DNA of 64,000 nucleotides. Origin: Psychrobacter aquimaris. GTDB taxonomy: Bacteria; Pseudomonadota; Gammaproteobacteria; Pseudomonadales; Moraxellaceae. The notes under the pieces were generated by a model. That model saw nothing but the letters and a program-made list of their open reading frames with translations. It was not told where the DNA came from and searched no databases. The DNA lies in assembly GCF_016107525.1 (NCBI RefSeq), contig NZ_JABASR010000002.1, positions 186,001-250,000 of the forward strand. The letters are read 5' to 3'. Below are positions 1 to 64,000 of the stretch, piece by piece (positions within the stretch are counted from its first letter, which is position 1; each line of letters begins with the position of its first letter). The position numbers and the translations under genes are program-made.

Positions 1-1
1 A

Positions 2-913
2 GCCAATGTGATTGCCAATGACAAGCCATTATTGGTGCAGTATCAAGGTAATTATTACTTTCCTGTTCTAAAAGCCTATCCTGAAACGACTTTTGGTGGA
101 GTGTTTGAGACCGAAGCCAATTACAAAGACCCGGCAGTGCAGATGCTGATTGATGAGCAGGGCTTTTATATTATGCCGCCCATACCATTTGCCGATCAGA
201 CACCAAACGTTGAGCTGGGTATTCCATATCCAGCAGCACCCAATAGTCAGAACTGGCTTGGTACGGACGATTTGGGTCGCGATGTGCTGGCGCGCATACT
301 TTATGGCATGCGGGTTTCGTTATTGTTTGGCCTAGCATTAACGCTTGCGGGTGCATTGATTGGTATTGTCATCGGTGCAATACAAGGCTATTACGGTGGC
401 TGGATAGATTTAGCAGGGCAGCGCTTCATGGAGGTTTGGGGCGGTATGCCGCAGCTGTTTATGATTATTATTTTGGTCAGCTTATTTAGCCCTAGTATCT
501 TTATGCTATTTGCCATGATGTTATTGTTTGGCTGGATGGGATTGGTTGGTTTAGTGCGGGCAGAGTTTTTGCGCGCGCGCAACTTTGACTATGTGCGTGC
601 GGCACGTAATCTGGGGGCTTCAGACAGTCAAGTCATGCTCAAACACATCTTGCCCAATGCCCTAGCTTCAAGCTTGTCACAGCTGCCATTTATATTGACG
701 GCCAATATTATCGCTTTAACGGCATTAGACTTCTTGGGTTATGGCTTGCCGCCTGGGTCACCGTCGCTCGGTGAGCTAATGGTACAAGGGAAAAACAATC
801 TTGATGCACCTTGGTTGGCACTATCTGGATTCTTTAGTTTGACCTTTATTTTATCATTGCTGATCTTTGTTGGCGAAGCGCTGCGTGATGCGTTTGACCC
901 GAGGCGCTCCTGA
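2..913 (+). CDS. yejE: Peptide ABC transporter inner-membrane permease, YejE type (5' end outside window)
   Basis: The reading frame is open to the left edge, so the true start and the first membrane helix lie upstream. The visible part begins with the periplasmic segment typical of YejE (ANDKPLL, then an ETTFGGVFETEA stretch). It continues into a binding-protein-dependent permease domain with about five hydrophobic helices and the EAA loop (RAARNLGAS) that contacts the ATPase. In known Yej systems this subunit pairs with YejB and is energised by YejF to import peptides, including microcin-type peptides. The ATPase gene follows with one base between stop and start, which indicates a co-transcribed operon. 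The family assignment is strong; the exact peptide specificity cannot be read from the sequence. Confidence 0.93.
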   Translation, partial: ANVIANDKPLLVQYQGNYYFPVLKAYPETTFGGVFETEANYKDPAVQMLIDEQGFYIMPPIPFADQTPNVELGIPYPAAPNSQNWLGTDDLGRDVLARILYGMRVSLLFGLALTLAGALIGIVIGAIQGYYGGWIDLAGQRFMEVWGGMPQLFMIIILVSLFSPSIFMLFAMMLLFGWMGLVGLVRAEFLRARNFDYVRAARNLGASDSQVMLKHILPNALASSLSQLPFILTANIIALTALDFLGYGLPPGSPSLGELMVQGKNNLDAPWLALSGFFSLTFILSLLIFVGEALRDAFDPRRS

Positions 914-914
914 T

Positions 915-2636
915 ATGACAACTGAGAATATGATACCTGCTAATATGATACCTGCTAATATGACAATTGCTACTGAGAAAAATAACCATTTAAATGAAAA
1001 CCACAGTAATACCGACAATAAGCTTATGCTAACAGTAGATAAGCTTAGTATTGTTACTAATACTGGCGTAACTTTGGTTGATAATCTGTCTTATGAGCTG
1101 CGGCAAGGTCAGACACTGGCCATCGTTGGTGAGTCAGGCTCTGGTAAATCTATTGCAAGTCTTGCACTATTAGGCTTGTTGCCAGACAGTTTGACCGTTA
1201 GCGGTGAAGTGCAATTAGCAAATGCAACAATAATGACGACACTACCGATAGCCAATGATAGGTCGCGTAATGCTGCACTGCGCTCTATTCGCGGGCAGCG
1301 CATCGGCATGGTGTTTCAAGAGCCGATGACCGCATTAAACCCGCTACATACAGTCGCCAAGCAGATTGCGGAATCCTTGCGTCTCAGCGATGTACCCAAG
1401 AAACAATGGCGCGAAAAAACTATCGCCTTATTAGAGGGTGTCAATATCACCGACCCTGCTGACAAACTCAATCGCTATCCACATGAGTTATCAGGTGGTC
1501 AGCGTCAGCGGGTGATGATTGCCATGGCGTTGGCCCAGCAGCCTGATATCTTAATCGCTGATGAACCAACCACCGCGCTTGATGTCACCTTGCAACATGA
1601 AATTCTTGAGTTGCTAGATGATCTCAAGCGTCAGCATAATATGGCGATGATATTAATCAGTCATGATCTCAATCTGGTCAGGCGCTACAGTGATGAAGTC
1701 ATCGTTATGCGCCAAGGTCAAACGATTGAGCAGGGGCAAACCATCAGTGTGTTCAATCAGCCGAAAGCCGAATATACCCGCACGCTAATAAAACAAGACT
1801 TTGGGCAAGCACTGAGTTTATTTGATGATAATGATGACCAAAGTCAGCAATCAACCGTATTAGCAGTCAGCAACTTACAAGTACAATTCCCAATTGAAAA
1901 AAGTCTGTTTGGCGGTACTAAGCGCTGGTTCGATGCGGTAAAAAATGTCGATATGACATTAAAAAAGGGGTGGGCGTTAGGCATCGTTGGTGAGTCAGGG
2001 TCTGGTAAAACGACCATAGCGCTTGCGTTAAGTCAATTGCTTAGCAATCAAGCACGCGTCGGTGGCGAGATAATGGTTAATGGACAAGATATTTCAGTAT
2101 TGTCCAGGGGTGAGCTACGTCAGTTTCGCTCGCAAATTCAAATGGTATTTCAAGATCCATTTGCTAGTATCAATCCGCGCATGACAGTTATGCAGATCGT
2201 TGAAGAAGGATTGCTGGTGCAAGGCGTTGATAAGACAGCACGCCAGCAGGCAGTGATGGACAGTCTCGCTACTGTACATTTACCATTAGCGTTTGCACAG
2301 CGTTATCCGCATGAGCTGTCAGGTGGTCAGCGTCAACGGGTAGCGCTTGCGCGCGCACTCATTATGCAGCCTAGTCTACTGATATTGGATGAGCCGACGT
2401 CCGCGCTTGATAGTACCACGCAAGTCACTGTAGTCAGATTGCTACGTGAAATTCAGGAAAAACTGCAAATAAGTTATGTATTTATCAGTCATGACCTAAA
2501 AGTAGTACGCGCCTTGTGTCAGCATATTATGGTGCTAAAAGAGGGCAAGTGTATAGAGTATGGACGTACTGAAGAGGTGTTTAATCATCCACAGCATCCT
2601 TATGCTCAGCAGTTATTACAGGCGAGTCTCATTTAG
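915..2636 (+). CDS. yejF: Peptide ABC transporter duplicated ATP-binding subunit, YejF type
   Basis: This 573-residue protein carries two complete ABC ATPase domains. Each has a Walker A loop (GESGSGKS from residue 72 and GESGSGKT from residue 359), an LSGGQRQR signature and a Walker B (LIADEP and LILDEP). A fused pair like this is the hallmark of YejF/GsiA-type dipeptide importers, and the gene sits directly behind yejE. I chose the ATG right after the yejE stop. A longer frame opens at 867 but would overlap yejE. Residues 6-15 are a duplicated MIPAN pentapeptide from a 15-bp tandem repeat, so translation could also begin at an ATG at 930, 945 or 960. The N-terminal tail of about 35 residues before the ATPase fold is longer than in the Escherichia coli protein. 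Confidence 0.93.
   Translation: MTTENMIPANMIPANMTIATEKNNHLNENHSNTDNKLMLTVDKLSIVTNTGVTLVDNLSYELRQGQTLAIVGESGSGKSIASLALLGLLPDSLTVSGEVQLANATIMTTLPIANDRSRNAALRSIRGQRIGMVFQEPMTALNPLHTVAKQIAESLRLSDVPKKQWREKTIALLEGVNITDPADKLNRYPHELSGGQRQRVMIAMALAQQPDILIADEPTTALDVTLQHEILELLDDLKRQHNMAMILISHDLNLVRRYSDEVIVMRQGQTIEQGQTISVFNQPKAEYTRTLIKQDFGQALSLFDDNDDQSQQSTVLAVSNLQVQFPIEKSLFGGTKRWFDAVKNVDMTLKKGWALGIVGESGSGKTTIALALSQLLSNQARVGGEIMVNGQDISVLSRGELRQFRSQIQMVFQDPFASINPRMTVMQIVEEGLLVQGVDKTARQQAVMDSLATVHLPLAFAQRYPHELSGGQRQRVALARALIMQPSLLILDEPTSALDSTTQVTVVRLLREIQEKLQISYVFISHDLKVVRALCQHIMVLKEGKCIEYGRTEEVFNHPQHPYAQQLLQASLI
930..959 (+). repeat. Tandem 15-bp duplication in the yejF N-terminus
   Basis: The unit ATGATACCTGCTAAT occurs twice back to back and is followed by a degenerate third copy starting ATGACAATTGCT. 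Each unit is in frame and supplies its own ATG. The repeat therefore creates alternative start codons and adds five residues per copy without disturbing the ATPase domains. Confidence 0.9.
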
Positions 2637-2806
2637 TATAGACAGTCAAAACTGAATCATTTGAATACCGTAAATAATCAGAACATAGCAGTTCATAATA
2701 ATCGCGACATCCTAAAAATGGCGGTGGTACAATAAATTCAAATAGTAGTTTGCTTTGCTTAGATGTTCAACAGACCTCAGTGTTAGCATTATTAAAAAGG
2801 ATTTTT

Positions 2807-4117
2807 ATGCTTATGAAAAAACAGAATGGTTTTTCTAAATTAGTCAGTAATAATCCATTGCAGTATGCCGGTTATTTGGCAGTTGCCAAGACTCGCGCCA
2901 AAGTGCTAAAAGCCTTCGCTTATATTGTACCTATCAGAAGACCGATGTTATTTATCGGCGAGACCTCCTGTGAGGATCTGTGCGATATGCTTATCAATGA
3001 AGGACATGCCAACGTATTTATCGTTACTGATGCCGTATTAAACAAACTTGGTATCCCTGCCAAAGTCACGGATTATCTAGATAAAAGAAACATCAGTTAT
3101 AAAGTCTATGATGGCATTACCCCAGACCCTACTTTTAAGGTCGTCGAAGAAGGACTACGAAAATCTATCGATGCTAAATGCGACTCGATTATCGCCATCG
3201 GTGGTGGCTCGGTCATTGATGCGGCTAAGATGATTGCGATGTCACAAGGCAACAGCTGCAAACCGCAACAGCTTATCGGCATTCTTAAAGCCAGAAAGCC
3301 ATCGGTGCCTCTCTATTGTATCCCTACGACAGCTGGCACAGGTTCAGAAGCAACCCTTGGTGCGGTGGTATCAGACGACAAAACGCATCAAAAATCCTTG
3401 TCTATCGACCCAAGAATGGTGCCATTAGCAGCGGCTATTGACCCCGTTATTATGAAAGGTATGCCCGCGCATATCACAGCGGACACTGGTATCGATGTGT
3501 TGACACATGCGCTTGAAGCTTGGATGAGTGCCAATGCTAGCGTAGAGACGGACTATTATGCGGCTTCTGCGGTGAAATCTGTCATGCAAAACTTACCGCT
3601 GGTTTATAAAGATGGCGGCAACTTGAAAGCCAGAGAAGAGATGGGTATTGCAGCCCATTACGGCGGTATCGCCTTTAATAAAGCTGGTTTGGGTTACGTC
3701 CATGCCATCGCTCATCAATTAGGCGCGTATTATAGTATTCCTCATGGTCGCGCCAATGCCATCGTGTTGCCGTATGTGCTTGACGTCAATCGTCAAGGGA
3801 GTAAAAAAAGATTGGCGGAGCTGGCTAAAAAAACGGCTATGGTAAAATCGGGCCAAGCTGGCAAGAGTGATGCTGAGATTGCCGATCAGCTAATCGCGCA
3901 AGTACGCGAACTGATCGCCAACTTAAATATTGATCCAACGGTTAAAGGTATGCAAAGCAGTGATTTTGATAAAATTGCTAAAGCGGCTGCGAAAGAAGTC
4001 AGTGATACTTATGCAGTACCGACTTATCTATCAGCATCTGAAATTAAGGCTATTTTAACGAAAATTAAGCAAGCCAGTGATGAGGCGATCAATAAAAATA
4101 ACGATAAAGTCGCATAA
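2807..4117 (+). CDS. Iron-containing (group III) alcohol dehydrogenase
   Basis: The 436-residue protein has the dehydroquinate synthase-like NAD(P)-binding half (GGGSVIDAAK) and the metal half of Fe-ADHs. By analogy with FucO the metal ligands are D230 and H234 (in GIDVLTHALEAW), H299, and H313 (in IPHGRAN); H303 is also conserved. It should oxidise or reduce small alcohols and aldehydes in the cytosol, but the substrate cannot be assigned. The ATG at 2807 was chosen because AAAAGG lies six bases upstream. An upstream in-frame start at 2750 lacks such a site, and ATG 2813 is a near alternative. It is monocistronic, with a terminator just downstream. Confidence 0.9.
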   Translation: MLMKKQNGFSKLVSNNPLQYAGYLAVAKTRAKVLKAFAYIVPIRRPMLFIGETSCEDLCDMLINEGHANVFIVTDAVLNKLGIPAKVTDYLDKRNISYKVYDGITPDPTFKVVEEGLRKSIDAKCDSIIAIGGGSVIDAAKMIAMSQGNSCKPQQLIGILKARKPSVPLYCIPTTAGTGSEATLGAVVSDDKTHQKSLSIDPRMVPLAAAIDPVIMKGMPAHITADTGIDVLTHALEAWMSANASVETDYYAASAVKSVMQNLPLVYKDGGNLKAREEMGIAAHYGGIAFNKAGLGYVHAIAHQLGAYYSIPHGRANAIVLPYVLDVNRQGSKKRLAELAKKTAMVKSGQAGKSDAEIADQLIAQVRELIANLNIDPTVKGMQSSDFDKIAKAAAKEVSDTYAVPTYLSASEIKAILTKIKQASDEAINKNNDKVA

Positions 4118-4151
4118 CTATTTTGCCATATTAGTAGTCTGGCAATAAATA

Positions 4152-4193
4152 AAAATAAAGCCTATTTCCGAAAGGATAGTAGGCTTTATTTTT
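4152..4193 (+). terminator. Intrinsic terminator after the alcohol dehydrogenase
   Basis: A 13-bp stem (arms 4152-4164 and 4180-4192, containing AATAAAGCCTA) is followed by a short T-run. It lies 35 bases after the stop codon. Confidence 0.85.
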
Positions 4194-4294
4194 CTAAATA
4201 GTTCAAGATATTGTAAATATATAACAATTTGGGAATGTTTCGGTGATACCTGAGAGTTACAATCATTACATAACATTACTCTTAAGGGCTTCTT

Positions 4295-5518
4295 ATGACA
4301 CGCCAATTATTAATGAATTATAAATTACAGGCTAAAGTTGTTGGTATCGCTATCGTAGCGAGCAGTGCTCTTTATGTTGGTTGTGCAGCCACCGAAAATA
4401 CGCCCGCTGTGGAAAATACTTCCATCGACAATCCTTATGCACCTACGGATCCAAATTTAGCAGTCGCTACGGTTGCTGGTGGTTGTTTTTGGTGTGTAGA
4501 AGCTGGTTATGAAAAAATACCTGGAGTGGTAGAGGTAGTCTCCGGCTATACTGGCGGTCAATCGACCAATCCAACGTATAGTACGGTGTCAGCAGGTGGT
4601 ACGGGACATACTGAAGCCGCACAAGTGTATTATGATCCGACGAAAATTACCTATAACGGTATTGTCCAAGCACTATGGCGAATTGCGGATCCTAGCGATG
4701 ATAAAGGTCAGTTTGTAGACCGCGGTACTCAGTATCGTCCCGCTATTTTTTATAATAATGCACAAGAAAAGCAGATAGCAGAAGCTGCTAAGCAATCACT
4801 GCAAGACTCTGGTGTCTATAGCAAACCAGTTGTGATTGAAATTGTTGCTGCTAGCAAGTTTTATCCTGCGGAAGAGTATCATCAGGACTATTATAAGAAA
4901 AATCCAATCCGCTATAAGGCTTATACCTTTAATTCTGGTCGCTATCAATTTATCGAAAGTGTCTATGGCAAAGACTATGAGCTGGATTTTCGCCAGTTCA
5001 AGCCTACGGCGGCTAATAGCGTACAAGTATCATCAAACAATGCGCCAGCTACTAACACTAGTGCAGGGTTCAATCCAGATACCTTTGTGAAGCCTGAACA
5101 GGATGAGCTAAAGCAATCACTCACTGATATTCAATATAAAGTCACTCAAAAAGACGGTACCGAACGCGCTTTTGATAATGAATATTGGGATAATAAAGCG
5201 CCTGGGCTATATGTTGATGTGATATCGGGAGAGCCACTGTATTCCTCTCGTGATCAATACAAATCTGGCACTGGCTGGCCAAGCTTTACCCGTCCATTGA
5301 GCGCGGATATGGTCGTTGAGAAGGAAGATCGCGGGATATTTGGAAGCCGTACCGAAATTCGTAGCCGCTATGCTGATTCACATGTGGGTCATGTGTTTGA
5401 TGATGGTCCAGCGCCTACAGGCAAGCGCTATTGCATGAATTCAGCGGCGATGCGATTTATTCCACTGGCGCAGATGCAGGCAGAAGGTTATGGCAACTGG
5501 ATTGATGAAGTGAACTAG
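4295..5518 (+). CDS. msrAB: Peptide methionine sulfoxide reductase MsrA-MsrB fusion, probable lipoprotein
   Basis: Residues about 55-215 form an MsrA domain with the GCFWC catalytic motif (C64, C67). Residues about 265-400 form an MsrB domain with the RYCMNS active site (C380). The two repair the S and R epimers of methionine sulfoxide. The N-terminus is hydrophobic and ends in YVGC, followed by an acidic, Thr/Asn-rich linker. This suggests a lipoprotein signal and a periplasmic site of action, although Tyr at the -3 position of the lipobox is unusual. MsrB proteins often carry two CxxC zinc pairs; none is visible here. TAAGGG precedes the ATG; a second ATG at 4313 would keep the hydrophobic segment. 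The gene is convergent with folE across a shared terminator. Confidence 0.93.
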
Positions 5519-5600
5519 GTTAGTTAAGCCTTGTTGTTATATTGCCAACCAAGGGTTGATTGCTAAGTTTTATCACAGCTATATTGAACGATGTGCATTA

Positions 5601-5627
5601 AAAAAGGATACCGTAGTATCCTTTTTT
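5601..5627. terminator. Bidirectional terminator between msrAB and folE
   Basis: An 11-bp perfect stem (AAAAAGGATAC and GTATCCTTTTT) closes a CGTA tetraloop. It has A-runs and T-runs on the two sides, so it can serve both converging genes. Confidence 0.9.
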
Positions 5628-5654
5628 TGTGACTATCTATTGCTATTTGAAGCG

Positions 5655-6266
5655 TTAGAATGCAGGCTGACGTCTAGGGATCGCACTTAAAAACTCTGTA
5701 CGTGCTTGGTTATCATGTACAAATTCACCCAGCATCGACGTCGTACGTGTGGTGGAATGCTGCTTATTCACGCCGCGCATCATCATACACATATGTGCTG
5801 CATCCATCACTACCGCTACGCCGCGACAGCCAGTGACATCCATAATAGTTTGTGCCACTTGATCGCTTAAATTTTCTTGAACTTGTAAACGGCGGGCGAA
5901 CATATCGACGATACGGGCAAATTTTGATAAGCCCAGTACTTGACCATTGGGTAAATAGCCTACATGAGCGATACCATGAAAGGGCAGCATATGATGTTCG
6001 CACAATGAATAAAACTCAATATTCTGTACCAATACCAGCTCGCGATTGCTCGATGGAAACAGGGCGTCGTTGACGACTTCATCCAAGCTTTGATGATAAC
6101 CTTGGGTTAGATGTGCAAAAGCTTTCGCGGCACGCATCGGTGTTTCTTCAAGGCCGGGACGCTGTAAATCCTCGCCAGTTGAGAGAATCAGTTGACGATA
6201 AGACTCAACGCTTTCTTGGTAATCTGATGCTATTGTTGGGGTGTTACTCATAAGTTTGGCAGCCAT
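5655..6266 (-). CDS. folE: GTP cyclohydrolase I
   Basis: The 203-residue product matches FolE, which converts GTP to dihydroneopterin triphosphate, the first step of folate and pterin synthesis. The zinc-binding and catalytic motifs are present: [10 protein letters not shown], then [12 protein letters not shown]. The [10 protein letters not shown] and [11 protein letters not shown] blocks are also conserved. A second in-frame ATG six codons in (6251) could be the real start, since neither has a strong ribosome site. An inverted repeat (TTTACAA and TTGTAAA) about 36 bases upstream is a candidate control site. Confidence 0.95.
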
Positions 6267-6594
6267 CCAAAATGTGGGTGTAGCTTAACGCTAAATCCTT
6301 GTTTACAAACAACGGTTGTAAAGGATTTTTATAAAAATTGTGCAAGCTGGGAAGGGCTGTGATTATACTTGAAAACTGCTTAACTTCATACTGCTGTGGC
6401 GAGCAGTTGAGTGTTTAATCGATATTAGGCGACATTGCAAGGGAATACAGTTTACGACTGTTTACTTAAATTAATTCGTGTATAATGGTTTATCTTATAA
6501 TTTGTACTTTTTATGCTGCGATATTCATCGTATCTAATCACTCTAAATAACGTGATATTATTAAACCATCTTGGTCGACTCAAAAGGAAACATT
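6267..6594. other. Gene-free divergent region between folE and fabI
   Basis: This 328-base spacer holds the promoters of two divergent genes. A TATAAT hexamer at 6481-6486 is a plausible -10 for fabI, but no good -35 stands 17 bases before it. A GCTGTGGCGAGC hairpin occurs near 6400. No open reading frame is convincing. Confidence 0.6.
6302..6322. promoter_or_regulatory. folE: Inverted repeat upstream of folE, possible operator
   Basis: The arms TTTACAA and TTGTAAA are exact reverse complements separated by seven bases, and the core contains ACAACGGTTGT, itself a dyad. It sits 36-56 bases before the folE start on the minus strand. Regulatory use is an inference from position and symmetry only. 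Confidence 0.35.
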
Positions 6595-7401
6595 ATGCTA
6601 CTACAAGGACAACGATTTGTCGTAACAGGCATTGCCAGCAAACTGTCTATCGCTTGGGCTATCGCTGAGGCACTGCACCGTGAAGGTGCCTCATTAATTC
6701 TGACTTATCCCAATGATAAGATCAAAAAGCGTGTCGATATGGCAGCAGAGAAATTCGAAGCAGATTTGGTATTAGAATGTGATGTGGCGTCTGATGAGTC
6801 GATTGCCGCCTGCTTTGAGCAAGTCACTGCCCATTGGGGTGATGGTATCGATGGTGTGGTACACGCGATTGGCTTTGCACCGATGGATCAGCTTGATGGA
6901 GATTTTGTCAAGGCGACGACCCGTGAAGGTAGTCAAATTGCCCATGATATCTCAAGCTATAGCTTTGTGGCATTGGCCAAAGAAGCTCGTGCTCTATTAG
7001 CTATGCGTCACGGTTCGATGCTGACATTGACGTATGAAGGTAGTATCTCAGTATTGCCAAACTATAATGTTATGGGTATGGCAAAGGCCAGTCTTGAAGC
7101 CAGTGTTCGCTATCTTGCTACTTCTATGGGCGGTGAAGGTATTCGTGTCAATGCAATCTCAGCAGGTCCTATTCGCACGCTTGCCGCCAGTGGCATTAAA
7201 TCATTCCGTAAAATGCTCGATATCAGCGAAAAAATTGCGCCACTACAACGTAATATCACACAGGCCGAAGTCGGTAATGCGGCTCTTTTCTTGCTATCAC
7301 CTTGGGCATCTGGTATTACCGGTGAGATTATGTTTGTTGACGCAGGTTTTAATACCGTTGCTATCAGTGAGCAGTTAATGATGCTTGATGAGCCTAAATA
7401 A
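6595..7401 (+). CDS. fabI: Enoyl-[acyl-carrier-protein] reductase (NADH), FabI
   Basis: The 268-residue protein is a short-chain dehydrogenase-like FabI, which catalyses the last reduction of each type II fatty acid elongation cycle. The FabI catalytic layout is present: Y147, Y157 in [10 protein letters not shown], and K164. The [14 protein letters not shown] block of the substrate loop is conserved. The ATG at 6595 follows AAAAGGA by six bases; the frame opens earlier but without a start of similar quality. FabI is the target of triclosan and isoniazid-like inhibitors in other bacteria. The gene is monocistronic with its own terminator. Confidence 0.95.
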
Positions 7402-7440
7402 TCCTCTTTAATAGTTAGTTATAAGGTTTTATACATCAGG

Positions 7441-7466
7441 AAGGCAGCCAATCGGTTGCCTTTTTT
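7441..7466 (+). terminator. Intrinsic terminator after fabI
   Basis: AAGGCAGCC pairs with GGTTGCCTT (one G-T wobble) around a short loop and is followed by a T6 run. It lies 40 bases after the fabI stop. Confidence 0.9.
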
Positions 7467-7511
7467 GGTTATAATAGTGGATTTTTGGTGATAAGCCATT
7501 AGGCGGCGAAT

Positions 7512-8207
7512 ATGATAACCAAACTACCAAAGTGGATATTGTGGGGCGGTGCTGTACTGGCATTCAGTGCTGGCTGTGTGAACACTGCTGCGTTAATGGG
7601 CTTTGCCAATCTATCTGTTTCTCATGTCACGGGCAACGTAAGCCTATTTGCAGCGGCTATTGCTTACTTGGATGTGCGTAGTATCTTGTATATTGGTGCG
7701 CTGCTACTGTCTTTTTTGGCAGGTGCGATACTGAGCGGTTATGTGATTGGGCAGACGTCACTAAAGTTGGGTAGGCGCTATGGTAATGCGCTATATATTG
7801 AGGCGGCACTGTTAATGGCCAGCTACTGGTTGTATCAGCAGCATGATTATTTAGGACAATTGGCGGCGGCGATGGCATGCGGATTACAAAATGCCATGGT
7901 AGCGACTTATAGCGGTGCAGTCATTCGTACCACCCATTTGACAGGTTTGACATCAGATATGGGCGCTGCTATTGGCAACTGGCTGGCTGGTCGATCAATT
8001 AGTAAACCGACATTGGGTTTTCAAGCCATTATTTGGTATTGCTTTTGTGGTGGTAGCGCCGTAGGGGCATTTTTATTCGCTAAAGTTGGCTATGAAGCTC
8101 TATTTGTACCCATTGCTATCGTCTTGACGGCGGCATTTATATATAACTACGCCTCAGATCGCCTGCCAGAAAAAAGAGAGCCAAAACACGAAAGGCGCTC
8201 ATCATAA
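7512..8207 (+). CDS. DUF1275 (YoaK-like) inner-membrane protein
   Basis: This 231-residue protein has about six hydrophobic helices and the two diagnostic DUF1275 signatures. One is VSHVTGNVS near residue 36 after a small-residue-rich first helix; the other is THLTGLTSDMG near residue 140. The tail is basic and cytoplasmic. DUF1275 members are widespread and lack a firmly established function, so no transport substrate is claimed. The last coding bases form the left arm of a 15-bp hairpin shared with the small gene that faces it on the other strand. Confidence 0.88.
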   Translation: MITKLPKWILWGGAVLAFSAGCVNTAALMGFANLSVSHVTGNVSLFAAAIAYLDVRSILYIGALLLSFLAGAILSGYVIGQTSLKLGRRYGNALYIEAALLMASYWLYQQHDYLGQLAAAMACGLQNAMVATYSGAVIRTTHLTGLTSDMGAAIGNWLAGRSISKPTLGFQAIIWYCFCGGSAVGAFLFAKVGYEALFVPIAIVLTAAFIYNYASDRLPEKREPKHERRSS

Positions 8208-8231
8208 CGATAAGCACCTTTCGTGTTTTGG
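8170..8231 (-). terminator. 15-bp perfect hairpin, minus-strand terminator overlapping the DUF1275 stop
   Basis: The arms at 8181-8195 (CCAAAACACGAAAGG) and 8217-8231 are exact complements with a 21-base loop that contains the DUF1275 stop codon. On the minus strand the stem is followed by CTCTC and a T6 run (A-run at 8170-8175). It therefore best terminates the 52-residue gene, whose stop is 25 bases away. On the plus strand no T-run follows. Confidence 0.75.
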
Positions 8232-8256
8232 CTTGGGGTAATCATAAAACGTTGGT

Positions 8257-8415
8257 TTACTTCTCACCTTCATGGTCTTCATGTTCATGCATGCCCTGCA
8301 TCATATCGAGTGCTGAGTCGTCGGTACGTTGCTGGTCTTCTTTAGCCAAACCGTCTTGATTGATATCTTTTGGTGCCATTTTAGTGGTTGAGTCGGTTTT
8401 ATTTGTGTCTGTCAT
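8257..8415 (-). CDS. Small acidic hypothetical protein (52 residues)
   Basis: The frame starts with ATG at 8415, preceded eight bases upstream by GGAGT, and ends in TAA. It reads MTDTNKTDSTTKMAPKDINQ and then a charged stretch that ends in a His/Glu-rich tail (residues 41-52, GMHEHEDHEGEK). There is no hydrophobic segment, so it should be a soluble, largely disordered cytosolic protein. The HEHEDHE tail could bind divalent metal, which is only an inference. A good ribosome site and a well-placed terminator make it more credible than a random frame. I recognise no family. Confidence 0.7.
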   Translation of the reverse strand: MTDTNKTDSTTKMAPKDINQDGLAKEDQQRTDDSALDMMQGMHEHEDHEGEK

Positions 8416-8959
8416 AAAATACTCCTATTTATTGTTATTAACTTTCCGATATAAATACTATTAAAAAATAATTGTTAAGCTGTTAGCGGTATTAGATTTT
8501 TATTTTGACTTATTTAGTATGAGATAGCACCATGCGCTTGTACATACTAAGTGTACGCTTGTTTAGTGACGATGTGTAACCGTACATCACAAGGCTTGCG
8601 GCTTGATGAAAAGTGATTATTCAGCTATAGGTTGCTCACTCTGTGTTCGATTTAACAATAATAAGCTGTTGAGTCAAGTTTTTAATTAAAATGTGAACGG
8701 GTTCATGAGAAAGATTTATCTCTGTAAAGTACTGTTTTAAGGTGCATTTCGTAAAATGCATCAAAGTAATTTTTTACCTTTGAAATGACAATATTTATTG
8801 CAAATCTTATAAGGGCTTTGTTGCATCAGATTTTTGTTATATATCTGTTATTATGACAACGTATTTTTTACGGTTGCTGGTTGAATCAGTGTCAATCGCT
8901 AACATACGTTTTTATTTTAGCGTCTTTTTACACTGTCTTTGGGAAAATAAGGACATTTT
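8416..8959. other. Gene-free 544-base region upstream of the DASS transporter
   Basis: No coding frame is convincing here. It holds a perfect 7-bp hairpin (TGCATTT, CGTA, AAATGCA) at 8743-8760. At 8812-8824 GGGCTTTGTTGCA resembles the end of an IS903-type element, but no partner end or transposase is nearby. The sequence is AT-rich and probably contains the promoters of the flanking divergent genes. Confidence 0.55.
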
Positions 8960-10381
8960 ATGTCAGAGCAAAAACTAGATAGCCATCTTCCTGATGATGG
9001 CAACGAGTATTTATTTACCGATACCTTTCCAAAGGGTACCGGTAAAGGGTTGATAGTGGTCGCTATTGCGGCGGTTATTAGTATAATTATCTTTAATGTA
9101 TTGCCATTCGATATCAATGCCAATAAGGGTCTTGCCTTATTGTTTTTCATCGGGGTACTGTGGCTAACGGAAGCGTTGCACGTCACGATTACAGCGCTAT
9201 TGGTAGTAGTGGTGGGTGCCCTAGTTGGGATACCAGAATTCGATGCCGAGATAGGCTTACAAAGCTTTGCCAATCCGACCATTTATCTGTTTTTTGGTGG
9301 TTTTGCTTTAGCGGCAGCCTTGCATGTGCAGCAATTGGATAAAAAAATTGCACTGAAGATTTTATCGATGTCAGGCGGCAAATTAAGTACGGCGGTGTTT
9401 TTGATATTTGGCGTGACCGCATTTTTATCGATGTGGATATCGAATACCGCGACGGCGGCGATGATGTTGCCACTGGCGCTCGGTATTTTAACGCAAGTTG
9501 ATCGCGAAAAAGACCGTGGTACTTTTGTATTTGTATTACTAGGTATTGCTTATTCAGCAAGCCTTGGTGGTCTGGGTACGATCGTTGGTTCACCGCCAAA
9601 TGCCATCGCGGCAAAGGCGCTCAATATTGCCTTTGTGGATTGGATGAAGTTTGGTATACCAATGATGTTGGTGTTACTTCCACTATTATTGGGTGCGATG
9701 TATCTGTTCCTTAAACCCAATCTGAATCGTAAAATTGTACTGGTTGAAGACGAACCTATCGCATGGAATAAACCGCGTGTGGTGACGATTATCGTCTTTA
9801 TTGTCACTGCATTGAGCTGGATTTTCTCCAAAAAGATCGGTGCCGCGCTTGATATTACGGATACTGATGCAGTTATTGCCTTATCAGCCGCCGCTGCGGT
9901 GGTGAGCTTAGGTTTGGTATCTTGGAAGCAAGTGTCTGATAATACGGATTGGGGTGTACTCATGCTGTTCGGTGGGGGTATCGCCCTATCGACGATTTTG
10001 AAGGTATCAGGTGCGTCCTTGGTGCTAGGGGAGACGGTCGCTAATGCCTTGTCTTCTGCACCGCTTATCGTGGTTATGATTGCGGTATCAGCATTTATTA
10101 TCTTCTTGACGGAGTTTGCTTCTAATACCGCCTCTGCTGCACTGCTGGTTCCCGTATTTGCTGCCATTGCAGAGCAGATGGGTTTACCTCACGAAGTGCT
10201 GGTATTGGTCATCGGTATTGGCGCATCTTGTGCCTTTATGCTACCAGTTGCGACACCGCCAAATGCGATTGTCTTTGGTACGGGGTTGATTAAACAGAGC
10301 GAAATGATCCGTACGGGTGTCATTCTTAATATCATTGCTACCTTTGTCGTCGGATTGTGGGCTTATTTCTTCTTAATATAG
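8960..10381 (+). CDS. DASS/SLC13 family sodium-coupled anion (dicarboxylate) symporter
   Basis: The 473-residue polytopic protein has an acidic cytoplasmic N-terminus and about eleven hydrophobic segments. It carries both SNT signature triplets of the divalent anion:Na+ symporter family: S161-N162-T163 and S388-N389-T390. The matching hairpin loops (GSPPNAIAAK and ATPPNAIVFG) are also present. In VcINDY-like proteins these motifs form the sodium and carboxylate sites, so import of succinate, fumarate, malate or a similar dianion is likely. A sulfate role is possible in this superfamily but less likely. AAGGACA precedes the ATG. It is monocistronic. Confidence 0.9.
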   Translation: MSEQKLDSHLPDDGNEYLFTDTFPKGTGKGLIVVAIAAVISIIIFNVLPFDINANKGLALLFFIGVLWLTEALHVTITALLVVVVGALVGIPEFDAEIGLQSFANPTIYLFFGGFALAAALHVQQLDKKIALKILSMSGGKLSTAVFLIFGVTAFLSMWISNTATAAMMLPLALGILTQVDREKDRGTFVFVLLGIAYSASLGGLGTIVGSPPNAIAAKALNIAFVDWMKFGIPMMLVLLPLLLGAMYLFLKPNLNRKIVLVEDEPIAWNKPRVVTIIVFIVTALSWIFSKKIGAALDITDTDAVIALSAAAAVVSLGLVSWKQVSDNTDWGVLMLFGGGIALSTILKVSGASLVLGETVANALSSAPLIVVMIAVSAFIIFLTEFASNTASAALLVPVFAAIAEQMGLPHEVLVLVIGIGASCAFMLPVATPPNAIVFGTGLIKQSEMIRTGVILNIIATFVVGLWAYFFLI

Positions 10382-10410
10382 TTTAGCAATCACATTAATC
10401 ATAACTTATG

Positions 10411-10451
10411 AAACCCGATGTCTCAATACTCACGAGCCATTGGGTTTTTTT
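10411..10451 (+). terminator. Intrinsic terminator after the DASS transporter
   Basis: AAACCC-GATG pairs imperfectly with CATTGGGTTT across a 16-base loop and runs into T7. Confidence 0.75.
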
Positions 10452-10522
10452 GTTTCTCTTTTCTGTTCCTTTTTACGGTTAGTCGATGTATAACATAGTG
10501 GTTTGTGAGGAGAATAAATAGA

Positions 10523-11311
10523 ATGGCGCACTCTAATAATAAGCATTTAAATACTATCGCGGCTATTTCTGACATTCATAGTAATGTCTTCGCGCTTGAA
10601 GCTGTACTGACTGATATTAAACAGCGCGATATTGATCAAGTTGTTAATCTGGGTGATGTTTTATACGGACCGATTGCCCCTAAAGATACCTATGCGCTCT
10701 TAATGGCACATCAGAACGATATCATTACCATTCGAGGTAATCAGGATAGACAGATTTATGAAGCGACAACGGCGGAGATTGGCAACAACGCAACCATGGC
10801 TTTTATCACCGAGGATTTGCCTAGAGCAGCGGTTAATTGGCTACAGAATTTGCCGTTTGATTGTCATTTGAGTGAGGATATTTATCTGTGCCATGGGTCA
10901 CCAACCGATGACATGGTATATTTGTTAGAAAATATCGAGACGGGGCAGCCGACTGTACGTGATAATCTAGCCATTTTGGCACTGCTTAACGGTATCGATA
11001 GCACCGTTATCATATGTGGTCATACTCATATCCCACGTACAGTCACGCTATCGACAGGGCAGATGGTCGTCAATACAGGTAGCGTTGGTTACCCAGCCTA
11101 TGAAGATGATTTGCCTATTTTGCATAAGATGCAAACCTATTCGCCCCATGCCAGTTACGCGATTATTAAATGTGTTGATACTGAACAGGGCAAATACTGG
11201 CAAACTGAGCATATCAAAGTGCCTTATGATTATGAGGCTGCGGCTAAATTAGCTTCAATGAACGGTCGTGAAGACTGGGCGTTTGCACTGAGAACAGGGC
11301 GGGTGTTATAA
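10523..11311 (+). CDS. Calcineurin-like metallophosphoesterase
   Basis: The 262-residue cytosolic protein shows the dinuclear metal signature in order: D17-x-H19 (SDIHSN), G44-D45 (LGDVLYGP), G72-N73-x-x-D75 (RGNQD), LCHGSP near residue 128, and GHTH near residue 166. It belongs to the YfcE/MJ0936-like subgroup of small phosphodiesterases; the natural substrate is not deducible. The ATG at 10523 has AGGAGA nine bases upstream and is preferred over the GTG at 10505, which lies within that ribosome site. Confidence 0.88.
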   Translation: MAHSNNKHLNTIAAISDIHSNVFALEAVLTDIKQRDIDQVVNLGDVLYGPIAPKDTYALLMAHQNDIITIRGNQDRQIYEATTAEIGNNATMAFITEDLPRAAVNWLQNLPFDCHLSEDIYLCHGSPTDDMVYLLENIETGQPTVRDNLAILALLNGIDSTVIICGHTHIPRTVTLSTGQMVVNTGSVGYPAYEDDLPILHKMQTYSPHASYAIIKCVDTEQGKYWQTEHIKVPYDYEAAAKLASMNGREDWAFALRTGRVL

Positions 11312-11402
11312 ATGTAGAAGTTGCCAACGTATTTTTAGAGTAAGCTGATTACATTAATTAGATTAACGATGAGTTTTGTATATTAAATAAGGACTGCGTA
11401 AG

Positions 11403-11996
11403 ATGCTAACACTATTTATGGTGCAGCTTGGTGGTCGCCCCAAAGGTCGTTTAATTGAGCAGCATGATATTTTCTTTGGTGTAGCTGGCAAAGTAAATGA
11501 GCTGATAGACGATATCAATAATCATTGGCCGGAAGTCAACAATAAATGGCATATTGATTCATACAGAGCGATTACCAAAGTGGGAAACCATACTATTAAA
11601 TTGATCGAGTCAAACAATCAAGTAGAGAACGATAACGGTTTAAAACTGTTCTTTATTAATTTAGGCGGCTATCAGCAGGGGAGTTTTGAAGAATTTCACC
11701 ATAAGCTACTTATCGTTGCTGATAATCAAACAGATGCTATTAAACAAGCAAAGCAAAGTGAGTTTTATCAGCAATTTACTTATAAAGATAAAGACACACC
11801 TTTTAATGCCGCATCGCACATCGATGATAAATTTGAGGTAGATATTGATGATATATACAACGTGAATGACCTTGTCTCAAACATACAGATTTTAATTGAG
11901 CCTATGATTAATAATAGTCACGAACTTGCAAATGCTGACGAAGATAAAGAGTATGTTGGTTATCTAAGTATTAAGAATTTAAGGAAGTTACTCTAG
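11403..11996 (+). CDS. DUF1543 domain protein, internally duplicated
   Basis: The 197-residue protein contains two related blocks. Residues 9-22 read LGGRPKGRLIEQHD, and a second copy near residues 87-100 reads LGGYQQGSFEEFHH. Each is followed by an IxxxxxxAD/VAD-like strand. This is the layout of DUF1543, a family without a known activity. There is no signal peptide or membrane helix. It is the first of three poorly characterised genes in the same direction (to 13289), but the gaps between them are wide enough that a single transcript is uncertain. Confidence 0.75.
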   Translation: MLTLFMVQLGGRPKGRLIEQHDIFFGVAGKVNELIDDINNHWPEVNNKWHIDSYRAITKVGNHTIKLIESNNQVENDNGLKLFFINLGGYQQGSFEEFHHKLLIVADNQTDAIKQAKQSEFYQQFTYKDKDTPFNAASHIDDKFEVDIDDIYNVNDLVSNIQILIEPMINNSHELANADEDKEYVGYLSIKNLRKLL

Positions 11997-12167
11997 GCTT
12001 GTTCTCAATTGACGAGACTAGAGTTTAATGGACTAAAAGCGGTTATATCTCCGTCACTCTTTGCAAGTTTTTAGACAATATGTTCATATTCTCTGCAATT
12101 GTCTCTTTGACTGACAAAAATATATTTCATTTTTAGTCTCATCATTTAATTAAGGACAGATTCTAAT

Positions 12168-12485
12168 ATGGCTTTAAATATGTACTATAAAAATGGCATG
12201 ATTCGCAAATCGCGTTGCCAAATCTCTGATGAGCTATTACCCACTCTTTATCAGATTCATGATAATGCTAAGTTTCCACAACTCACTTGGTTAATTGATC
12301 ATATTTATGAAAACCCAAAAATTCAACCTGACGTCGCGCAAGCATTAGCTGATGAAATGGTAGCGTTTGAGAGGTTAATACTTTCGCTGCATCTGCCTTT
12401 TCCTAGGCTACCATTACAAAATTTGCAGACTTTCTTTACGGGGGCTGCCACTCGTCAACAAATTATTTATACAAGTAGTGTTTGA
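12168..12485 (+). CDS. Hypothetical protein (105 residues)
   Basis: The ATG has AAGGA eleven bases upstream. The product is soluble, with no membrane segment. It has a basic start (MYYKNGMIRKSRC), a probable helical middle rich in Asp/Glu/Leu and a C-terminal stretch with PFPRLPLQNLQTFF. I do not recognise the family. It sits between the DUF1543 gene and a membrane-anchored unknown. Confidence 0.6.
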   Translation: MALNMYYKNGMIRKSRCQISDELLPTLYQIHDNAKFPQLTWLIDHIYENPKIQPDVAQALADEMVAFERLILSLHLPFPRLPLQNLQTFFTGAATRQQIIYTSSV

Positions 12486-12530
12486 GCTTGCAAATAATTT
12501 ATTCACAAAAATAAAATAGGACTGGCAGGT

Positions 12531-13289
12531 TTGAAAAATTTTATAAGAGGATTTGTTAAGTGGGTTATCGCAGGTATTGGTCTTGGGATAGGACTTTTTA
12601 TTGTCCTAGTGGCTATAACACTTTGGGATAAAAAGAATAAACAAGACACATCGGACGACACTACAGCGGTACTGAGTAACGACACTGACGATGCTCGAAA
12701 AGAGAATAATGAGTCGTTAAACCTCCAGTTTAAGGTCGAAGATCAAGACGTACCAGCAGGTTATAAGTTGACTGAGGATGGAAGCCTCATGTTGGATGCG
12801 CCCATTATGGGAATGGAGTGGGAGAGTATAGTGGACGAGAATGTCAATACTGAACCACGAATTTACGAACCTTTTATGATCTATCAGTGCATCACACAAG
12901 AGGGTGAGCATTTACGTTTGGATGTGATCAATAGCGATATTGGTTATATGCTCAAGTATTATTTCGCCACTCAAGGTAATCCTTTAAGATTAGAGGCTCA
13001 GCAAGCTACTGAGGATACCTATTATACGACTCTTTCTAATGGTACTAATCTCGTTATGCGGGATCCGAATAATTATTATGAGCTGACACAGTTTGAAGAT
13101 AGCGATACCTCTTTTTATATTATTAATGCCATCACTGGTCAGGAGATGAATCATTTTTCTTGTGAGAATAACTCGATTGAAAATGATCGGTATGCTTTGA
13201 TTGCTCAGATGGAGCCAAAGCATTTTAAATTTAGACCCATGACGGATGAGCTTAGAAATATTTTGACTGAGCGTTTTGAAAATAGATAA
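12531..13289 (+). CDS. Hypothetical membrane-anchored protein with TTG start
   Basis: The 252-residue protein starts at TTG, supported by TAGGA nine bases upstream; no ATG or GTG is available before the membrane segment. Residues about 12-31 form one transmembrane helix (IAGIGLGIGLFIVLVAI). An acidic linker follows (residues 35-65), then a periplasmic domain of about 185 residues with two Cys, likely forming one disulfide. No known domain is recognised. The topology suggests an inner-membrane anchor with the domain outside the cytosol. Confidence 0.65.
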   Translation: MKNFIRGFVKWVIAGIGLGIGLFIVLVAITLWDKKNKQDTSDDTTAVLSNDTDDARKENNESLNLQFKVEDQDVPAGYKLTEDGSLMLDAPIMGMEWESIVDENVNTEPRIYEPFMIYQCITQEGEHLRLDVINSDIGYMLKYYFATQGNPLRLEAQQATEDTYYTTLSNGTNLVMRDPNNYYELTQFEDSDTSFYIINAITGQEMNHFSCENNSIENDRYALIAQMEPKHFKFRPMTDELRNILTERFENR

Positions 13290-13391
13290 TAGTCTGCATA
13301 GTTGCCAAGCAAACACTATAACCACCTTGAATCACGCCCAAATTACCCTCATAATCTAACCACTTCCAAACAATAAATAGCCTAAGTAAAT

Positions 13392-16300
13392 ATGCCGAAT
13401 ACTTCTAAGAACACCTCCGATATGCCGACTGAAAACAACACCAATGTGTTTAAATCCGATGAATTAAGTAAGTTAGCAAGCCCAAATAATGATAATTCAA
13501 ATATGACGGCGAACAGTGATGAGGCGTCTTCACAGCCCGACATGGTTGTTGATTTACCAGTACTGGCTAAAGACAGTTATTATTTAAGTCGTCTCGAGCG
13601 GGAGCTGGCGCGAGCTACTGTGGCTAACAATAAAAAAGATTCTGACGATAAAGCCGATGATGGGCTAACTAAAAAACGTGCGCAGTATGAAAAAATTAAA
13701 AGCCGCTCACAGCAAGCGGTGCAGGCACGTATGGATAGCATTCCAGACAAACTGGCAGAAAAACTGAATCTTGATTTACCCGTGAGTCAACGTGCAGAAG
13801 ATTTAGTACAGGCAATTATTGATAACCAAGTCATTATTGTTGCAGGGGAGACGGGTTCTGGTAAGACGACGCAATTGCCGAAGCTGGCAATGCTGGCAGG
13901 TCGCGGTATCACTGGGCAGATAGGGCATACCCAGCCTCGACGATTGGCCGCGCGCAGTGTGGCAAACCGTATCGCTGAAGAATTGGGCGAGCAGCTCGGT
14001 AATACTGTCAGCTTCAAGATTCGCTTTAATGAGCAGGGTACGGCGCAATCTGTTGTTAAACTCATGACCGATGGTATCTTGCTGGCTGAATTGGGGCATG
14101 ATCGGTTCTTGAGTAAATACGATACTATCATTATTGATGAAGCGCATGAGCGTAGCTTAAACATCGATTTTATTATGGGGTATCTGAAAAAGCTACTACC
14201 CAAACGTCCTGATTTAAAAGTGATTATTACCTCAGCAACACTTGATACCAAACGCTTTAGTGAATATTTTAGCCGCTATGATAATAAGCTAAAACGCAAT
14301 GTGCCTGCGCCTATTTTCAATGTCGAAGGTCGTAGTTTTCCTGTTGAAGTTCGTTACCGTCCGCTTACCGATGAGCCAGTGAACAGCTCAGATGATGACA
14401 GCTACGATGACTTTGAAGAAAATCTGCCACGTGCGGTCGTTGCCGCCGTCGAAGAATGCTTTAGCGATGCACAAAATAAAGGTCATGCCGATCAAGCGGA
14501 CATTCTCATATTTGCAGCGACAGAAGCTGAGATTCGTGAGCTACAAGAGGTGCTTGAGCGTCATGGGCCAAAGCATACAGAAGTCTTGCCACTATTTGCA
14601 CGGCAGACTTATGAAGAGCAGCAGCGCATCTTTCAGCCATCAGGTCGTGGCAGGCGTATCGTTATCGCGACCAACGTTGCCGAGACTGCATTGACCGTAC
14701 CGGGTATCCGCTATGTGATTGATTTGGGTTTTGCGCGGATTTCGCGTTATTCGTATCGCTCACGCGTACAGCGTCTACCGATTGAGGCGATCTCGCAAGC
14801 CGCTGCCAATCAGCGTAAAGGTCGTTGTGGTCGTGTTGCACCAGGGGTTTGTATTCGTCTGTATAGCGAAGAAGATTTTACTGGTCGTCCGGAGTTTACT
14901 GAACCTGAAATTTTACGGACTAACTTAGCCTCGGTTATTTTACAGATGGCCAATCTGCGTTTAGGTAGCGTTGATGATTTTTCCTTTATTGAGCCGCCTG
15001 ACAGTCGCTTGGTTACTGATGGTCATAAATTGCTCGATGAGCTAGGCGCTATTACTTCTAAAAGCGAAGCAACTTCTGCTCATCAAAACAATAAGCCAAA
15101 ACCAAAAAAAGGTCTCGATCATTTAAGCCTGACGCCCACTGGGCAAAAAATGGCGCGTATGCCAATCGATCCAAGACTGGCACGTATGTTGGTTGCGGGT
15201 AGTGATTTTGATTGTATCCGTGAAATGCTAATCGTAGTAGCTGCGCTTGCTGTACAGGATCCACGCGAGCGTCCTGCCAATAAACGCCAGCAAGCTGATC
15301 AAAAGCATGCGGAATTTCGTCAAGATGATTCTGACTTTTTATTCTATCTAAGTCTGTGGAAAGCGCTATTTGAAAAAGATGAAGACGGCAATAAGTTGTC
15401 TGGTAATCAGCGAAAGCAGTTTACGAAGAAAAACTATTTGAGCTTCCCGCGTGTACGTGAGTGGAGTCAAACCCATCGTCAGTTAGTACAAATGGTCACA
15501 GAACTTAAGCTGACGGATGTTAAAGAGGCAAAAGCTACTGATAAAAATGCTTCGTTAGAAAATATGACCAGCGATCCTACCGCGATCGAAGATGAAGACC
15601 TCAAGGCCGTTAAATATGCCAATTTACACCGCGCATTATTGACAGGCTTGTTGTCTACGATTGCGCATAAAACTGAAAATCGTGGTGAATACTTAGCGGC
15701 GCGCCAGCAAAAAGCCAAAATATTCCCAGCCAGTACAGTATTTAAACAAGTACCACCTTGGGTCATGGCTTTTGAAGTGGTCGAAACCTCGCAAGTCTTT
15801 ATGCGCACTGTTGCCAAAATTGAACCTGAATGGATTATCTCAGCCGCTGGTAACTTATTAAAGTATCACTACTTTGAGCCGCATTGGTCGAAGAAGACTG
15901 GACGCGTTAAAGCCTATGCGCAGATTAGTTTGTTTGGTCTCATAATTATCAGTAAGCAGCTGACCAATTATGAGCAAGTGAACTTAGTTGAGTCACGAGA
16001 AATATTTATCCGTGATGGTCTGGTGACTGGTAACTTGGGGCGTCAAGCGCCATTCTTACAGCATAATATGGATAAAATTGCCGATATCGAGCGCATTGAA
16101 GATAAATTACGCCGCCGTGATTTGTTGGTGGATGAAGAGGCGCTGTATCAGTTTTATGATAAAAAAATCCCTGAGCATATTGCCAGTCGCAAAGCCTTTG
16201 AAGATTGGCGTGCCGAGGTTGAAAAAACCGATGCCAAATATCTATTCTTTAGCGATGATGACGTGCTCAATAGCCAAGCACCGACCACAGGCGATTTTCC

Positions 16301-17678
16301 AGAAGTGTGGAAATTGGGTGATTTAAAACTGCCGCTACGTTATGTCTTTGATCCGTCAAGCGATGATGATGGCGTGACCATTCGTGTGCCACTTGCCGCG
16401 CTACCGCAGCTTGATGCGATCGAATTATTATGGGGCGTACCGGGTTGGCGTTATGAGTTGGTGTTGCAATTGCTCAAGTCACTACCTAAGGATATCCGCC
16501 GTCAAATTGTACCAATTCCTGATACGGCCGATAGTTTGTTTGATGAATTGCAACCTGCTGGTGGACAAGGACTGCTTAAGCAGCTTTGCCAAGCGCTCAA
16601 CCGTCGCGGCGTTATGTCAGTGACGCCTGATAGCTTTAATCCTTCCAGCATTGATCGATATTTGCAGCCACAAATCTGTGTGGTCGATGACAAAAATCGT
16701 ATTATCGAAAAGGGTCGCGACCTGCAAACGCTACAGATTCGCCACGCTTCTGAGACTAGACAAGCGGTGAATGAGCAGCAAGGTACGCACACCGAATTCC
16801 CTGAGCATTTTGCCTTTAGTAAAAACCATCATAGTGCAGGAGTAGTAATGAAGCAGTTTGCTGCTTTGGTTGCTGATGAAGCAGGCGAGGCGGTATCCAT
16901 CCATCAATATACCGATGTCAATGCGGCGTTACAGGCGCACCGTATTGGCGTTTTGACCTTAATAAAAGGTAAGCTTGGTGCGAAGAAAAAACAGCTGACC
17001 AGCCAAATCGACAAAATATTTAAATTGGCGTTTGCCCCACTTGGTGATATGGAGAAGCTAAAAACCATCGTTATCGACGCGGCATTGGACGCGTCGCTTG
17101 AAGAGCATTATGTGTTATTTGATCACAGTGCTGATTTGCCTGAAAGCGCTGATGATAGTGCTGTAGCCCTTGCTGAAGAATTACCCTTTACACCAGAAGA
17201 GTACGAGAAAACCTTGGAAGTGGTTTCGGGTAACTTTCTATTGACCGGTCAAAACGTCATAAAAATCCTTAAAAATGTCTATACTCGCTGGCAACGTATT
17301 CGCCAAAGCTTACTCATGCTCGATCGAGAGGTATTTGGTGAGTCTATCGAAGATATCGAAGACCAGTTAGAAGATTTGCACTTGGCTGATTTTGTTTATC
17401 GTATGGATTATAGCCATTGGCAGCAGTATCCGCGCTATCTAGAGGCGCTTGAAATTCGTATCGAACGGCTTGAGCACAATCTCGAATCTGATCTCGAAGG
17501 AGTATACGCGCTTGATGTACATATGGAGCGGCTGGCGAATCGCGCCAATGATAAAGCCATTAGTGAGTACCGCTGGATGGTCGAGGAGTATCGCATTCAG
17601 CTATTCGCGCAACCGATGAAAACCCGTATGGCGGTGTCACCAAAACGTCTAAGCAAGATGTGGGATAAAATGAGTTAG
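13392..17678 (+). CDS. hrpA: ATP-dependent RNA helicase HrpA (DEAH box)
   Basis: At 1428 residues it is longer than the roughly 1300 of Escherichia coli HrpA. The excess is an acidic, Asn/Ser-rich leader of about 110 residues plus low-complexity inserts. Motif I is GETGSGKTT at residues 152-160, the DEAH box is residues 249-252, and an SAT motif III follows. The helicase C domain contains ATNVAETALTVPGI and QRKGRCGR. The C-terminal half carries the HA2, OB-fold and DUF3418 regions of this family. HrpA acts in mRNA processing and, in recent work on E. coli, in rescue of stalled ribosomes. The first ATG has only a weak ribosome site; ATG 13422 is an alternative. Confidence 0.95.
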   Translation: MPNTSKNTSDMPTENNTNVFKSDELSKLASPNNDNSNMTANSDEASSQPDMVVDLPVLAKDSYYLSRLERELARATVANNKKDSDDKADDGLTKKRAQYEKIKSRSQQAVQARMDSIPDKLAEKLNLDLPVSQRAEDLVQAIIDNQVIIVAGETGSGKTTQLPKLAMLAGRGITGQIGHTQPRRLAARSVANRIAEELGEQLGNTVSFKIRFNEQGTAQSVVKLMTDGILLAELGHDRFLSKYDTIIIDEAHERSLNIDFIMGYLKKLLPKRPDLKVIITSATLDTKRFSEYFSRYDNKLKRNVPAPIFNVEGRSFPVEVRYRPLTDEPVNSSDDDSYDDFEENLPRAVVAAVEECFSDAQNKGHADQADILIFAATEAEIRELQEVLERHGPKHTEVLPLFARQTYEEQQRIFQPSGRGRRIVIATNVAETALTVPGIRYVIDLGFARISRYSYRSRVQRLPIEAISQAAANQRKGRCGRVAPGVCIRLYSEEDFTGRPEFTEPEILRTNLASVILQMANLRLGSVDDFSFIEPPDSRLVTDGHKLLDELGAITSKSEATSAHQNNKPKPKKGLDHLSLTPTGQKMARMPIDPRLARMLVAGSDFDCIREMLIVVAALAVQDPRERPANKRQQADQKHAEFRQDDSDFLFYLSLWKALFEKDEDGNKLSGNQRKQFTKKNYLSFPRVREWSQTHRQLVQMVTELKLTDVKEAKATDKNASLENMTSDPTAIEDEDLKAVKYANLHRALLTGLLSTIAHKTENRGEYLAARQQKAKIFPASTVFKQVPPWVMAFEVVETSQVFMRTVAKIEPEWIISAAGNLLKYHYFEPHWSKKTGRVKAYAQISLFGLIIISKQLTNYEQVNLVESREIFIRDGLVTGNLGRQAPFLQHNMDKIADIERIEDKLRRRDLLVDEEALYQFYDKKIPEHIASRKAFEDWRAEVEKTDAKYLFFSDDDVLNSQAPTTGDFPEVWKLGDLKLPLRYVFDPSSDDDGVTIRVPLAALPQLDAIELLWGVPGWRYELVLQLLKSLPKDIRRQIVPIPDTADSLFDELQPAGGQGLLKQLCQALNRRGVMSVTPDSFNPSSIDRYLQPQICVVDDKNRIIEKGRDLQTLQIRHASETRQAVNEQQGTHTEFPEHFAFSKNHHSAGVVMKQFAALVADEAGEAVSIHQYTDVNAALQAHRIGVLTLIKGKLGAKKKQLTSQIDKIFKLAFAPLGDMEKLKTIVIDAALDASLEEHYVLFDHSADLPESADDSAVALAEELPFTPEEYEKTLEVVSGNFLLTGQNVIKILKNVYTRWQRIRQSLLMLDREVFGESIEDIEDQLEDLHLADFVYRMDYSHWQQYPRYLEALEIRIERLEHNLESDLEGVYALDVHMERLANRANDKAISEYRWMVEEYRIQLFAQPMKTRMAVSPKRLSKMWDKMS

Positions 17679-18275
17679 GATAGCGTTAGGCTTTTAGAAT
17701 GGATCAGAAAATTCGTAACCCATCGATTTTGAATGCCGTATCTCTTGGAGTTATTCCTGCTATAGTCATGTCAATATAAAAGAGATGCCGTATGACTGTT
17801 GTAAATTTGAGTAGCTTCTCTCTGCACAGGCACAGCAAGCACAAAAGTTTGTAGCAGTCACGCTGCATCATAATGTTGTTTATTTAGTATCGCCTATACA
17901 TTCTTATTCAAACAATAAAAAAGGCTGGATTAGCAATCGCTAACCCAGCCTTTTTTATTGAACTAAAGATAAATTATAGTAAAGTCCTAAATTCTGGATA
18001 CACCATATCGGCAGGAGACAAGCTATCGTTTAGCATCTCTTTATCCCTCATTTTTTTCTAATACAATGTCATATACACTGCCACCAGTCTCTGGCGTCTT
18101 CTCGCGACAAAAGAGGACGCATCATAACCAAGATGCGGGTTTTATCGTTTTATTTGTCTTATTGCACCGCTTTTGAGTGTCATTGTTTTGCTGCAACGGA
18201 TAAATCTTTTATGAAACAAAAAAGCAAAGGCGACTTCATGTGACCTTTGCTCTAAAAATTAGCACCTAGATAAAG
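17679..18275. other. Gene-free 597-base region between hrpA and a small membrane protein gene
   Basis: Apart from the terminator at 17913-17960, no coding frame is credible. The stretch 17755-17900 contains the exact inverted arms ATCTCTT and AAGAGAT and looks like structured intergenic sequence, perhaps a dispersed repeat, but no second copy is in this window. CGCATC and GATGCG form a short hairpin near 18120. Confidence 0.55.
17913..17960. terminator. 22-bp hairpin terminator downstream of hrpA
   Basis: The arms at 17913-17934 and 17939-17960 pair at 21 of 22 positions around an AATC loop. The stem includes AAAAAAGGCTGG and CCAGCCTTTTTT, giving T-runs in both directions. It is 235 bases from the hrpA stop. 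Confidence 0.85.
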
Positions 18276-18605
18276 TTAGTGACTGATCTTTTCTGTCAGT
18301 ACGCCCATACTATAAAGAACGAATGCAATGACGGTCAATGCTACAATAAATGGCGTGAGTATCCAGATCACCACGTTGATCAATAATGAGGGCAATAATC
18401 CGTTAAATAATACGGTATTTGGTGTAAAAAAGTCCGTCATTACATCGACTGCACGTTTAGCCACGGGAAATAATATGGTGCTTAACGCCAACATATAAAT
18501 ATACTTGCTAAAGCCAGGATCACTCAAGACCACCATAAAATAAAACACCAAGAAATAAGTGACACCTAATGCCCAGCATTTGAGAGTATAGCTTAAACGA
18601 ATCAT
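18276..18605 (-). CDS. Small hypothetical inner-membrane protein (109 residues)
   Basis: The product has three to four hydrophobic helices (about residues 9-29, 36-50, 64-84 and 86-102) separated by short polar loops. GGGAGG stands seven bases before the ATG, an excellent ribosome site, so expression is likely. No family is recognised and no enzymatic residues stand out. It is a single gene, and its upstream region has a striking AT-rich direct repeat (18671-18705) that may hold a regulated promoter. Confidence 0.7.
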   Translation of the reverse strand: MIRLSYTLKCWALGVTYFLVFYFMVVLSDPGFSKYIYMLALSTILFPVAKRAVDVMTDFFTPNTVLFNGLLPSLLINVVIWILTPFIVALTVIAFVLYSMGVLTEKISH

Positions 18606-18670
18606 GTTAGTGCCTCCCGAAATATTCTGACGATTAAACGTAGAAAAACTATTCTAATAGTTGCAAAATT

Positions 18671-18705
18671 ATGAATATATTATATATGTTATAATATGAA
18701 TATAT
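18671..18705. promoter_or_regulatory. AT-rich direct repeat upstream of the small membrane protein gene
   Basis: ATGAATATAT occurs at 18671-18680 and 18696-18705, 25 bases apart, around an almost pure A/T core (TATATATGTTATAAT). It lies 66-100 bases upstream of the minus-strand start at 18605. It could be a promoter or an operator; nothing beyond position and repetition supports this. Confidence 0.3.
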
Positions 18706-18873
18706 GGCTTAAGTCAACTGTTTTTTGCTTGAATAAGATATTTCGTCGTTTGTTCGACTGCAAAAAGGGAACCTGTTAAGCAGGTACTTATATTACGTAC
18801 GTAGTTGCTTGTGAAGCTGTCAATGCGCAGAGGAGTTGCCCTAGTCAGAAACCATTATGGTAGGAGCATTATG

Positions 18874-19731
18874 CTAAATATTTAATTCGCTGCTTGGGTT
18901 TACTCCAAACAGCCGTTTATATTCACGGCTAAATTGGCTGGGACTTTCATAGCCTACTTGCATGGCGATTTGTGATACTTGTGCCTCGCCGAGTTGAATA
19001 AGCTGCCGCGCTTTCATCAATCGTAGGCTTTTTTGATATTGAAGCGGGCTTAGTTGAGTGATTTCTTTAAAATGTTGATGAAATCCCGAAACACTCATCC
19101 CGCATCGACTGGCCAAATTTTCTATGATGACTGGCTCATTTAAATGTGATTTTAGCCAATCGGTGGCTTGGGCAATACGGTGAGTGTGACTGCCGTTAAC
19201 CACCAGTTGCCGAAGCTTATGACCTTGCTGTGCTGAGAGCAAACGATAATAAATCTCTTGCTGAATTAAAGGTGATAAGAACGCTATATCATTTGGATAA
19301 TTAAGCAAGTCTATCAGTCGTTCGAATGCGGCTAATATGGTGTCTTCTAACGGCCATTTTATACCTTGATGCTCATAATCGGCATTTTTCTGAGGTGGTA
19401 TTTTTGCCATGACCTCACTAATAAGCACTAAATTTAATTTCATAGACAATACGATGACAGGCTTCTCTACAGTGGCGTGTTTGATATGCATGCTTATAGG
19501 AATATTGACAGGGCAGAACATCAGGCTGCTGTCATCAAATCTCTGGCAATCTGCACCTAAGTAAATTTCACGCGTGCCTTGTAAGACGATACATATACTA
19601 GGTTCTTGGATATAGCTGACAGTCTTTCTTGGTCTGTCGGCACAATAAAAAAACAAGCCTGAAATGTCTGATTCTATGGTTTGGTTTTTGGGTAATATAC
19701 TAAGTAGCTGCTCAACCGTTTTTGTTTTCAT
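18874..19731 (-). CDS. AraC-family transcriptional regulator (AraC_N type)
   Basis: The 285-residue protein has an N-terminal AraC_N (YqhC-like) sensing domain, with SICIVLQGTREIYLG near residue 45. Residues about 190-285 hold the double helix-turn-helix, including LASRCGMSVSGFHQHFKEIT and QIAMQVGYESPSQFSREYKR. Relatives often control nearby aldehyde or redox genes. It is divergent from ohr, and the shared spacer carries a 36-bp palindrome with promoter hexamers, so control of itself and ohr is a natural hypothesis. No ribosome site is visible; a short 5' leader of about 20 bases is predicted. Confidence 0.9.
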   Translation of the reverse strand: MKTKTVEQLLSILPKNQTIESDISGLFFYCADRPRKTVSYIQEPSICIVLQGTREIYLGADCQRFDDSSLMFCPVNIPISMHIKHATVEKPVIVLSMKLNLVLISEVMAKIPPQKNADYEHQGIKWPLEDTILAAFERLIDLLNYPNDIAFLSPLIQQEIYYRLLSAQQGHKLRQLVVNGSHTHRIAQATDWLKSHLNEPVIIENLASRCGMSVSGFHQHFKEITQLSPLQYQKSLRLMKARQLIQLGEAQVSQIAMQVGYESPSQFSREYKRLFGVNPSSELNI

Positions 19732-19752
19732 GATTTATGCTTATTTTATAAT

Positions 19753-19788
19753 TTGCCTAATCATATAAATATTTATAGGATTAGGCAA
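19753..19788. promoter_or_regulatory. 36-bp near-perfect palindrome with opposed promoters, araC/ohr spacer
   Basis: The arms TTGCCTAATC (19753-19762) and GATTAGGCAA (19779-19788) are exact complements. The centre ATAAATATTTAT is itself palindromic, so 17 of 18 base pairs are symmetrical. On the minus strand TTGCCT, a 17-base spacer and TATGAT form a good sigma-70 promoter for araC. On the plus strand TTGCCT, 17 bases and TAGGAT form a weaker one toward ohr. The sequence and spacing are directly visible; binding by a regulator is inferred. Confidence 0.65.
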
Positions 19789-19916
19789 GGATTCTGTAGT
19801 AATGCTCTACCAGATTAGCGTGTTCACTTCTATAATGATGGCATCAAAACGCAGCAAGATTGATTTGCAGCGTATTGCACAATACCAATAACACGCCAAT
19901 CCATAAGGAATATATG

Positions 19917-20330
19917 ATGAAAATTTTCTATAAAACGCGAGCAACGGCAACGGGTGGTCGTTCTGGTCATACAGGTCTTGACGATGGTTCGCTAGGTTTT
20001 GATCTGGTCTCTTTTCAAGAAACAGACAAGGAAGGTGTGAACCCAGAACAGCTTTTTGCAATGGGTTACGCGGCTTGTTTTGATAGTGCTTTAAACCTGA
20101 CCGCCCAGCAAATGAAATTGCCAATCACTGCCTCAAAAACCTCGACCCAAGTGGGTATTGGTATGAAAGCTGATGGTAGCTATAACCTAGATATAGATTT
20201 GTATGTTGAAGTGTCTGGCATTGATGAAGCTCAAGCGCAAACACTGGTCGAAACAGCTCATCAAGTTTGCCCATACTCTAATGCCACACGCGGCAATGTC
20301 GATGCACGTTTGCATGTGACTGTGATTTAA
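19917..20330 (+). CDS. ohr: Organic hydroperoxide resistance protein (Ohr/OsmC family)
   Basis: The 137-residue protein has the Ohr layout, with the two redox cysteines C54 (YAACFDSAL) and C118 (QVCPYSNATRGN) and the N-terminal TGGRSG motif. Ohr reduces organic hydroperoxides using lipoylated partners. ATG 19917 is seven bases after AAGGA and is preferred over the adjacent ATG 19914. Ohr genes are usually controlled by a MarR-type OhrR. No ohrR is seen here; instead an AraC-type regulator is divergent. Confidence 0.93.
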   Translation: MKIFYKTRATATGGRSGHTGLDDGSLGFDLVSFQETDKEGVNPEQLFAMGYAACFDSALNLTAQQMKLPITASKTSTQVGIGMKADGSYNLDIDLYVEVSGIDEAQAQTLVETAHQVCPYSNATRGNVDARLHVTVI

Positions 20331-20413
20331 CGGTCAAGAGTGGTTAACACCTAACAACTGATTCAACAGCTGCTCTAATAACTATAAATAAATATAAAAA
20401 CGACATGACTTTC

Positions 20414-20450
20414 AACTGCTTGGGTACATAAAGTATTCAGGCAGTTTTTT
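20414..20450 (+). terminator. Intrinsic terminator after ohr
   Basis: AACTGCTTG pairs with CAGGCAGTT (one wobble) over a 15-base loop and is followed by T6. Confidence 0.75.
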
Positions 20451-20512
20451 ATTGAGTGATGCAATTTTGATCATTAAGATCAAATTATCAAGCACAAAAA
20501 GTCAAGCACAAA

Positions 20513-20543
20513 AAAGAGCCAGTAGTTTGACTATTGGCTCTTT
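20513..20543 (-). terminator. Intrinsic terminator for the MliC-like lipoprotein gene
   Basis: A 13-bp stem (AAAGAGCCAGTAG and CTATTGGCTCTTT, one wobble) has a TTTGA loop. On the minus strand it ends in T6, placing it after the gene at 20624-20995. Confidence 0.85.
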
Positions 20544-20623
20544 CGTTTTAAATAAATTTTAATAAAAACATGGAGTTTATTCAAATAACTACCACGTATT
20601 ATTTATGTGTGTTTCTATGATTA

Positions 20624-20995
20624 TTATAGTTGGCAGTTCACTCGGTATTCTTGACCATTGTCTGATTTGATGGTCATGATGCCATAATCCACTTTGGTGT
20701 GCCAATCGTAAGTGGTTTGAGGGTTAACATTATTTACATAATGAGTGCCAGAACCTGATACCGCATGCTCCATGGTGATTTTTGCATTGGTCAAGCCAAC
20801 TTTAGGCAAGGTCACGTTTAGGTTGGCAGCTTGACCATTTGCAGTGTAGACAGCAATGAGTTGACCGTTGTCTTCACAAGTGAATGATTGGACTACTGGC
20901 TGAGTATTGGTGTCTGGGGTCGTGGTGGTTGGTGCGTTAGTGGCGCAGGCAGCTAGTAATACAGCAAAAGGTGCTACGGCTAATAATTTTTTCAT
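20624..20995 (-). CDS. MliC-like lipoprotein (C-type lysozyme inhibitor family)
   Basis: The start at 20995 has GAGGC about eight bases upstream. It begins a classic lipoprotein signal, MKKLLAVAPFAVLLAAC, with the lipobox cysteine at residue 17. A Thr/Pro-rich linker follows, then a domain starting FTCEDNGQLIAVY and ending YRVNCQL. In MliC the corresponding two cysteines form a disulfide, and a conserved Ser/Lys pair plugs the lysozyme active site. Here the SGSGTHYVN block corresponds to the usual SASGARY region. A periplasmic outer-membrane-anchored lysozyme inhibitor is likely; the family call is from pattern memory. Confidence 0.8.
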   Translation of the reverse strand: MKKLLAVAPFAVLLAACATNAPTTTTPDTNTQPVVQSFTCEDNGQLIAVYTANGQAANLNVTLPKVGLTNAKITMEHAVSGSGTHYVNNVNPQTTYDWHTKVDYGIMTIKSDNGQEYRVNCQL

Positions 20996-21172
20996 AATAT
21001 GCCTCAAAAGTATCGGTAAAAGTAGGTTGTTACGTCGAGCAACATGATACCGCAGAGAATGTCACTTTATATTGTGGTTGAGGGCTATGGTAGTAATCTT
21101 ATCTGTCTTTTTTATGACTAATCATCTCAGTCTTTATCCGCATATTAATTTTGAATAACGAATGAGGATATT

Positions 21173-22093
21173 TCACGTAGAGGCTTCTTTTTTATTTAAA
21201 ATAAATACCAATACTGCACCCAAGATAACTGAGCTTGCCACAACGAATGGCAAGGTCAATTGCTCAGATAAAAACACCACGCCTAATATTGCAGCCAGTA
21301 GAGGTACACACAGTTGTACAACTGCTGCTTGGGTATTTTTTAACAAAGGCATGGCCATGTACCAGATGCTATAGCCTATACCGGATGCAATCGCTCCTGA
21401 TGCGCAGGCCAAAAATATTCCATTGATAGTAATATCACCTAAATTGATGTTTTCTAAGCCCATATTGTCTAGATAATTCATGCCTATCACTAACAGTATG
21501 GGAGCTGCTATCAGACTTCGAATAAAATTAAAACCTGTGGCTCGCAGTGGTGACACACAGGTTTTGCCGCGTATGCTATATATTCCCCAAGCAGCACCAC
21601 TGATCGCCATAAGCACCGCTGCTAGTAACGAAGGCACCGCTGCTGACGGTAGCATCAAATAGACAAAGCCTGCCACCGCTACGATAAATGCCAGCCATTG
21701 TAAGCCGCTCAATTGCTCTTTCTTATAGATACCCCAACCAATCATCGTCAGCTGAACCGCTGAAAATAAAATCAGCGCGCCTGTACCAGTATCCAGCTCT
21801 ACATAAGCAATCGAAAAGCACAGCGCATAAATCACTAAGCTCACGCTGCTTAACCAGCTGCCTTTGTCGTTTAAAATAGCAGCGTGAGAAATACTGTCAG
21901 GCTCTCGCACGTGCTGTCGTAATCGGTAAGCATGAATGGTCATGATAATACCTAGGCAGACAGCAGCGCTCAGCAGGCGAATAATGGTAAAGCTCCAAGC
22001 ATCTATATGGCCATCTGCTAACGCCATCCGACAAAAGAGAGAGTTTGCAGCAAAGGCGATTAATGCAATAACAGTGTACAAGGTAGCTTTCAA
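21173..22093 (-). CDS. EamA/DMT-superfamily transporter
   Basis: The 306-residue protein has ten hydrophobic helices arranged as two EamA repeats. The first starts at ALIAFAANSLFCRMAL; the second begins near residue 155 (LLAAVLMAISGAAWGIYSIRGK). Each repeat ends with an E/P-containing segment (ELDTGTGALILF and KNTQAAVVQLCVPLLAA). Family members export metabolites or amino acids, but the substrate is unknown. It is a single gene with no obvious terminator of its own in the short gap to the lipoprotein gene. Confidence 0.87.
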   Translation of the reverse strand: MKATLYTVIALIAFAANSLFCRMALADGHIDAWSFTIIRLLSAAVCLGIIMTIHAYRLRQHVREPDSISHAAILNDKGSWLSSVSLVIYALCFSIAYVELDTGTGALILFSAVQLTMIGWGIYKKEQLSGLQWLAFIVAVAGFVYLMLPSAAVPSLLAAVLMAISGAAWGIYSIRGKTCVSPLRATGFNFIRSLIAAPILLVIGMNYLDNMGLENINLGDITINGIFLACASGAIASGIGYSIWYMAMPLLKNTQAAVVQLCVPLLAAILGVVFLSEQLTLPFVVASSVILGAVLVFILNKKEAST

Positions 22094-22425
22094 AAATAAT
22101 TCCTACAATAAATAAGCTGGTTTTTGAATAAAATAGGCAAATCCGATCTTTAGGGATATTGTTATAACCGATTTTTTACCAGCAGAAATACTGGCTGAAG
22201 TGCGAAAACCCCGTTGCTAGTTGCCAATTGGGAGATTTCTCACAACAGATCATATTTTATTGTACTTGCGGTAAAAAGTATCTTTTAAATTGGACTGATG
22301 ATAGTTGAATTGACAATGAAGACTGACTACAAAAGTGATGTGTTGTGGGTCACACGCATATTCAGAACGATTGCTTAAATGAATTGTCGTAAATTAAATA
22401 AAAATAATAGATAGGAAAAAGTAAT
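22094..22425. other. Gene-free divergent region between the EamA and DUF421 genes
   Basis: This 332-base spacer has no convincing coding frame. A consensus TTGACA lies at 22310-22315 but lacks a good -10 at standard distance. A short CCAG/CTGG stem occurs near 22180. It presumably holds both divergent promoters. Confidence 0.5.
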
Positions 22426-23109
22426 ATGGATTGGGCAAGTATTTTTATTCATGACACCACTTGGGCATTTGCGCTTGAAATATTAGTGCGCGTCATTGTT
22501 ATGTTTGTGCTGATTATTTCGTTTTTGCGTTTGACGGGCAAGCGCGGCGTCCGTCAGCTGTCCATCTTTGAGCTGACCATTATTTTATCATTGGGCTCTA
22601 TCGCAGGTGATCCTATGTTTACCGAGGATTTACCGATTATTCAGGCAGTACTGGTCATGAGCACCGTTATCCTGCTTTATCGATTGTGCACGTGGATCAT
22701 GATGGAATTCCAACCTTTTGAAGATCTATTAGAAGGGAAATCACTCTATATTGTAGAGGACGGGACGCTAGTACTCGATAAGATTAAAAAGGGCAAGATG
22801 TCACATGATGAGTTTTTCGCTGAAATGCGCCAACAAGGGGTCGAGCATCTGGGTCAAGTGCGTACAGGCTTGCTAGAGACAGACGGTAATTTTAGTATAT
22901 TGTTATACTCACCTGAAAACACTGGCTATGGTATGCCGCTTTTCCCTAAGCAGTATCAACCTGTCGAAGAGATAGAATCAGAAACGTACTATGCATGTAT
23001 GCATTGCGGCTATGTCGATTACATATCTGACCCCAATCAGCTCTGTGAACGCTGTGAGAATGGATGTCGAGACTGGGCGAAGGCCTTGAATAGTGAGATC
23101 ATTAGATGA
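22426..23109 (+). CDS. DUF421 (YetF-like) membrane protein with Cys-rich tail
   Basis: The 227-residue protein has two to three N-terminal helices and the DUF421 signature (LRLTGKRGVRQLSIFELTII near residue 35). A cytoplasmic domain follows with EGKSLYIVEDG and a region that includes the M-R-Q-Q-G-V block. The last 40 residues add a probable zinc knuckle (C191, C194, C207, C210, with C214 nearby). I do not associate this tail with typical DUF421 proteins. TAGGAAAAA precedes the ATG. Function is unknown; in Bacillus, YetF relatives affect spore or envelope properties. Confidence 0.85.
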   Translation: MDWASIFIHDTTWAFALEILVRVIVMFVLIISFLRLTGKRGVRQLSIFELTIILSLGSIAGDPMFTEDLPIIQAVLVMSTVILLYRLCTWIMMEFQPFEDLLEGKSLYIVEDGTLVLDKIKKGKMSHDEFFAEMRQQGVEHLGQVRTGLLETDGNFSILLYSPENTGYGMPLFPKQYQPVEEIESETYYACMHCGYVDYISDPNQLCERCENGCRDWAKALNSEIIR

Positions 23110-23156
23110 TAATGAATGAGATGATAGCTATATTGAATTATCTATGAGTAGATCGA

Positions 23157-23204
23157 GCGGTCTTATGTTGGCAGTTTTAGCCAATTATACCAACGTAAGA
23201 CCGC
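23157..23204. terminator. 15-bp hairpin between DUF421 and creD genes
   Basis: GCGGTCTTATGTTGG (23157-23171) pairs with CCAACGTAAGACCGC (23190-23204) with one wobble. No T-run follows on either strand, so termination is inferred from the position between converging genes. Confidence 0.5.
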
Positions 23205-23239
23205 CCTACACTAAACGTTTTTAATATGCCCTAACTGAG

Positions 23240-24832
23240 TTAGGCAATTTTATACCAATCAATTTTACGCGTCATGACCATCACGCAAGCGAGTAGGACA
23301 AAACAGAAGACAGCACCAAGCAATAAATTCATATCTTCGGTGGTTAATATACCGAAAAACGACGCATACAATCCTGCCAGTGTGAAAGTAAAAATCGCCG
23401 CTCGCTTGACGCCGCCCAGTACATAATAAGCATACCAACCAATGAGTCCAACACACGCGCTGGCAGCAATGGCATATGCTTTCCAAAAGACAATTTGCTC
23501 AGCAAGTGGTAATAGTAAGACATAAAAAACCAACAGCGCACAACCGACCAACAGATATTGAATAGGGTGGATGCGGCTAGATTTAATGACTTCGAATAAG
23601 AAGAAAGTGCCGAATGATACTAAGATTAATAATAAGGCATATTTCATCGTTCGTTCAGTTTGTAAATACACGTCATTAGGCTCAGCAAAACTCACACCAA
23701 AGCTGTTCAGGCGCACATTTCTATAGCTATCAGGTATGGCATTACCTGCTGCTGTGGCAGCGCCTTCTATTGCTGTAATCACATCATCAGAAGCCATTGA
23801 CTGGCTATTGCTATCGAGACTGGCTTGACTGGTGACGACACATCGGTTGTTAGCGCTGCTGACACACTGCGACAAATCTTGATTGTTGGCTATTGTTAAA
23901 TACTGATTTTGCCAACTGGCTTCAAAACCTTTAGCAGTGAGTTTTTTGGCATTGGGAAGTGCCTTGCCAATAAAGTTTGGCGCATGCCAATTACTGCGCA
24001 TCGTTAAGTTAAAGTTTTGTCCAGTCGGCACGGTGCTTACATTGCTAATACCAGCTAACGGTAAATCAATGACGATTTCTGTACTGGTTAGTGATTCGCT
24101 AGCACTGTTCGTAGCAAGGATGGTATTGCCATTCTGCTGGCTCGTTATGTTTTTTACTGAACGCTGTAATATATCTTGCGGAATAGCTACTTCTACATAG
24201 GTCAGATTTTTCAGCAGCGCTGTCTGAGGGTAGGTCGCTTTTATCGGTTTGTTATCAATGGTCACCGTTGGCAGAGTCGCAACGCCGCGCAGATCTGATA
24301 CTGGAATAATCAATTTTGCTGCATTCCAGTGAATGATGGTTTTTTCTGGCTGTGTGTTATTTTTATTGGCGGGTGTACTGACAGAACCTTGTGTGTCACT
24401 AGTCGTGCTTGTATTGTCATACAAGCTACTGATGGCTTGATCAAATGTATAGCGTTGGTCAAATGTCAACGCACCATCATAACTGGTCGCATGATAGATG
24501 CCACGTTTGTAGGTATCAGTGCTTACTTCAAGATCCTGTATGGCTTGGGTCTGACTGGCAAAGACAATTTCATTTTTTGAGTAGGATAGTGCACACTTAC
24601 TGGTTGTTTCAGGTGCTGCAACCTGACATTCAGGCGTAATTGTGGTAGGAATGATGATAAATGGAGTGATGACTTCTTGCGGATTGATGTGCTGCTGGGC
24701 AATTTCTTTGACCACCGACGCAGCATAATTTTGTCGTTCGTAGATGACCGAGCCAATCATACCGAGACCGATGGCAAAAATAATACAAAGCCCGGCGATG
24801 ATGGACAATTTAGTCAATAGTGTTTTTTGCAT
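23240..24832 (-). CDS. creD: Inner-membrane protein CreD (Cet/colicin E2 tolerance family)
   Basis: The 530-residue protein has one N-terminal helix (residues about 10-30), then a large periplasmic domain rich in beta strands (ALTFDQRY, FDLPLAG-like blocks). It ends in a C-terminal bundle of five or six helices (from about residue 395, KYALLLILVSFGTFFLFEV). This is the CreD layout, although it is longer than the roughly 450 residues of E. coli. CreD normally follows the creBC two-component genes, but neither is adjacent here. Ser/Thr/Asn-rich segments near residues 140-160 and 240-260 look like linker expansions. Confidence 0.88.
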   Translation of the reverse strand: MQKTLLTKLSIIAGLCIIFAIGLGMIGSVIYERQNYAASVVKEIAQQHINPQEVITPFIIIPTTITPECQVAAPETTSKCALSYSKNEIVFASQTQAIQDLEVSTDTYKRGIYHATSYDGALTFDQRYTFDQAISSLYDNTSTTSDTQGSVSTPANKNNTQPEKTIIHWNAAKLIIPVSDLRGVATLPTVTIDNKPIKATYPQTALLKNLTYVEVAIPQDILQRSVKNITSQQNGNTILATNSASESLTSTEIVIDLPLAGISNVSTVPTGQNFNLTMRSNWHAPNFIGKALPNAKKLTAKGFEASWQNQYLTIANNQDLSQCVSSANNRCVVTSQASLDSNSQSMASDDVITAIEGAATAAGNAIPDSYRNVRLNSFGVSFAEPNDVYLQTERTMKYALLLILVSFGTFFLFEVIKSSRIHPIQYLLVGCALLVFYVLLLPLAEQIVFWKAYAIAASACVGLIGWYAYYVLGGVKRAAIFTFTLAGLYASFFGILTTEDMNLLLGAVFCFVLLACVMVMTRKIDWYKIA

Positions 24833-24977
24833 GAAAGCTCCTCATGTGAATCTTTAGTCCAAAACTGTACCTATAACAGTCAGTAGGTTCAAAGAAGAGC
24901 ATAGAGGAGGAATGAAGAAAAAATATGTAAGAACGATGGAGAGTATGTGGAAAAATAATCCTTAATATTTTCTGGCA

Positions 24978-25502
24978 TCAGTGTTTTTTAGTATCGCCAA
25001 CCACTTTATCCATGATAGCAAATAATAAGCCAGACAATACAAAAGTCATATGAATGATGACTTTCCACATGAGTTTGTCTGCTTCACCATCACTCAATTC
25101 ATTAGGAATATCCATAAATGATTTTAAAAGATCAATCGCAGAAATAGCGACGATGGCACCGATGACTTTTAGTTTTAGACCAGAAAAATCTACTTTTCCC
25201 ATCCAACTAGGTCGATCAACGTGATCACCAGTGTCAATTTTTGAGACAAATATTTCATAGCCACTAAATATGATAATTAATAATAAACTGGCTACTAAGG
25301 AGAGATCGACTAACACCAATATATTAACAATGACGTCTGATACAGAAGCGCTAAATACAGTATTAAACATCATGACTGTTTTTTGAATGAATTTTATAAA
25401 TAATAAAATAATCCCTAAGACCAGCCCTAAATAAAAAGGCGCTAATATCCAGCGGCTGTTAAAGATGGTTTTTTCTAAGTAGCGTTCAAGGTTTTTTAGC
25501 AT
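24978..25502 (-). CDS. yqhA: UPF0114 (YqhA-like) inner-membrane protein
   Basis: The 174-residue protein has four hydrophobic helices and the family markers ESRWILAPFYLGL-like (NSRWILAPFYLGLVLG at the N-terminus) and KVDFSGLKLKVIGAIVAIS before the third helix. ATG 25502 was chosen because AAGAG lies six bases upstream; ATG 25508 directly abuts that site. UPF0114 has no established function. A 145-base gap separates it from creD downstream, so co-transcription is possible but unproven. Confidence 0.87.
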   Translation of the reverse strand: MLKNLERYLEKTIFNSRWILAPFYLGLVLGIILLFIKFIQKTVMMFNTVFSASVSDVIVNILVLVDLSLVASLLLIIIFSGYEIFVSKIDTGDHVDRPSWMGKVDFSGLKLKVIGAIVAISAIDLLKSFMDIPNELSDGEADKLMWKVIIHMTFVLSGLLFAIMDKVVGDTKKH

Positions 25503-25565
25503 GGACATCTCTTAAGGTTCTGAAAGGTTGTAGGTCACTTACTTATAACGTGGTATAGGGTGAAT

Positions 25566-26147
25566 TTAAGACAGCCATTCGATCACTTGTTGTACTCGCT
25601 CGTCTTTATCACCACCTATGCGATGAAACGGCTTTTGGTGACAGGTCAGCTGACTTTCAAAATAAGCACTTATCTCTTCGCGTTGATGTGGGCTATCTCG
25701 TAAGTCATCGGCGACCCATGGGATATCAACTTCGGTTAATAGAATCAAATCATAATGATGTGCTAACGCCGCATTGGTGAGCGCTTTAGGGCAATCGCCA
25801 TAATACCAGTTGGCATAAACCATTAACTCAAACAGACTGGTATCACAAAATAAATAATGGTTGTGATCGGTTTGAGCCGCTTGCTCAGCAAGTTTGTTTT
25901 CTAACTCAATTTGACCTTGCGCAATAGGGAGTAAATCCTCCCAAGTGCAAGTCAGGTGTTCTTTATCCCATTTCGTTTGTAGATAGGTGCGCATGTATTC
26001 TGGCACCCAAGGGCAACCAAAATGAGCTGCCAAGTCGCGACATAGTGTGGTCTTACCAGTGCTCTCTGCCCCTAGGATAGCGACATTGATGACCGATTTA
26101 GGCGTATGCTGCTTTAGGTTGCAAGCGGTAACGTCGTTGCCATTCAT
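25566..26147 (-). CDS. NadR-type ribosylnicotinamide kinase (AAA_28) lacking adenylyltransferase domain
   Basis: The 193-residue ATPase has a Walker A, GAESTGKTT, at residues 26-34. VPEYMRTYL, the LLPIAQGQIELE block and LFCDTSLFELMVYANWYYG follow. These are the features of the kinase half of NadR, which phosphorylates nicotinamide riboside to NMN. The helix-turn-helix and NMN adenylyltransferase parts of full-length NadR are absent. The start overlaps the end of pnuC by 50 bases and no later start codon is available before the P-loop, so the two are translationally linked. Together they form an import-and-trap route for nicotinamide riboside. Confidence 0.88.
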   Translation of the reverse strand: MNGNDVTACNLKQHTPKSVINVAILGAESTGKTTLCRDLAAHFGCPWVPEYMRTYLQTKWDKEHLTCTWEDLLPIAQGQIELENKLAEQAAQTDHNHYLFCDTSLFELMVYANWYYGDCPKALTNAALAHHYDLILLTEVDIPWVADDLRDSPHQREEISAYFESQLTCHQKPFHRIGGDKDERVQQVIEWLS

Positions 26148-26859
26148 AGTAAGCCCAAATTGCGATAAGAGTGAAGACTACGTATTGTAGCGCAGTAAAA
26201 GTGAGACCTTTATAAAAGTACAGTGGGACTGAAATAGCATCGGCGATTATCCAGAGTATCCAATGCTCAATTTTGCGCCGCGCCATCAGCCACATCGCCA
26301 TCAAAAACAGCGCGGTGGTCAGCATATCGGTGTAATCGACCCACGTAAATAAATGCAGACCTAATACTGCGCCATCAAAACTAAAGTTATTATTAATGAT
26401 TGGTCTGAAGTAATATACCAATGCGACAAAGGCTATAGTCGCTGTGGCCAGTAATGCCAGTATTGGCAAATCTTTTTTATCTAGATGTTCTACGTCAATA
26501 GCATTTTGGGCAGCGGTGCCTGCTAACGATTTATTTTGCTGCTGGCCTGTAGGGTTGATATAATCCTGCTGCTTTTTTATTGCTGTGTTTTTTTTATTCT
26601 GTGTCCAATTGATCCAGCCATACAGACTCATCACCGTATAATAGGCATTGATAAACATATCGCCAAATAACTGCCATTTCCACAGCAGATAGACAAATAT
26701 AGCGGTGCTGACTAGCCCTATTGGGAATACCAGAATATTGGTTCTGCTGGCGAGCAAGACACTTGCTACCCCAAATATGACGGCAATAAATTCAAGAGCA
26801 ATAAAGACAGTGGGATAGTCAGCGTATTGTCCAAATAACCAGTTAAAAATTTCTACCAT
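26098..26859 (-). CDS. pnuC: Nicotinamide riboside transporter PnuC
   Basis: The 253-residue protein carries PnuC motifs: the INAYYTVMSLYGWINW block and the C-terminal WIIADAISVPLYFYKGLTFT, with about seven helices. A polar insert of about 45 residues (KKNTAIKKQQ to VEHLDKKD) lengthens the central loop relative to compact PnuCs. I used ATG 26859; the longer frame starts at a TTG (26871). It is transcribed with the overlapping kinase gene. The 296-base spacer to the divergent KAS III gene must hold both promoters. No riboswitch-like structure is obvious. Confidence 0.9.
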   Translation of the reverse strand: MVEIFNWLFGQYADYPTVFIALEFIAVIFGVASVLLASRTNILVFPIGLVSTAIFVYLLWKWQLFGDMFINAYYTVMSLYGWINWTQNKKNTAIKKQQDYINPTGQQQNKSLAGTAAQNAIDVEHLDKKDLPILALLATATIAFVALVYYFRPIINNNFSFDGAVLGLHLFTWVDYTDMLTTALFLMAMWLMARRKIEHWILWIIADAISVPLYFYKGLTFTALQYVVFTLIAIWAYYEWQRRYRLQPKAAYA

Positions 26860-27155
26860 GAGTATTACCAAGTATGAGCGGGTTTATGTCTCGCAGTTTT
26901 ATGCGCTCTAATTGTGAACGTGTCGCTACCAAAGTGCGCCAATTATAACGTAGCTGCTCCAAAATGAAGGCAAACTTTGCTTATTTTTCGCAACAAACAG
27001 ATTATTTGTAACAAAGTATTAGAAAAATAATTATATTCAGGCATAATAAAGGCTCTGATTTTAAGTTTACAGTTATTCACTGAAATCAAACGACTGTTAT
27101 TTTTCCACTTTTATGCTTATCCCAAGCCCCATAGTAGTAGACAAGGAAGCTTATC

Positions 27156-28301
27156 ATGACGACTTGTATCACAGGCACTGGCCTGTATATTCCGCCTTAT
27201 AGCATCAGTAATGAAGAGCTAGTAGATTCATTTAATAAGTATGTTGAGAATTATAATGCAAAGCATGCTGACGAGATAGCAGCAGGAACTTTGACTGCCC
27301 TAGAGCCTTCTTCAGCAGCCTTTATCGAAAAAGTATCTGGTATCAAATCACGTTATGTGATGGAAAAGGATGGTATTTTAGATCCTGAAATCATGGCACC
27401 AGTGATTCCTTATCGTCATTTAGGTGAAGAGCTGTCTATTATGGCAGAAATGGGTACTGCAGCTTTGAAAGACGCGCTAGCAGATGCGGGACTTGAAGCC
27501 AATGACCTAGATGGTATTATCCTTGCCTGTTCAAACTTTCAGCGTACTTATCCTGCGGTCGCTATCGAGATTCAAAATGCAATCGGTATGATTGGCGGTT
27601 TTGCTTATGATATGAACGTCGCTTGTAGTGCCGCGACTTTTGGTCTGTCGCAAGCACACGGTTCTATCGTTTCTGGTCTGGCTAAGCGCATCGCTGTGGT
27701 CAACGTTGAGATTACTTCAGCGCATCTGAACTGGCGTAACCGTGACAGCCACTTTATCTTTGGTGATGTCGCAACAGCATCTATCGTCGAAGAGCTAGAC
27801 ACGCCAAAAGGTTATGAGATTCTTAACTCTAAGCTATTTACCCAGTTTTCGACCAATATCAAAAACGAATACGGCTTTATGGATCGCTCAGAATTCTTAG
27901 CGGCACAGACTGAGATGTATCCAGACATCAAAGAGCCAGTCACCGACAAGCTCTTCTTACAAAATGGTCGAAAAGTGTTCCGTGAAGTCTGTCCAAAGGT
28001 TTCAGAAGTCATCAGCGAGCATTTACAAGAAAACGATATCCCAACATCTGACGTTAAGATGATGTGGTTGCACCAAGCCAACGCCAATATGTTGGATTTA
28101 ATCCTACGTACTGTCATTGGTAAAGACGCCGATAAAGCCATCGTGCCAAGTGTCATTGCTGAATTTGCTAACACCAGTTCAGCCAGTCCGATGATTGTTT
28201 TCCATCGCTATAAAGATGAGCTAGCATCAGGTGATTTGGGTGTTATTTGTTCATTTGGCGCTGGTTACTCTATCGGTTCAGTATTGGTACGTAAGGTTTA
28301 A
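27156..28301 (+). CDS. Beta-ketoacyl-ACP synthase III (FabH-like, 381-residue class)
   Basis: The thiolase-fold enzyme has the KAS III triad C157 ([10 protein letters not shown]), H306 (WLHQANANM) and N339 (FANTSSASP), and a GAGYSIGS C-terminal loop. At 381 residues it exceeds canonical FabH (about 317). The difference is mostly an N-terminal insert (residues about 22-60) and an insertion near residues 235-265. Such longer enzymes in gammaproteobacteria condense acyl-CoA primers with malonyl-ACP, and some use longer-chain primers. It is not in a fab cluster. AAGGAAG precedes the ATG. Confidence 0.88.
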
Positions 28302-28323
28302 TTTCTAAAGTAAAATCTGTTAC

Positions 28324-28497
28324 TAGGTCGTGTCCTCAATTCAATCGATTATTGTCTAAATGGGCTAAAAATGGCTAAATTTTGCCAAACGTTGTCAAAT
28401 AACTAGGTAATATCTCGATATTATCTGCGCTATTTTCCTTGTTTGACTGCTATTTATCTCATTTTTATCACCATTTTTAAAATGAGGACACGCCCTA
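28324..28497. mobile_element. MITE-like non-autonomous element with terminal inverted repeats
   Basis: The left end TAGGTCGTGTCCTCA and the right end, read on the other strand as TAGGGCGTGTCCTCA, match at 14 of 15 positions. They bound a 170-bp AT-rich interior with no coding frame. A TA dinucleotide borders both ends, consistent with TA target duplication. The element lies between the KAS III stop and that gene's terminator. The family is not certain; an IS5 (IS427-group) or IS630 type source is an inference. Confidence 0.7.
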
Positions 28498-28499
28498 AT

Positions 28500-28534
28500 A
28501 AAAAATAGCTAAGAGCAATCTTAGCTATTTTTTT
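28500..28534 (+). terminator. Intrinsic terminator after KAS III, displaced by the MITE
   Basis: A 15-bp stem, AAAAAATAGCTAAGA and its complement, has a GCAA loop and ends in T7. It starts immediately after the right end of the element. Confidence 0.9.
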
Positions 28535-28726
28535 GTCTGTTATTTTTGTTATGAACACTCAATCGCATTATTTGAGCAATATATTATTCAAGAATGAAGC
28601 GCTATTTGAGAATATAACGGGCAGAATGCTTAGAATATCGACAAGAATGCTTAGAGGTTTTAATTTACCCCGAAAAATTTGCTATAATCACGGTCTTATT
28701 CCTCTCATCCAATTAAAAGTCCTTTT

Positions 28727-29818
28727 ATGAAAGAATCCTTACGCCTGCGTTTAGACCAGATGGTAGACCGTTATGAAGAGGTCACCGCCTTATTATCAGA
28801 TCCTAGTGTCATCAGCGATAATAATAAATTCCGTGAACTGTCTGTCGAGCACAGCGACTTGATGGATATCACTACTTTATGGCAGAACTATGTGCGTGCA
28901 GAGACGGATCAGGCTGATGCCGAGGCGATGTTAAAAGAAGCCTCAGATCCTGACATGAAAGAGATGATGCAAGAAGAGATTGATAACGCCCGCGAGACCA
29001 TCGTAGAGATGGAAGAGGCGCTCAACGTCATGATGCTACCAAAAGATCCGAATGATAAAGTGCCTGCTTTCTTGGAAATTCGAGCGGGTACAGGTGGCGA
29101 TGAAGCCGCAATTTTCTCTGGTGACTTGTTCCGAATGTACCAAAAGTACGCGCAGACACAAGGCTGGACAGTGGAAGTGCTGTCGGCAAGTGAAGGCGAG
29201 CATGGCGGTTATAAAGAAATCATCACTCGCGTATCAGGCAACAGCGTGTATGGTCGCTTAAAGTTTGAATCAGGCGTACACCGTGTGCAGCGCGTGCCTG
29301 AAACCGAAAGCCAAGGTCGCGTGCATACGTCAGCTTGTACCGTTGCGGTCATGCCTGAGGTTGAGATTGATGATACAGTGGATCTAAATCCAGCTGATAT
29401 CCGCTTTGATACCTTTCGTTCAAGTGGTGCCGGTGGTCAGCACGTTAACACTACTGACTCAGCAGTACGTTTGACACACATTCCAACGGGTACCGTGGTA
29501 GAGTGTCAACAAGAGCGTAGCCAGCACAAAAACCGTGCGCAAGCGATGAAAATGCTGATTTCAAAGATTCAGCAAGTCAAAGTACAGGCTCAAGTTGATG
29601 CAGCAGATACTATCCGTAGAGACTTGGTGGGTAGTGGCGATCGTTCAGAACGCATTCGCACTTATAATTTCCCACAAGGTCGTATGACCGATCACCGTAT
29701 CAACCTGACGTTATACAAGCTTGATGCCATTATGGAAGGCGACTTGGATGAGATTCTTGATGCACTGTTACGTGAGCATCAAGCTGATTTGATGGCCAGT
29801 ATTGGCGGTGGTGATTAG
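28727..29818 (+). CDS. prfA: Peptide chain release factor 1
   Basis: The 363-residue protein has the universal GGQ motif (G236-G237-Q238 in [10 protein letters not shown]), which triggers peptidyl-tRNA hydrolysis, and the RF1-type C-terminus ([20 protein letters not shown]). RF1 reads UAA and UAG stops. An A/T-rich leader with TATAATCA precedes the ATG. Escherichia coli couples prfA with hemA and prmC, but here it is followed by its own terminator and lysS. Confidence 0.97.
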
Positions 29819-29885
29819 TAACCATCAGTATATTAATGACTAGAGGCTCAATAACTGGTCGTGAATCATTAATTCATAAAAGCGT

Positions 29886-29916
29886 GACACTGTCTATATG
29901 ACAGTGTCTGTTTGTT
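29886..29916 (+). terminator. Intrinsic terminator after prfA
   Basis: GACACTGTC pairs perfectly with GACAGTGTC over a TATAT loop, followed by the T-rich TGTTTGTTT. Confidence 0.75.
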
Positions 29917-30017
29917 TATAGCTGTTTTTTTACGGCTATCGACTATGATAATAAGTATAGATTTAATTTTGCAGTTTTCGTTTATTCTTTTAATTACCTA
30001 ATAATATTGAGAGTGTT

Positions 30018-31553
30018 ATGTCAAAGCACAATAATCAGAACCCAGACCAAACCCCAGTTGTAGAAGACGCTAACGAGCTGATTGCGCAGTTACAAGCCAA
30101 GCTAGACGATATCAGTGCTTCAGGCAAACAGCCGTATCCAAATACGTTTAAACGTACTGATTATGCGCAAGATTTGCAAACAGCCTTTGACGGCGTCTCA
30201 AAACAAGAAATTGAAGAAAAAGCGGCGAATGGTGAAAAAACACAGGTCAACGTGGCAGGTCGCGTCATGCTGAACCGTGGTGCCTTTATTGTTATTCAAG
30301 ACATGACGGGTCGCATTCAGTTATATGTTGCACGCAAAGAGTTGGACCCAGAGACGTTGGCGACCATTAAATCACTAGATTTGGGTGATATTGTTGGCGT
30401 ATCAGGCTATATCGGTCGCTCAGGCAAAGGCGATTTATATGTGCATATCGAAGAGTTTCAGTTGTTGACTAAAGCGCTACGTCCAATGCCAAACAAGTTT
30501 CATGGCTTAGCCGATGTGGAAGCGCGCTATCGTAATCGTCATCTTGATTTGATGACCAATGAGACGACTCGTGATACCTTTATGATTCGCAGTCAAGTCA
30601 TTAGTGGTATTCGCAAGTTTATGTTAAATGAGCGCTTCATGGAAGTTGAGACACCGATGATGCATCCTATCCCAGGTGGTGCGGTGGCGCGTCCATTTGT
30701 GACCCATCATAACGCTCTAGATATGCCTTTATATTTGCGTATCGCGCCTGAGCTTTACTTGAAGCGCTTAGTCGTTGGTGGTTTTGAAAGAGTGTTTGAG
30801 ATTAACCGCAGCTTCCGTAATGAAGGCGTATCAACTCGCCATAATCCTGAATTTACCATGATTGAGTTTTATCAAGCGTATGCTGATTATCATGACTTGA
30901 TGGATTTGACCGAACGCTTATTTAATGAATTGGCGATGGATATTTTAGGCACGACTGAGATTACTTATCAAGAAGAAGCCATCAGTTTGAAAGCGCCATT
31001 CATACGTTTATCTATGTCTGATGCGATTGCAAAATATGCCGAAAATTTCGATATGACACGTATCAATGACCGTGAGTATCTGGCAGAGTACGCCTCGACG
31101 ACGCTTAAACAGCAAGTGAAAGATGTGTTTGGGGTGGGTAAACTACAGACCATTATCTTTGAAGAAACTGCTGAGCACCAATTGCGTCAGCCAACTTTTA
31201 TCACTGAATATCCAGCTGAAACTTCACCACTGGCACGCCGTAGTGATGACAATCCTGAAATTACCGATCGTTTTGAGCTGTTCATCGGTGGTCGTGAACT
31301 GGCCAACGGTTTTAGTGAGCTTAATGATCCCGCTGATCAGGCAGAACGCTTCCGTGGGCAAGTCGCTGAAAAAGACGCTGGTGATGATGAAGCCATGCAT
31401 TTTGATGAAGAGTATATCGAAGCCTTGTCTTACGGCTTACCACCAACCGCAGGTGAAGGTATCGGTATTGACCGTTTAGTGATGTTGTTTACCGATTCGG
31501 CTAGTATCCGTGATGTGATTTTATTCCCGCATATGCGCCGTAAAGTTGACTAA
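30018..31553 (+). CDS. lysS: Lysyl-tRNA synthetase, class II
   Basis: The 511-residue enzyme has an N-terminal OB-fold anticodon-binding domain (residues about 70-180). The class II catalytic core shows motif 1 with [13 protein letters not shown], motif 2 with [14 protein letters not shown] and motif 3 with [15 protein letters not shown]. It charges tRNA-Lys and can also make diadenosine tetraphosphate. GAGAG precedes the ATG. It stands alone, unlike the prfB-lysS pairing of enteric bacteria. Confidence 0.97.
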
Positions 31554-31597
31554 TGACTCATTAGTACTTAATCAAAGTCGCTTATCGAATCAGTAAG

Positions 31598-31624
31598 AAG
31601 CCAGACGAATGCGCTGGCTTTTTG
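31598..31624 (+). terminator. Intrinsic terminator after lysS
   Basis: AAGCCAG pairs with CTGGCTT around an inner CG-AATG-CG turn, followed by T5. Confidence 0.8.
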
Positions 31625-31690
31625 CTATAATAAATATCGAAAAATAGTATTCAAAATAAGCACTCTAACTACTTGGCACAATGGATAGCT

Positions 31691-33637
31691 ATGTCGCAGC
31701 AATATCAAGTTTTAGCTCGCAAATACCGCCCCAAAAACTTTCATGAGTTGATTGGGCAAACGCATGTTTCTCAAGCATTGATTAATGCGATTGATTATAA
31801 CCGTCTGCATCACGCTTACCTCTTTACGGGCACACGCGGTGTGGGTAAGACGACGATTGCGCGTATCTTATCTAAATGTTTGAACTGCGATACAGGTATC
31901 ACTAGTACGCCTTGTGGTGTGTGTGATAACTGCGTGGCCATCGATCAAGGGCGATTCATCGATCTTATCGAGATTGATGCGGCATCCCGTACCAAAGTAG
32001 AAGACACCCGCGAGTTGCTGGATAATGTGCCTTATGCGCCAAGCCAAGGTCGTTATAAAGTGTACCTGATTGATGAAGTACATATGTTGTCCACACACAG
32101 TTTTAATGCGCTTCTTAAAACTTTGGAAGAACCACCTGAGCATGTAAAATTCTTACTTGCCACGACTGATCCACAAAAATTGCCGATTACCATTATTTCG
32201 CGCTGTTTACAGTTCGTACTACGTCCATTGCCGCAAACGCTACTCAGCGAGCATCTAGCAAATATCCTGACCCAAGAGAAAGTAGGCTATACGCAGCCTG
32301 CACTCTGGCAGTTGGCTAGTGCTGCGAAAGGTTCAGTACGTGATGCGTTGTCACTGACAGATCAGGCCATTGCTTTTGGTCAAGGTGCGCTCGATGATGT
32401 CACTGTAAACGCCATGCTTGGCTTGATTGATGCGGCTGATTTGGTCAGTTTAATTACTGATATCTATAATCATGATAAGCCTGCTGTCGCGGCTCATATA
32501 GAGCAGATGCGCGCGCAAATGGTTGATGCGACGAGTATGTTTGATGGTCTTACTGAGTTACTGCATCAATTGGCATTGACCCAGCTGCTTCCTGAAGTGG
32601 CATTAAATGTGAATGAGGCACAGGCACAAGATATTAACACGCTTGCGCAGCATATGAGCCCAGACGTCCTGCAACTGTATTATGAAATTGTCGTGCAAGC
32701 ACGTGAAGGTGTTAAGCTTGCCAGCACACCGATGCAGGCGCTGGAAATGTGCATTTTACGCCTGCTGGCATTTCGTCCGTTGCCAGTCGATGAGATATTA
32801 AATCATACTTATGCTGGCTCTGTATCATCTGAAATGCCAGCTATAGAAGATGTGACCGCTACACGTTCTACACAGTCATCAACTAGCCACTCGGCTTCCG
32901 CACCACCATTACAGTCTTATGATGTTGATTATCAAGCACGAGATAATGATCATTTGCAAGTCGAGAGCTATAACAATATTGAATCAAGTTTGGCTCAAAA
33001 TGATGAGAAAAATCATGATGTCTTAGTTACTAACCCTGAACCCGTTGTTGAGCCTGAACCCGTTGTTGAGCCTGAACCCGTTGTTGAGCCTGAACCCGTT
33101 GTTGAGCCTGAACCCGTTGTTGAGCCTGAACCCGTTGTTGAGCCTGAACCCGTTGTTGAGCCTGATGCAAATAATTCTCAGTTAACAACGCAACTTGATG
33201 ATCCACGTACTTTACTGCGTTGCCCACCGCAAGAACTGCTAGGTGAGTGGACACCAGAAAAATGGGACTACTGGCTACAAACGGCTCGCGAAGCGGAGAT
33301 CTTGGCTCAAGACGAATTGGCACTTGCGCGTCAAGGCATGATGACGGGCTTATGTGATGGCAAGGCAATATTTATAACCAGTGTAGATAGTCGGCATTTA
33401 CAAACTACGTTTCAGCAATTGGCGGCTAAACTGCAACAGCAGTTCACCCAAGCAGAAATTGACTTACAAATCGATGGTAGCGTCATGCAAGCAGAGGATA
33501 AAACGCCTGAGCGTCGCCAACAAAAGCGCTTGGTGCAAGCGAAAACGGTTGCAGAAGCAAGACTGCTTGCTACGCCTGTGATGCAGTATTTGAATGAGCG
33601 CGGTGAAGGAAAAATGGGTAAGGTTCAGTTGTATTAA
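31691..33637 (+). CDS. dnaX: DNA polymerase III subunits gamma/tau
   Basis: The 648-residue product has the clamp-loader AAA+ core: Walker A GTRGVGKT at residues 47-54, a four-cysteine zinc module (CLNCDTG to CGVCDNC), Walker B LIDEVHML and sensor motifs. Residues from about 370 are the linker and the tau C-terminus that binds polymerase alpha and DnaB. The linker contains seven 6-residue PEPVVE repeats (residues about 449-490). I could not see an A-AAA-AAG frameshift site of the E. coli type, so production of gamma is uncertain. ATG 31691 starts the conserved MSQQYQVLARKYRPKNF. Confidence 0.96.
   Translation: MSQQYQVLARKYRPKNFHELIGQTHVSQALINAIDYNRLHHAYLFTGTRGVGKTTIARILSKCLNCDTGITSTPCGVCDNCVAIDQGRFIDLIEIDAASRTKVEDTRELLDNVPYAPSQGRYKVYLIDEVHMLSTHSFNALLKTLEEPPEHVKFLLATTDPQKLPITIISRCLQFVLRPLPQTLLSEHLANILTQEKVGYTQPALWQLASAAKGSVRDALSLTDQAIAFGQGALDDVTVNAMLGLIDAADLVSLITDIYNHDKPAVAAHIEQMRAQMVDATSMFDGLTELLHQLALTQLLPEVALNVNEAQAQDINTLAQHMSPDVLQLYYEIVVQAREGVKLASTPMQALEMCILRLLAFRPLPVDEILNHTYAGSVSSEMPAIEDVTATRSTQSSTSHSASAPPLQSYDVDYQARDNDHLQVESYNNIESSLAQNDEKNHDVLVTNPEPVVEPEPVVEPEPVVEPEPVVEPEPVVEPEPVVEPEPVVEPDANNSQLTTQLDDPRTLLRCPPQELLGEWTPEKWDYWLQTAREAEILAQDELALARQGMMTGLCDGKAIFITSVDSRHLQTTFQQLAAKLQQQFTQAEIDLQIDGSVMQAEDKTPERRQQKRLVQAKTVAEARLLATPVMQYLNERGEGKMGKVQLY
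33035..33165 (+). repeat. dnaX: Seven tandem 18-bp repeats in dnaX (PEPVVE units)
   Basis: The unit CCTGAACCCGTTGTTGAG recurs every 18 bases at 33035, 33053, 33071, 33089, 33107, 33125 and 33143, with a partial eighth. The copies are identical, so the array is recent or kept homogeneous. The unit length keeps the reading frame, and the encoded region is the flexible tau linker. Confidence 0.95.
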
Positions 33638-33707
33638 ACAGTCAGAAAAACTGTTGTTAAAATTATTTAAAAGTCTATATAGTTGTTAAACGCAAATTTT
33701 ATATAAG

Positions 33708-33746
33708 ATATCAAGGCGATGTTGTACTATCGCCTTGATATTTTTG
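33708..33746 (+). terminator. Intrinsic terminator after dnaX
   Basis: A perfect 13-bp stem (ATATCAAGGCGAT and its complement) with an 8-base loop ends in T5. Confidence 0.92.
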
Positions 33747-33871
33747 TTTTTATTGCAGATTAAATGGGCTTTCTCAAACACGAGAGAAATATTTAATAAC
33801 GATAAGATGAATCAAGATTCGTTATAATGGTTAAGTTATATTAAAAACTGAAATGAAGTTTAGGTGAGAAT

Positions 33872-34771
33872 ATGTTGGATAATTTACGCGGTATGGCTGT
33901 GTTCGCCAGTGTGGTTGGACATGGCTCTTTTAGTGGTTCTGCTCGTGAGCTTGGCATTACAACCAGTGCAGTCAGTCAGCAAATCCGCTCATTAGAAAAT
34001 GAGCTGGGCGTCGTGCTATTACACCGCTCAACTCGTAAGCTGAGCTTAACAGAAGCTGGCGAAAGCTTTTATGAAGCCGCAAAGGATGTGGTAAGTGCTG
34101 CTGAACAAGGCCGGATTAAGGTCAATCAGTTGCGTGATGAGTTGGCAGGAAGCTTACGAGTGGCGACAACACCAGAGCTTGGCGTTAATCATATTTTGCC
34201 TGCACTCTCTACGTGGATGGCGGCACATGATGATCTTAGCATTACCTATCTGGCAGACAACCACTATATTGACATGATTGATGAGCGGATCGATATTGCG
34301 ATTCGTATGAGTCCATCGATTAATGACTCGAGCCTAAGCAGTCATCCCTTGACTGATGTGCGCCAAATGCTGGTTGCTTCACCGCAGTACCTACGCCAGC
34401 ATACCAAACTGCAAACACCTAAAGATTTGGCTGATCATCAGCTGATTTGTATTGAAATCATGAAAGATGCAAATCAAATTGATCTCATTCAGACAGAAAC
34501 AGGTAAAAAAACGCGCACGAAAATGAATTCACGCATTTATACCAATAATGTCTTTATGGCGACCACCTTGGCAAAAGAAGGTCATGGCTTGGTTAGAGTG
34601 ATGGAAATGGACATTAAAAAAGAGCTTGAAAATGGTGATTTGGTCGAAGTGTTGACTGGTTATCAATTGCCAAGTTTTGTACTATATGCGGTTACCTTAA
34701 ATCGTGATCAACAGCCAGCTAAAATCACTCGCTGTTTAGAGGTGCTAAAAAAGTACTTTCATGCCAATTAG
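33872..34771 (+). CDS. LysR-family transcriptional regulator
   Basis: The 299-residue protein has the N-terminal winged helix-turn-helix (residues 1-60, with GSFSGSARELGITTSAVSQQ and LLHRSTRKLSLTEAG). The LysR substrate-binding domain follows, with DIAIRMSPS near residue 147. AGGTGA precedes the ATG. LysR proteins often regulate a divergent neighbour; here the upstream neighbour is the co-directional dnaX, so no target is suggested. Downstream sequence is degraded mobile DNA. Confidence 0.9.
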   Translation: MLDNLRGMAVFASVVGHGSFSGSARELGITTSAVSQQIRSLENELGVVLLHRSTRKLSLTEAGESFYEAAKDVVSAAEQGRIKVNQLRDELAGSLRVATTPELGVNHILPALSTWMAAHDDLSITYLADNHYIDMIDERIDIAIRMSPSINDSSLSSHPLTDVRQMLVASPQYLRQHTKLQTPKDLADHQLICIEIMKDANQIDLIQTETGKKTRTKMNSRIYTNNVFMATTLAKEGHGLVRVMEMDIKKELENGDLVEVLTGYQLPSFVLYAVTLNRDQQPAKITRCLEVLKKYFHAN

Positions 34772-35149
34772 GGCTTATCATCAATTAAGCCCGCCCATGC
34801 AAGAAATCAGATGAATTGCCTAATGCATCTGTACGAGGAGATATGTTAGTTGTCGGCCCATCTTTACTGCGATCGATAGCTTGTTCCCTTTTTTTCTTCT
34901 CAATCGTCAAAACGGTTGAGAAGAAAAAACGATTATGGGCATTTTAGATATTATGATCTTATTGACTAATAATCTAACAAATAGTCTTCTGACGCATCGT
35001 TCATTATATCTTGATGGTTACCGTCGGTCTTTCTAGCTTTATTTTGGAATCTCGCAGTGATGCTAGTGCGCACGATATTTACACTGATAGTGGGATGATT
35101 TGCTACCACGATGGAGCTTAGATAGAAGACCATCTAGGCTAATCCAAAT
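34772..35149. other. Gene-free 378 bases before the IS256 relic
   Basis: The region has a strong hairpin at 34890-34929 and no intact frame. Around 34990-35110 one frame reads as a hydrophobic peptide interrupted by stops, consistent with a decayed gene, but its identity is not recognisable. Confidence 0.5.
34890..34929. repeat. 17-bp hairpin with T-run and A-run arms
   Basis: The left arm TTTTTTCTTCTCAA with TCG pairs with CGG and TTGAGAAGAAAAAA; the only non-Watson-Crick pair is one T-G, and the loop is TCAAAA. On both strands the U-run would be in the 5' arm, so this is not a normal intrinsic terminator. Confidence 0.7.
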
Positions 35150-35533
35150 ATGAGAAAGCCGACAAATCAAATAAGTGCACTGTTTACCCTAATGCTAAGG
35201 TTCAGCTATTTATCGTACATATATTGGCATAGTAACTGGGAAGGCTTAATGCTGCTCTATGGTTATCCTAAAGGTATGACAAAAGTCATTTATATCACTA
35301 ATACTATTGAGCCTTTAAGTAACGTTATCCGTACTATGGTGAACAAGCGTAAGATGTTTCCGTCTGATCAAGCTGCGTTTAAAGTAGTGTACTTAGCAAC
35401 CTAGCAGGCTTTCAAAACCTGCTCGATGCTAATCCGTAACTGGATGTCTGCTCTGAATCGCTTTATGACAGTTTTTAATGATGGTTTCATCAGGTACTTA
35501 ATCTCAATGGCAGTTACACAGAATTCAAGATAA
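35150..35533 (+). pseudogene. Degraded IS256-family (mutator) transposase, C-terminal fragment
   Basis: One frame reads WHSNWEGLMLLYGYP, then KVIYITNTIEPLSNVIRTMV and NKRKMFPSDQAAFKVVYLA, which is the C-terminal pattern of IS256 transposases. After an in-frame TAG at 35402-35404 the same frame continues with IRNWMSALNRFMTVF before TAA at 35531. Just upstream, another frame encodes YPNAKVQLFIVH, matching the preceding IS256 block, so there is also a frameshift. The N-terminal two thirds and the ends are missing, so it is not functional. Confidence 0.8.
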
Positions 35534-35677
35534 TTTCCTATGCTGCTACGATTCAAGCTTGAACAGTCCAATCACTTCAACAGTATTAGATAAATTAAGA
35601 TCATCATCTGAAAGCATCGCCAATCTTTGCAAGTTTGCTTTTTGCTCAGCTTTTAAAGACGGCAACGCATTTGCTCT

Positions 35678-36709
35678 TTAATAACGATAAATATCTATGC
35701 CTTTGGCTGTAATAGAAAAGCTCATCAAATCTTCTCCTACAACTAATGGCCCCTTGTAATTCTCTCTAGTTCGTTCAATAAGTTGCTCATTTGGAATCCC
35801 AATATATTTTGGTGACGTACCATTCACAATATGACTGTATACTGCCATTTTCGGTTTTGTTTTAGTGAAGATTTCTCCAGCTTGGCGTGGATTGGTATGG
35901 TGTGCATATACCTGTGGCAACGCATTGATATCTTCAAACTCTGCTACTTCATGAACCAATAAATCAACGTCTTTACCATATTTAAGTACATTGGGAGTTG
36001 GGATAGTATCTCCACTTAATAAAACAGAACGGCCCGCATAGTCAATACGGAATCCCACAGCTGGCTGTATGGCTCCGCTGTGATCATGCTGAACATCAAA
36101 AGCAGTTATGCGCACACCGTTGTTATCAAATACAACGCTATTGGTGTCAAACTCATGAGCCACCATGTTAGTAGTTGCTTCTTTAAGTTCGCCATCAGCG
36201 ACACGTACTCTGATGTCATCTGCATGAGCCAGTTTTAAACCATCGACTAATGAATGTATGCCTTTAGGTCCATACACGTTAAAACTTCCCTCTCTACCGC
36301 CAAAAGCTGGTATATAACCTGTCATCCATAAATCACTTAAGCTATTTACATGATCTGAGTGATAATGGGTGAGAAATACGCCATCAATCTTACCAAGTGG
36401 CACACCTGCTTGCGTTAATCGGACTACATTGCCGCGACCAGCATCAAATACAAAGTTATAACCGTTGGCTTGCACAAGCGTTGACATGCCGTAACGGCTT
36501 GTACTTGGAACAGGACTTCCAGTACCAAGTAACGTGACGCGTATTTCATTAGGTGAAGGAGCTAGTCTAGCTGGATGCGTACTAGGTTTATGTAGATAAT
36601 CTAAATTGGTTGCTAGCTTAGTAACTTTGGGTTCAATAGAACTACAGGCTGTTAATAAAGACGCCAATACTATAGTTGATAAAACCGTTTTAACGTTAAT
36701 ACGATTCAT
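35678..36709 (-). CDS. Secreted metallo-beta-lactamase-fold lipoprotein (RNase Z-like hydrolase)
   Basis: The 343-residue protein begins with a lipoprotein signal whose lipobox LTAC ends at C22. A mature domain follows with LLGTGSPVPS, the metal-binding H115-Y-H117-S-D119-H120, VQHDHSG, LLSGDT and a later HTNP block. These place it in the RNase Z/arylsulfatase-like branch of the metallo-beta-lactamase fold. The lipid anchor puts it in the periplasm or outer membrane, so a tRNA substrate is unlikely and a phosphodiester or sulfate ester is more plausible. Transposase relics flank it on both sides, which suggests acquisition by transfer. Confidence 0.85.
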   Translation of the reverse strand: MNRINVKTVLSTIVLASLLTACSSIEPKVTKLATNLDYLHKPSTHPARLAPSPNEIRVTLLGTGSPVPSTSRYGMSTLVQANGYNFVFDAGRGNVVRLTQAGVPLGKIDGVFLTHYHSDHVNSLSDLWMTGYIPAFGGREGSFNVYGPKGIHSLVDGLKLAHADDIRVRVADGELKEATTNMVAHEFDTNSVVFDNNGVRITAFDVQHDHSGAIQPAVGFRIDYAGRSVLLSGDTIPTPNVLKYGKDVDLLVHEVAEFEDINALPQVYAHHTNPRQAGEIFTKTKPKMAVYSHIVNGTSPKYIGIPNEQLIERTRENYKGPLVVGEDLMSFSITAKGIDIYRY

Positions 36710-37085
36710 GATCCATCCTTACATTCTTGAGTTACTTTCATTAGGGTATGTTGAAAATTTGCTATGAAATAATGAGGTAGGAGTGAACAAGAAGTATTCC
36801 TGTCTCCAGGATGTCCCTCAAAGCTGGCTGTTTAGTCACTATTATTTAGAATTTAAATAGTTAAACCACTTCAGAGTTAAAATGTATTCAATTGATAGAA
36901 GAGAAATAAAAGTTACACGATATTTCTATAACTCTACACATATAAACTTAGTTCATACAATTTAACCCAAGGTAAACATTTTAGTTATACGTGTCCAACA
37001 CCTATTCAATAATAAACTATACCTTTTAGGTATTATTGGGCTTAATACCAATTAGCACTGTTATAAAAAAAGGGAGCAAGCCATC
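36710..37085. other. Gene-free 376 bases upstream of the metallo-hydrolase
   Basis: AT-rich sequence with no credible gene. A 25-codon frame starting GTG at 36783 (MNKKYSCLQDVPQSWLFSHY, then five more residues) has a purine-rich site before it and could be the stub of a lost gene. TATACCTTTTAGGTATTA forms a small hairpin near 37020. It presumably contains the promoter of the minus-strand lipoprotein gene. Confidence 0.45.
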
Positions 37086-37502
37086 GGTTATAGTAAAGTT
37101 GGGCTGCCAACTAAAATACCTCCTTGTGTAGATACATTAGGAAAATCTCCTAGCTTTTATCTGATGTGTCGTGTAGCTCATGACATCGTGTGATTCATCT
37201 GAACCATACGATGTCAGTATTAGCCAAACTTAGCTTGTCCATTTCATAAGGCTTACGATGCTGAGGCCCGTGTCATTGAGATGATTGAAGCAGTAAAAGA
37301 AATGCAATCCGTCATACCATCGAAGCGTCACCGACTGCAGAGAAGAGACTTTAATAAAGCACGCTATAAAGAACAGCATTTAATCGAGAACTTCTTTGCA
37401 AAGATTAAGCAGTACCGTACGATTGCTACTCGTTATGACAAGTTAGCTCGTCATTTGTTCAAGGCATTTCATTTGGTTGCTTGCGCGGGGTGGCGTGATT
37501 GA
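37086..37502 (+). pseudogene. Degraded IS5-family transposase
   Basis: The frame from 37086 reads GYSKVGLPTKIPPCVDTLG and ends AHDIV before a stop, matching the GGLTTKIHA and AHD region of IS5-type DDE transposases. In the same frame, after three stops within about 45 bases, it resumes as KAYDAEARVIEMIEAV. It ends with HLIENFFAKIKQYRTIATRY and the usual C-terminus. A 9-bp inverted repeat (TGACATCGT and ACGATGTCA, 37181-37216) lies across the broken part. It is inactive. Confidence 0.8.
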
Positions 37503-37567
37503 TAATACGTTTGAGATGAAATTTACATAACGCGCTATAAAAATTAGGTTAAAGCCTCCGAAAGCAA

Positions 37568-37601
37568 AAAAGCCTATAGACATATTATCTATAGGCTTTT
37601 T
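37568..37601 (-). terminator. Intrinsic terminator after argD
   Basis: A 13-bp perfect stem, AAAAGCCTATAGA and TCTATAGGCTTTT, with a short loop. On the minus strand it ends in a T-run 30 bases beyond the argD stop. Confidence 0.88.
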
Positions 37602-37630
37602 GCGTGTTAGCGTTTGATTTAAACAATCAT

Positions 37631-38812
37631 TTAAAATGATGGCTTTAGTAAGTCAATCAAACGCTCAGCCACTTGTGTGCTTTCATCACGACTCATATTA
37701 AGCGGTGGTAGTAAGCGCACAACATGTCCACCAGTGACATTAATAATTAGCTTTTGCTCATCACGCGCACGATCAACTAGCTGACTACAGTCCATGTTTT
37801 CAGGCAAAGCGATACCAATCATCATACCTGCACCACGACTGCTGACGCCGTATTGTCCTAGTGTATCGACTAGCATTTCTCGAATAAACAGCCCTTCGGT
37901 AACGGCATTAGTCATGATATCACTGTTAGCCAATACGTCATATACGCTATGTACCACACGACTGGCCAGCGGCGTACCGCCATAAGTAGAGCCATGACTA
38001 CCTGCACCAAACAGGCCATTAGCACGCCCACGTACCATGCATGCACCTACTGGAAAACCGTTACCCAAGCCCTTAGCTGTCGTCAATACATCAGGACGCG
38101 CATTACTATGTTGATAAGCGAAGTATTTACCCGTACGGCCATTACCTGTCTGTACTTCATCCAACATAAATAGCCAGTTATGGGCTTCACACTCTGCCTG
38201 TAGTTCTTCAAGATACGTAAATCCGTTGGCAGCAGTATTTAAACCACCTTCACCTTGAATAGGCTCTACAAAGATGGCGCAAATTTCATCATGATCTTGC
38301 GCGGCTTGCTGAATCGCGGCAATATCGCCAAAGGGTACACGGATAAAATCCTCATCTAATGTATAAAACCCTTCACGGGCTTTTGGATTGGCAGTGGCTG
38401 ACAGTGACAGTAACGTACGACCATGGAATGACTGCTCCATAACGATGACTTTTGGGCGTTTAAAACCTTGCTGATGTGCATACAACCGTGCAAGTTTGAG
38501 CGCCGCTTCGTTCGCTTCAGCACCACTATTAGCAAAGAACACACTGTCCATTTGGGCAGCTGTACATAGCACTTCACCCGCACGCTCTTGCCAGTCGATA
38601 CCGAATAAATTACTGGTATGTATTAAAGTCGCTGCTTGCTGTTGAATGGCATCAGTCACTTGCGGGTGGCAATGCCCTAAGCCGCATACAGCAATACCAG
38701 TCAGTGCATCTAAATAAGGCGTCTCATCTTTGGTGTATAGCCAACTGCCTGAACCGCGTGTAAAGCTGATGGGTTGACGGTTATAAGTGGGCATCAGATA
38801 AGTAGCAGACAT
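37631..38812 (-). CDS. argD: Acetylornithine/succinylornithine aminotransferase family (ArgD-like)
   Basis: The 393-residue class III aminotransferase has the pyridoxal phosphate lysine K247 (TTAKGLGNGFPVGA), the FANSGAEANEAALKLAR block and the VEPIQGEGG and DEVQTGNGRTG motifs. These are typical of ArgD in arginine synthesis, where N-acetylglutamate semialdehyde is aminated. Related enzymes use other omega-amino substrates, so the exact role is likely but not certain. ATG 38812 has AAGGA eight bases upstream and is preferred to ATG 38821. It is 47 bases downstream of yacG and probably shares its transcript. Confidence 0.9.
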   Translation of the reverse strand: MSATYLMPTYNRQPISFTRGSGSWLYTKDETPYLDALTGIAVCGLGHCHPQVTDAIQQQAATLIHTSNLFGIDWQERAGEVLCTAAQMDSVFFANSGAEANEAALKLARLYAHQQGFKRPKVIVMEQSFHGRTLLSLSATANPKAREGFYTLDEDFIRVPFGDIAAIQQAAQDHDEICAIFVEPIQGEGGLNTAANGFTYLEELQAECEAHNWLFMLDEVQTGNGRTGKYFAYQHSNARPDVLTTAKGLGNGFPVGACMVRGRANGLFGAGSHGSTYGGTPLASRVVHSVYDVLANSDIMTNAVTEGLFIREMLVDTLGQYGVSSRGAGMMIGIALPENMDCSQLVDRARDEQKLIINVTGGHVVRLLPPLNMSRDESTQVAERLIDLLKPSF

Positions 38813-38859
38813 ATAAAACATCCTTAAGATGATAAGTTAGTTAAAAGAGAGGGTGTTTA

Positions 38860-39051
38860 TTATAGCTCGTCAGAAAAAGGCGTGGTTTCAGCAGGCAAGG
38901 TATAGTCTTCATTTGCCCATGCACCTAAGTCAATAAGTTTGCATTGACTGCTACAAAACGGTTTGTATTTATTGTCTTGCCATGCTGTTTTAGTACCACA
39001 ACGTGGGCAAGGATAGGTTTTAGGAGAAGTGTTGGGGGTAGATTCAGTCAT
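38860..39051 (-). CDS. yacG: DNA gyrase inhibitor/zinc protein YacG
   Basis: The 63-residue protein has the YacG zinc site C15-x2-C18 and C33-x3-C37 (CPRCGTKTAWQ and FCSSQCKLIDLGAWAN). In Escherichia coli YacG binds and inhibits DNA gyrase. In enteric bacteria it sits with coaE; here its neighbour is argD. No strong ribosome site is visible. Confidence 0.93.
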   Translation of the reverse strand: MTESTPNTSPKTYPCPRCGTKTAWQDNKYKPFCSSQCKLIDLGAWANEDYTLPAETTPFSDEL

Positions 39052-39260
39052 GATAAGGGTGAGAGTATCCTCGATTTATTTGTATGATTAACATCATTAG
39101 CGAGCGGCAGTCGGTCATTGTATCTATTCTCGTCTCGTATGCGCTTGATAGACTACGATAGCGTATTACTCGCTGTCGCTATATTACTATTGAAGTGGAT
39201 TGGCTATATAATAGCATGCGCCCGAATAATGGCAAAAGACAAATACTTTAAGGATAGTAG

Positions 39261-39938
39261 ATGACGGATAATATTGAGTTTACGCATCAGCAACAGCGTG
39301 CATTTCAACCAGAAAAGCTTTCGGCACCACGTGATTTTATTGTGCCAAACATCATTCACGACAATAAAAGTAGTATCCCTTTGATATTAGAAATTGGTGC
39401 AGGGAAGGGCAAGCATGCGCTTGGTTTTGCCGAAAAAAATACCGATAAGCATTTGATTGCAATTGAACGTACACGTAATAAATTCGACGCTTTTGCCAAA
39501 CTGGCAGTGCTACAAGATTCACCTAATTTAAATGCCATTCATGCTGATGCGATTGCATGGATTGTGCATGCCATTAAACCCAATAGTGTCAGTAAGATTT
39601 TCATTCTGTACCCCAATCCTGAACAGCACAACCCCAACCAGCAATGGCTAAACATGCCTTTCTTCGAGTTTCTATTGTCACGCTTGCACGTAGGTGGAGA
39701 GGTGGTACTAGTAACCAACATAGAAACCTATATGAATAATGCAGAACAGCAAGCAACTGAGACATGGTCGTTACCTAATGAGCGCTATCAAGTCGCTGAT
39801 GACAGTCAGCGCACGCATTTTGAAATAAAGTATTTAGCTCGTGGAGAAGTATGCTGGGAGCTTAATATGCGTAAGCCAGAAGGTTATAAAACCAGATTTG
39901 ACGAATGGCAGGCCGAGACTGTGAATCAAGTTAAATAG
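39261..39938 (+). CDS. TrmB-like SAM-dependent methyltransferase, divergent paralogue
   Basis: The 225-residue protein has the Rossmann SAM motif LEIGAGKG at residues 43-50, an AIER acidic strand end and HADA, as in tRNA (guanine-N7) methyltransferase TrmB. The TrmB signature after strand four is usually close to PDPWPKKRH, but here residues 117-128 read YPNPEQHNPNQQ. The DPW-Lys-Arg-His residues that bind and orient tRNA are thus replaced. A true TrmB is probably encoded elsewhere. The substrate is therefore uncertain, and a loss or change of tRNA specificity is possible. Confidence 0.8.
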   Translation: MTDNIEFTHQQQRAFQPEKLSAPRDFIVPNIIHDNKSSIPLILEIGAGKGKHALGFAEKNTDKHLIAIERTRNKFDAFAKLAVLQDSPNLNAIHADAIAWIVHAIKPNSVSKIFILYPNPEQHNPNQQWLNMPFFEFLLSRLHVGGEVVLVTNIETYMNNAEQQATETWSLPNERYQVADDSQRTHFEIKYLARGEVCWELNMRKPEGYKTRFDEWQAETVNQVK

Positions 39939-39966
39939 CCTAAGCAAATAAAATAATAAAAAATAA

Positions 39967-39987
39967 AACCGCCACAAAAAGGCGGTT
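39967..39987. terminator. Terminator between the TrmB-like and UbiB-like genes
   Basis: AACCGCC pairs with GGCGGTT over an ACAAAAA loop. On the minus strand it is followed by TTTTATTT, so it mainly ends the UbiB-like gene, and it also lies after the convergent methyltransferase gene. Confidence 0.75.
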
Positions 39988-40029
39988 CAAAAATTACTTA
40001 CTATTAAAGAATATTTGCTTCAATTAAGA

Positions 40030-41436
40030 CTATAAATAAGGTTTTACTAAGGTATCCGAATCAGTATAAGCATCAAGCACCGTTAGAAAAGTATAAGCAC
40101 CAATAAATTTTCGACTAATAAACATAAACTCTTTTGGTGGTAAATTGAACTCAAAAGACTGCATTGCTTTTGTAGCTTGTGTTGAAAGGCGAGAGTGAAG
40201 TTTACTATTAGCCCAAATATAACGGTCATCCTTATCTAGACAGTCGGCAGGAATGTCAGGGTTAGTCGCCGGATCGCTAAAAGGTTCAGTTGCCAATAAA
40301 AATAGCGCCGCCATATCAGAGCGTACTTTATCGCTCATACTATCAAAGAAATCATAACCCGTCATCGCAAGCATCATCGCCTGATGGTCATGGCGGTAGC
40401 CAGCTTTTAGTAAGCCATGCGCAATGGTTAAAAGGTTATTATCAAATTGACGAATAGCACCAAAATCTAGTAATACCAATTTGTCGATATCATCTTCATT
40501 TTCACTGACACGAACCAGATAATTACCGAAGTTGGGATCTGTCTGCATTTCACCCCACACAAAAATCTCTTGCATCATGATTTCGATGGCCGCCTGACCA
40601 ATAGCGTTACGACGCTCATGAGGTAATAATTGTAATGCCTCAGAAACTACGGTAATACCTGGCTCATAAGACATACAGAGTAGGCGCTTTTTGGAATAAG
40701 TACGATTAATCTTGGGAACCACATAACGCGGATCTTTACTCAAGCGTTCATAAAAGCGTTCTGTCGTCGCGGCTTCAGCTTCGTAGTCCACCTCATGGTG
40801 GAGTAGGTCACGTATTTCTTCAAACCAAGCATCTAGCGAACGGGTCTGCGGAACGATATTACTAACTTTTAATAATTGCTTAAATAAAGCAAGGTCCGAG
40901 TTGATTGCATCAGCAACACCTGGATATTGAATTTTTAGTACAACTTGCTCGCCAGTCGCAATCACTGTGGCGCGATGAACTTGGGCGAGAGACGCAGTAC
41001 CTATAGGAACCGTATCGACATCCAATTCACTTAATTTTTCACCCAGTAATTGCTGCAGGGTTTGTTGCATGGTTGACCATGATAATGTAGCGGTATCATC
41101 ATTTAGCGTTTGCAAGGCACGTGTGATTTCTGGTGGTAAAATATGTTCGCCATAAATTGCTAACATTTGACCGATTTTAACGACCGAACCTTTTAGCTTA
41201 CCTAGCTCTTCTGCGAGGTAGTTTGCTTGGGCCTCCATAAACACTTGGTTACGTGCTGTACGTGCTTCTTTATTTAAGAACATACCAGACACACTATTAC
41301 CCGCCCAACGGCGACCAATATTTAAGGAGGTTTTGGCAATCGACATTCGACGATCGAACCCTGAGGTTTTTAAGTTATCGATTGATTGCTTATTGCTAGA
41401 AGGTTTAGACGTATCATTTGCCATAAATATAATCAT
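40030..41436 (-). CDS. ABC1/AarF/UbiB-family kinase-like protein
   Basis: The 468-residue protein has the UbiB-family KxGQ motif (KLKGSVVKIGQM near residue 85), an alanine/serine loop (IGTASLAQVHRA), VVLKIQYPGV with the invariant lysine, and the catalytic-like QTDPNFGNYL and LLDFGAIRQ. In bacteria members such as UbiB support ubiquinone synthesis, probably as an ATPase. This copy lacks the usual pair of C-terminal transmembrane helices and is not next to ubiE or ubiJ. It may be a soluble paralogue resembling the ABC1/ADCK branch. ATG 41436 is used; ATG 41424 is an alternative. Confidence 0.85.
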   Translation of the reverse strand: MIIFMANDTSKPSSNKQSIDNLKTSGFDRRMSIAKTSLNIGRRWAGNSVSGMFLNKEARTARNQVFMEAQANYLAEELGKLKGSVVKIGQMLAIYGEHILPPEITRALQTLNDDTATLSWSTMQQTLQQLLGEKLSELDVDTVPIGTASLAQVHRATVIATGEQVVLKIQYPGVADAINSDLALFKQLLKVSNIVPQTRSLDAWFEEIRDLLHHEVDYEAEAATTERFYERLSKDPRYVVPKINRTYSKKRLLCMSYEPGITVVSEALQLLPHERRNAIGQAAIEIMMQEIFVWGEMQTDPNFGNYLVRVSENEDDIDKLVLLDFGAIRQFDNNLLTIAHGLLKAGYRHDHQAMMLAMTGYDFFDSMSDKVRSDMAALFLLATEPFSDPATNPDIPADCLDKDDRYIWANSKLHSRLSTQATKAMQSFEFNLPPKEFMFISRKFIGAYTFLTVLDAYTDSDTLVKPYL

Positions 41437-41619
41437 TCATCCAGTTGGTATTGATTTGTGGGTTCAAAACCTACAATACAAGGGAGATGCGATGTACGGG
41501 TACAAAATTGTATCATATAAAGCACATTTGGTTGATGAGCCTAAGCTTGCCAATAGCAGTTACTTTGTAAGACGCAGTATATATTTTCAGATTATAATCT
41601 TTGTAAAATGGATATCAAA

Positions 41620-41646
41620 AAATAAGACCTAGCGTGATGCTAGGTC
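41620..41646 (-). terminator. Intrinsic terminator after purD
   Basis: GACCTAGC pairs perfectly with GCTAGGTC over a GTGAT loop. On the minus strand it runs into TTATTTTTT, 77 bases beyond the purD stop. Confidence 0.85.
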
Positions 41647-41722
41647 GAATCATATAAGCTAAGAATCATTTGGTGTATTAGACTAAGGCTGGGAACAGCT
41701 CTAGCCTGATTTCTATTGGTTT

Positions 41723-43054
41723 CTAACTGTTTTCACGAGCAATGGCATGATGACCAATATCACGGCGATACTGTGCACCATCAAAACTAATAGCACCCGT
41801 TACTGCAAGTGCGGCTTGCTGAGCGTCTGAGATGCTATCTGCAAGAGCCGTCACGCATAAGACACGTCCGCCATTCGTCACCACTTCTTTTTCGCTGTCT
41901 ATAGCATCGCTGTCAGAAAAGGCTGTGCCAGCATGGAAGACTTTGACAGCGTTGTCATTATTGGCATCTAGCTCTGGCAAGCCAGCAATCACATCACCTT
42001 TGGATGATGTTTCAGGATAGCCTTTGGAAGCAATGACAATACCGAGGGCAGGGCGGCTGTCCCATTGCGCATCACTAGGCAACTGTCCTGCTAGACCTTG
42101 TGCAACCAAATCTACCATTGATGATTGTAAACGCATTAAAATAGGCTGAGTTTCTGGATCACCAAAACGGCAGTTAAATTCGATAACATAGGGGTCTCCG
42201 GCAGCATCAATCATAAGACCTGCATATAAAAATCCCGTATAAGGGTGACCCGCATTATTCATTGCATCAACCACTGGCTGGATGACTTGGGTCATGACTT
42301 TTTCATGGACATCTTGAGTGACAACTGGGGCAGGAGAGTAAGCGCCCATACCGCCTGTGTTCGGGCCTGTATCGCCTTCAAAAGCACGTTTATGGTCTTG
42401 GCTTGTTGCCATCGGTAAGATATTTTTACCATCAATCATACAAATAAAACTGGCTTCTTCGCCTTGCAAAAACTGCTCAATCACCACGCGGCTGCCTGCA
42501 TCACCGAATTTATTGTCGGCAAGCATATCATCGATGGCCTCATGTGCTTGTTCGATAGTTTCCGCAACGATGACTCCTTTACCAGCGGCAAGGCCATCGG
42601 CTTTGATAACGATTGGTGCGCCATGTTCATCGATATAAGCTTTGGCAGCCACAGCTTCAGTAAAACCTTTATAGGCTGCTGTAGGGATATTGTTTTGCTC
42701 CATAAATTCTTTGGCGAAGGTTTTGGAGCCTTCTAACTGCGCACAGTATGCTGTTGGTCCCCACGCTTTAATACCAGCATCACGGCAGGCATCAACGATA
42801 CCAGTGACCAAAGGCGCTTCTGGCCCGACGATGACCATATCAATGGCATTGTCTTGGCAAAACGCGATGATTGCACTATGTTCACTAGCATTCTCGTCTG
42901 CAGATTCTAAGACGACGTTTTGGCATTTAGGTTCAAGCGCTGTACCAGCATTACCAGGCGCGACGTAGACATTATTGACTTTATCGTCTTTTGCACACTG
43001 CCATGCTAACGCGTGTTCGCGACCACCTGAACCAATCACCAAAATATTCATCAT
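41723..43054 (-). CDS. purD: Phosphoribosylamine-glycine ligase
   Basis: The 443-residue ATP-grasp enzyme makes glycinamide ribonucleotide in purine synthesis. It starts MMNILVIGSGGREHALAW and shows the PurD loops KADGLAAGKGV, TGPNTGGMGAYSP and EFNCRFGDPETQP. AAGGGC stands seven bases before ATG 43054; the adjacent ATG 43051 could serve too. PurD is longer than many bacterial copies (about 430) because of short insertions near the C-terminus. It stands alone without purH. Confidence 0.95.
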   Translation of the reverse strand: MMNILVIGSGGREHALAWQCAKDDKVNNVYVAPGNAGTALEPKCQNVVLESADENASEHSAIIAFCQDNAIDMVIVGPEAPLVTGIVDACRDAGIKAWGPTAYCAQLEGSKTFAKEFMEQNNIPTAAYKGFTEAVAAKAYIDEHGAPIVIKADGLAAGKGVIVAETIEQAHEAIDDMLADNKFGDAGSRVVIEQFLQGEEASFICMIDGKNILPMATSQDHKRAFEGDTGPNTGGMGAYSPAPVVTQDVHEKVMTQVIQPVVDAMNNAGHPYTGFLYAGLMIDAAGDPYVIEFNCRFGDPETQPILMRLQSSMVDLVAQGLAGQLPSDAQWDSRPALGIVIASKGYPETSSKGDVIAGLPELDANNDNAVKVFHAGTAFSDSDAIDSEKEVVTNGGRVLCVTALADSISDAQQAALAVTGAISFDGAQYRRDIGHHAIARENS

Positions 43055-43509
43055 ACGTCTTGCCCTTAGCATTAAAGTTAATTATGAGTTAGCCACACAC
43101 TCTCAAATATACTGGCATATTCTAACAAAAAAGTCGTACCGATTGCCATGAGTATCCACTCGCCAGCAATTAATCGTCAAGAAAGAGTAAAACCTGTCTC
43201 ATGAGTAAATGTTATCGACATGTTGCTGATTCATGAAATGATGTTGTACGCTTTAGCTGGCACGCTATGTACGTTACACTTCACTAAATTAATGGTATTA
43301 GATCCCGATTGCGACATATTCCTAAAAATAAGGGTGAAAAAAGGAGAGAAACTTAAAATATCAAGAAAAAAACAGAATAAATTGCGTAAATGGATATACT
43401 GCTCCGCAGCACCAATAATGTTCCATATATTTATGCGGTGCCATTAGTTAGTACGAATTAATAAACTTAAATAAATGATAAATCAAATCTATAAAAAAGG
43501 ATGAAGGAC
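43055..43509. other. Gene-free divergent region between purD and the glutamate dehydrogenase gene
   Basis: This 455-base spacer has a 75-codon plus-strand frame (43220-43447) with no ribosome site, odd composition and no recognisable domain, which I regard as spurious. AT-rich sequence from 43440 to 43500 precedes the glutamate dehydrogenase start and likely contains its promoter. PurR-like operator sequence was not obvious. Confidence 0.5.
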
Positions 43510-46500
43510 ATGCCAAACTCCCTCAGTATCGCAAAAGAGCGCATCAGCCAGATAAGCGATATTGCTACCAGTTATGTACAAAAAGACAAATCATTATTTG
43601 ATCATTTTATTCATAGCTATTATCAGCCATTGCACGCAGAAGCAGCTGAGACCATCAGTAATGCTGACCTAGCGGGCATGGCACTACATCATTTTACGTT
43701 GCTCCAAGCCTATGATGGTAGCAAGCCACAACTGAAGGTGCTGAACCCCAAAGCAGAAGAGCAGCATTTTCACAGCTCACATACGGTTATTCAAATTGTC
43801 GCCTATGACAGACCGTTTTTAGTCGATACGATTTTGATGAGTCTTGAGGCTGAAGGTATCGATGTTCATCGTACTTATAACATCATTGTCAGTGTTGAGC
43901 GTGATGATAATGGTCATATTACCCATATTGAAGGTGCACATGAAAGCGCTACCTCTCATCTGTCTTTGATTCATTGTGAAATTGCTTATCAAAATGATGA
44001 GGATCTGGCTGCGCTACAGCAAATGTTATTGGCAAAAATTGATACGCTAGATACAGTCGTTGGTGATTGGAAGCAGATGCGTGCACAGCTGACGGATATC
44101 AAAGCTGAGCTATCAAAGAAACCATTACCAGAAGTCTTTTACTCGCAGCAAGAGATACAAGCGTTTTTAGATTGGATATTAGACGATCATTTTATATTCT
44201 TGGGTTACCGTGAATACCGTTTAGAAGGCGGGCAGGCTGTCGAAGTGAATTCTGAACCTGCTGATTTAGATTTGTTCGCCATTGGTAATAGCGGTCTTGG
44301 TCTATTACGCGGCGCTGAAGAAGACAAACTCTCAGAAAGTTTTAGCCAATTGCCAAAAGTATTAAAGCAACTATTGACTGAACCGCGAGTATTGATGTTG
44401 TCCAAATCAAGCCGTGTATCGCCTGTGCATCGTCCAGTATATATGGACTTTTTAGGTATTCATAAATTTGATGACAATGGTAAGCTGGTTGGTGAATATC
44501 GATTTATTGGTCTATTGACCTCACAAGCGTATCAACTGACTGTGCAACAAATCCCGCTATTACGTGAAAAAGCCAACAAGATTATGGCCATGGCGGAATT
44601 GCCACGTGACGGTCATGCGCACCATAAAATGATGCATGTGATTAATACGTTACCGCGTGACGACCTCTTTCAAGCCAGCGTAGAAGAGCTATATCCTATC
44701 GTTTCTGGTATTAGCCAGTTACAAGACAAGAAGAGTCTACGCCTATTCAGTCGTATTGATCATTATCAGCGTTTTGTCTCCTGCTTGGTCTATATCCCGC
44801 GTGACAAGTTCAACACTGAGCTACGTATCAAAGTACAAAATGTCCTAAAAGAAGCCTACGGTGGCACATCATCAGGTTTTACCACCGAATTTAATGAATC
44901 TGCTCATGCACGTGTTCATGTCCACGTGCGTACGGTGCCAGGTCAGGTAAAAGATGTTAACACTGCTGAGCTTGAAGCCAAGTTGGCTGCGTTAATGCAA
45001 TCATGGAGCGACAGCTATCAAAAAATGCTATTGGATAATGTGGGTGAGCAGCAAGCCAATGCTTTAAACCGTCGCTTTTTGAATTATATCCCTGCCGCTT
45101 ATCAAGAGCGTTTTGATGCCCGTACTGCGGTTGAAGATACCAAGCGTTTGGCTGTATTAACAGCAGAGCAGCCGATGATTTGGCATTTATACCAGTCAAC
45201 GGGCGATGCCAGCAACCAACTCCACCTGAAGCTTTATGGTCGTGAACAGCCTGTAATCTTATCCAAAGTCCTGCCAATCCTTGAAAACTTTGGTGTGTCT
45301 GTCATTTCAGCACAAACCTATGAGTTTGATCTGCCTGAGCAGCCCATTTGGATGCAAGAGTATGAGCTAACGTTAGAACACGTTGATACTGTTAACATGC
45401 AAGTGGTGCGTGGTCAGTTTGAAGACAGTCTCAAACAGATTTGGGCAGGACATGTTGAGAGTGATTCATTTAACGAGTTGGTATTGACGACCAATCTAGA
45501 TACTTATGATGTGGTGGTGCTACGAGCCTTATCACGCTATATGATGCAAGCAAAAGCCCCATTCTCTAGTACGTATATTCAGCAAACTGTGGTAAAAAAC
45601 AGCGATATTAGCGTGGCGCTAGGCTGTCTGTTTGATGCCCGTATGAATCCTAAGTACAGTGTAGATGAGCGCACAGAAAAAACCGCGCAGATTCAACAGC
45701 AGATCACTGCTGCGTTGACAGATGTGGATAGCCTAGATGAAGACCGTATCTTGCGTTGGTACTTAGATTTAATTAATGCAATGGTACGCACCAACTTCTA
45801 TCAAACCGATAGCAATGGTCAGCGTAAAGATCGCTTATCCTTTAAATTTTTGGCAGCAGATATTCCTAATCTGCCAAAACCAAAACCGATGTTTGAGATA
45901 TTCGTGTATTCGCCACGTGTTGAAGCGGTGCATTTGCGTGGTGGTAAAGTTGCCCGAGGTGGTCTGCGTTGGTCAGATCGTATGGAAGATTTCCGTACCG
46001 AAGTACTTGGTTTAGTCAAAGCACAGATGGTCAAAAATGCTGTGATCGTCCCGGTTGGTTCAAAAGGCGGCTTTATCGTCAAAACCAAAACCATGGCAGA
46101 TGGTCGTGACGAATTCCAAGCCGAAGGCATTGCTTGTTATCAAGCATTCCTACGCGGTATGCTCGATGTGACTGATAATATCGTCGATGGAAAAATTGTC
46201 CCGCCAGCCAACACCGTGCGCCATGATGAAGATGATCCGTACTTAGTGGTCGCAGCTGATAAAGGAACCGCCAGCTTCTCGGATATTGCTAATGCATTGT
46301 CTACTGAATATGATTTTTGGCTCGACGATGCCTTTGCTTCAGGCGGCTCGGTTGGTTACGACCACAAAGCCATGGGTATCACCGCACGCGGTGGTTGGGA
46401 GTCGGTCAAACGCCACTTCCGTATGCGTGGCATGGACATTCAGAACCATGATAACTTTACCGTGGTTGGTATTGGTGATATGAGTGGTGACGTATTCGGC

Positions 46501-48357
46501 AATGGGATGCTACTCTCAACCCATACCCAGCTGGTTGCCGCATTTAACCATCTACATATCTTTATCGATCCTAATCCGGATGCTGCCACTTCATACGCTG
46601 AACGTGCCCGCTTATTTGATATGCCATGTTCGACGTGGGATGACTATGAAAAATCGCTCATCAGCCAAGGAGGTGGGGTATTCTCCCGCCAAGATAAGAG
46701 CATCACGCTCAGTGCCGAGATGAAACAGCGTTTTGATATCGCTGAAGATAGCCTTGCACCTAATGAGTTAATCAGTGCGCTGTTAAAATCGCCTGTTGAT
46801 CTTATTTGGAATGGTGGTATTGGTACTTACGTGAAAAGCGTGAATGAGAGTCATGCTGACGTCGGTGACCGTGCCAATGACGCAGTACGGGTCAACGGTA
46901 ATGAGCTACGTACGGCTATCGTTGGTGAAGGTGGTAACTTAGGCTTTACCCAGCAAGGGCGTATCGAATATGCACAAACGGGTGGTCGCATTTATACCGA
47001 TGCTATCGATAACTCAGGCGGCGTAAATTGCTCAGATCATGAAGTGAATATCAAAATCTTACTTGGCAAAGTAGTCGAGCAAGGCGATATGACCTTAAAG
47101 CAGCGTAATGAGTTGCTTGAGAGTATGACCGATAATGTGGCAGAGCTGGTATTGCGCCAAAACTATCTGCAACCACAAGCCATTGAGCTTAGCCACATTC
47201 GTGCAGCGGCTAACTTAAGTGATCATCAGCGCTTCATTCAGATGTTAGAAGGTGAAGGACGTCTTGATCGGGCGATTGAATATCTGCCATCAGATGAAGA
47301 AATTGCCAAACGTCAAAAATCAGATACTGGCTTGACCAACCCTGAGCTGGCAGTTGTCATGGCTTATGGCAAAATGTGGGTGTATGACAACTTATTATCA
47401 TCAGACTTGCCAGATGATGCGTACTTTATCAATGAGCTGCGCAAGTACTTCCCTGATGAGCTGGCTACGCGGTTCTTTGATGAGATGACAGAACACCGCT
47501 TACATCGCGAAATTATCAGCACGTATTTGACCAATAGCGTGGTCAATCGTTTAGGCATTGAAGCACTGTTCCGTCTTTATGAGGAAACAGACCAATCGCT
47601 GGCGACCATCGTGCGTGGTTATGCGATTAGCCGTGATGTCTTCAATGTATCAAAAGCTTGGAAAACACTTGAAGCGCTGGACAATCAAGTCGATGCCAAA
47701 TTACTGCTAAATCTTGAACTACGTCTACGTGACGCGCTTGAGCATGGTGTGGTTTGGTTTATCAATGCCTTTGGTCAAGACTTGCAAGTCGCTGACATGA
47801 TCAGTCGCTTTAGCGATAGTGTTGAGAAATTAACCAAATCAGGTGGCTTTATTGAGCAACAATTTGCAGAATACTTGCAAGAAGACACAACTAGCCTGAT
47901 GCAAAATGATTTGTCTAATAGTGATGCCGCATTGTTTGCGATGCTGCCTTATCATGTCGATGCACTTGATGCCGCACTGCTCGCTGAGCAATATGAGCGT
48001 CCTGTTGATGAGATTGCAACGTTGTACTTTGATGCCTATCACGTCTTGCAGTTAGATTGGATGATGGACAATATCGCCACTTTACCACAGCAAGACTACT
48101 GGGATCGCCGCGCGCGCCATGCGTTGATGAATGAGCTGTCACGTAGTCTACGTCTACTGATGGATGCCATATTATCTAAACCAGATGCGAAGCAAGCATT
48201 TGGTGAATGGCGTTCACGTCACTTAGATCATTTGGAGTCAGTCACCACAGAGATGAGCAAGTTAGATCAGCTTTATGCTAATGATGCAGACAGTAAAATC
48301 AGTCTGTCTACGCTCTCAGTACTAATGAGTGAGCTAAGCGGTTTAGTGACTAAGTAA
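43510..48357 (+). CDS. gdhB: NAD-specific glutamate dehydrogenase, large (about 180 kDa) type
   Basis: The 1615-residue protein is the GDH180 class that oxidises glutamate to 2-oxoglutarate and ammonium. It has the long N-terminal regulatory region with ACT-like segments. The catalytic block begins near residue 815 (GGLRWSDRMEDFRTEVLGL, then KNAVIVPVGSKGGF), followed by DKGTASFSD and the SGGVNCSDHEVNIK region. A long helical C-terminal domain completes it. The start at 43510 is preferred because AAGG lies nine bases upstream; the ATG at 43501 directly follows that site. Pseudomonads and related genera use it for arginine and glutamate catabolism. The gene symbol is by analogy. Confidence 0.93.
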   Translation: MPNSLSIAKERISQISDIATSYVQKDKSLFDHFIHSYYQPLHAEAAETISNADLAGMALHHFTLLQAYDGSKPQLKVLNPKAEEQHFHSSHTVIQIVAYDRPFLVDTILMSLEAEGIDVHRTYNIIVSVERDDNGHITHIEGAHESATSHLSLIHCEIAYQNDEDLAALQQMLLAKIDTLDTVVGDWKQMRAQLTDIKAELSKKPLPEVFYSQQEIQAFLDWILDDHFIFLGYREYRLEGGQAVEVNSEPADLDLFAIGNSGLGLLRGAEEDKLSESFSQLPKVLKQLLTEPRVLMLSKSSRVSPVHRPVYMDFLGIHKFDDNGKLVGEYRFIGLLTSQAYQLTVQQIPLLREKANKIMAMAELPRDGHAHHKMMHVINTLPRDDLFQASVEELYPIVSGISQLQDKKSLRLFSRIDHYQRFVSCLVYIPRDKFNTELRIKVQNVLKEAYGGTSSGFTTEFNESAHARVHVHVRTVPGQVKDVNTAELEAKLAALMQSWSDSYQKMLLDNVGEQQANALNRRFLNYIPAAYQERFDARTAVEDTKRLAVLTAEQPMIWHLYQSTGDASNQLHLKLYGREQPVILSKVLPILENFGVSVISAQTYEFDLPEQPIWMQEYELTLEHVDTVNMQVVRGQFEDSLKQIWAGHVESDSFNELVLTTNLDTYDVVVLRALSRYMMQAKAPFSSTYIQQTVVKNSDISVALGCLFDARMNPKYSVDERTEKTAQIQQQITAALTDVDSLDEDRILRWYLDLINAMVRTNFYQTDSNGQRKDRLSFKFLAADIPNLPKPKPMFEIFVYSPRVEAVHLRGGKVARGGLRWSDRMEDFRTEVLGLVKAQMVKNAVIVPVGSKGGFIVKTKTMADGRDEFQAEGIACYQAFLRGMLDVTDNIVDGKIVPPANTVRHDEDDPYLVVAADKGTASFSDIANALSTEYDFWLDDAFASGGSVGYDHKAMGITARGGWESVKRHFRMRGMDIQNHDNFTVVGIGDMSGDVFGNGMLLSTHTQLVAAFNHLHIFIDPNPDAATSYAERARLFDMPCSTWDDYEKSLISQGGGVFSRQDKSITLSAEMKQRFDIAEDSLAPNELISALLKSPVDLIWNGGIGTYVKSVNESHADVGDRANDAVRVNGNELRTAIVGEGGNLGFTQQGRIEYAQTGGRIYTDAIDNSGGVNCSDHEVNIKILLGKVVEQGDMTLKQRNELLESMTDNVAELVLRQNYLQPQAIELSHIRAAANLSDHQRFIQMLEGEGRLDRAIEYLPSDEEIAKRQKSDTGLTNPELAVVMAYGKMWVYDNLLSSDLPDDAYFINELRKYFPDELATRFFDEMTEHRLHREIISTYLTNSVVNRLGIEALFRLYEETDQSLATIVRGYAISRDVFNVSKAWKTLEALDNQVDAKLLLNLELRLRDALEHGVVWFINAFGQDLQVADMISRFSDSVEKLTKSGGFIEQQFAEYLQEDTTSLMQNDLSNSDAALFAMLPYHVDALDAALLAEQYERPVDEIATLYFDAYHVLQLDWMMDNIATLPQQDYWDRRARHALMNELSRSLRLLMDAILSKPDAKQAFGEWRSRHLDHLESVTTEMSKLDQLYANDADSKISLSTLSVLMSELSGLVTK

Positions 48358-48396
48358 CTATTCATTGAGTGAAAAACAAGATAAACGTCTTTTCAA

Positions 48397-48432
48397 AAAA
48401 AACCACCGTTATTAGTTAACGGTGGTTTTTTA
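48397..48432. terminator. Bidirectional terminator between gdhB and sbcC
   Basis: An 11-bp stem, AACCACCGTTA and TAACGGTGGTT, with a 5-base loop, has an A-run on one side and T8 on the other. Confidence 0.92.
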
Positions 48433-48478
48433 TTGTCTGGCTAAGCGTGAAAGTTCGACTCTTGATGACCACTTTAAC

Positions 48479-51400
48479 TTACGAGGCTTTTTCATTAGCA
48501 ATATTGACCACTCGGCGACATCCTTGACCACTGATTTGGCTAAAACCACCCGATATTTTTTCAACCTTGATTTGAGTCAAGATGCGATCTTTTAACGCCT
48601 GTACGTGAGAGATAATGCCAATAAGCTTACCTTCTTGTTGTAAGCTCGTTAAAGTGTCGAGCGCAATATCAAGCGACTCCTCATCAAGCGTACCAAACCC
48701 TTCATCCAAAAATAGTGAATCCACGCGAATGTTGTGACTCGCCATCTGCGATAACCCAAGTGCGAGCGCCAAGCTGATAATGAATCCTTCGCCGCCCGAT
48801 AGATTCTTAGTACTGCGAATATCACCGCCTTGATAGTTATCAATCACATTAAGCTCAAGTGGATTGCTGTCATCATGAATGAGCAAATAGCGGTCACTCA
48901 TTTTTTGCAATTGCGTATTAGCATGGCTAATCATGACCTCAAACGTTAAGCCTTGAGCAAAGGTACGATATTTTTTGCCATCAGCAGAACCAATTAACGT
49001 ATGTAGCTGTTGCCAAACTTGTAGTTTTTGTTTTTGTTCATCGATTGCAATCAGCTGTGTAGCTTGTTGCCCTTTTTGGCTGTCGTTATCCTTGAGCTTT
49101 TGGTCAATCGCACCAATTTTTTGACTTAACTCATCGATATCCGTCTGTATTTGATGATGCTTGCCAGCAAGTGTTTCTCGTTCTTCATCTGTCATAGGTG
49201 TGGCAAGTTTTTGCTCTAACGCTTGCTGGGTATTGTCTAACTGCAACTTAGCCTGTTGTAGGGAACTATCAATCGTCAATTTACGTACATGTAATGCTTC
49301 ACGCTTTTCTTTAGGCAGACGCGCACTCAAAAAATCTGCTTCATCGATAAACTTTGACTCTGCGAGTAAGTTAATAAAAATGCTGTCCTGTGTATTCAGG
49401 GTAGTAGTCGCCGACTGTCGCTCTGTGGCTAGCTGTTGCTCTCTAATGTTTAATTGCTCTAAAAATTGCTGTATAGAATCTAGCTGTCTTTGCGCTATGA
49501 TTTGTTTGGCTTTAGCTTCATCAGCAGCGCTGCGTAACTGGTTTTCTTCATGGTCTGTATCTTTATCTGCGAATAGCTCTTTTCTGGCTTTCTTTAATTG
49601 TTCGATATCATCTGTTTTGTTATCAATTAATTTCTCTAATCCTTTGAGTGCTGTCTCATCATTGGCGAGCTGTGCTTGCTTACTCTCAATATTCGCAGTC
49701 AGGCTGCTCAGAGTATTTGTGAGTTGCTGTTGGCGGCTACTTTGCTCATGGTGATATTGCTTTAACTGCTTCAAAGCATTACGTTGTGCCCGCAATTGGT
49801 CAATATGCTCATCATAATCTGCGCTTGCTAATACTGCTTGCTTATGAATACTTTCAATGAGTAGCTTCAGTACGCCTTGAACGTCAGTCGCTTTGAGCGC
49901 TATAGTTAAATGATTCTCGTATTTATCTGTTGGGTACTTACTCACCAAAGATGAAATATTGGTCATCATGGGTATTAGCTCAGAAAAATTAGTGGCAATC
50001 TTATCTTCGACACTTTCAATTTTTTGAGCATTTAGCTTGATATCAGTGGTTAGATTATTAATGTCGCGACTAAGTACCTGTTGCTGCTTTTCATCGACTT
50101 CGATGGCAATACTGAGCGTTGCAGTACTTTCAGCTAGGTTGTCATATTTGACTACTATCGTTTTAAGAGACTGTTTATGCTCAGTTAGTTTATGTTTGAT
50201 CGTGTCTAATAAGGACAAGCCGTGATCAATATTAATATCAGTATCGTTCTTAGTCTGCGCAAGTGGATTGATAATTGCCACAGTCGATTCCGAATAACTA
50301 TTTTCAGTGTTAAATAGCGAGGAAAGGTTAGACTGAATATCAGCGTTTAAGATTTTAGATTGCTGCTGCAAGGTCGCTAACTGCTGCTGTTGATTATTGA
50401 TGGCTTCTTTTTTGGTGGCATGGTCGATATGATGTTTAGATAAAGTCTGCTCAAGATTATCAATAATAGTGTCTAATTCAGCTATGTGCTGCTGAGTTAA
50501 TTGCGCCTTAGTCTGTTTTATTGTAGACGACTGGTTTTGCTCGGCATTGCCTTTGGAATTACTATTGTCTAATAGTGGATGATGTTTACCATAAGGATGC
50601 TCATGTGCGCCGCAAAGCGGGCAGGGCGACCCATCCTCTAGCTCTACTATATAATCTTCAAGCTTAGCGACCTTTTGTAGTAGATGTAAATGCTCTTGCC
50701 TATCTTGTTTTTTGATCTTAGCGTCTTGAATATTTATCTTGCGACTGGCAATCAAACCTTCTAGAGTCTTAAGCTCTTGATTCAGTTTGGGTAACGTTGC
50801 GTTGATGTGTTGGATTTGATTGGTACGCTCAGACAGCTGTTCTAGCTTAATATTGGCTTGCGCAATCTCAGTGCTGATTTGATCGATTTGCTCTTGTTCG
50901 CTACGCATATTAGCAATGGGCTGGTTTTGAATGAGTATTGCTTGTTGCTGTTGTACGTTGGCAAGTTGCTCACGCTGTTGTGTTATTAATAACGTATCAG
51001 CGTCTTGCTGCTTAGATAATTTATCAAAATCAGCTTGTAGCTGGCGAGCTTGATTGCTATAGGTAAGTTTGTCCGCTGTTAGGTTGGCATTATCTTCCAA
51101 CAGCGCCATTAATTGGCGACAGCTGTTATCAAAGTTCTCCATATCTTTATCAAGATCATTTAGCTCTTGGTAATCGTGGAAGTGCTTTTCTATACTGCTA
51201 AGCTGAGCCTTAGTCTTCTGCTCTATTTGTCCATGGCTGGCTATTTCTTGGCGTAATCTTTGCGTATTATTGACTAATGCGTCTTTACGTTGATTATCAT
51301 TGAGTAAAGAATAAGATTGCTGCTTTATATCAGCATCCAATGCACGCGTCTTTGCAATGACAGGCAAGGTGGTCTGGAGGTTGTCCGTGGCTTGCTTTGC

Positions 51401-52420
51401 AATGGTATTGATATTCCCTAAATGGGTTGAAGCTTGTGCCAGTACTTCTTGCTGAGCTGGAATCTTATTAAGCAAATCTTGCTGATCGAGATTCAATCTC
51501 TTGACCGTGTCTCGGCTATAGCTAAGCTCTCGAAATTGGCTGTCAATCTCTAAGGCTTTATTAGCCACTGCTAAGCGCTGCGCTTCTGGAATAAAGGTTT
51601 GCTGTGCCTGCTGCGCCGCTGTAAAATCGGTCTGATAGGTTGAGAGATTTTGCTGTAGCTGCTGAACACTATCCAGCCACTGTAGCTGTTCACTTAGGGT
51701 TTTGAATGTTTGGCGCTGTGTGCTCTGCTGCTGGTTAAGGCTCTCTAAATCAGCTTTCAGTAGCTTTTCGTCTTCAATACTTAATAACGATAAGCTATTC
51801 ACGCCTACCTGTAGCTTGCCAAGTATGTCTTCCTCAAAGCGTTTCTTTTCATGAACGTTTAACGATATCTTGGCATAAATAGCAGTACCCGTTATTTTCT
51901 CTAGAATCGCGGCTCTATCGCCAATATCAGACTTTAAAAATGCCGCAAAACTGCCTTGAGCAAGCATGATGGAGCGGGTAAATTGATTAAAATCCATGCC
52001 TATGAGGTCTTGAATATAGGCGGAAGTTTTGGACTTTTTCTCTTCTAAAATCTTGCCGGTCTTCACCTCGCTAATCTCATGCTTAATCGGTAATAAATTG
52101 CCCTTGGCTTTTTTGTGGGCGCGATGTTGGTACCAGTAGCATTGATAACGCTTGGAATCAATCTCTATAATGACTTCTGCAGAGCATTCGCCCGTACCTT
52201 GGGTCATTATCTCGTTCGTTGAACCAGTGATATCGCCCAGTCTTGGCGTCTGGCTATAGAGTGCTAAGCAAATCGCATCCAATATGGTCGTCTTGCCAGC
52301 ACCCGTTTGCCCAGTAATGGCAAAGATGCCTTCATTAAGAAAAGCAGGATCACTAAAATCAATGTGCCATTCGCCTTTTAAAGAATTCAAATTTTTAAGT
52401 CGTAGTTCAATCAGTCGCAT
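48479..52420 (-). CDS. sbcC: Exonuclease complex ATPase SbcC (Rad50-like)
   Basis: The 1313-residue protein has an SMC/Rad50 layout. The N-terminal Walker A is GQTGAGKT (residues 37-44). Long coiled coils rich in Gln surround the zinc hook C600-P-L-C603, and a C-terminal signature NLSGGEGF and Walker B LFLDEGFGTLDEE complete the ATPase head. With SbcD it opens hairpin and protein-blocked DNA ends. It is longer than the roughly 1050 residues of E. coli SbcC, mainly from extended coils. It lies 112 bases downstream of sbcD on the same strand. Confidence 0.95.
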   Translation of the reverse strand: MRLIELRLKNLNSLKGEWHIDFSDPAFLNEGIFAITGQTGAGKTTILDAICLALYSQTPRLGDITGSTNEIMTQGTGECSAEVIIEIDSKRYQCYWYQHRAHKKAKGNLLPIKHEISEVKTGKILEEKKSKTSAYIQDLIGMDFNQFTRSIMLAQGSFAAFLKSDIGDRAAILEKITGTAIYAKISLNVHEKKRFEEDILGKLQVGVNSLSLLSIEDEKLLKADLESLNQQQSTQRQTFKTLSEQLQWLDSVQQLQQNLSTYQTDFTAAQQAQQTFIPEAQRLAVANKALEIDSQFRELSYSRDTVKRLNLDQQDLLNKIPAQQEVLAQASTHLGNINTIAKQATDNLQTTLPVIAKTRALDADIKQQSYSLLNDNQRKDALVNNTQRLRQEIASHGQIEQKTKAQLSSIEKHFHDYQELNDLDKDMENFDNSCRQLMALLEDNANLTADKLTYSNQARQLQADFDKLSKQQDADTLLITQQREQLANVQQQQAILIQNQPIANMRSEQEQIDQISTEIAQANIKLEQLSERTNQIQHINATLPKLNQELKTLEGLIASRKINIQDAKIKKQDRQEHLHLLQKVAKLEDYIVELEDGSPCPLCGAHEHPYGKHHPLLDNSNSKGNAEQNQSSTIKQTKAQLTQQHIAELDTIIDNLEQTLSKHHIDHATKKEAINNQQQQLATLQQQSKILNADIQSNLSSLFNTENSYSESTVAIINPLAQTKNDTDINIDHGLSLLDTIKHKLTEHKQSLKTIVVKYDNLAESTATLSIAIEVDEKQQQVLSRDINNLTTDIKLNAQKIESVEDKIATNFSELIPMMTNISSLVSKYPTDKYENHLTIALKATDVQGVLKLLIESIHKQAVLASADYDEHIDQLRAQRNALKQLKQYHHEQSSRQQQLTNTLSSLTANIESKQAQLANDETALKGLEKLIDNKTDDIEQLKKARKELFADKDTDHEENQLRSAADEAKAKQIIAQRQLDSIQQFLEQLNIREQQLATERQSATTTLNTQDSIFINLLAESKFIDEADFLSARLPKEKREALHVRKLTIDSSLQQAKLQLDNTQQALEQKLATPMTDEERETLAGKHHQIQTDIDELSQKIGAIDQKLKDNDSQKGQQATQLIAIDEQKQKLQVWQQLHTLIGSADGKKYRTFAQGLTFEVMISHANTQLQKMSDRYLLIHDDSNPLELNVIDNYQGGDIRSTKNLSGGEGFIISLALALGLSQMASHNIRVDSLFLDEGFGTLDEESLDIALDTLTSLQQEGKLIGIISHVQALKDRILTQIKVEKISGGFSQISGQGCRRVVNIANEKAS

Positions 52421-52532
52421 GCGCAGGTCTTATTTTTATAGGTAGTAATAAAAAAGGCAATAAAGGCAATAATGAGAAATGAAACCTTTATTCTAGTTAG
52501 CTTCGATCAAAAGCGTTTATGATTAAATAATA

Positions 52533-54107
52533 CTATTCAGCCTGAGTGTCTTCATGACGTAAGTTATAAACGATTTGATCATAGGCGTCACGTAAAGATG
52601 ATTTTTGCTCATCAGGAATATCATGAGCGATCAAGCAACGATCGAATACTTCTTCCTCATTTAAATCTTGTAGCGTCTCGGAACTTTGTTGTTGATTTAG
52701 GACTTTATTATAGGTACGGGTGTTTTTAATTTTTAACACCTCGCACGGCAAATTATCTACCATCGCTTGGATATGCTCACGTAACTCGCTGATAATCTCC
52801 TCACCCGTATAAATAATTTCTAGCCACACAGACTCTGTTGCGTCAAGAGATTGAATGACTTTATCTATAGCCTGATTAATGCACTCCAAATCACCTGAAA
52901 CTTGTGCTAACTTTTGAAATTTTGGAATAGGGAGGGAGATTACCTGCATCTGCGTCAAATTATCGCGATGCAGTATTTTGTTGGGAGTATCGAGATTGTT
53001 AGGCATTGATTGGTTGTTTTGATCTTGCTGATCAGGGATGTTTTCTATAGCAGCAGTTTTTGTCACTTCATCATTTTCTAATGGCTCGTCAAAGCCAAAC
53101 AAGTCATCCATAAATTCAGTCGCTTGACAGGCTACTTTTTTAGTAGCTTTTTCTACTGATTTTTCAATCGTGGTAACCGTATTGGCAAGCTGCTGCATAG
53201 TGCTTTCAGCTGTACTATTTGATGCCAATTCTTGATTGCTAACATCATTTTCTATTTCACCAAACTGCACCAGCAAAACTTGCTTTTGTTGCTTAGCCTC
53301 GCCAAAACCCATCGCGATAGGCGAGCCTGAATAGCGAATGGTTTCACGCCCACCGACACGCTGCGGCACGTGCAAATGCCCAAGTGCGACATAGTCAAAA
53401 CTTTCATCGAACATGTCAGCAGAGATTTTGCCGAGTGAGCCGACATAAAGCTCGCGAACACCATCATCATCCGTGGTAGTGCCGCCAGCCGCAAATAGAT
53501 GCCCTGTAGCAATGATAGGAATATGCCGTTGATACGTTTCGATTAATTCAGTTTGTTTGGCTTTTGCAATATCTGCAACGTCATCGTAGTGTGCGCAGAT
53601 ACCAGCGATGACATTAGCGTCTTTGCTTTGAGCTGACTCGCCAGCCTGACTGCCACGTACGTCACGATCACGCAAATAGGGGACAGCCGCAATAATGCAA
53701 TGTGGTGTGCCGTCTGTATCATCTAATACCAAAACTTCATCATTCAAGTCTTCACAAGCCGTACCAATAACATGGACATTGAGAAACTTCAGCACCTTGC
53801 TTGGTGCATCTAAAAATGTCGGGGAATCGTGGTTGCCAGCGACGATAACGATATGTTGACAGCATGATTTTGAAACTTTTCCTAAAAATTCATAATATAG
53901 CGCTTGAGCTCTATTGCTTGGGGTCATGGTGTCAAAGATATCACCAGCAACGATTAATATATCCACTTTCTGCAAGCTAATGGCATCTTGCAACCAACCT
54001 AAAAATGCTTCAAATTCATCATAACGCATGCGTCCATAAAGCCTGCGTCCCAAATGCCAGTCGGAGGTATGGAGGATAGTGAGAGGTTTGGTAACGGATA
54101 CAGGCAT
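52533..54107 (-). CDS. sbcD: Exonuclease complex nuclease SbcD (Mre11-like) with linker insertion
   Basis: The 524-residue protein has the Mre11 phosphoesterase motifs D16-W-H18, G55-D56-I-F-D59, G91-N92-H93-D94, GHLF and GHLH. E. coli SbcD has about 400 residues. Here an acidic, Gln/Asn/Thr-rich insertion of roughly 100 residues (about 285-385) precedes the capping domain. The insertion contains FMDDLFGFDE near residue 335, which resembles a short protein-binding motif. It precedes sbcC in the same direction, with an AT-rich 277-base spacer upstream. Confidence 0.93.
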   Translation of the reverse strand: MPVSVTKPLTILHTSDWHLGRRLYGRMRYDEFEAFLGWLQDAISLQKVDILIVAGDIFDTMTPSNRAQALYYEFLGKVSKSCCQHIVIVAGNHDSPTFLDAPSKVLKFLNVHVIGTACEDLNDEVLVLDDTDGTPHCIIAAVPYLRDRDVRGSQAGESAQSKDANVIAGICAHYDDVADIAKAKQTELIETYQRHIPIIATGHLFAAGGTTTDDDGVRELYVGSLGKISADMFDESFDYVALGHLHVPQRVGGRETIRYSGSPIAMGFGEAKQQKQVLLVQFGEIENDVSNQELASNSTAESTMQQLANTVTTIEKSVEKATKKVACQATEFMDDLFGFDEPLENDEVTKTAAIENIPDQQDQNNQSMPNNLDTPNKILHRDNLTQMQVISLPIPKFQKLAQVSGDLECINQAIDKVIQSLDATESVWLEIIYTGEEIISELREHIQAMVDNLPCEVLKIKNTRTYNKVLNQQQSSETLQDLNEEEVFDRCLIAHDIPDEQKSSLRDAYDQIVYNLRHEDTQAE

Positions 54108-54384
54108 AATTGAACTTCATAATGAATAAAAGACAGCGATTATTCTAGCAAGAATTGGTGGGTTTTGCTTTGCTATAAACTTACTAGTAAAGCAAAGTAG
54201 ATAAGAATGAGTAGTGACATTTAGCCATAATTTAAATAAGAATAACTTAAAGCATGATAATTTTTTTTAATGACTTATATTGCTTATAGCAGAAATGACT
54301 AGTACGAAAATCACACAGCATTACTTAGTATGCAAATGTATTAACAAGGCATTCATCAGTAATATATAGATTATCAACAAGGGT

Positions 54385-54810
54385 ATGTTATGTCGTTTAT
54401 CAGATAAAGCTAATTTTGCTCAGAAAAATGCCCATCAAATGCAGAAATTAACTATAGGTGATTATGTTGAAGTGATGGGAGAGCAATCGACATCACAATC
54501 AGGCTTAGTTAGTAAGCACCAAATTACTGTCCATGCAATGCCTTATGTTTTACGTAAAATCATCATCGCTGACCATCAAGTAGACTGTGTCGGTGTTGCG
54601 CCGCAATCATGCTTACTAACTAAGCCTGCTGAACAAGCCAGCGCAGACTGGGAGTATCGATATAGCGGTATAGAAGGTTTTGATTTTGAACCTAATTATG
54701 AATACATTTTGCTCATTAAAAATACACCTATTAGCAATTCGCCTGCTGACGCATCATCAATTCATAGCACGCTAATAAAAGTCATTGAGAAACAAAAGAC
54801 CAAATCTTAA
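54385..54810 (+). CDS. DUF4377 domain protein
   Basis: The 141-residue protein carries the DUF4377 pattern: VDCVGVAPQSCLLTK with two cysteines, then WEYRYSGIEGFDFEPNYEY and NSPADASSIHSTLIKV. Many family members are periplasmic or lipoproteins and some are fused to META (HslJ-like) domains. Here no signal peptide is visible, so either the start is misplaced or it is cytosolic. AAGGG lies only two bases before the ATG, which is a poor site. Function is unknown. Confidence 0.72.
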   Translation: MLCRLSDKANFAQKNAHQMQKLTIGDYVEVMGEQSTSQSGLVSKHQITVHAMPYVLRKIIIADHQVDCVGVAPQSCLLTKPAEQASADWEYRYSGIEGFDFEPNYEYILLIKNTPISNSPADASSIHSTLIKVIEKQKTKS

Positions 54811-54856
54811 TTATTAAAAACGAACAGCTCATAAAAGATCAATAGCGTTAAATACA

Positions 54857-54889
54857 AAAACCTACCAGCAATTAAGGGTAGGTTTTTTT
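54857..54889 (+). terminator. Intrinsic terminator after the DUF4377 gene
   Basis: AAAACCTACC pairs perfectly with GGTAGGTTTT over a 10-base loop and ends in T7. It also lies just past the end of the convergent cysG. Confidence 0.9.
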
Positions 54890-54910
54890 GTGCGAGTTAA
54901 AAGCCTTGAT

Positions 54911-56515
54911 TTAACCAATTACTAACTGCTCCAACCCATCATCAGCCGTTGCTAAGTTGGCTACCATAGATAAGGCATGGGCTTGCTGACTAGTATGGTC
55001 AGTTTTTGGGGTAGCCGCTGTACCACCACGTAACCAGTTATTAGCTGTAGTGTCACTATTTTTATTTTTCTGCTGATTTTGCAAATTATACCAAGCCAAA
55101 TCATGATGAAGCGCGACCACGTCTCCCATAATGAGCAAGGCTGGCGTGGGTAGCTGGTTTTTTTCTTGCAACTCAACGATGTCAGCAAGCGTTCCCGTTA
55201 ATACTTGCTGATTGGGCATGCTAGCATTAGATACAATAGCAATCGGAGTATCGCTACTACGACCAGCATTAATCAAGCCTTCAGTCAAACGTGCCAGTGA
55301 ATGCAGTCCCATATAAAATACTACTGTTTCATCAGTATTCAAAAAGTTTTTGAAGTTACTGTTGGGCGCACCCGCTTTTAAAAATCCAGTGACAAAACGT
55401 ACTGACTGCGAATGGTCACGATGGGTCAGCGGAATGCCAGCATAGCTAGCGGCAGCATTGGCAGCGGTAATACCAGGCACCACTTGATACGGGACGCCAT
55501 GCGCACGCAAGCTCTCAATTTCTTCGCCGCCACGCCCAAATATGAAAGGATCACCGCCTTTTAGACGCACCACACGGCGACCTTCTTTAGCGCTATTGAC
55601 CAACAACTCATTGATACCAAGTTGCGCTACCGCATGGTTGCTACGTTTTTTGCCAACAAATACCTTATCAGCATCGCGGCGGCATAAGTCCAAGACTTGC
55701 GGCGAGACTAGCGCATCATAGTAAACAATGTCAGCCTGCTGCATGAGACGCAGCGCTTTAAATGTGAGCAGCTCTGGGTCACCTGGGCCTGCACCAACGA
55801 TATAAACTTCGCCTATTGCATTTTGCATAGTTTGGAGTTCTGTGGGTTTATCTTTTACTGCACTTTTTTCACTGATAGCAGCAGCTGTTTTATCTAAATC
55901 GGCTTGTAATTGTGCCGCCGCTTCATCTTCATTACCAGCAAACATCAGCTGACTGACTGAACCTTCAAATGCCTTTTCCCAAAACTGCCTGCGTCCAGTA
56001 AGCGTTGGTATTTTAGTTTTCACTTCGCTACGGAAGTCACCTGCTAATTTGGCCAATTTTCCGTAGCCTTGTGGAATCAAGGTTTCAAGGCGAGCGCGCA
56101 ATAGACGTGCCAGCACTGGTGCTTTGCCATTAGATGAAATACCAATCACAATTGGATTGCGATCAACAATCGCAGGGAAGATAAAGTCGCATAAATGCGG
56201 CGTATCGACCACATTGACCGGAATATTTAGCTCAGTAGCATCTGCGTGAATTTGATGATTAAGCATTTCGTCATCGGTCGCGGCAGTGATAACGCGCGCA
56301 CCTGGCATATAAGTTTTATCATAATTTTCATAAATCAGTTGGTGCTTGCTATCACTGAGCAAGGCTTGTAGCTCAACACTGATACTTGGCGCAAGGATAG
56401 TGATAACAGCACCCGCACGACTGAGCAAGTCAGCTTTACGTAGCGCCACATCACCGCCGCCAACGATCAGCACTTTTCGGTCTTCTAATTTAAAAAATAA
56501 TGGGAAGGTGTTCAT
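54911..56515 (-). CDS. cysG: Siroheme synthase CysG (fused dehydrogenase/ferrochelatase and uroporphyrinogen III methyltransferase)
   Basis: The 534-residue protein has the CysG-B half (VGGGDVALRKADLL, then VVDTPHLCDFIFPAIV) and the CysG-A methyltransferase half (YIVGAGPGDPELLT, GGDPFIFGRGGEE, PGITAANAAASYAGIPLTHR). A linker of about 20 residues joins them (DKTAAAISEKSAVKDKPTEL). It makes siroheme from uroporphyrinogen III, the cofactor of CysI. A C-terminal tail of about 50 residues rich in Asn/Thr extends past the usual end. ATG 56515 aligns with the usual CysG start; an ATG five codons earlier (56530) is possible. Confidence 0.95.
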   Translation of the reverse strand: MNTFPLFFKLEDRKVLIVGGGDVALRKADLLSRAGAVITILAPSISVELQALLSDSKHQLIYENYDKTYMPGARVITAATDDEMLNHQIHADATELNIPVNVVDTPHLCDFIFPAIVDRNPIVIGISSNGKAPVLARLLRARLETLIPQGYGKLAKLAGDFRSEVKTKIPTLTGRRQFWEKAFEGSVSQLMFAGNEDEAAAQLQADLDKTAAAISEKSAVKDKPTELQTMQNAIGEVYIVGAGPGDPELLTFKALRLMQQADIVYYDALVSPQVLDLCRRDADKVFVGKKRSNHAVAQLGINELLVNSAKEGRRVVRLKGGDPFIFGRGGEEIESLRAHGVPYQVVPGITAANAAASYAGIPLTHRDHSQSVRFVTGFLKAGAPNSNFKNFLNTDETVVFYMGLHSLARLTEGLINAGRSSDTPIAIVSNASMPNQQVLTGTLADIVELQEKNQLPTPALLIMGDVVALHHDLAWYNLQNQQKNKNSDTTANNWLRGGTAATPKTDHTSQQAHALSMVANLATADDGLEQLVIG

Positions 56516-56672
56516 AGCATGACCAATCATTCAATGGAATATATAAAGCTATTATGAGTTATCAGGCGGGCAGGCTCACGTAGTGAATTGGCATTAGCAT
56601 ATTCGTTTTTGTCATGTTGGTGAGGGTTTTTAGTGGGGTGTGGAATAGGTGAGGAGAGATGAAATACGGGAT

Positions 56673-56708
56673 TAAAAAAGCCACAGGCTTACGTCAAAGC
56701 TTGTGGCT
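56673..56708 (-). terminator. Intrinsic terminator after the acyltransferase
   Basis: AGCCACAGGCTT pairs with AAGCTTGTGGCT (one wobble) over ACGTCA. On the minus strand it ends in T6. Confidence 0.85.
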
Positions 56709-56772
56709 GTCATTTAGATTAGATTTTTGCATTGGCTATTAGCAATAACGAGATTTGACCACGTACAAGAAC

Positions 56773-57723
56773 CTATTCAAACTCACTCAGCATCTTAGTC
56801 ATACGGGCATCTTTTTGTTGCCAGATATCCTCTAACCAATCAAACATCATTTTTTTGGTGGATTCATCACGGTCATAGCCACCGTCCATGATGGCAGCGA
56901 ATAATTCGTCGGGTATCTTTAAGCGAGTCACATCGACACCCAAACGACGAATATTGCCTTTCCATAAATCATCATAATCAGGCGCACCGTCTGGGTAGAC
57001 GATGGTGACGTCTAAAATAGAATCTAATTCATCGCCTAACGCATTAAGTGCTAATGACAAACCGCCAGCGCGTGGCTTTAATAAATGCTGATAAGGGGAT
57101 TTTTGCTGTTCGTGTTTTTCTGGGGTAAAACGCGTCCCTTCTAAGTAATTCAATAGGGCAAAGGGTTTGTTTTTTAATTGACGACAGGCGCGCTTAGCCT
57201 CCAGCAAATTTTGTTTTTTAAGTTCTGGATTCTTGGCCATCGCTTTGGCAGAAAAGCGCTTCATCATCGGAAAGTCTAAAAAATAAAAAGCTTGACCAAT
57301 AACGGGGATATAAATCAGATTAAACTTCGTGAAAAACCGTGTCAGAGGCAGTCTGTCTTGGCTGATATATTGCACAATACTGGTATCAACCCACGATTGA
57401 TGGTTGCTTACCAATAGATACTGCTTGTCTTCGCTCAGATCGTCAGGCAGGTTAATGCGCCAGTCTTTATGGGGTAGCGCATGATCAATGACGGCGTTAT
57501 TACTATTAATCCAGTATTTGGTAATCGCAATCAGCGCATCATCCGCAGCTTTCGCTCCTGTCAGTACTTTTACCGCTCCCAGCGTCCAAATGGGCAGACC
57601 AACCATCGCACTATTGGCAGTGAGGACGCTAGTACCGGTCAAGAAAGACGCTGCTTTGCCTACAGATGGCAGCTTATCGTGCAGTTTTTCATAGAGTGAG
57701 TCTATTTTTTTTATAAAGGGCAT
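56773..57723 (-). CDS. 1-acylglycerol-3-phosphate acyltransferase-like protein (YihG family)
   Basis: The 316-residue protein has the PlsC motif I NHQSWVD (HxxxxD), motif II near FFTKFNLIYIPVIGQAFYFLD, motif III YLEGTRFTPEKH and motif IV, with an N-terminal hydrophobic stretch. This is the YihG/LclAT-like subgroup that transfers acyl chains to lysophospholipids at the inner membrane. ATG 57723 is chosen because it starts MPFIKKIDSLYEK without the implausible 32-residue Cys-rich extension of the longer frame. A pair of 14-bp repeats stands about 180-220 bases upstream. Confidence 0.88.
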   Translation of the reverse strand: MPFIKKIDSLYEKLHDKLPSVGKAASFLTGTSVLTANSAMVGLPIWTLGAVKVLTGAKAADDALIAITKYWINSNNAVIDHALPHKDWRINLPDDLSEDKQYLLVSNHQSWVDTSIVQYISQDRLPLTRFFTKFNLIYIPVIGQAFYFLDFPMMKRFSAKAMAKNPELKKQNLLEAKRACRQLKNKPFALLNYLEGTRFTPEKHEQQKSPYQHLLKPRAGGLSLALNALGDELDSILDVTIVYPDGAPDYDDLWKGNIRRLGVDVTRLKIPDELFAAIMDGGYDRDESTKKMMFDWLEDIWQQKDARMTKMLSEFE

Positions 57724-57899
57724 AACAAATATCCATATTGAGGATGATGGCAAAACCACTACCAAGCTTAAGTGTACAAATGAGCAAAAATAGCCGCAAG
57801 AACAGGCAAATTCGTCCATAATTAGTTTTAAAGATTCAGTTTAATGGCCTGCTGTCTTCAAAGATAAGCCATAGAATACCTTAATGTTAGACAATAAGA

Positions 57900-57945
57900 C
57901 GTTATAACAACGTTATTTATTCAATTGAAACCGTTATAACAACGT
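57900..57945. promoter_or_regulatory. Two identical 14-mers, 32 bp apart, upstream of the acyltransferase
   Basis: CGTTATAACAACGT occurs at 57900-57913 and again at 57932-57945. Each copy contains the 8-bp palindrome GTTATAAC, and the 32-base period puts them on the same face of the helix (about three turns). This resembles a cooperative operator. No regulator is identified; the nearest start on the minus strand is at 57723. Confidence 0.45.
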
Positions 57946-57977
57946 CTCTAGTACGTATCAGCTGGCATAATAAGCAC

Positions 57978-58018
57978 AAAAAAGAAGCGATACTATTAAA
58001 GTTATCGCTTCTTTTTTT
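57978..58018. terminator. Bidirectional terminator after cysH
   Basis: A 15-bp stem, AAAAAAGAAGCGATA and its complement, with a 10-base loop and T-runs in both directions. It lies about 40 bases beyond the cysH stop. Confidence 0.92.
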
Positions 58019-58059
58019 AATACGTTTAATCACTCAGTGCGCCATTACTGGCTAAGTAA

Positions 58060-58698
58060 TTATAGCTGCGTGTGCAAACCACACTCACGGCTTTCTTCTA
58101 CTTTAGTCGGATCAAAGTAATCAAACTCATTTGGTAGATTATGCTCTTCAAGATATACATCTAAATCCGCATCAGTTTTCTCAAATAATGGCGCTACTTT
58201 TAACACGCCGTCTTTTGATAGACTCAATACATCCAACCCTTGACGGAACTCGGTTTGATCTTTACGAATGGCATTGAACCAAACATCTGGCTTTAGCTCA
58301 TCTAACGCACGGCGGAATGGCTCAAGTTTTACTTGGTCAGTGAACTCATCATGTTGTGGATTGTCAATGCCAGGAATACCATTCATCGTTGCATCGCGAT
58401 AAGCTGCCGTTTGCTTAGGAATATAAGTGATGACGTTTAAGTTTAAGTCACGGATGACTTTATTAGCGAACTGATAGGTCGCGTCGGTATTATAGCCTGA
58501 ATCTACCCAAAGTACCGTGATGTCAGGACGCTGTTTAGCGACTAAATGCAGAATGGCTGATTCGTATGGTCGAAAGTTGGTCGTAATGATTGGGTTTTTT
58601 GCTTGAGTTAACGCCCATTCAACGATTTGCTCAGGCGATTTGCCTTGCAAGTCTTGGTTGGCTTGGTCAAGATCTAGGTTTGGATGTAATTGGCTCAT
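58060..58698 (-). CDS. cysH: Phosphoadenylyl-sulfate reductase (thioredoxin) type CysH
   Basis: The 212-residue protein has the adenylyl-sulfate binding motifs TTNFRPYESA and LWVDSGYNTDATYQF and the C-terminal ECGLH with the catalytic C206. The FeS cysteine pairs (CCxxRK and CxxC) of adenylyl-sulfate reductases are absent; the equivalent place reads FNAIRKDQTEF. By those rules it should use PAPS. It is shorter than the roughly 244 residues of enteric CysH. It follows DUF934 by 57 bases and belongs to the cysI-DUF934-cysH operon. Confidence 0.92.
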   Translation of the reverse strand: MSQLHPNLDLDQANQDLQGKSPEQIVEWALTQAKNPIITTNFRPYESAILHLVAKQRPDITVLWVDSGYNTDATYQFANKVIRDLNLNVITYIPKQTAAYRDATMNGIPGIDNPQHDEFTDQVKLEPFRRALDELKPDVWFNAIRKDQTEFRQGLDVLSLSKDGVLKVAPLFEKTDADLDVYLEEHNLPNEFDYFDPTKVEESRECGLHTQL

Positions 58699-58755
58699 GA
58701 TACGTTCCTTAATGGTTGTTAGTATAAAATTTCGATTAAAAAATTATGGTCAGTG

Positions 58756-59376
58756 CTAAAGCTGTGCGACTGAGGGTTCTGACTGTTTAGCAAACATCGG
58801 TAATGCTGCAGCATTTCTACCGTCATAGCTGCTGGCTAGAGCAGTAAAGGCTTGACTGATATCAGAGATGGACTGCAAGTCATGCTCATTCAGCACAAAG
58901 CTGGTGGCACCTGCCCGCAGTAGATAAGCAATTTGATCGCGACCAAAATTACCAGCCATACGAATCTCGCCCTCATAGCCCAGCTGACGCAATGTTTGTG
59001 CAAAGCTAAAACCGCGACCATCCACAAAGCTTGGGACATGAATCACGATCAAATCTTGCGTCAATAAAAAGTCTTTAACCTCAGCTAAGGCGTCAGCATC
59101 GGTGTTAGAGGTAATCCAAACACCTAGACGGCTACTGTGCTGCTTGAGGATATCAAATACTTGCTCTAGCAAACCGTTTGCCAGTTGGCCATCAGCATTT
59201 AATAAATCTGCTAATGGTACGAGTACATCAACTTTTTCTTGTTTGTGCAATAGCTCAAGCAAGGTAAGGTTTGATAACGCGATACCATCAGGCAGCTGCT
59301 CCGTCGCTAGCGCTTGCCAAGTATCTTCGCCACTGATGTCTGCGCCATGGCTATCGAGCACATGATGATTAGCCAT
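58756..59376 (-). CDS. DUF934 protein of the sulfite reductase operon
   Basis: This 206-residue protein belongs to DUF934, which is regularly found between cysI and cysH in pseudomonads and relatives. Features include LGVWITSNTDADAL, a central VPSFVDGRGFSFAQTLRQLGY and FGRDQIAYLLRAGATSFVL. Its activity is unproven; a role in sulfite reductase function or siroheme handling is a guess from context. The ATG at 59376 overlaps the cysI stop (ATGGCTAA) and has AAGGAGAAGG upstream, which favours translational coupling. Confidence 0.9.
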   Translation of the reverse strand: MANHHVLDSHGADISGEDTWQALATEQLPDGIALSNLTLLELLHKQEKVDVLVPLADLLNADGQLANGLLEQVFDILKQHSSRLGVWITSNTDADALAEVKDFLLTQDLIVIHVPSFVDGRGFSFAQTLRQLGYEGEIRMAGNFGRDQIAYLLRAGATSFVLNEHDLQSISDISQAFTALASSYDGRNAAALPMFAKQSEPSVAQL

Positions 59377-61054
59377 AGACCTTCTCCTTAAAGGGGGCGA
59401 TACCAACGCGGTCAATCACGTCACCAAAACCCTCAACATCCTGTTCGTTAGTACCGCGTATATCCAGATAAACATCTAAAATGGTTTGTAAAGTGCTAGC
59501 CACATCATCAGCTGGCACCGCTTTTCCTAAGATTTTGCCCAGTTTGGCATCGTCACTAGAGTTGCCGCCAAGGCTGATCTGATACCAATGCTCACCTTTT
59601 TTGTCCACACCCAAGATACCAATGTCACCTGTGTGATGATGGGCGCAGGCATTCATACAGCCTGACATGTTTAAGCGAATATCGCCTAAGTCATATAAAT
59701 AGTCCAAATCATCAAACTGCTTTTCGATTTGTTCCGCGATATTGTACGTGGTCGCATTGGCCAGTGAGCAGTAGTCCCAACCTGGGCAGACAATCATGTC
59801 GGTCAAGGTATTGATGTTGGCGCGTGCTAAATGCAGATCTGACAATTGCTGCCACAATTCATAAAGGTCGTTGGTTTGCACATCAGCGAATACCAGATTT
59901 TGCTGATACGTACCGCGCAACTCACCAAAGCTATAACGATCAGACAGATCAGCAAGAGCGTCCATTTGTGAGTCGGTCAAGTCCCCTGAAGGCACGTAAC
60001 TACCGTCGACCAGACCAGCTTTTAAAGAGATCACTACCGCACGGTAACCGTCCACCTTATGTGCGACGGTATTCTGGTTGTACCAGTTGGCAAAGTCTTT
60101 ATCAGTGTTTAGTTGTTGTTGTAGCTCAGACTGTACTTGCAGCGCATCAAATGACTGATAATCAGGCATACTAAAGTAGCTGGTAGCGGTGTCAAAATTA
60201 TCTTCAGTCAAAGTAAGCGGGCCACCTTTAGTGTGTGCTTCCCACTCAGCATCCACCAATTTGGCAAACTGACTACCGCCTAAGCTATCGACCAAAATTT
60301 TAATACGGGCTTTATACTTATTGTCACGGCGACCGTGTAAGTTATAAACGCGCAAAATGGCATCGAGATAGCTGAGCAAATGCTCACGAGGTAAAAACTT
60401 GCGAATGGTTTTGCCAATAACGGGGGTGCGTCCTAAGCCACCACCAACGATCACTTCAAAGCCAAGCTCGCCTGCGTCATTGGTAATGACGTGCAGACCC
60501 ACATCGTGTACTTGCGTTGCAGCGCGATCCGCTTCGGTACCGATCACCGCAATTTTGAATTTGCGCGGTAAAAAAGCAAACTCAGGGTGGAAGGTTGACC
60601 ACTGACGAATGATTTCACAGTAGGGACGTGGATCAGCGATTTCTTCTTTATGGATACCAGCGTAAGGATCCGTTGTAGTATTACGGATACAGTTGCCTGA
60701 GGTTTGGATGGCATGCATCTGTACCGTTGCCAATTCTGCCAAAATATCTGGCACCTCTTCTAGTTTTGGCCAGTTCAGCTGAATATTGGTACGGGTAGTC
60801 ATGTGCCCATAACCTTTATCATACTTGCGGGTAATCTCTGCCAATTTGCGCAACTGATAGCTGGCAAGTAGACCGTAAGGAATGGCGATACGCAACATCG
60901 GCGCATAACGCTGAATATACAGACCGTTTTGCAGCCGTAGTGGCAAAAACTGCTCTTCTGGCAGCTCACCCGCTAGAAATCGCTCGGTTTGGTCGCGAAA
61001 TTGAGCAACTCGTTCCTCTACCAACGTCTGGTCAGCGTAATTATATTGATACAT
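59369..61054 (-). CDS. cysI: Nitrite/sulfite reductase, siroheme FeS type (CysI)
   Basis: The 561-residue enzyme carries the siroheme-[4Fe-4S] cysteines C423, C429 (CPGWDYC), C466 and C470 (MSGCMNAC). It also has two NIR/SIR ferredoxin-like halves with TTRTNIQLNWPKLEEVPDI and GGGLGRTPVIG. It reduces sulfite to sulfide, and the Pseudomonas-type layout with DUF934 behind it is typical. The electron donor subunit CysJ is not adjacent; ferredoxin or another reductase may supply electrons. The spacer to sat is 353 bases. Confidence 0.95.
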   Translation of the reverse strand: MYQYNYADQTLVEERVAQFRDQTERFLAGELPEEQFLPLRLQNGLYIQRYAPMLRIAIPYGLLASYQLRKLAEITRKYDKGYGHMTTRTNIQLNWPKLEEVPDILAELATVQMHAIQTSGNCIRNTTTDPYAGIHKEEIADPRPYCEIIRQWSTFHPEFAFLPRKFKIAVIGTEADRAATQVHDVGLHVITNDAGELGFEVIVGGGLGRTPVIGKTIRKFLPREHLLSYLDAILRVYNLHGRRDNKYKARIKILVDSLGGSQFAKLVDAEWEAHTKGGPLTLTEDNFDTATSYFSMPDYQSFDALQVQSELQQQLNTDKDFANWYNQNTVAHKVDGYRAVVISLKAGLVDGSYVPSGDLTDSQMDALADLSDRYSFGELRGTYQQNLVFADVQTNDLYELWQQLSDLHLARANINTLTDMIVCPGWDYCSLANATTYNIAEQIEKQFDDLDYLYDLGDIRLNMSGCMNACAHHHTGDIGILGVDKKGEHWYQISLGGNSSDDAKLGKILGKAVPADDVASTLQTILDVYLDIRGTNEQDVEGFGDVIDRVGIAPFKEKVYG

Positions 61055-61407
61055 GACGTAATCTCAGTTTTGTTTTTAGTCTTAAAAGCAGCGATGTAAG
61101 CAATCTCATCTGTGTGCTCGTGTGCGATAAACTTTATCACAAATCGCAATATAAACAATTCAGCTATACATCATATAAGCTTGTACTTAGAAACATAAAT
61201 TCCTTTCAGACATATCCATATCCAAACACAGCATAAATTTTCATAACGAAAGTTAGGTAGCCTATGCTTATCAAATTTAATGCCTGACTGTAGTGCTGTA
61301 TTTATCGTCTATCGAGGGCTTCCTTACTAGTTTTTTACGCTTAGTAGCTTTTTGCTTTGTTTCTGATTTTCTTCGACCATTCTTTTTTAAGAGGTTTTAA
61401 TAACTAT
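61055..61407. other. Divergent control region between cysI and sat
   Basis: The 353-base spacer holds both promoters of the sulfur genes. A 13-bp palindrome (GATAAA-C-TTTATC) lies at 61126-61138, 72 bases before the cysI start. AT-rich stretches could be CysB-type sites, but no clear consensus is visible. No gene is seen. Confidence 0.5.
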
Positions 61408-62658
61408 ATGTCTCAGACCCAAATCCAAACCCAGTCAAAACTCGTTCCTCCACATGGTAGTGCAGAGCTTAAGCCGTTATTGTTAAATGATGAAGCACGT
61501 GCTCAAGCATTAAAAATTGCCAGCACATTACCATCTATTACCCTCAGCTCACGTGAGCGTGGTGATTTAATCATGTTCGGTATCGGTGGCTTTACCCCAT
61601 TAAATGGTTTTATGAATCAAGCCAATTGGCAAGGTGTGGTTGATAACATGCGCTTGCAAAGCGGTGATAATGCGGGTTTGTTTTGGCCCATTCCTATCAC
61701 CTTGTCTGCGCCAAAAGCGACGGCGGATAGTCTGAGTCAAGGCGACAAAGTAGCATTGGTCGCTCAAGATGGCGAAGTCATGGGTATCTTGACGGTAGAA
61801 GAGACCTATACCATTGATAAAGAACACGAGTGTCAGCAAGTATTTACGACCACGGACCCAGAACATCCGGGTGTACAGCAAGTATTGAATCAAGAAGAAG
61901 TCAATATTGCCGGTAGCGTGGAGGTATTGAGCGAAGGCGAGTTCCCAACGTTATATCCAGAAATCTACAAAACCCCAGCAGAAACGCGTGAAATATTAGA
62001 TGCTAAGGGCTGGAAAACAGTTGCTGCGTTCCAAACGCGTAATCCAATGCACCGCTCACATGAATACCTTGCCAAAATTGCGATTGAGATCTGTGATGGT
62101 GTGTTGATTCATTCCTTATTAGGTGCATTAAAGCCAGGCGACATTCCAGCCGAAGTACGTCAAGAAGCTATTAAAACGCTCATTGATAACTATTTTAGAC
62201 AAGATACGGTTATTCAAGCGGGTTATCCGTTAGACATGCGCTATGCAGGTCCACGTGAGGCGCTACTACATGCACTATTCCGTCAAAACTATGGCTGTAG
62301 CCACCTTATTGTTGGTCGTGATCATGCTGGTGTGGGCGATTACTATGGTGCATTTGATGCGCAAACCATTTTTGAACAGGTTGGCAAGGACGATCTGATC
62401 ACTCAGCCGCTAAAAATTGGCTGGACGTTCTGGTGTAATGCTTGTAACGCCATGGCATCTGACAAGACTTGCCCGCATGATGCCTCTGAACACGTTAAAG
62501 TATCAGGTACCAAGCTGCGCAAAGCGCTGTCAGAAGACGAAGAGGTACCAGATAACTTTAGCCGTCCAGAAGTCTTACAGATTTTGCGTGATTATTATGC
62601 GGGTATCGCAAGAGAGGAGCGTGCTGAAGTGAAATTAGTCGGTGCCTCTGCAGTGTAA
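61408..62658 (+). CDS. sat: Sulfate adenylyltransferase, Sat type
   Basis: The 416-residue ATP sulfurylase has the [10 protein letters not shown] motif (Q209 to H218, with H215 and H218 contacting ATP), [16 protein letters not shown] and [15 protein letters not shown]-terminal [15 protein letters not shown] looks like a zinc site found in related enzymes. This monomer-type Sat replaces the CysD/CysN pair. No APS kinase domain is fused. ATG 61408 aligns with the family start; the longer frame begins 51 bases earlier at 61357. AAGAGG lies about 13 bases upstream. Confidence 0.95.
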
Positions 62659-62715
62659 ATATTATTTTTCAGTTGATGCTTTTTAGTTGATGCGCAAAAT
62701 TAAAAAATACCCATA

Positions 62716-62754
62716 AAAAAAAGGGGTCAGACAATAAATCTGATCCCTTTTTTT
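62716..62754. terminator. Bidirectional terminator after sat
   Basis: A 16-bp stem (AAAAAAAGGGGTCAGA and TCTGATCCCTTTTTTT, one wobble) with a 7-base loop and long A- and T-runs. It also lies past the converging lipoprotein gene. Confidence 0.92.
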
Positions 62755-62797
62755 ATCTTCCGGAGTATATCTAAATTTCTTTTCAATACTTAAATAT

Positions 62798-63322
62798 TTA
62801 ATTCAATTCTAGGTTACCTGCTAGCTTTTGATACTCTCCAACGAACGAACCACCACCTGAGCAAAAATAGTTCAGCGCGTATTTATCTTGACTATCAATA
62901 GTCAGTTTATCATCCTTAAACTGAAAGAATGCCATGCTGTCATTGACTTTGCTTTGGAAAATAATACCGTGCGCATCGTCTTGACCCATCAAGGTTGCTT
63001 GTCCATCAAACTGACACGTCGGTTTTTTCACATCGCTACGCGCTCGTACTTTAATATTAATTTTATCATTCCCATCTGCTCGTATGATCACCCCAACCCA
63101 ATCATAGCCTTGCGCGCGCTTTTCATAATCTTCATCAGCATAGTCTCCAACAACTGCTTGCACAGCTGGCGTAACGTCAGCTATCGGCTGTTTTATGGTT
63201 TGGTGCTTCAGGCTGGGCGTCACGTTATTACAGCCACTTAGGGCAAACAAAGCAGCAGATGTTGTGAAAAGTACCGCAAAAAAGCGTGAGTGACGAGCGT
63301 AACAAGGTGGAGACATGATCAT
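62798..63322 (-). CDS. Hypothetical lipoprotein (174 residues)
   Basis: The N-terminus has a basic start, a hydrophobic core (FFAVLFTTSAALFALSGC) and the lipobox LSGC with its cysteine at residue 31. The mature part is about 140 residues, with VGDYADEDYEKRAQGYDWVGV and two further cysteines near residues 103 and 154. This suggests a compact beta-rich periplasmic domain. AAGG lies seven bases before the first ATG; ATG 63316 is an alternative. No family is recognised. Confidence 0.72.
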   Translation of the reverse strand: MIMSPPCYARHSRFFAVLFTTSAALFALSGCNNVTPSLKHQTIKQPIADVTPAVQAVVGDYADEDYEKRAQGYDWVGVIIRADGNDKINIKVRARSDVKKPTCQFDGQATLMGQDDAHGIIFQSKVNDSMAFFQFKDDKLTIDSQDKYALNYFCSGGGSFVGEYQKLAGNLELN

Positions 63323-63712
63323 TTAAATACCTTTGATAAAGGAGTGGTTAATAGGAATGGTCGTTATCTATCTAAACGCAACGCCTGACAAGCATGGTTG
63401 TCAGGTTGTCAGAGATAGTATCGTTTACATAAAGGCTCGTCTATATAGTAAGCAATACCATAACTTACTCAAAAGTGTCTGCTTATCACTATACCGCAAA
63501 AATACTTGGAGAAAATAAGCATTGCAGAATAACTAATAACATTACTTATGCCAAGTTAATCACTCGATAAGCGGATTTGTCACTAAGCGTTTGGCTCACA
63601 TGCTGTTAGCATATTTCTCATTATCTATAGAACTAAATCCAAAGGATTATAAGTATTAATAAGGTTATTAATACTATGGAAAACTGTTCTAACAACATTA
63701 TAGAGAGCACTC
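63323..63712. other. Gene-free region between the lipoprotein and sulfate-binding protein genes
   Basis: The 390-base spacer has a perfect 8-bp hairpin CCTGACAA-GCATGG-TTGTCAGG (63384-63405), followed by a further TTGTCAG. No coding frame is credible. It should contain the divergent promoters, including a sulfur-responsive one for the binding protein. Confidence 0.5.
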
Positions 63713-64000
63713 ATGCAACCACATAACAAAAGTATTCAGCAAATATCTCAAAAGCTTCGTTTTGCGAACATACATACATTTATTGAAAATAAAAATACGC
63801 CGACACAGCTAACCAATGTCAGTGTTAAAGTGGGTAGCGTACTGGCGTTTGCCATGCTAATGACAGGCTGTAATCCTACCGAAGTCACTCAACAAGACGG
63901 AACAAAAGTAGCGAGTGATGAGAAAAATATCAGTCTGTTGAATGTCTCTTATGATGTATCGCGCGATTTTTATAAAGACTATAACGCTTTATTTAGCGCA
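63713..64000 (+). CDS. sbp: Sulfate ABC transporter substrate-binding protein, Sbp type (3' end outside window)
   Basis: The frame from ATG 63713 stays open to the right edge for 96 codons. A polar N-terminus of about 40 residues precedes a hydrophobic stretch ending in LMTGC, which looks like a lipoprotein signal. The mature start ISLLNVSYDVSRDFYKDYNA is the signature of the Sbp/CysP family that delivers sulfate or thiosulfate to CysTWA. The leader is unusually long, so an internal start is possible. It fits the adjacent sulfate assimilation genes. Confidence 0.85.
   Translation, partial: MQPHNKSIQQISQKLRFANIHTFIENKNTPTQLTNVSVKVGSVLAFAMLMTGCNPTEVTQQDGTKVASDEKNISLLNVSYDVSRDFYKDYNALFSA

Follow-up and report, generated by a model that had tools for sequence, protein, structure and literature searches.

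A near-palindrome between araC and ohr in Psychrobacter as the probable upstream part of a YqhC-type operator

What is the function of a 36-bp near-palindrome that lies between two divergent genes, one for an AraC-family regulator and the other for an organic hydroperoxide reductase, ohr? The element, TTGCCTAATCATATAAATATTTATAGGATTAGGCAA, is situated in the 185-bp spacer between these genes in the 64-kb stretch of DNA analysed here (the window). Ohr scores 159.5 bits against its model (cut-off 88.85), and the regulator 128 bits against PF06719 (AraC_N; cut-off 24.2) and 73.9 bits against HTH_18. The regulator gene is the only PF06719 gene in the whole genome. The palindrome is very probably the upstream part of an operator for this divergent AraC_N (YqhC-type) regulator, which would activate ohr and repress its own gene.

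The symmetry of the element, reported in the initial annotation as 17 of 18 pairs, was confirmed, the sole asymmetric pair being A19763/G19778. It is far above chance expectation. In 200 dinucleotide shuffles of the 64-kb sequence, 16 or more symmetric pairs never occurred and 15 or more occurred 0.02 times on average, and 16 pairs were never reached when the surrounding 300 bp were shuffled 20,000 times. The element is the top 36-bp palindrome of the window and has a single copy in the 3.43-Mb genome, up to three mismatches being allowed. The two hexamer pairs described earlier are also present: TTGCCT, 17 nucleotides and TATGAT on the minus strand, toward araC, and TTGCCT, 17 nucleotides and TAGGAT on the plus strand, toward ohr. 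Taken alone, these promoter-like pairs are not above chance. A promoter consensus scan of positions 19720-19930 gave two sites, compared with 1.4 ± 1.2 in shuffled sequences, and of the two mirrored pairs it listed the araC-facing one alone. Elsewhere in the window, at 17919-17954, there is another palindrome (16 of 18 pairs), situated 3' of a helicase-like gene (13392-17678) and followed by T-rich DNA, which is probably a terminator.

Table 1. Positions in the window of the two genes and of the elements observed or predicted between them
Feature	Position	Strand	Evidence
AraC-family regulator, 285 aa, AraC_N (PF06719) and HTH_18	18874-19731	-	domain matches; 33% identity to E. coli YqhC
Mirrored half-site (putative), ATATGATTAGGCAAA	19752-19766	-	matrix score 14.2; 8 bp from primary half-site
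36-bp near-palindrome	19753-19788	.	17/18 symmetric pairs; single genomic copy; shuffles
araC -10, TATGAT	19760-19765	-	TANNAT in 35/38 spacers; consensus scan
Primary AraC_N (YqhC-type) half-site (putative), ATAGGATTAGGCAAG	19775-19789	+	matrix score 21.0; 12/15 identity to E. coli site
araC -35, TTGCCT	19783-19788	-	TTGCCT/TTGCCC in 38/38 spacers; consensus scan
Second, direct half-site (putative), GTAGTAATGCTCTAC	19796-19810	+	21 bp downstream; conserved block, mean 1.47 bits
Likely ohr -10, TATAAT	19831-19836	+	38/38 spacers; +56 from half-site start
ohr, organic hydroperoxide reductase (Ohr family peroxiredoxin), 137 aa	19917-20330	+	TIGR03561

A search for relatives returned 43 loci, 39 of them from Psychrobacter and four from other genera. 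The araC and ohr genes are divergent in all 39 Psychrobacter loci, and the position of the palindrome in the spacer is fixed across them; the four remaining loci are without ohr. Conservation was assessed in 38 distinct spacers, made up of 34 distinct sequences (from 40, the window included) together with those of L094, L086, L088 and L090. The set omits L087, which nearly duplicates L088, L093, which is not distinct, L089, whose spacer is deleted, and L095, which has no araC; L096 and L097 lie outside it. In the alignment of the 34 spacers the right arm of the palindrome hardly varies and the left arm is subject to drift. Beyond the palindrome two more blocks are conserved, namely GAGG..TGTTCTAAC and TATAAT. 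The strict dyad is confined to close relatives of the window. The test of symmetry was therefore replaced by a test for half-sites with an independently trained matrix. Loss of symmetry in relatives was to refute the initial annotation, and this holds for the strict dyad, but its left half persists as a half-site.

The notion of two opposed promoters within one dyad holds for one direction. The araC promoter, TTGCCY-17-TANNAT, lies within the palindrome and is conserved, its -35 hexamer being TTGCCT in 34 of the 38 spacers and TTGCCC in four. The mirror promoter toward ohr is not supported, as no more than 18 spacers have an exact TTGCCT at its place in the left arm. The element at 19831-19836 reads TATAAT in 32 spacers and TATACT in six, and this sequence, rather than TAGGAT, is the likely -10 of ohr; TAGGAT is explained as part of a half-site. 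At 19807-19813 the predicted ohr promoter shows no clear -35, but its -10 is good.

A PF06719 gene is carried by 17 genomes out of 276 in the class and by 94 out of 293 in the order. The survey comprised 106 AraC_N upstream regions (99 non-redundant), with Psychrobacter excluded and about 70 further listed PF06719 places outside the sample. The matrix converged on a 15-bp half-site, G[CG]AG[GA]A[TA][TC]AGGCAA. At a threshold set at 5% of shuffles, 70 of the 99 regions match on the antisense strand as against 7 on the sense strand, and 29 have no match. Spacings were measured from the 64 matches, out of 70, that score at least 15. A second half-site in direct orientation peaks at +21 (z 11.5 for these 64, 19 of them with a score of at least 2), and a -10-like hexamer is found at +57 in 23 and at +56 in 10 of 63 strong sites, a distance that the TATAAT of the window fits. 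The half-site, the 21-bp tandem spacing and the -10 at +56/57 form a general operator code for YqhC-type AraC_N proteins, from which targets can be predicted and which is open to test. The same half-site is present in the spacer between araC and a gene named from its translation as alcohol dehydrogenase in Marinobacter, and with an AraC_N paralogue of another Psychrobacter. A tblastn search with Ohr found none among the 106 survey loci, a weak negative because 60 of these loci reach no further than 750 bp on the upstream side of the domain and about 300 bp on its downstream side. In the titles and abstract openings of the literature matches listed, nothing was recognised as an account of ohr control by an AraC-type protein in Psychrobacter, or of a consensus for AraC_N operators.

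The sequence at 19775-19789 has the highest score of the 64 kb on both strands, although the matrix was trained without Psychrobacter, and the mirrored half-site ranks fourth in the window. The earlier claim that the element is an operator is supported. The palindrome reads as two putative half-sites in mirror orientation, one of which would at the same time be the first member of a tandem pair. The direct partner, at 19796-19810, has a weak matrix score (-7.9), and its counterparts score below 0 in most Psychrobacter spacers. It stands at the spacing of the survey peak, within a block that is conserved in the Psychrobacter spacers and reads GAGG..TGTTCTAAC in most relatives, and by its position and conservation it is a candidate second half-site. 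The full dyad, which had been taken for a departure from the direct repeats usual for AraC proteins, is real; it does not replace a direct repeat, but appears to combine one half-site of such a repeat with a mirrored copy, the direct partner lying 21 bp downstream, outside 19753-19788. A palindrome read in isolation can thus mask an asymmetric operator.

There are four exact matches to the consensus in the genome, of which the araC-ohr site alone is intergenic. The other three are inside open reading frames and have no -10 at the right distance, and no further regulon targets are therefore claimed. The stricter tandem pattern finds the araC-ohr site alone.

The regulator and E. coli YqhC (background in PMC5297802) share the AraC_N plus HTH architecture, and their identity extends over 290 aligned positions. 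The E. coli half-site in the yqhC-yqhD spacer, GGAGAAATAGGCAAG, has 12 of 15 letters, counted by eye, in common with window 19775-19789, and it is followed after 21 bp by the direct repeat GCAGAAATGAGCATT, in comparison with which the direct half-site of the window is more diverged. A mirror arm, GGAGAAATGCTACAA, is found in E. coli at the same 8-bp spacing as in the window, but is weaker (score -9.2, rank 2 of 156). A 24-bp palindrome is given for yqhC-yqhD in PMC6115493 (legend to Fig. 1) and in PMC10991953, and is accounted for by this arm. The extent of the dyad differs: that of the window includes the AGGCAA ends, whereas that of E. coli covers the inner GGAGAAAT part. The -10 of yqhD is published as CACAAT (PMC6115493), which is at +57 from the half-site when counted by eye, in comparison with +56 for the -10 of the window. 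YqhC has one genomic target according to the gSELEX report in PMC8249747, and each of the two regulators has one divergent neighbouring target. In E. coli this target is the aldehyde reductases (yqhD-dkgA), whereas in the window it would be a peroxide reductase. As the predicted target is Ohr and not an aldehyde or alcohol oxidoreductase, the locus does not count as a yqhD-type operon, though its working would resemble that of the YqhC switch. The putative araC-ohr operator joins the YqhC kind with ohr as a new target, and a peroxide-defence gene is thereby tied to a type of regulator known for aldehyde stress.

The proposed mechanism is as follows. Activation of ohr would come from a dimer bound to the tandem pair (19775-19789 and 19796-19810), at a promoter with no good match to a -35. 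Together with the right arm, a protomer bound to the mirrored half-site would cover the start of araC along with its -35 and -10, and the regulator would in this way limit its own expression; it is because the two mirrored half-sites cover these elements that repression of araC is suggested. Binding by the AraC_N protein, activation of ohr and autorepression are thus predicted from the arrangement of the sites, and by analogy the inducer may be an electrophile, a lipid peroxide or an aldehyde. A more elaborate version is possible, though we hold it only tentatively and think it rather doubtful. The central half-site would be shared by two mutually exclusive partners, the mirrored one 8 bp upstream, which shuts the regulator's promoter, and the direct one 21 bp downstream, with which ohr is on, and on sensing an electrophile or peroxide the AraC_N dimer would leave the inverted pair for the direct one. 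Such a device would be an AraC-like light switch in compact form that needs no DNA loop, built on one AraC_N operator code that extends across much of the order and to E. coli. Within the AraC family, RhaR and RhaS have inverted-repeat operators, so that proteins of this family can bind inverted half-sites and a dyad is not out of character. Their half-site sequence and spacing differ from those of the window, where the central half-site would serve an inverted and a direct partner alike.

On the initial proposal the dyad would carry two overlapping, opposed promoters and would be bound by a dimeric repressor distinct from the AraC protein, for instance OhrR, of the MarR family. In the Ohr/OhrR peroxide switch a MarR-type regulator is encoded beside the ohr gene that it controls. 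The regulator adjoins ohr in the window too, but here it is an AraC_N protein and likely an activator. The hexamers at 17-bp spacing on both strands agree with the proposal, but the ohr-facing TTGCCT, retained in just 18 of the 38 spacers, and the TATAAT/TATACT at 19831, retained in all of them, do not. The halves of the OhrR operator are TACAATT and AATTGTA, and neither is present in the araC-ohr spacer as read by eye. The second ohr gene of the genus is about 45% identical to, and separate from, the araC-linked one; in the window's genome the 3.4 kb around it contains no AraC neighbour and no marR-like open reading frame of at least 90 aa, as judged from translations. The half-site also accompanies AraC_N genes in many genera. 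A separate repressor is unneeded, and we regard this proposal as very improbable. The probability that the element is a transcription terminator, an RNA hairpin, the end of a mobile element or a dispersed repeat is negligible: these would share its inverted symmetry, but the scan found no terminator-like site, there is a single genomic copy, and the position in the spacer is fixed in the Psychrobacter loci.

A stronger competitor, though still an unlikely one, is that function resides in the right arm and the direct site alone. The left arm would then be kept simply as the araC -10 region and would owe its likeness to a half-site to drift toward symmetry in this lineage. The araC -10 does overlap the mirror arm, and part of the conservation of the latter may therefore reflect promoter constraint: the mean information content is 1.46 bits for the -10, 1.14 for the outer mirror arm and 0.78 outside. 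The restriction of strict symmetry to close relatives is consistent with this explanation, as is the spacer of L090, which has lost both the mirror arm and the araC -10 while keeping the half-site and the ohr -10. So is the survey, where a mirror arm at 8 bp occurs in none of the 64 strong sites; the arm as a general AraC_N trait was rejected on this count. In several spacers, L007, L086 and L010 among them, the arm is present but has a low score (about 2.6 or less). On the other hand, the position at 8 bp ranks first among the inverted positions (about 160-240 in each spacer) in 35 of the 38 spacers, the exceptions being L007 (rank 2), L086 (rank 3) and L090 (arm absent). The GCAA downstream of the -10 is retained in 27 of 38, and E. 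coli has its mirror arm at the identical spacing. These observations speak against this explanation.

Close tails-out pairs above threshold were found among the 106 survey regions in L132 and L135 alone, with a 7-bp gap; L133 has a weaker one. The AraC_N spacers concerned come from a different family within the order, and the pairs are apparently a separate occurrence of the mirrored layout. The pair in L177 is 64 bp apart and that in L188 is heads-in.

An araC orthologue (at least 68% identity) is present in 52 of 105 Psychrobacter genomes, all of which also have this ohr (at least 77%); 52 genomes have neither. The one remaining genome, G006, has this ohr without the araC orthologue, and its DNA upstream of ohr contains no operator in the ohr orientation. 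A half-site, TTGCCTAATCCTGC, is found there (L095, G006:C35) about 60-100 bp 5' of ohr, in the wrong orientation for this gene and within a short open reading frame in the DNA that occupies the operator's place; it is probably due to chance. The same genome has an AraC_N paralogue with 39% identity (L091, G006:C66, upstream of 2854), whose half-site forms part of a textbook tandem, GGAGAAATAGGCAA/GGAGAAATGGGACA, 21 bp apart and facing a divergent gene set. In L089 (G090:C1:1034542) a deletion took the entire spacer and the starts of araC and ohr, the remnants of which lie head to head, so that the switch is lost jointly. The araC gene is frame-shifted in L037 (G075), where ohr and the palindrome are intact, and its alignment in L090 (G096:C4) shows some 27 inserted residues. 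One genome carries the araC-ohr pair twice in near-identical copies (L087 and L088, on G046:C1 and G046:C4), and one of these copies lies on a contig of 22.9 kb, possibly a plasmid.
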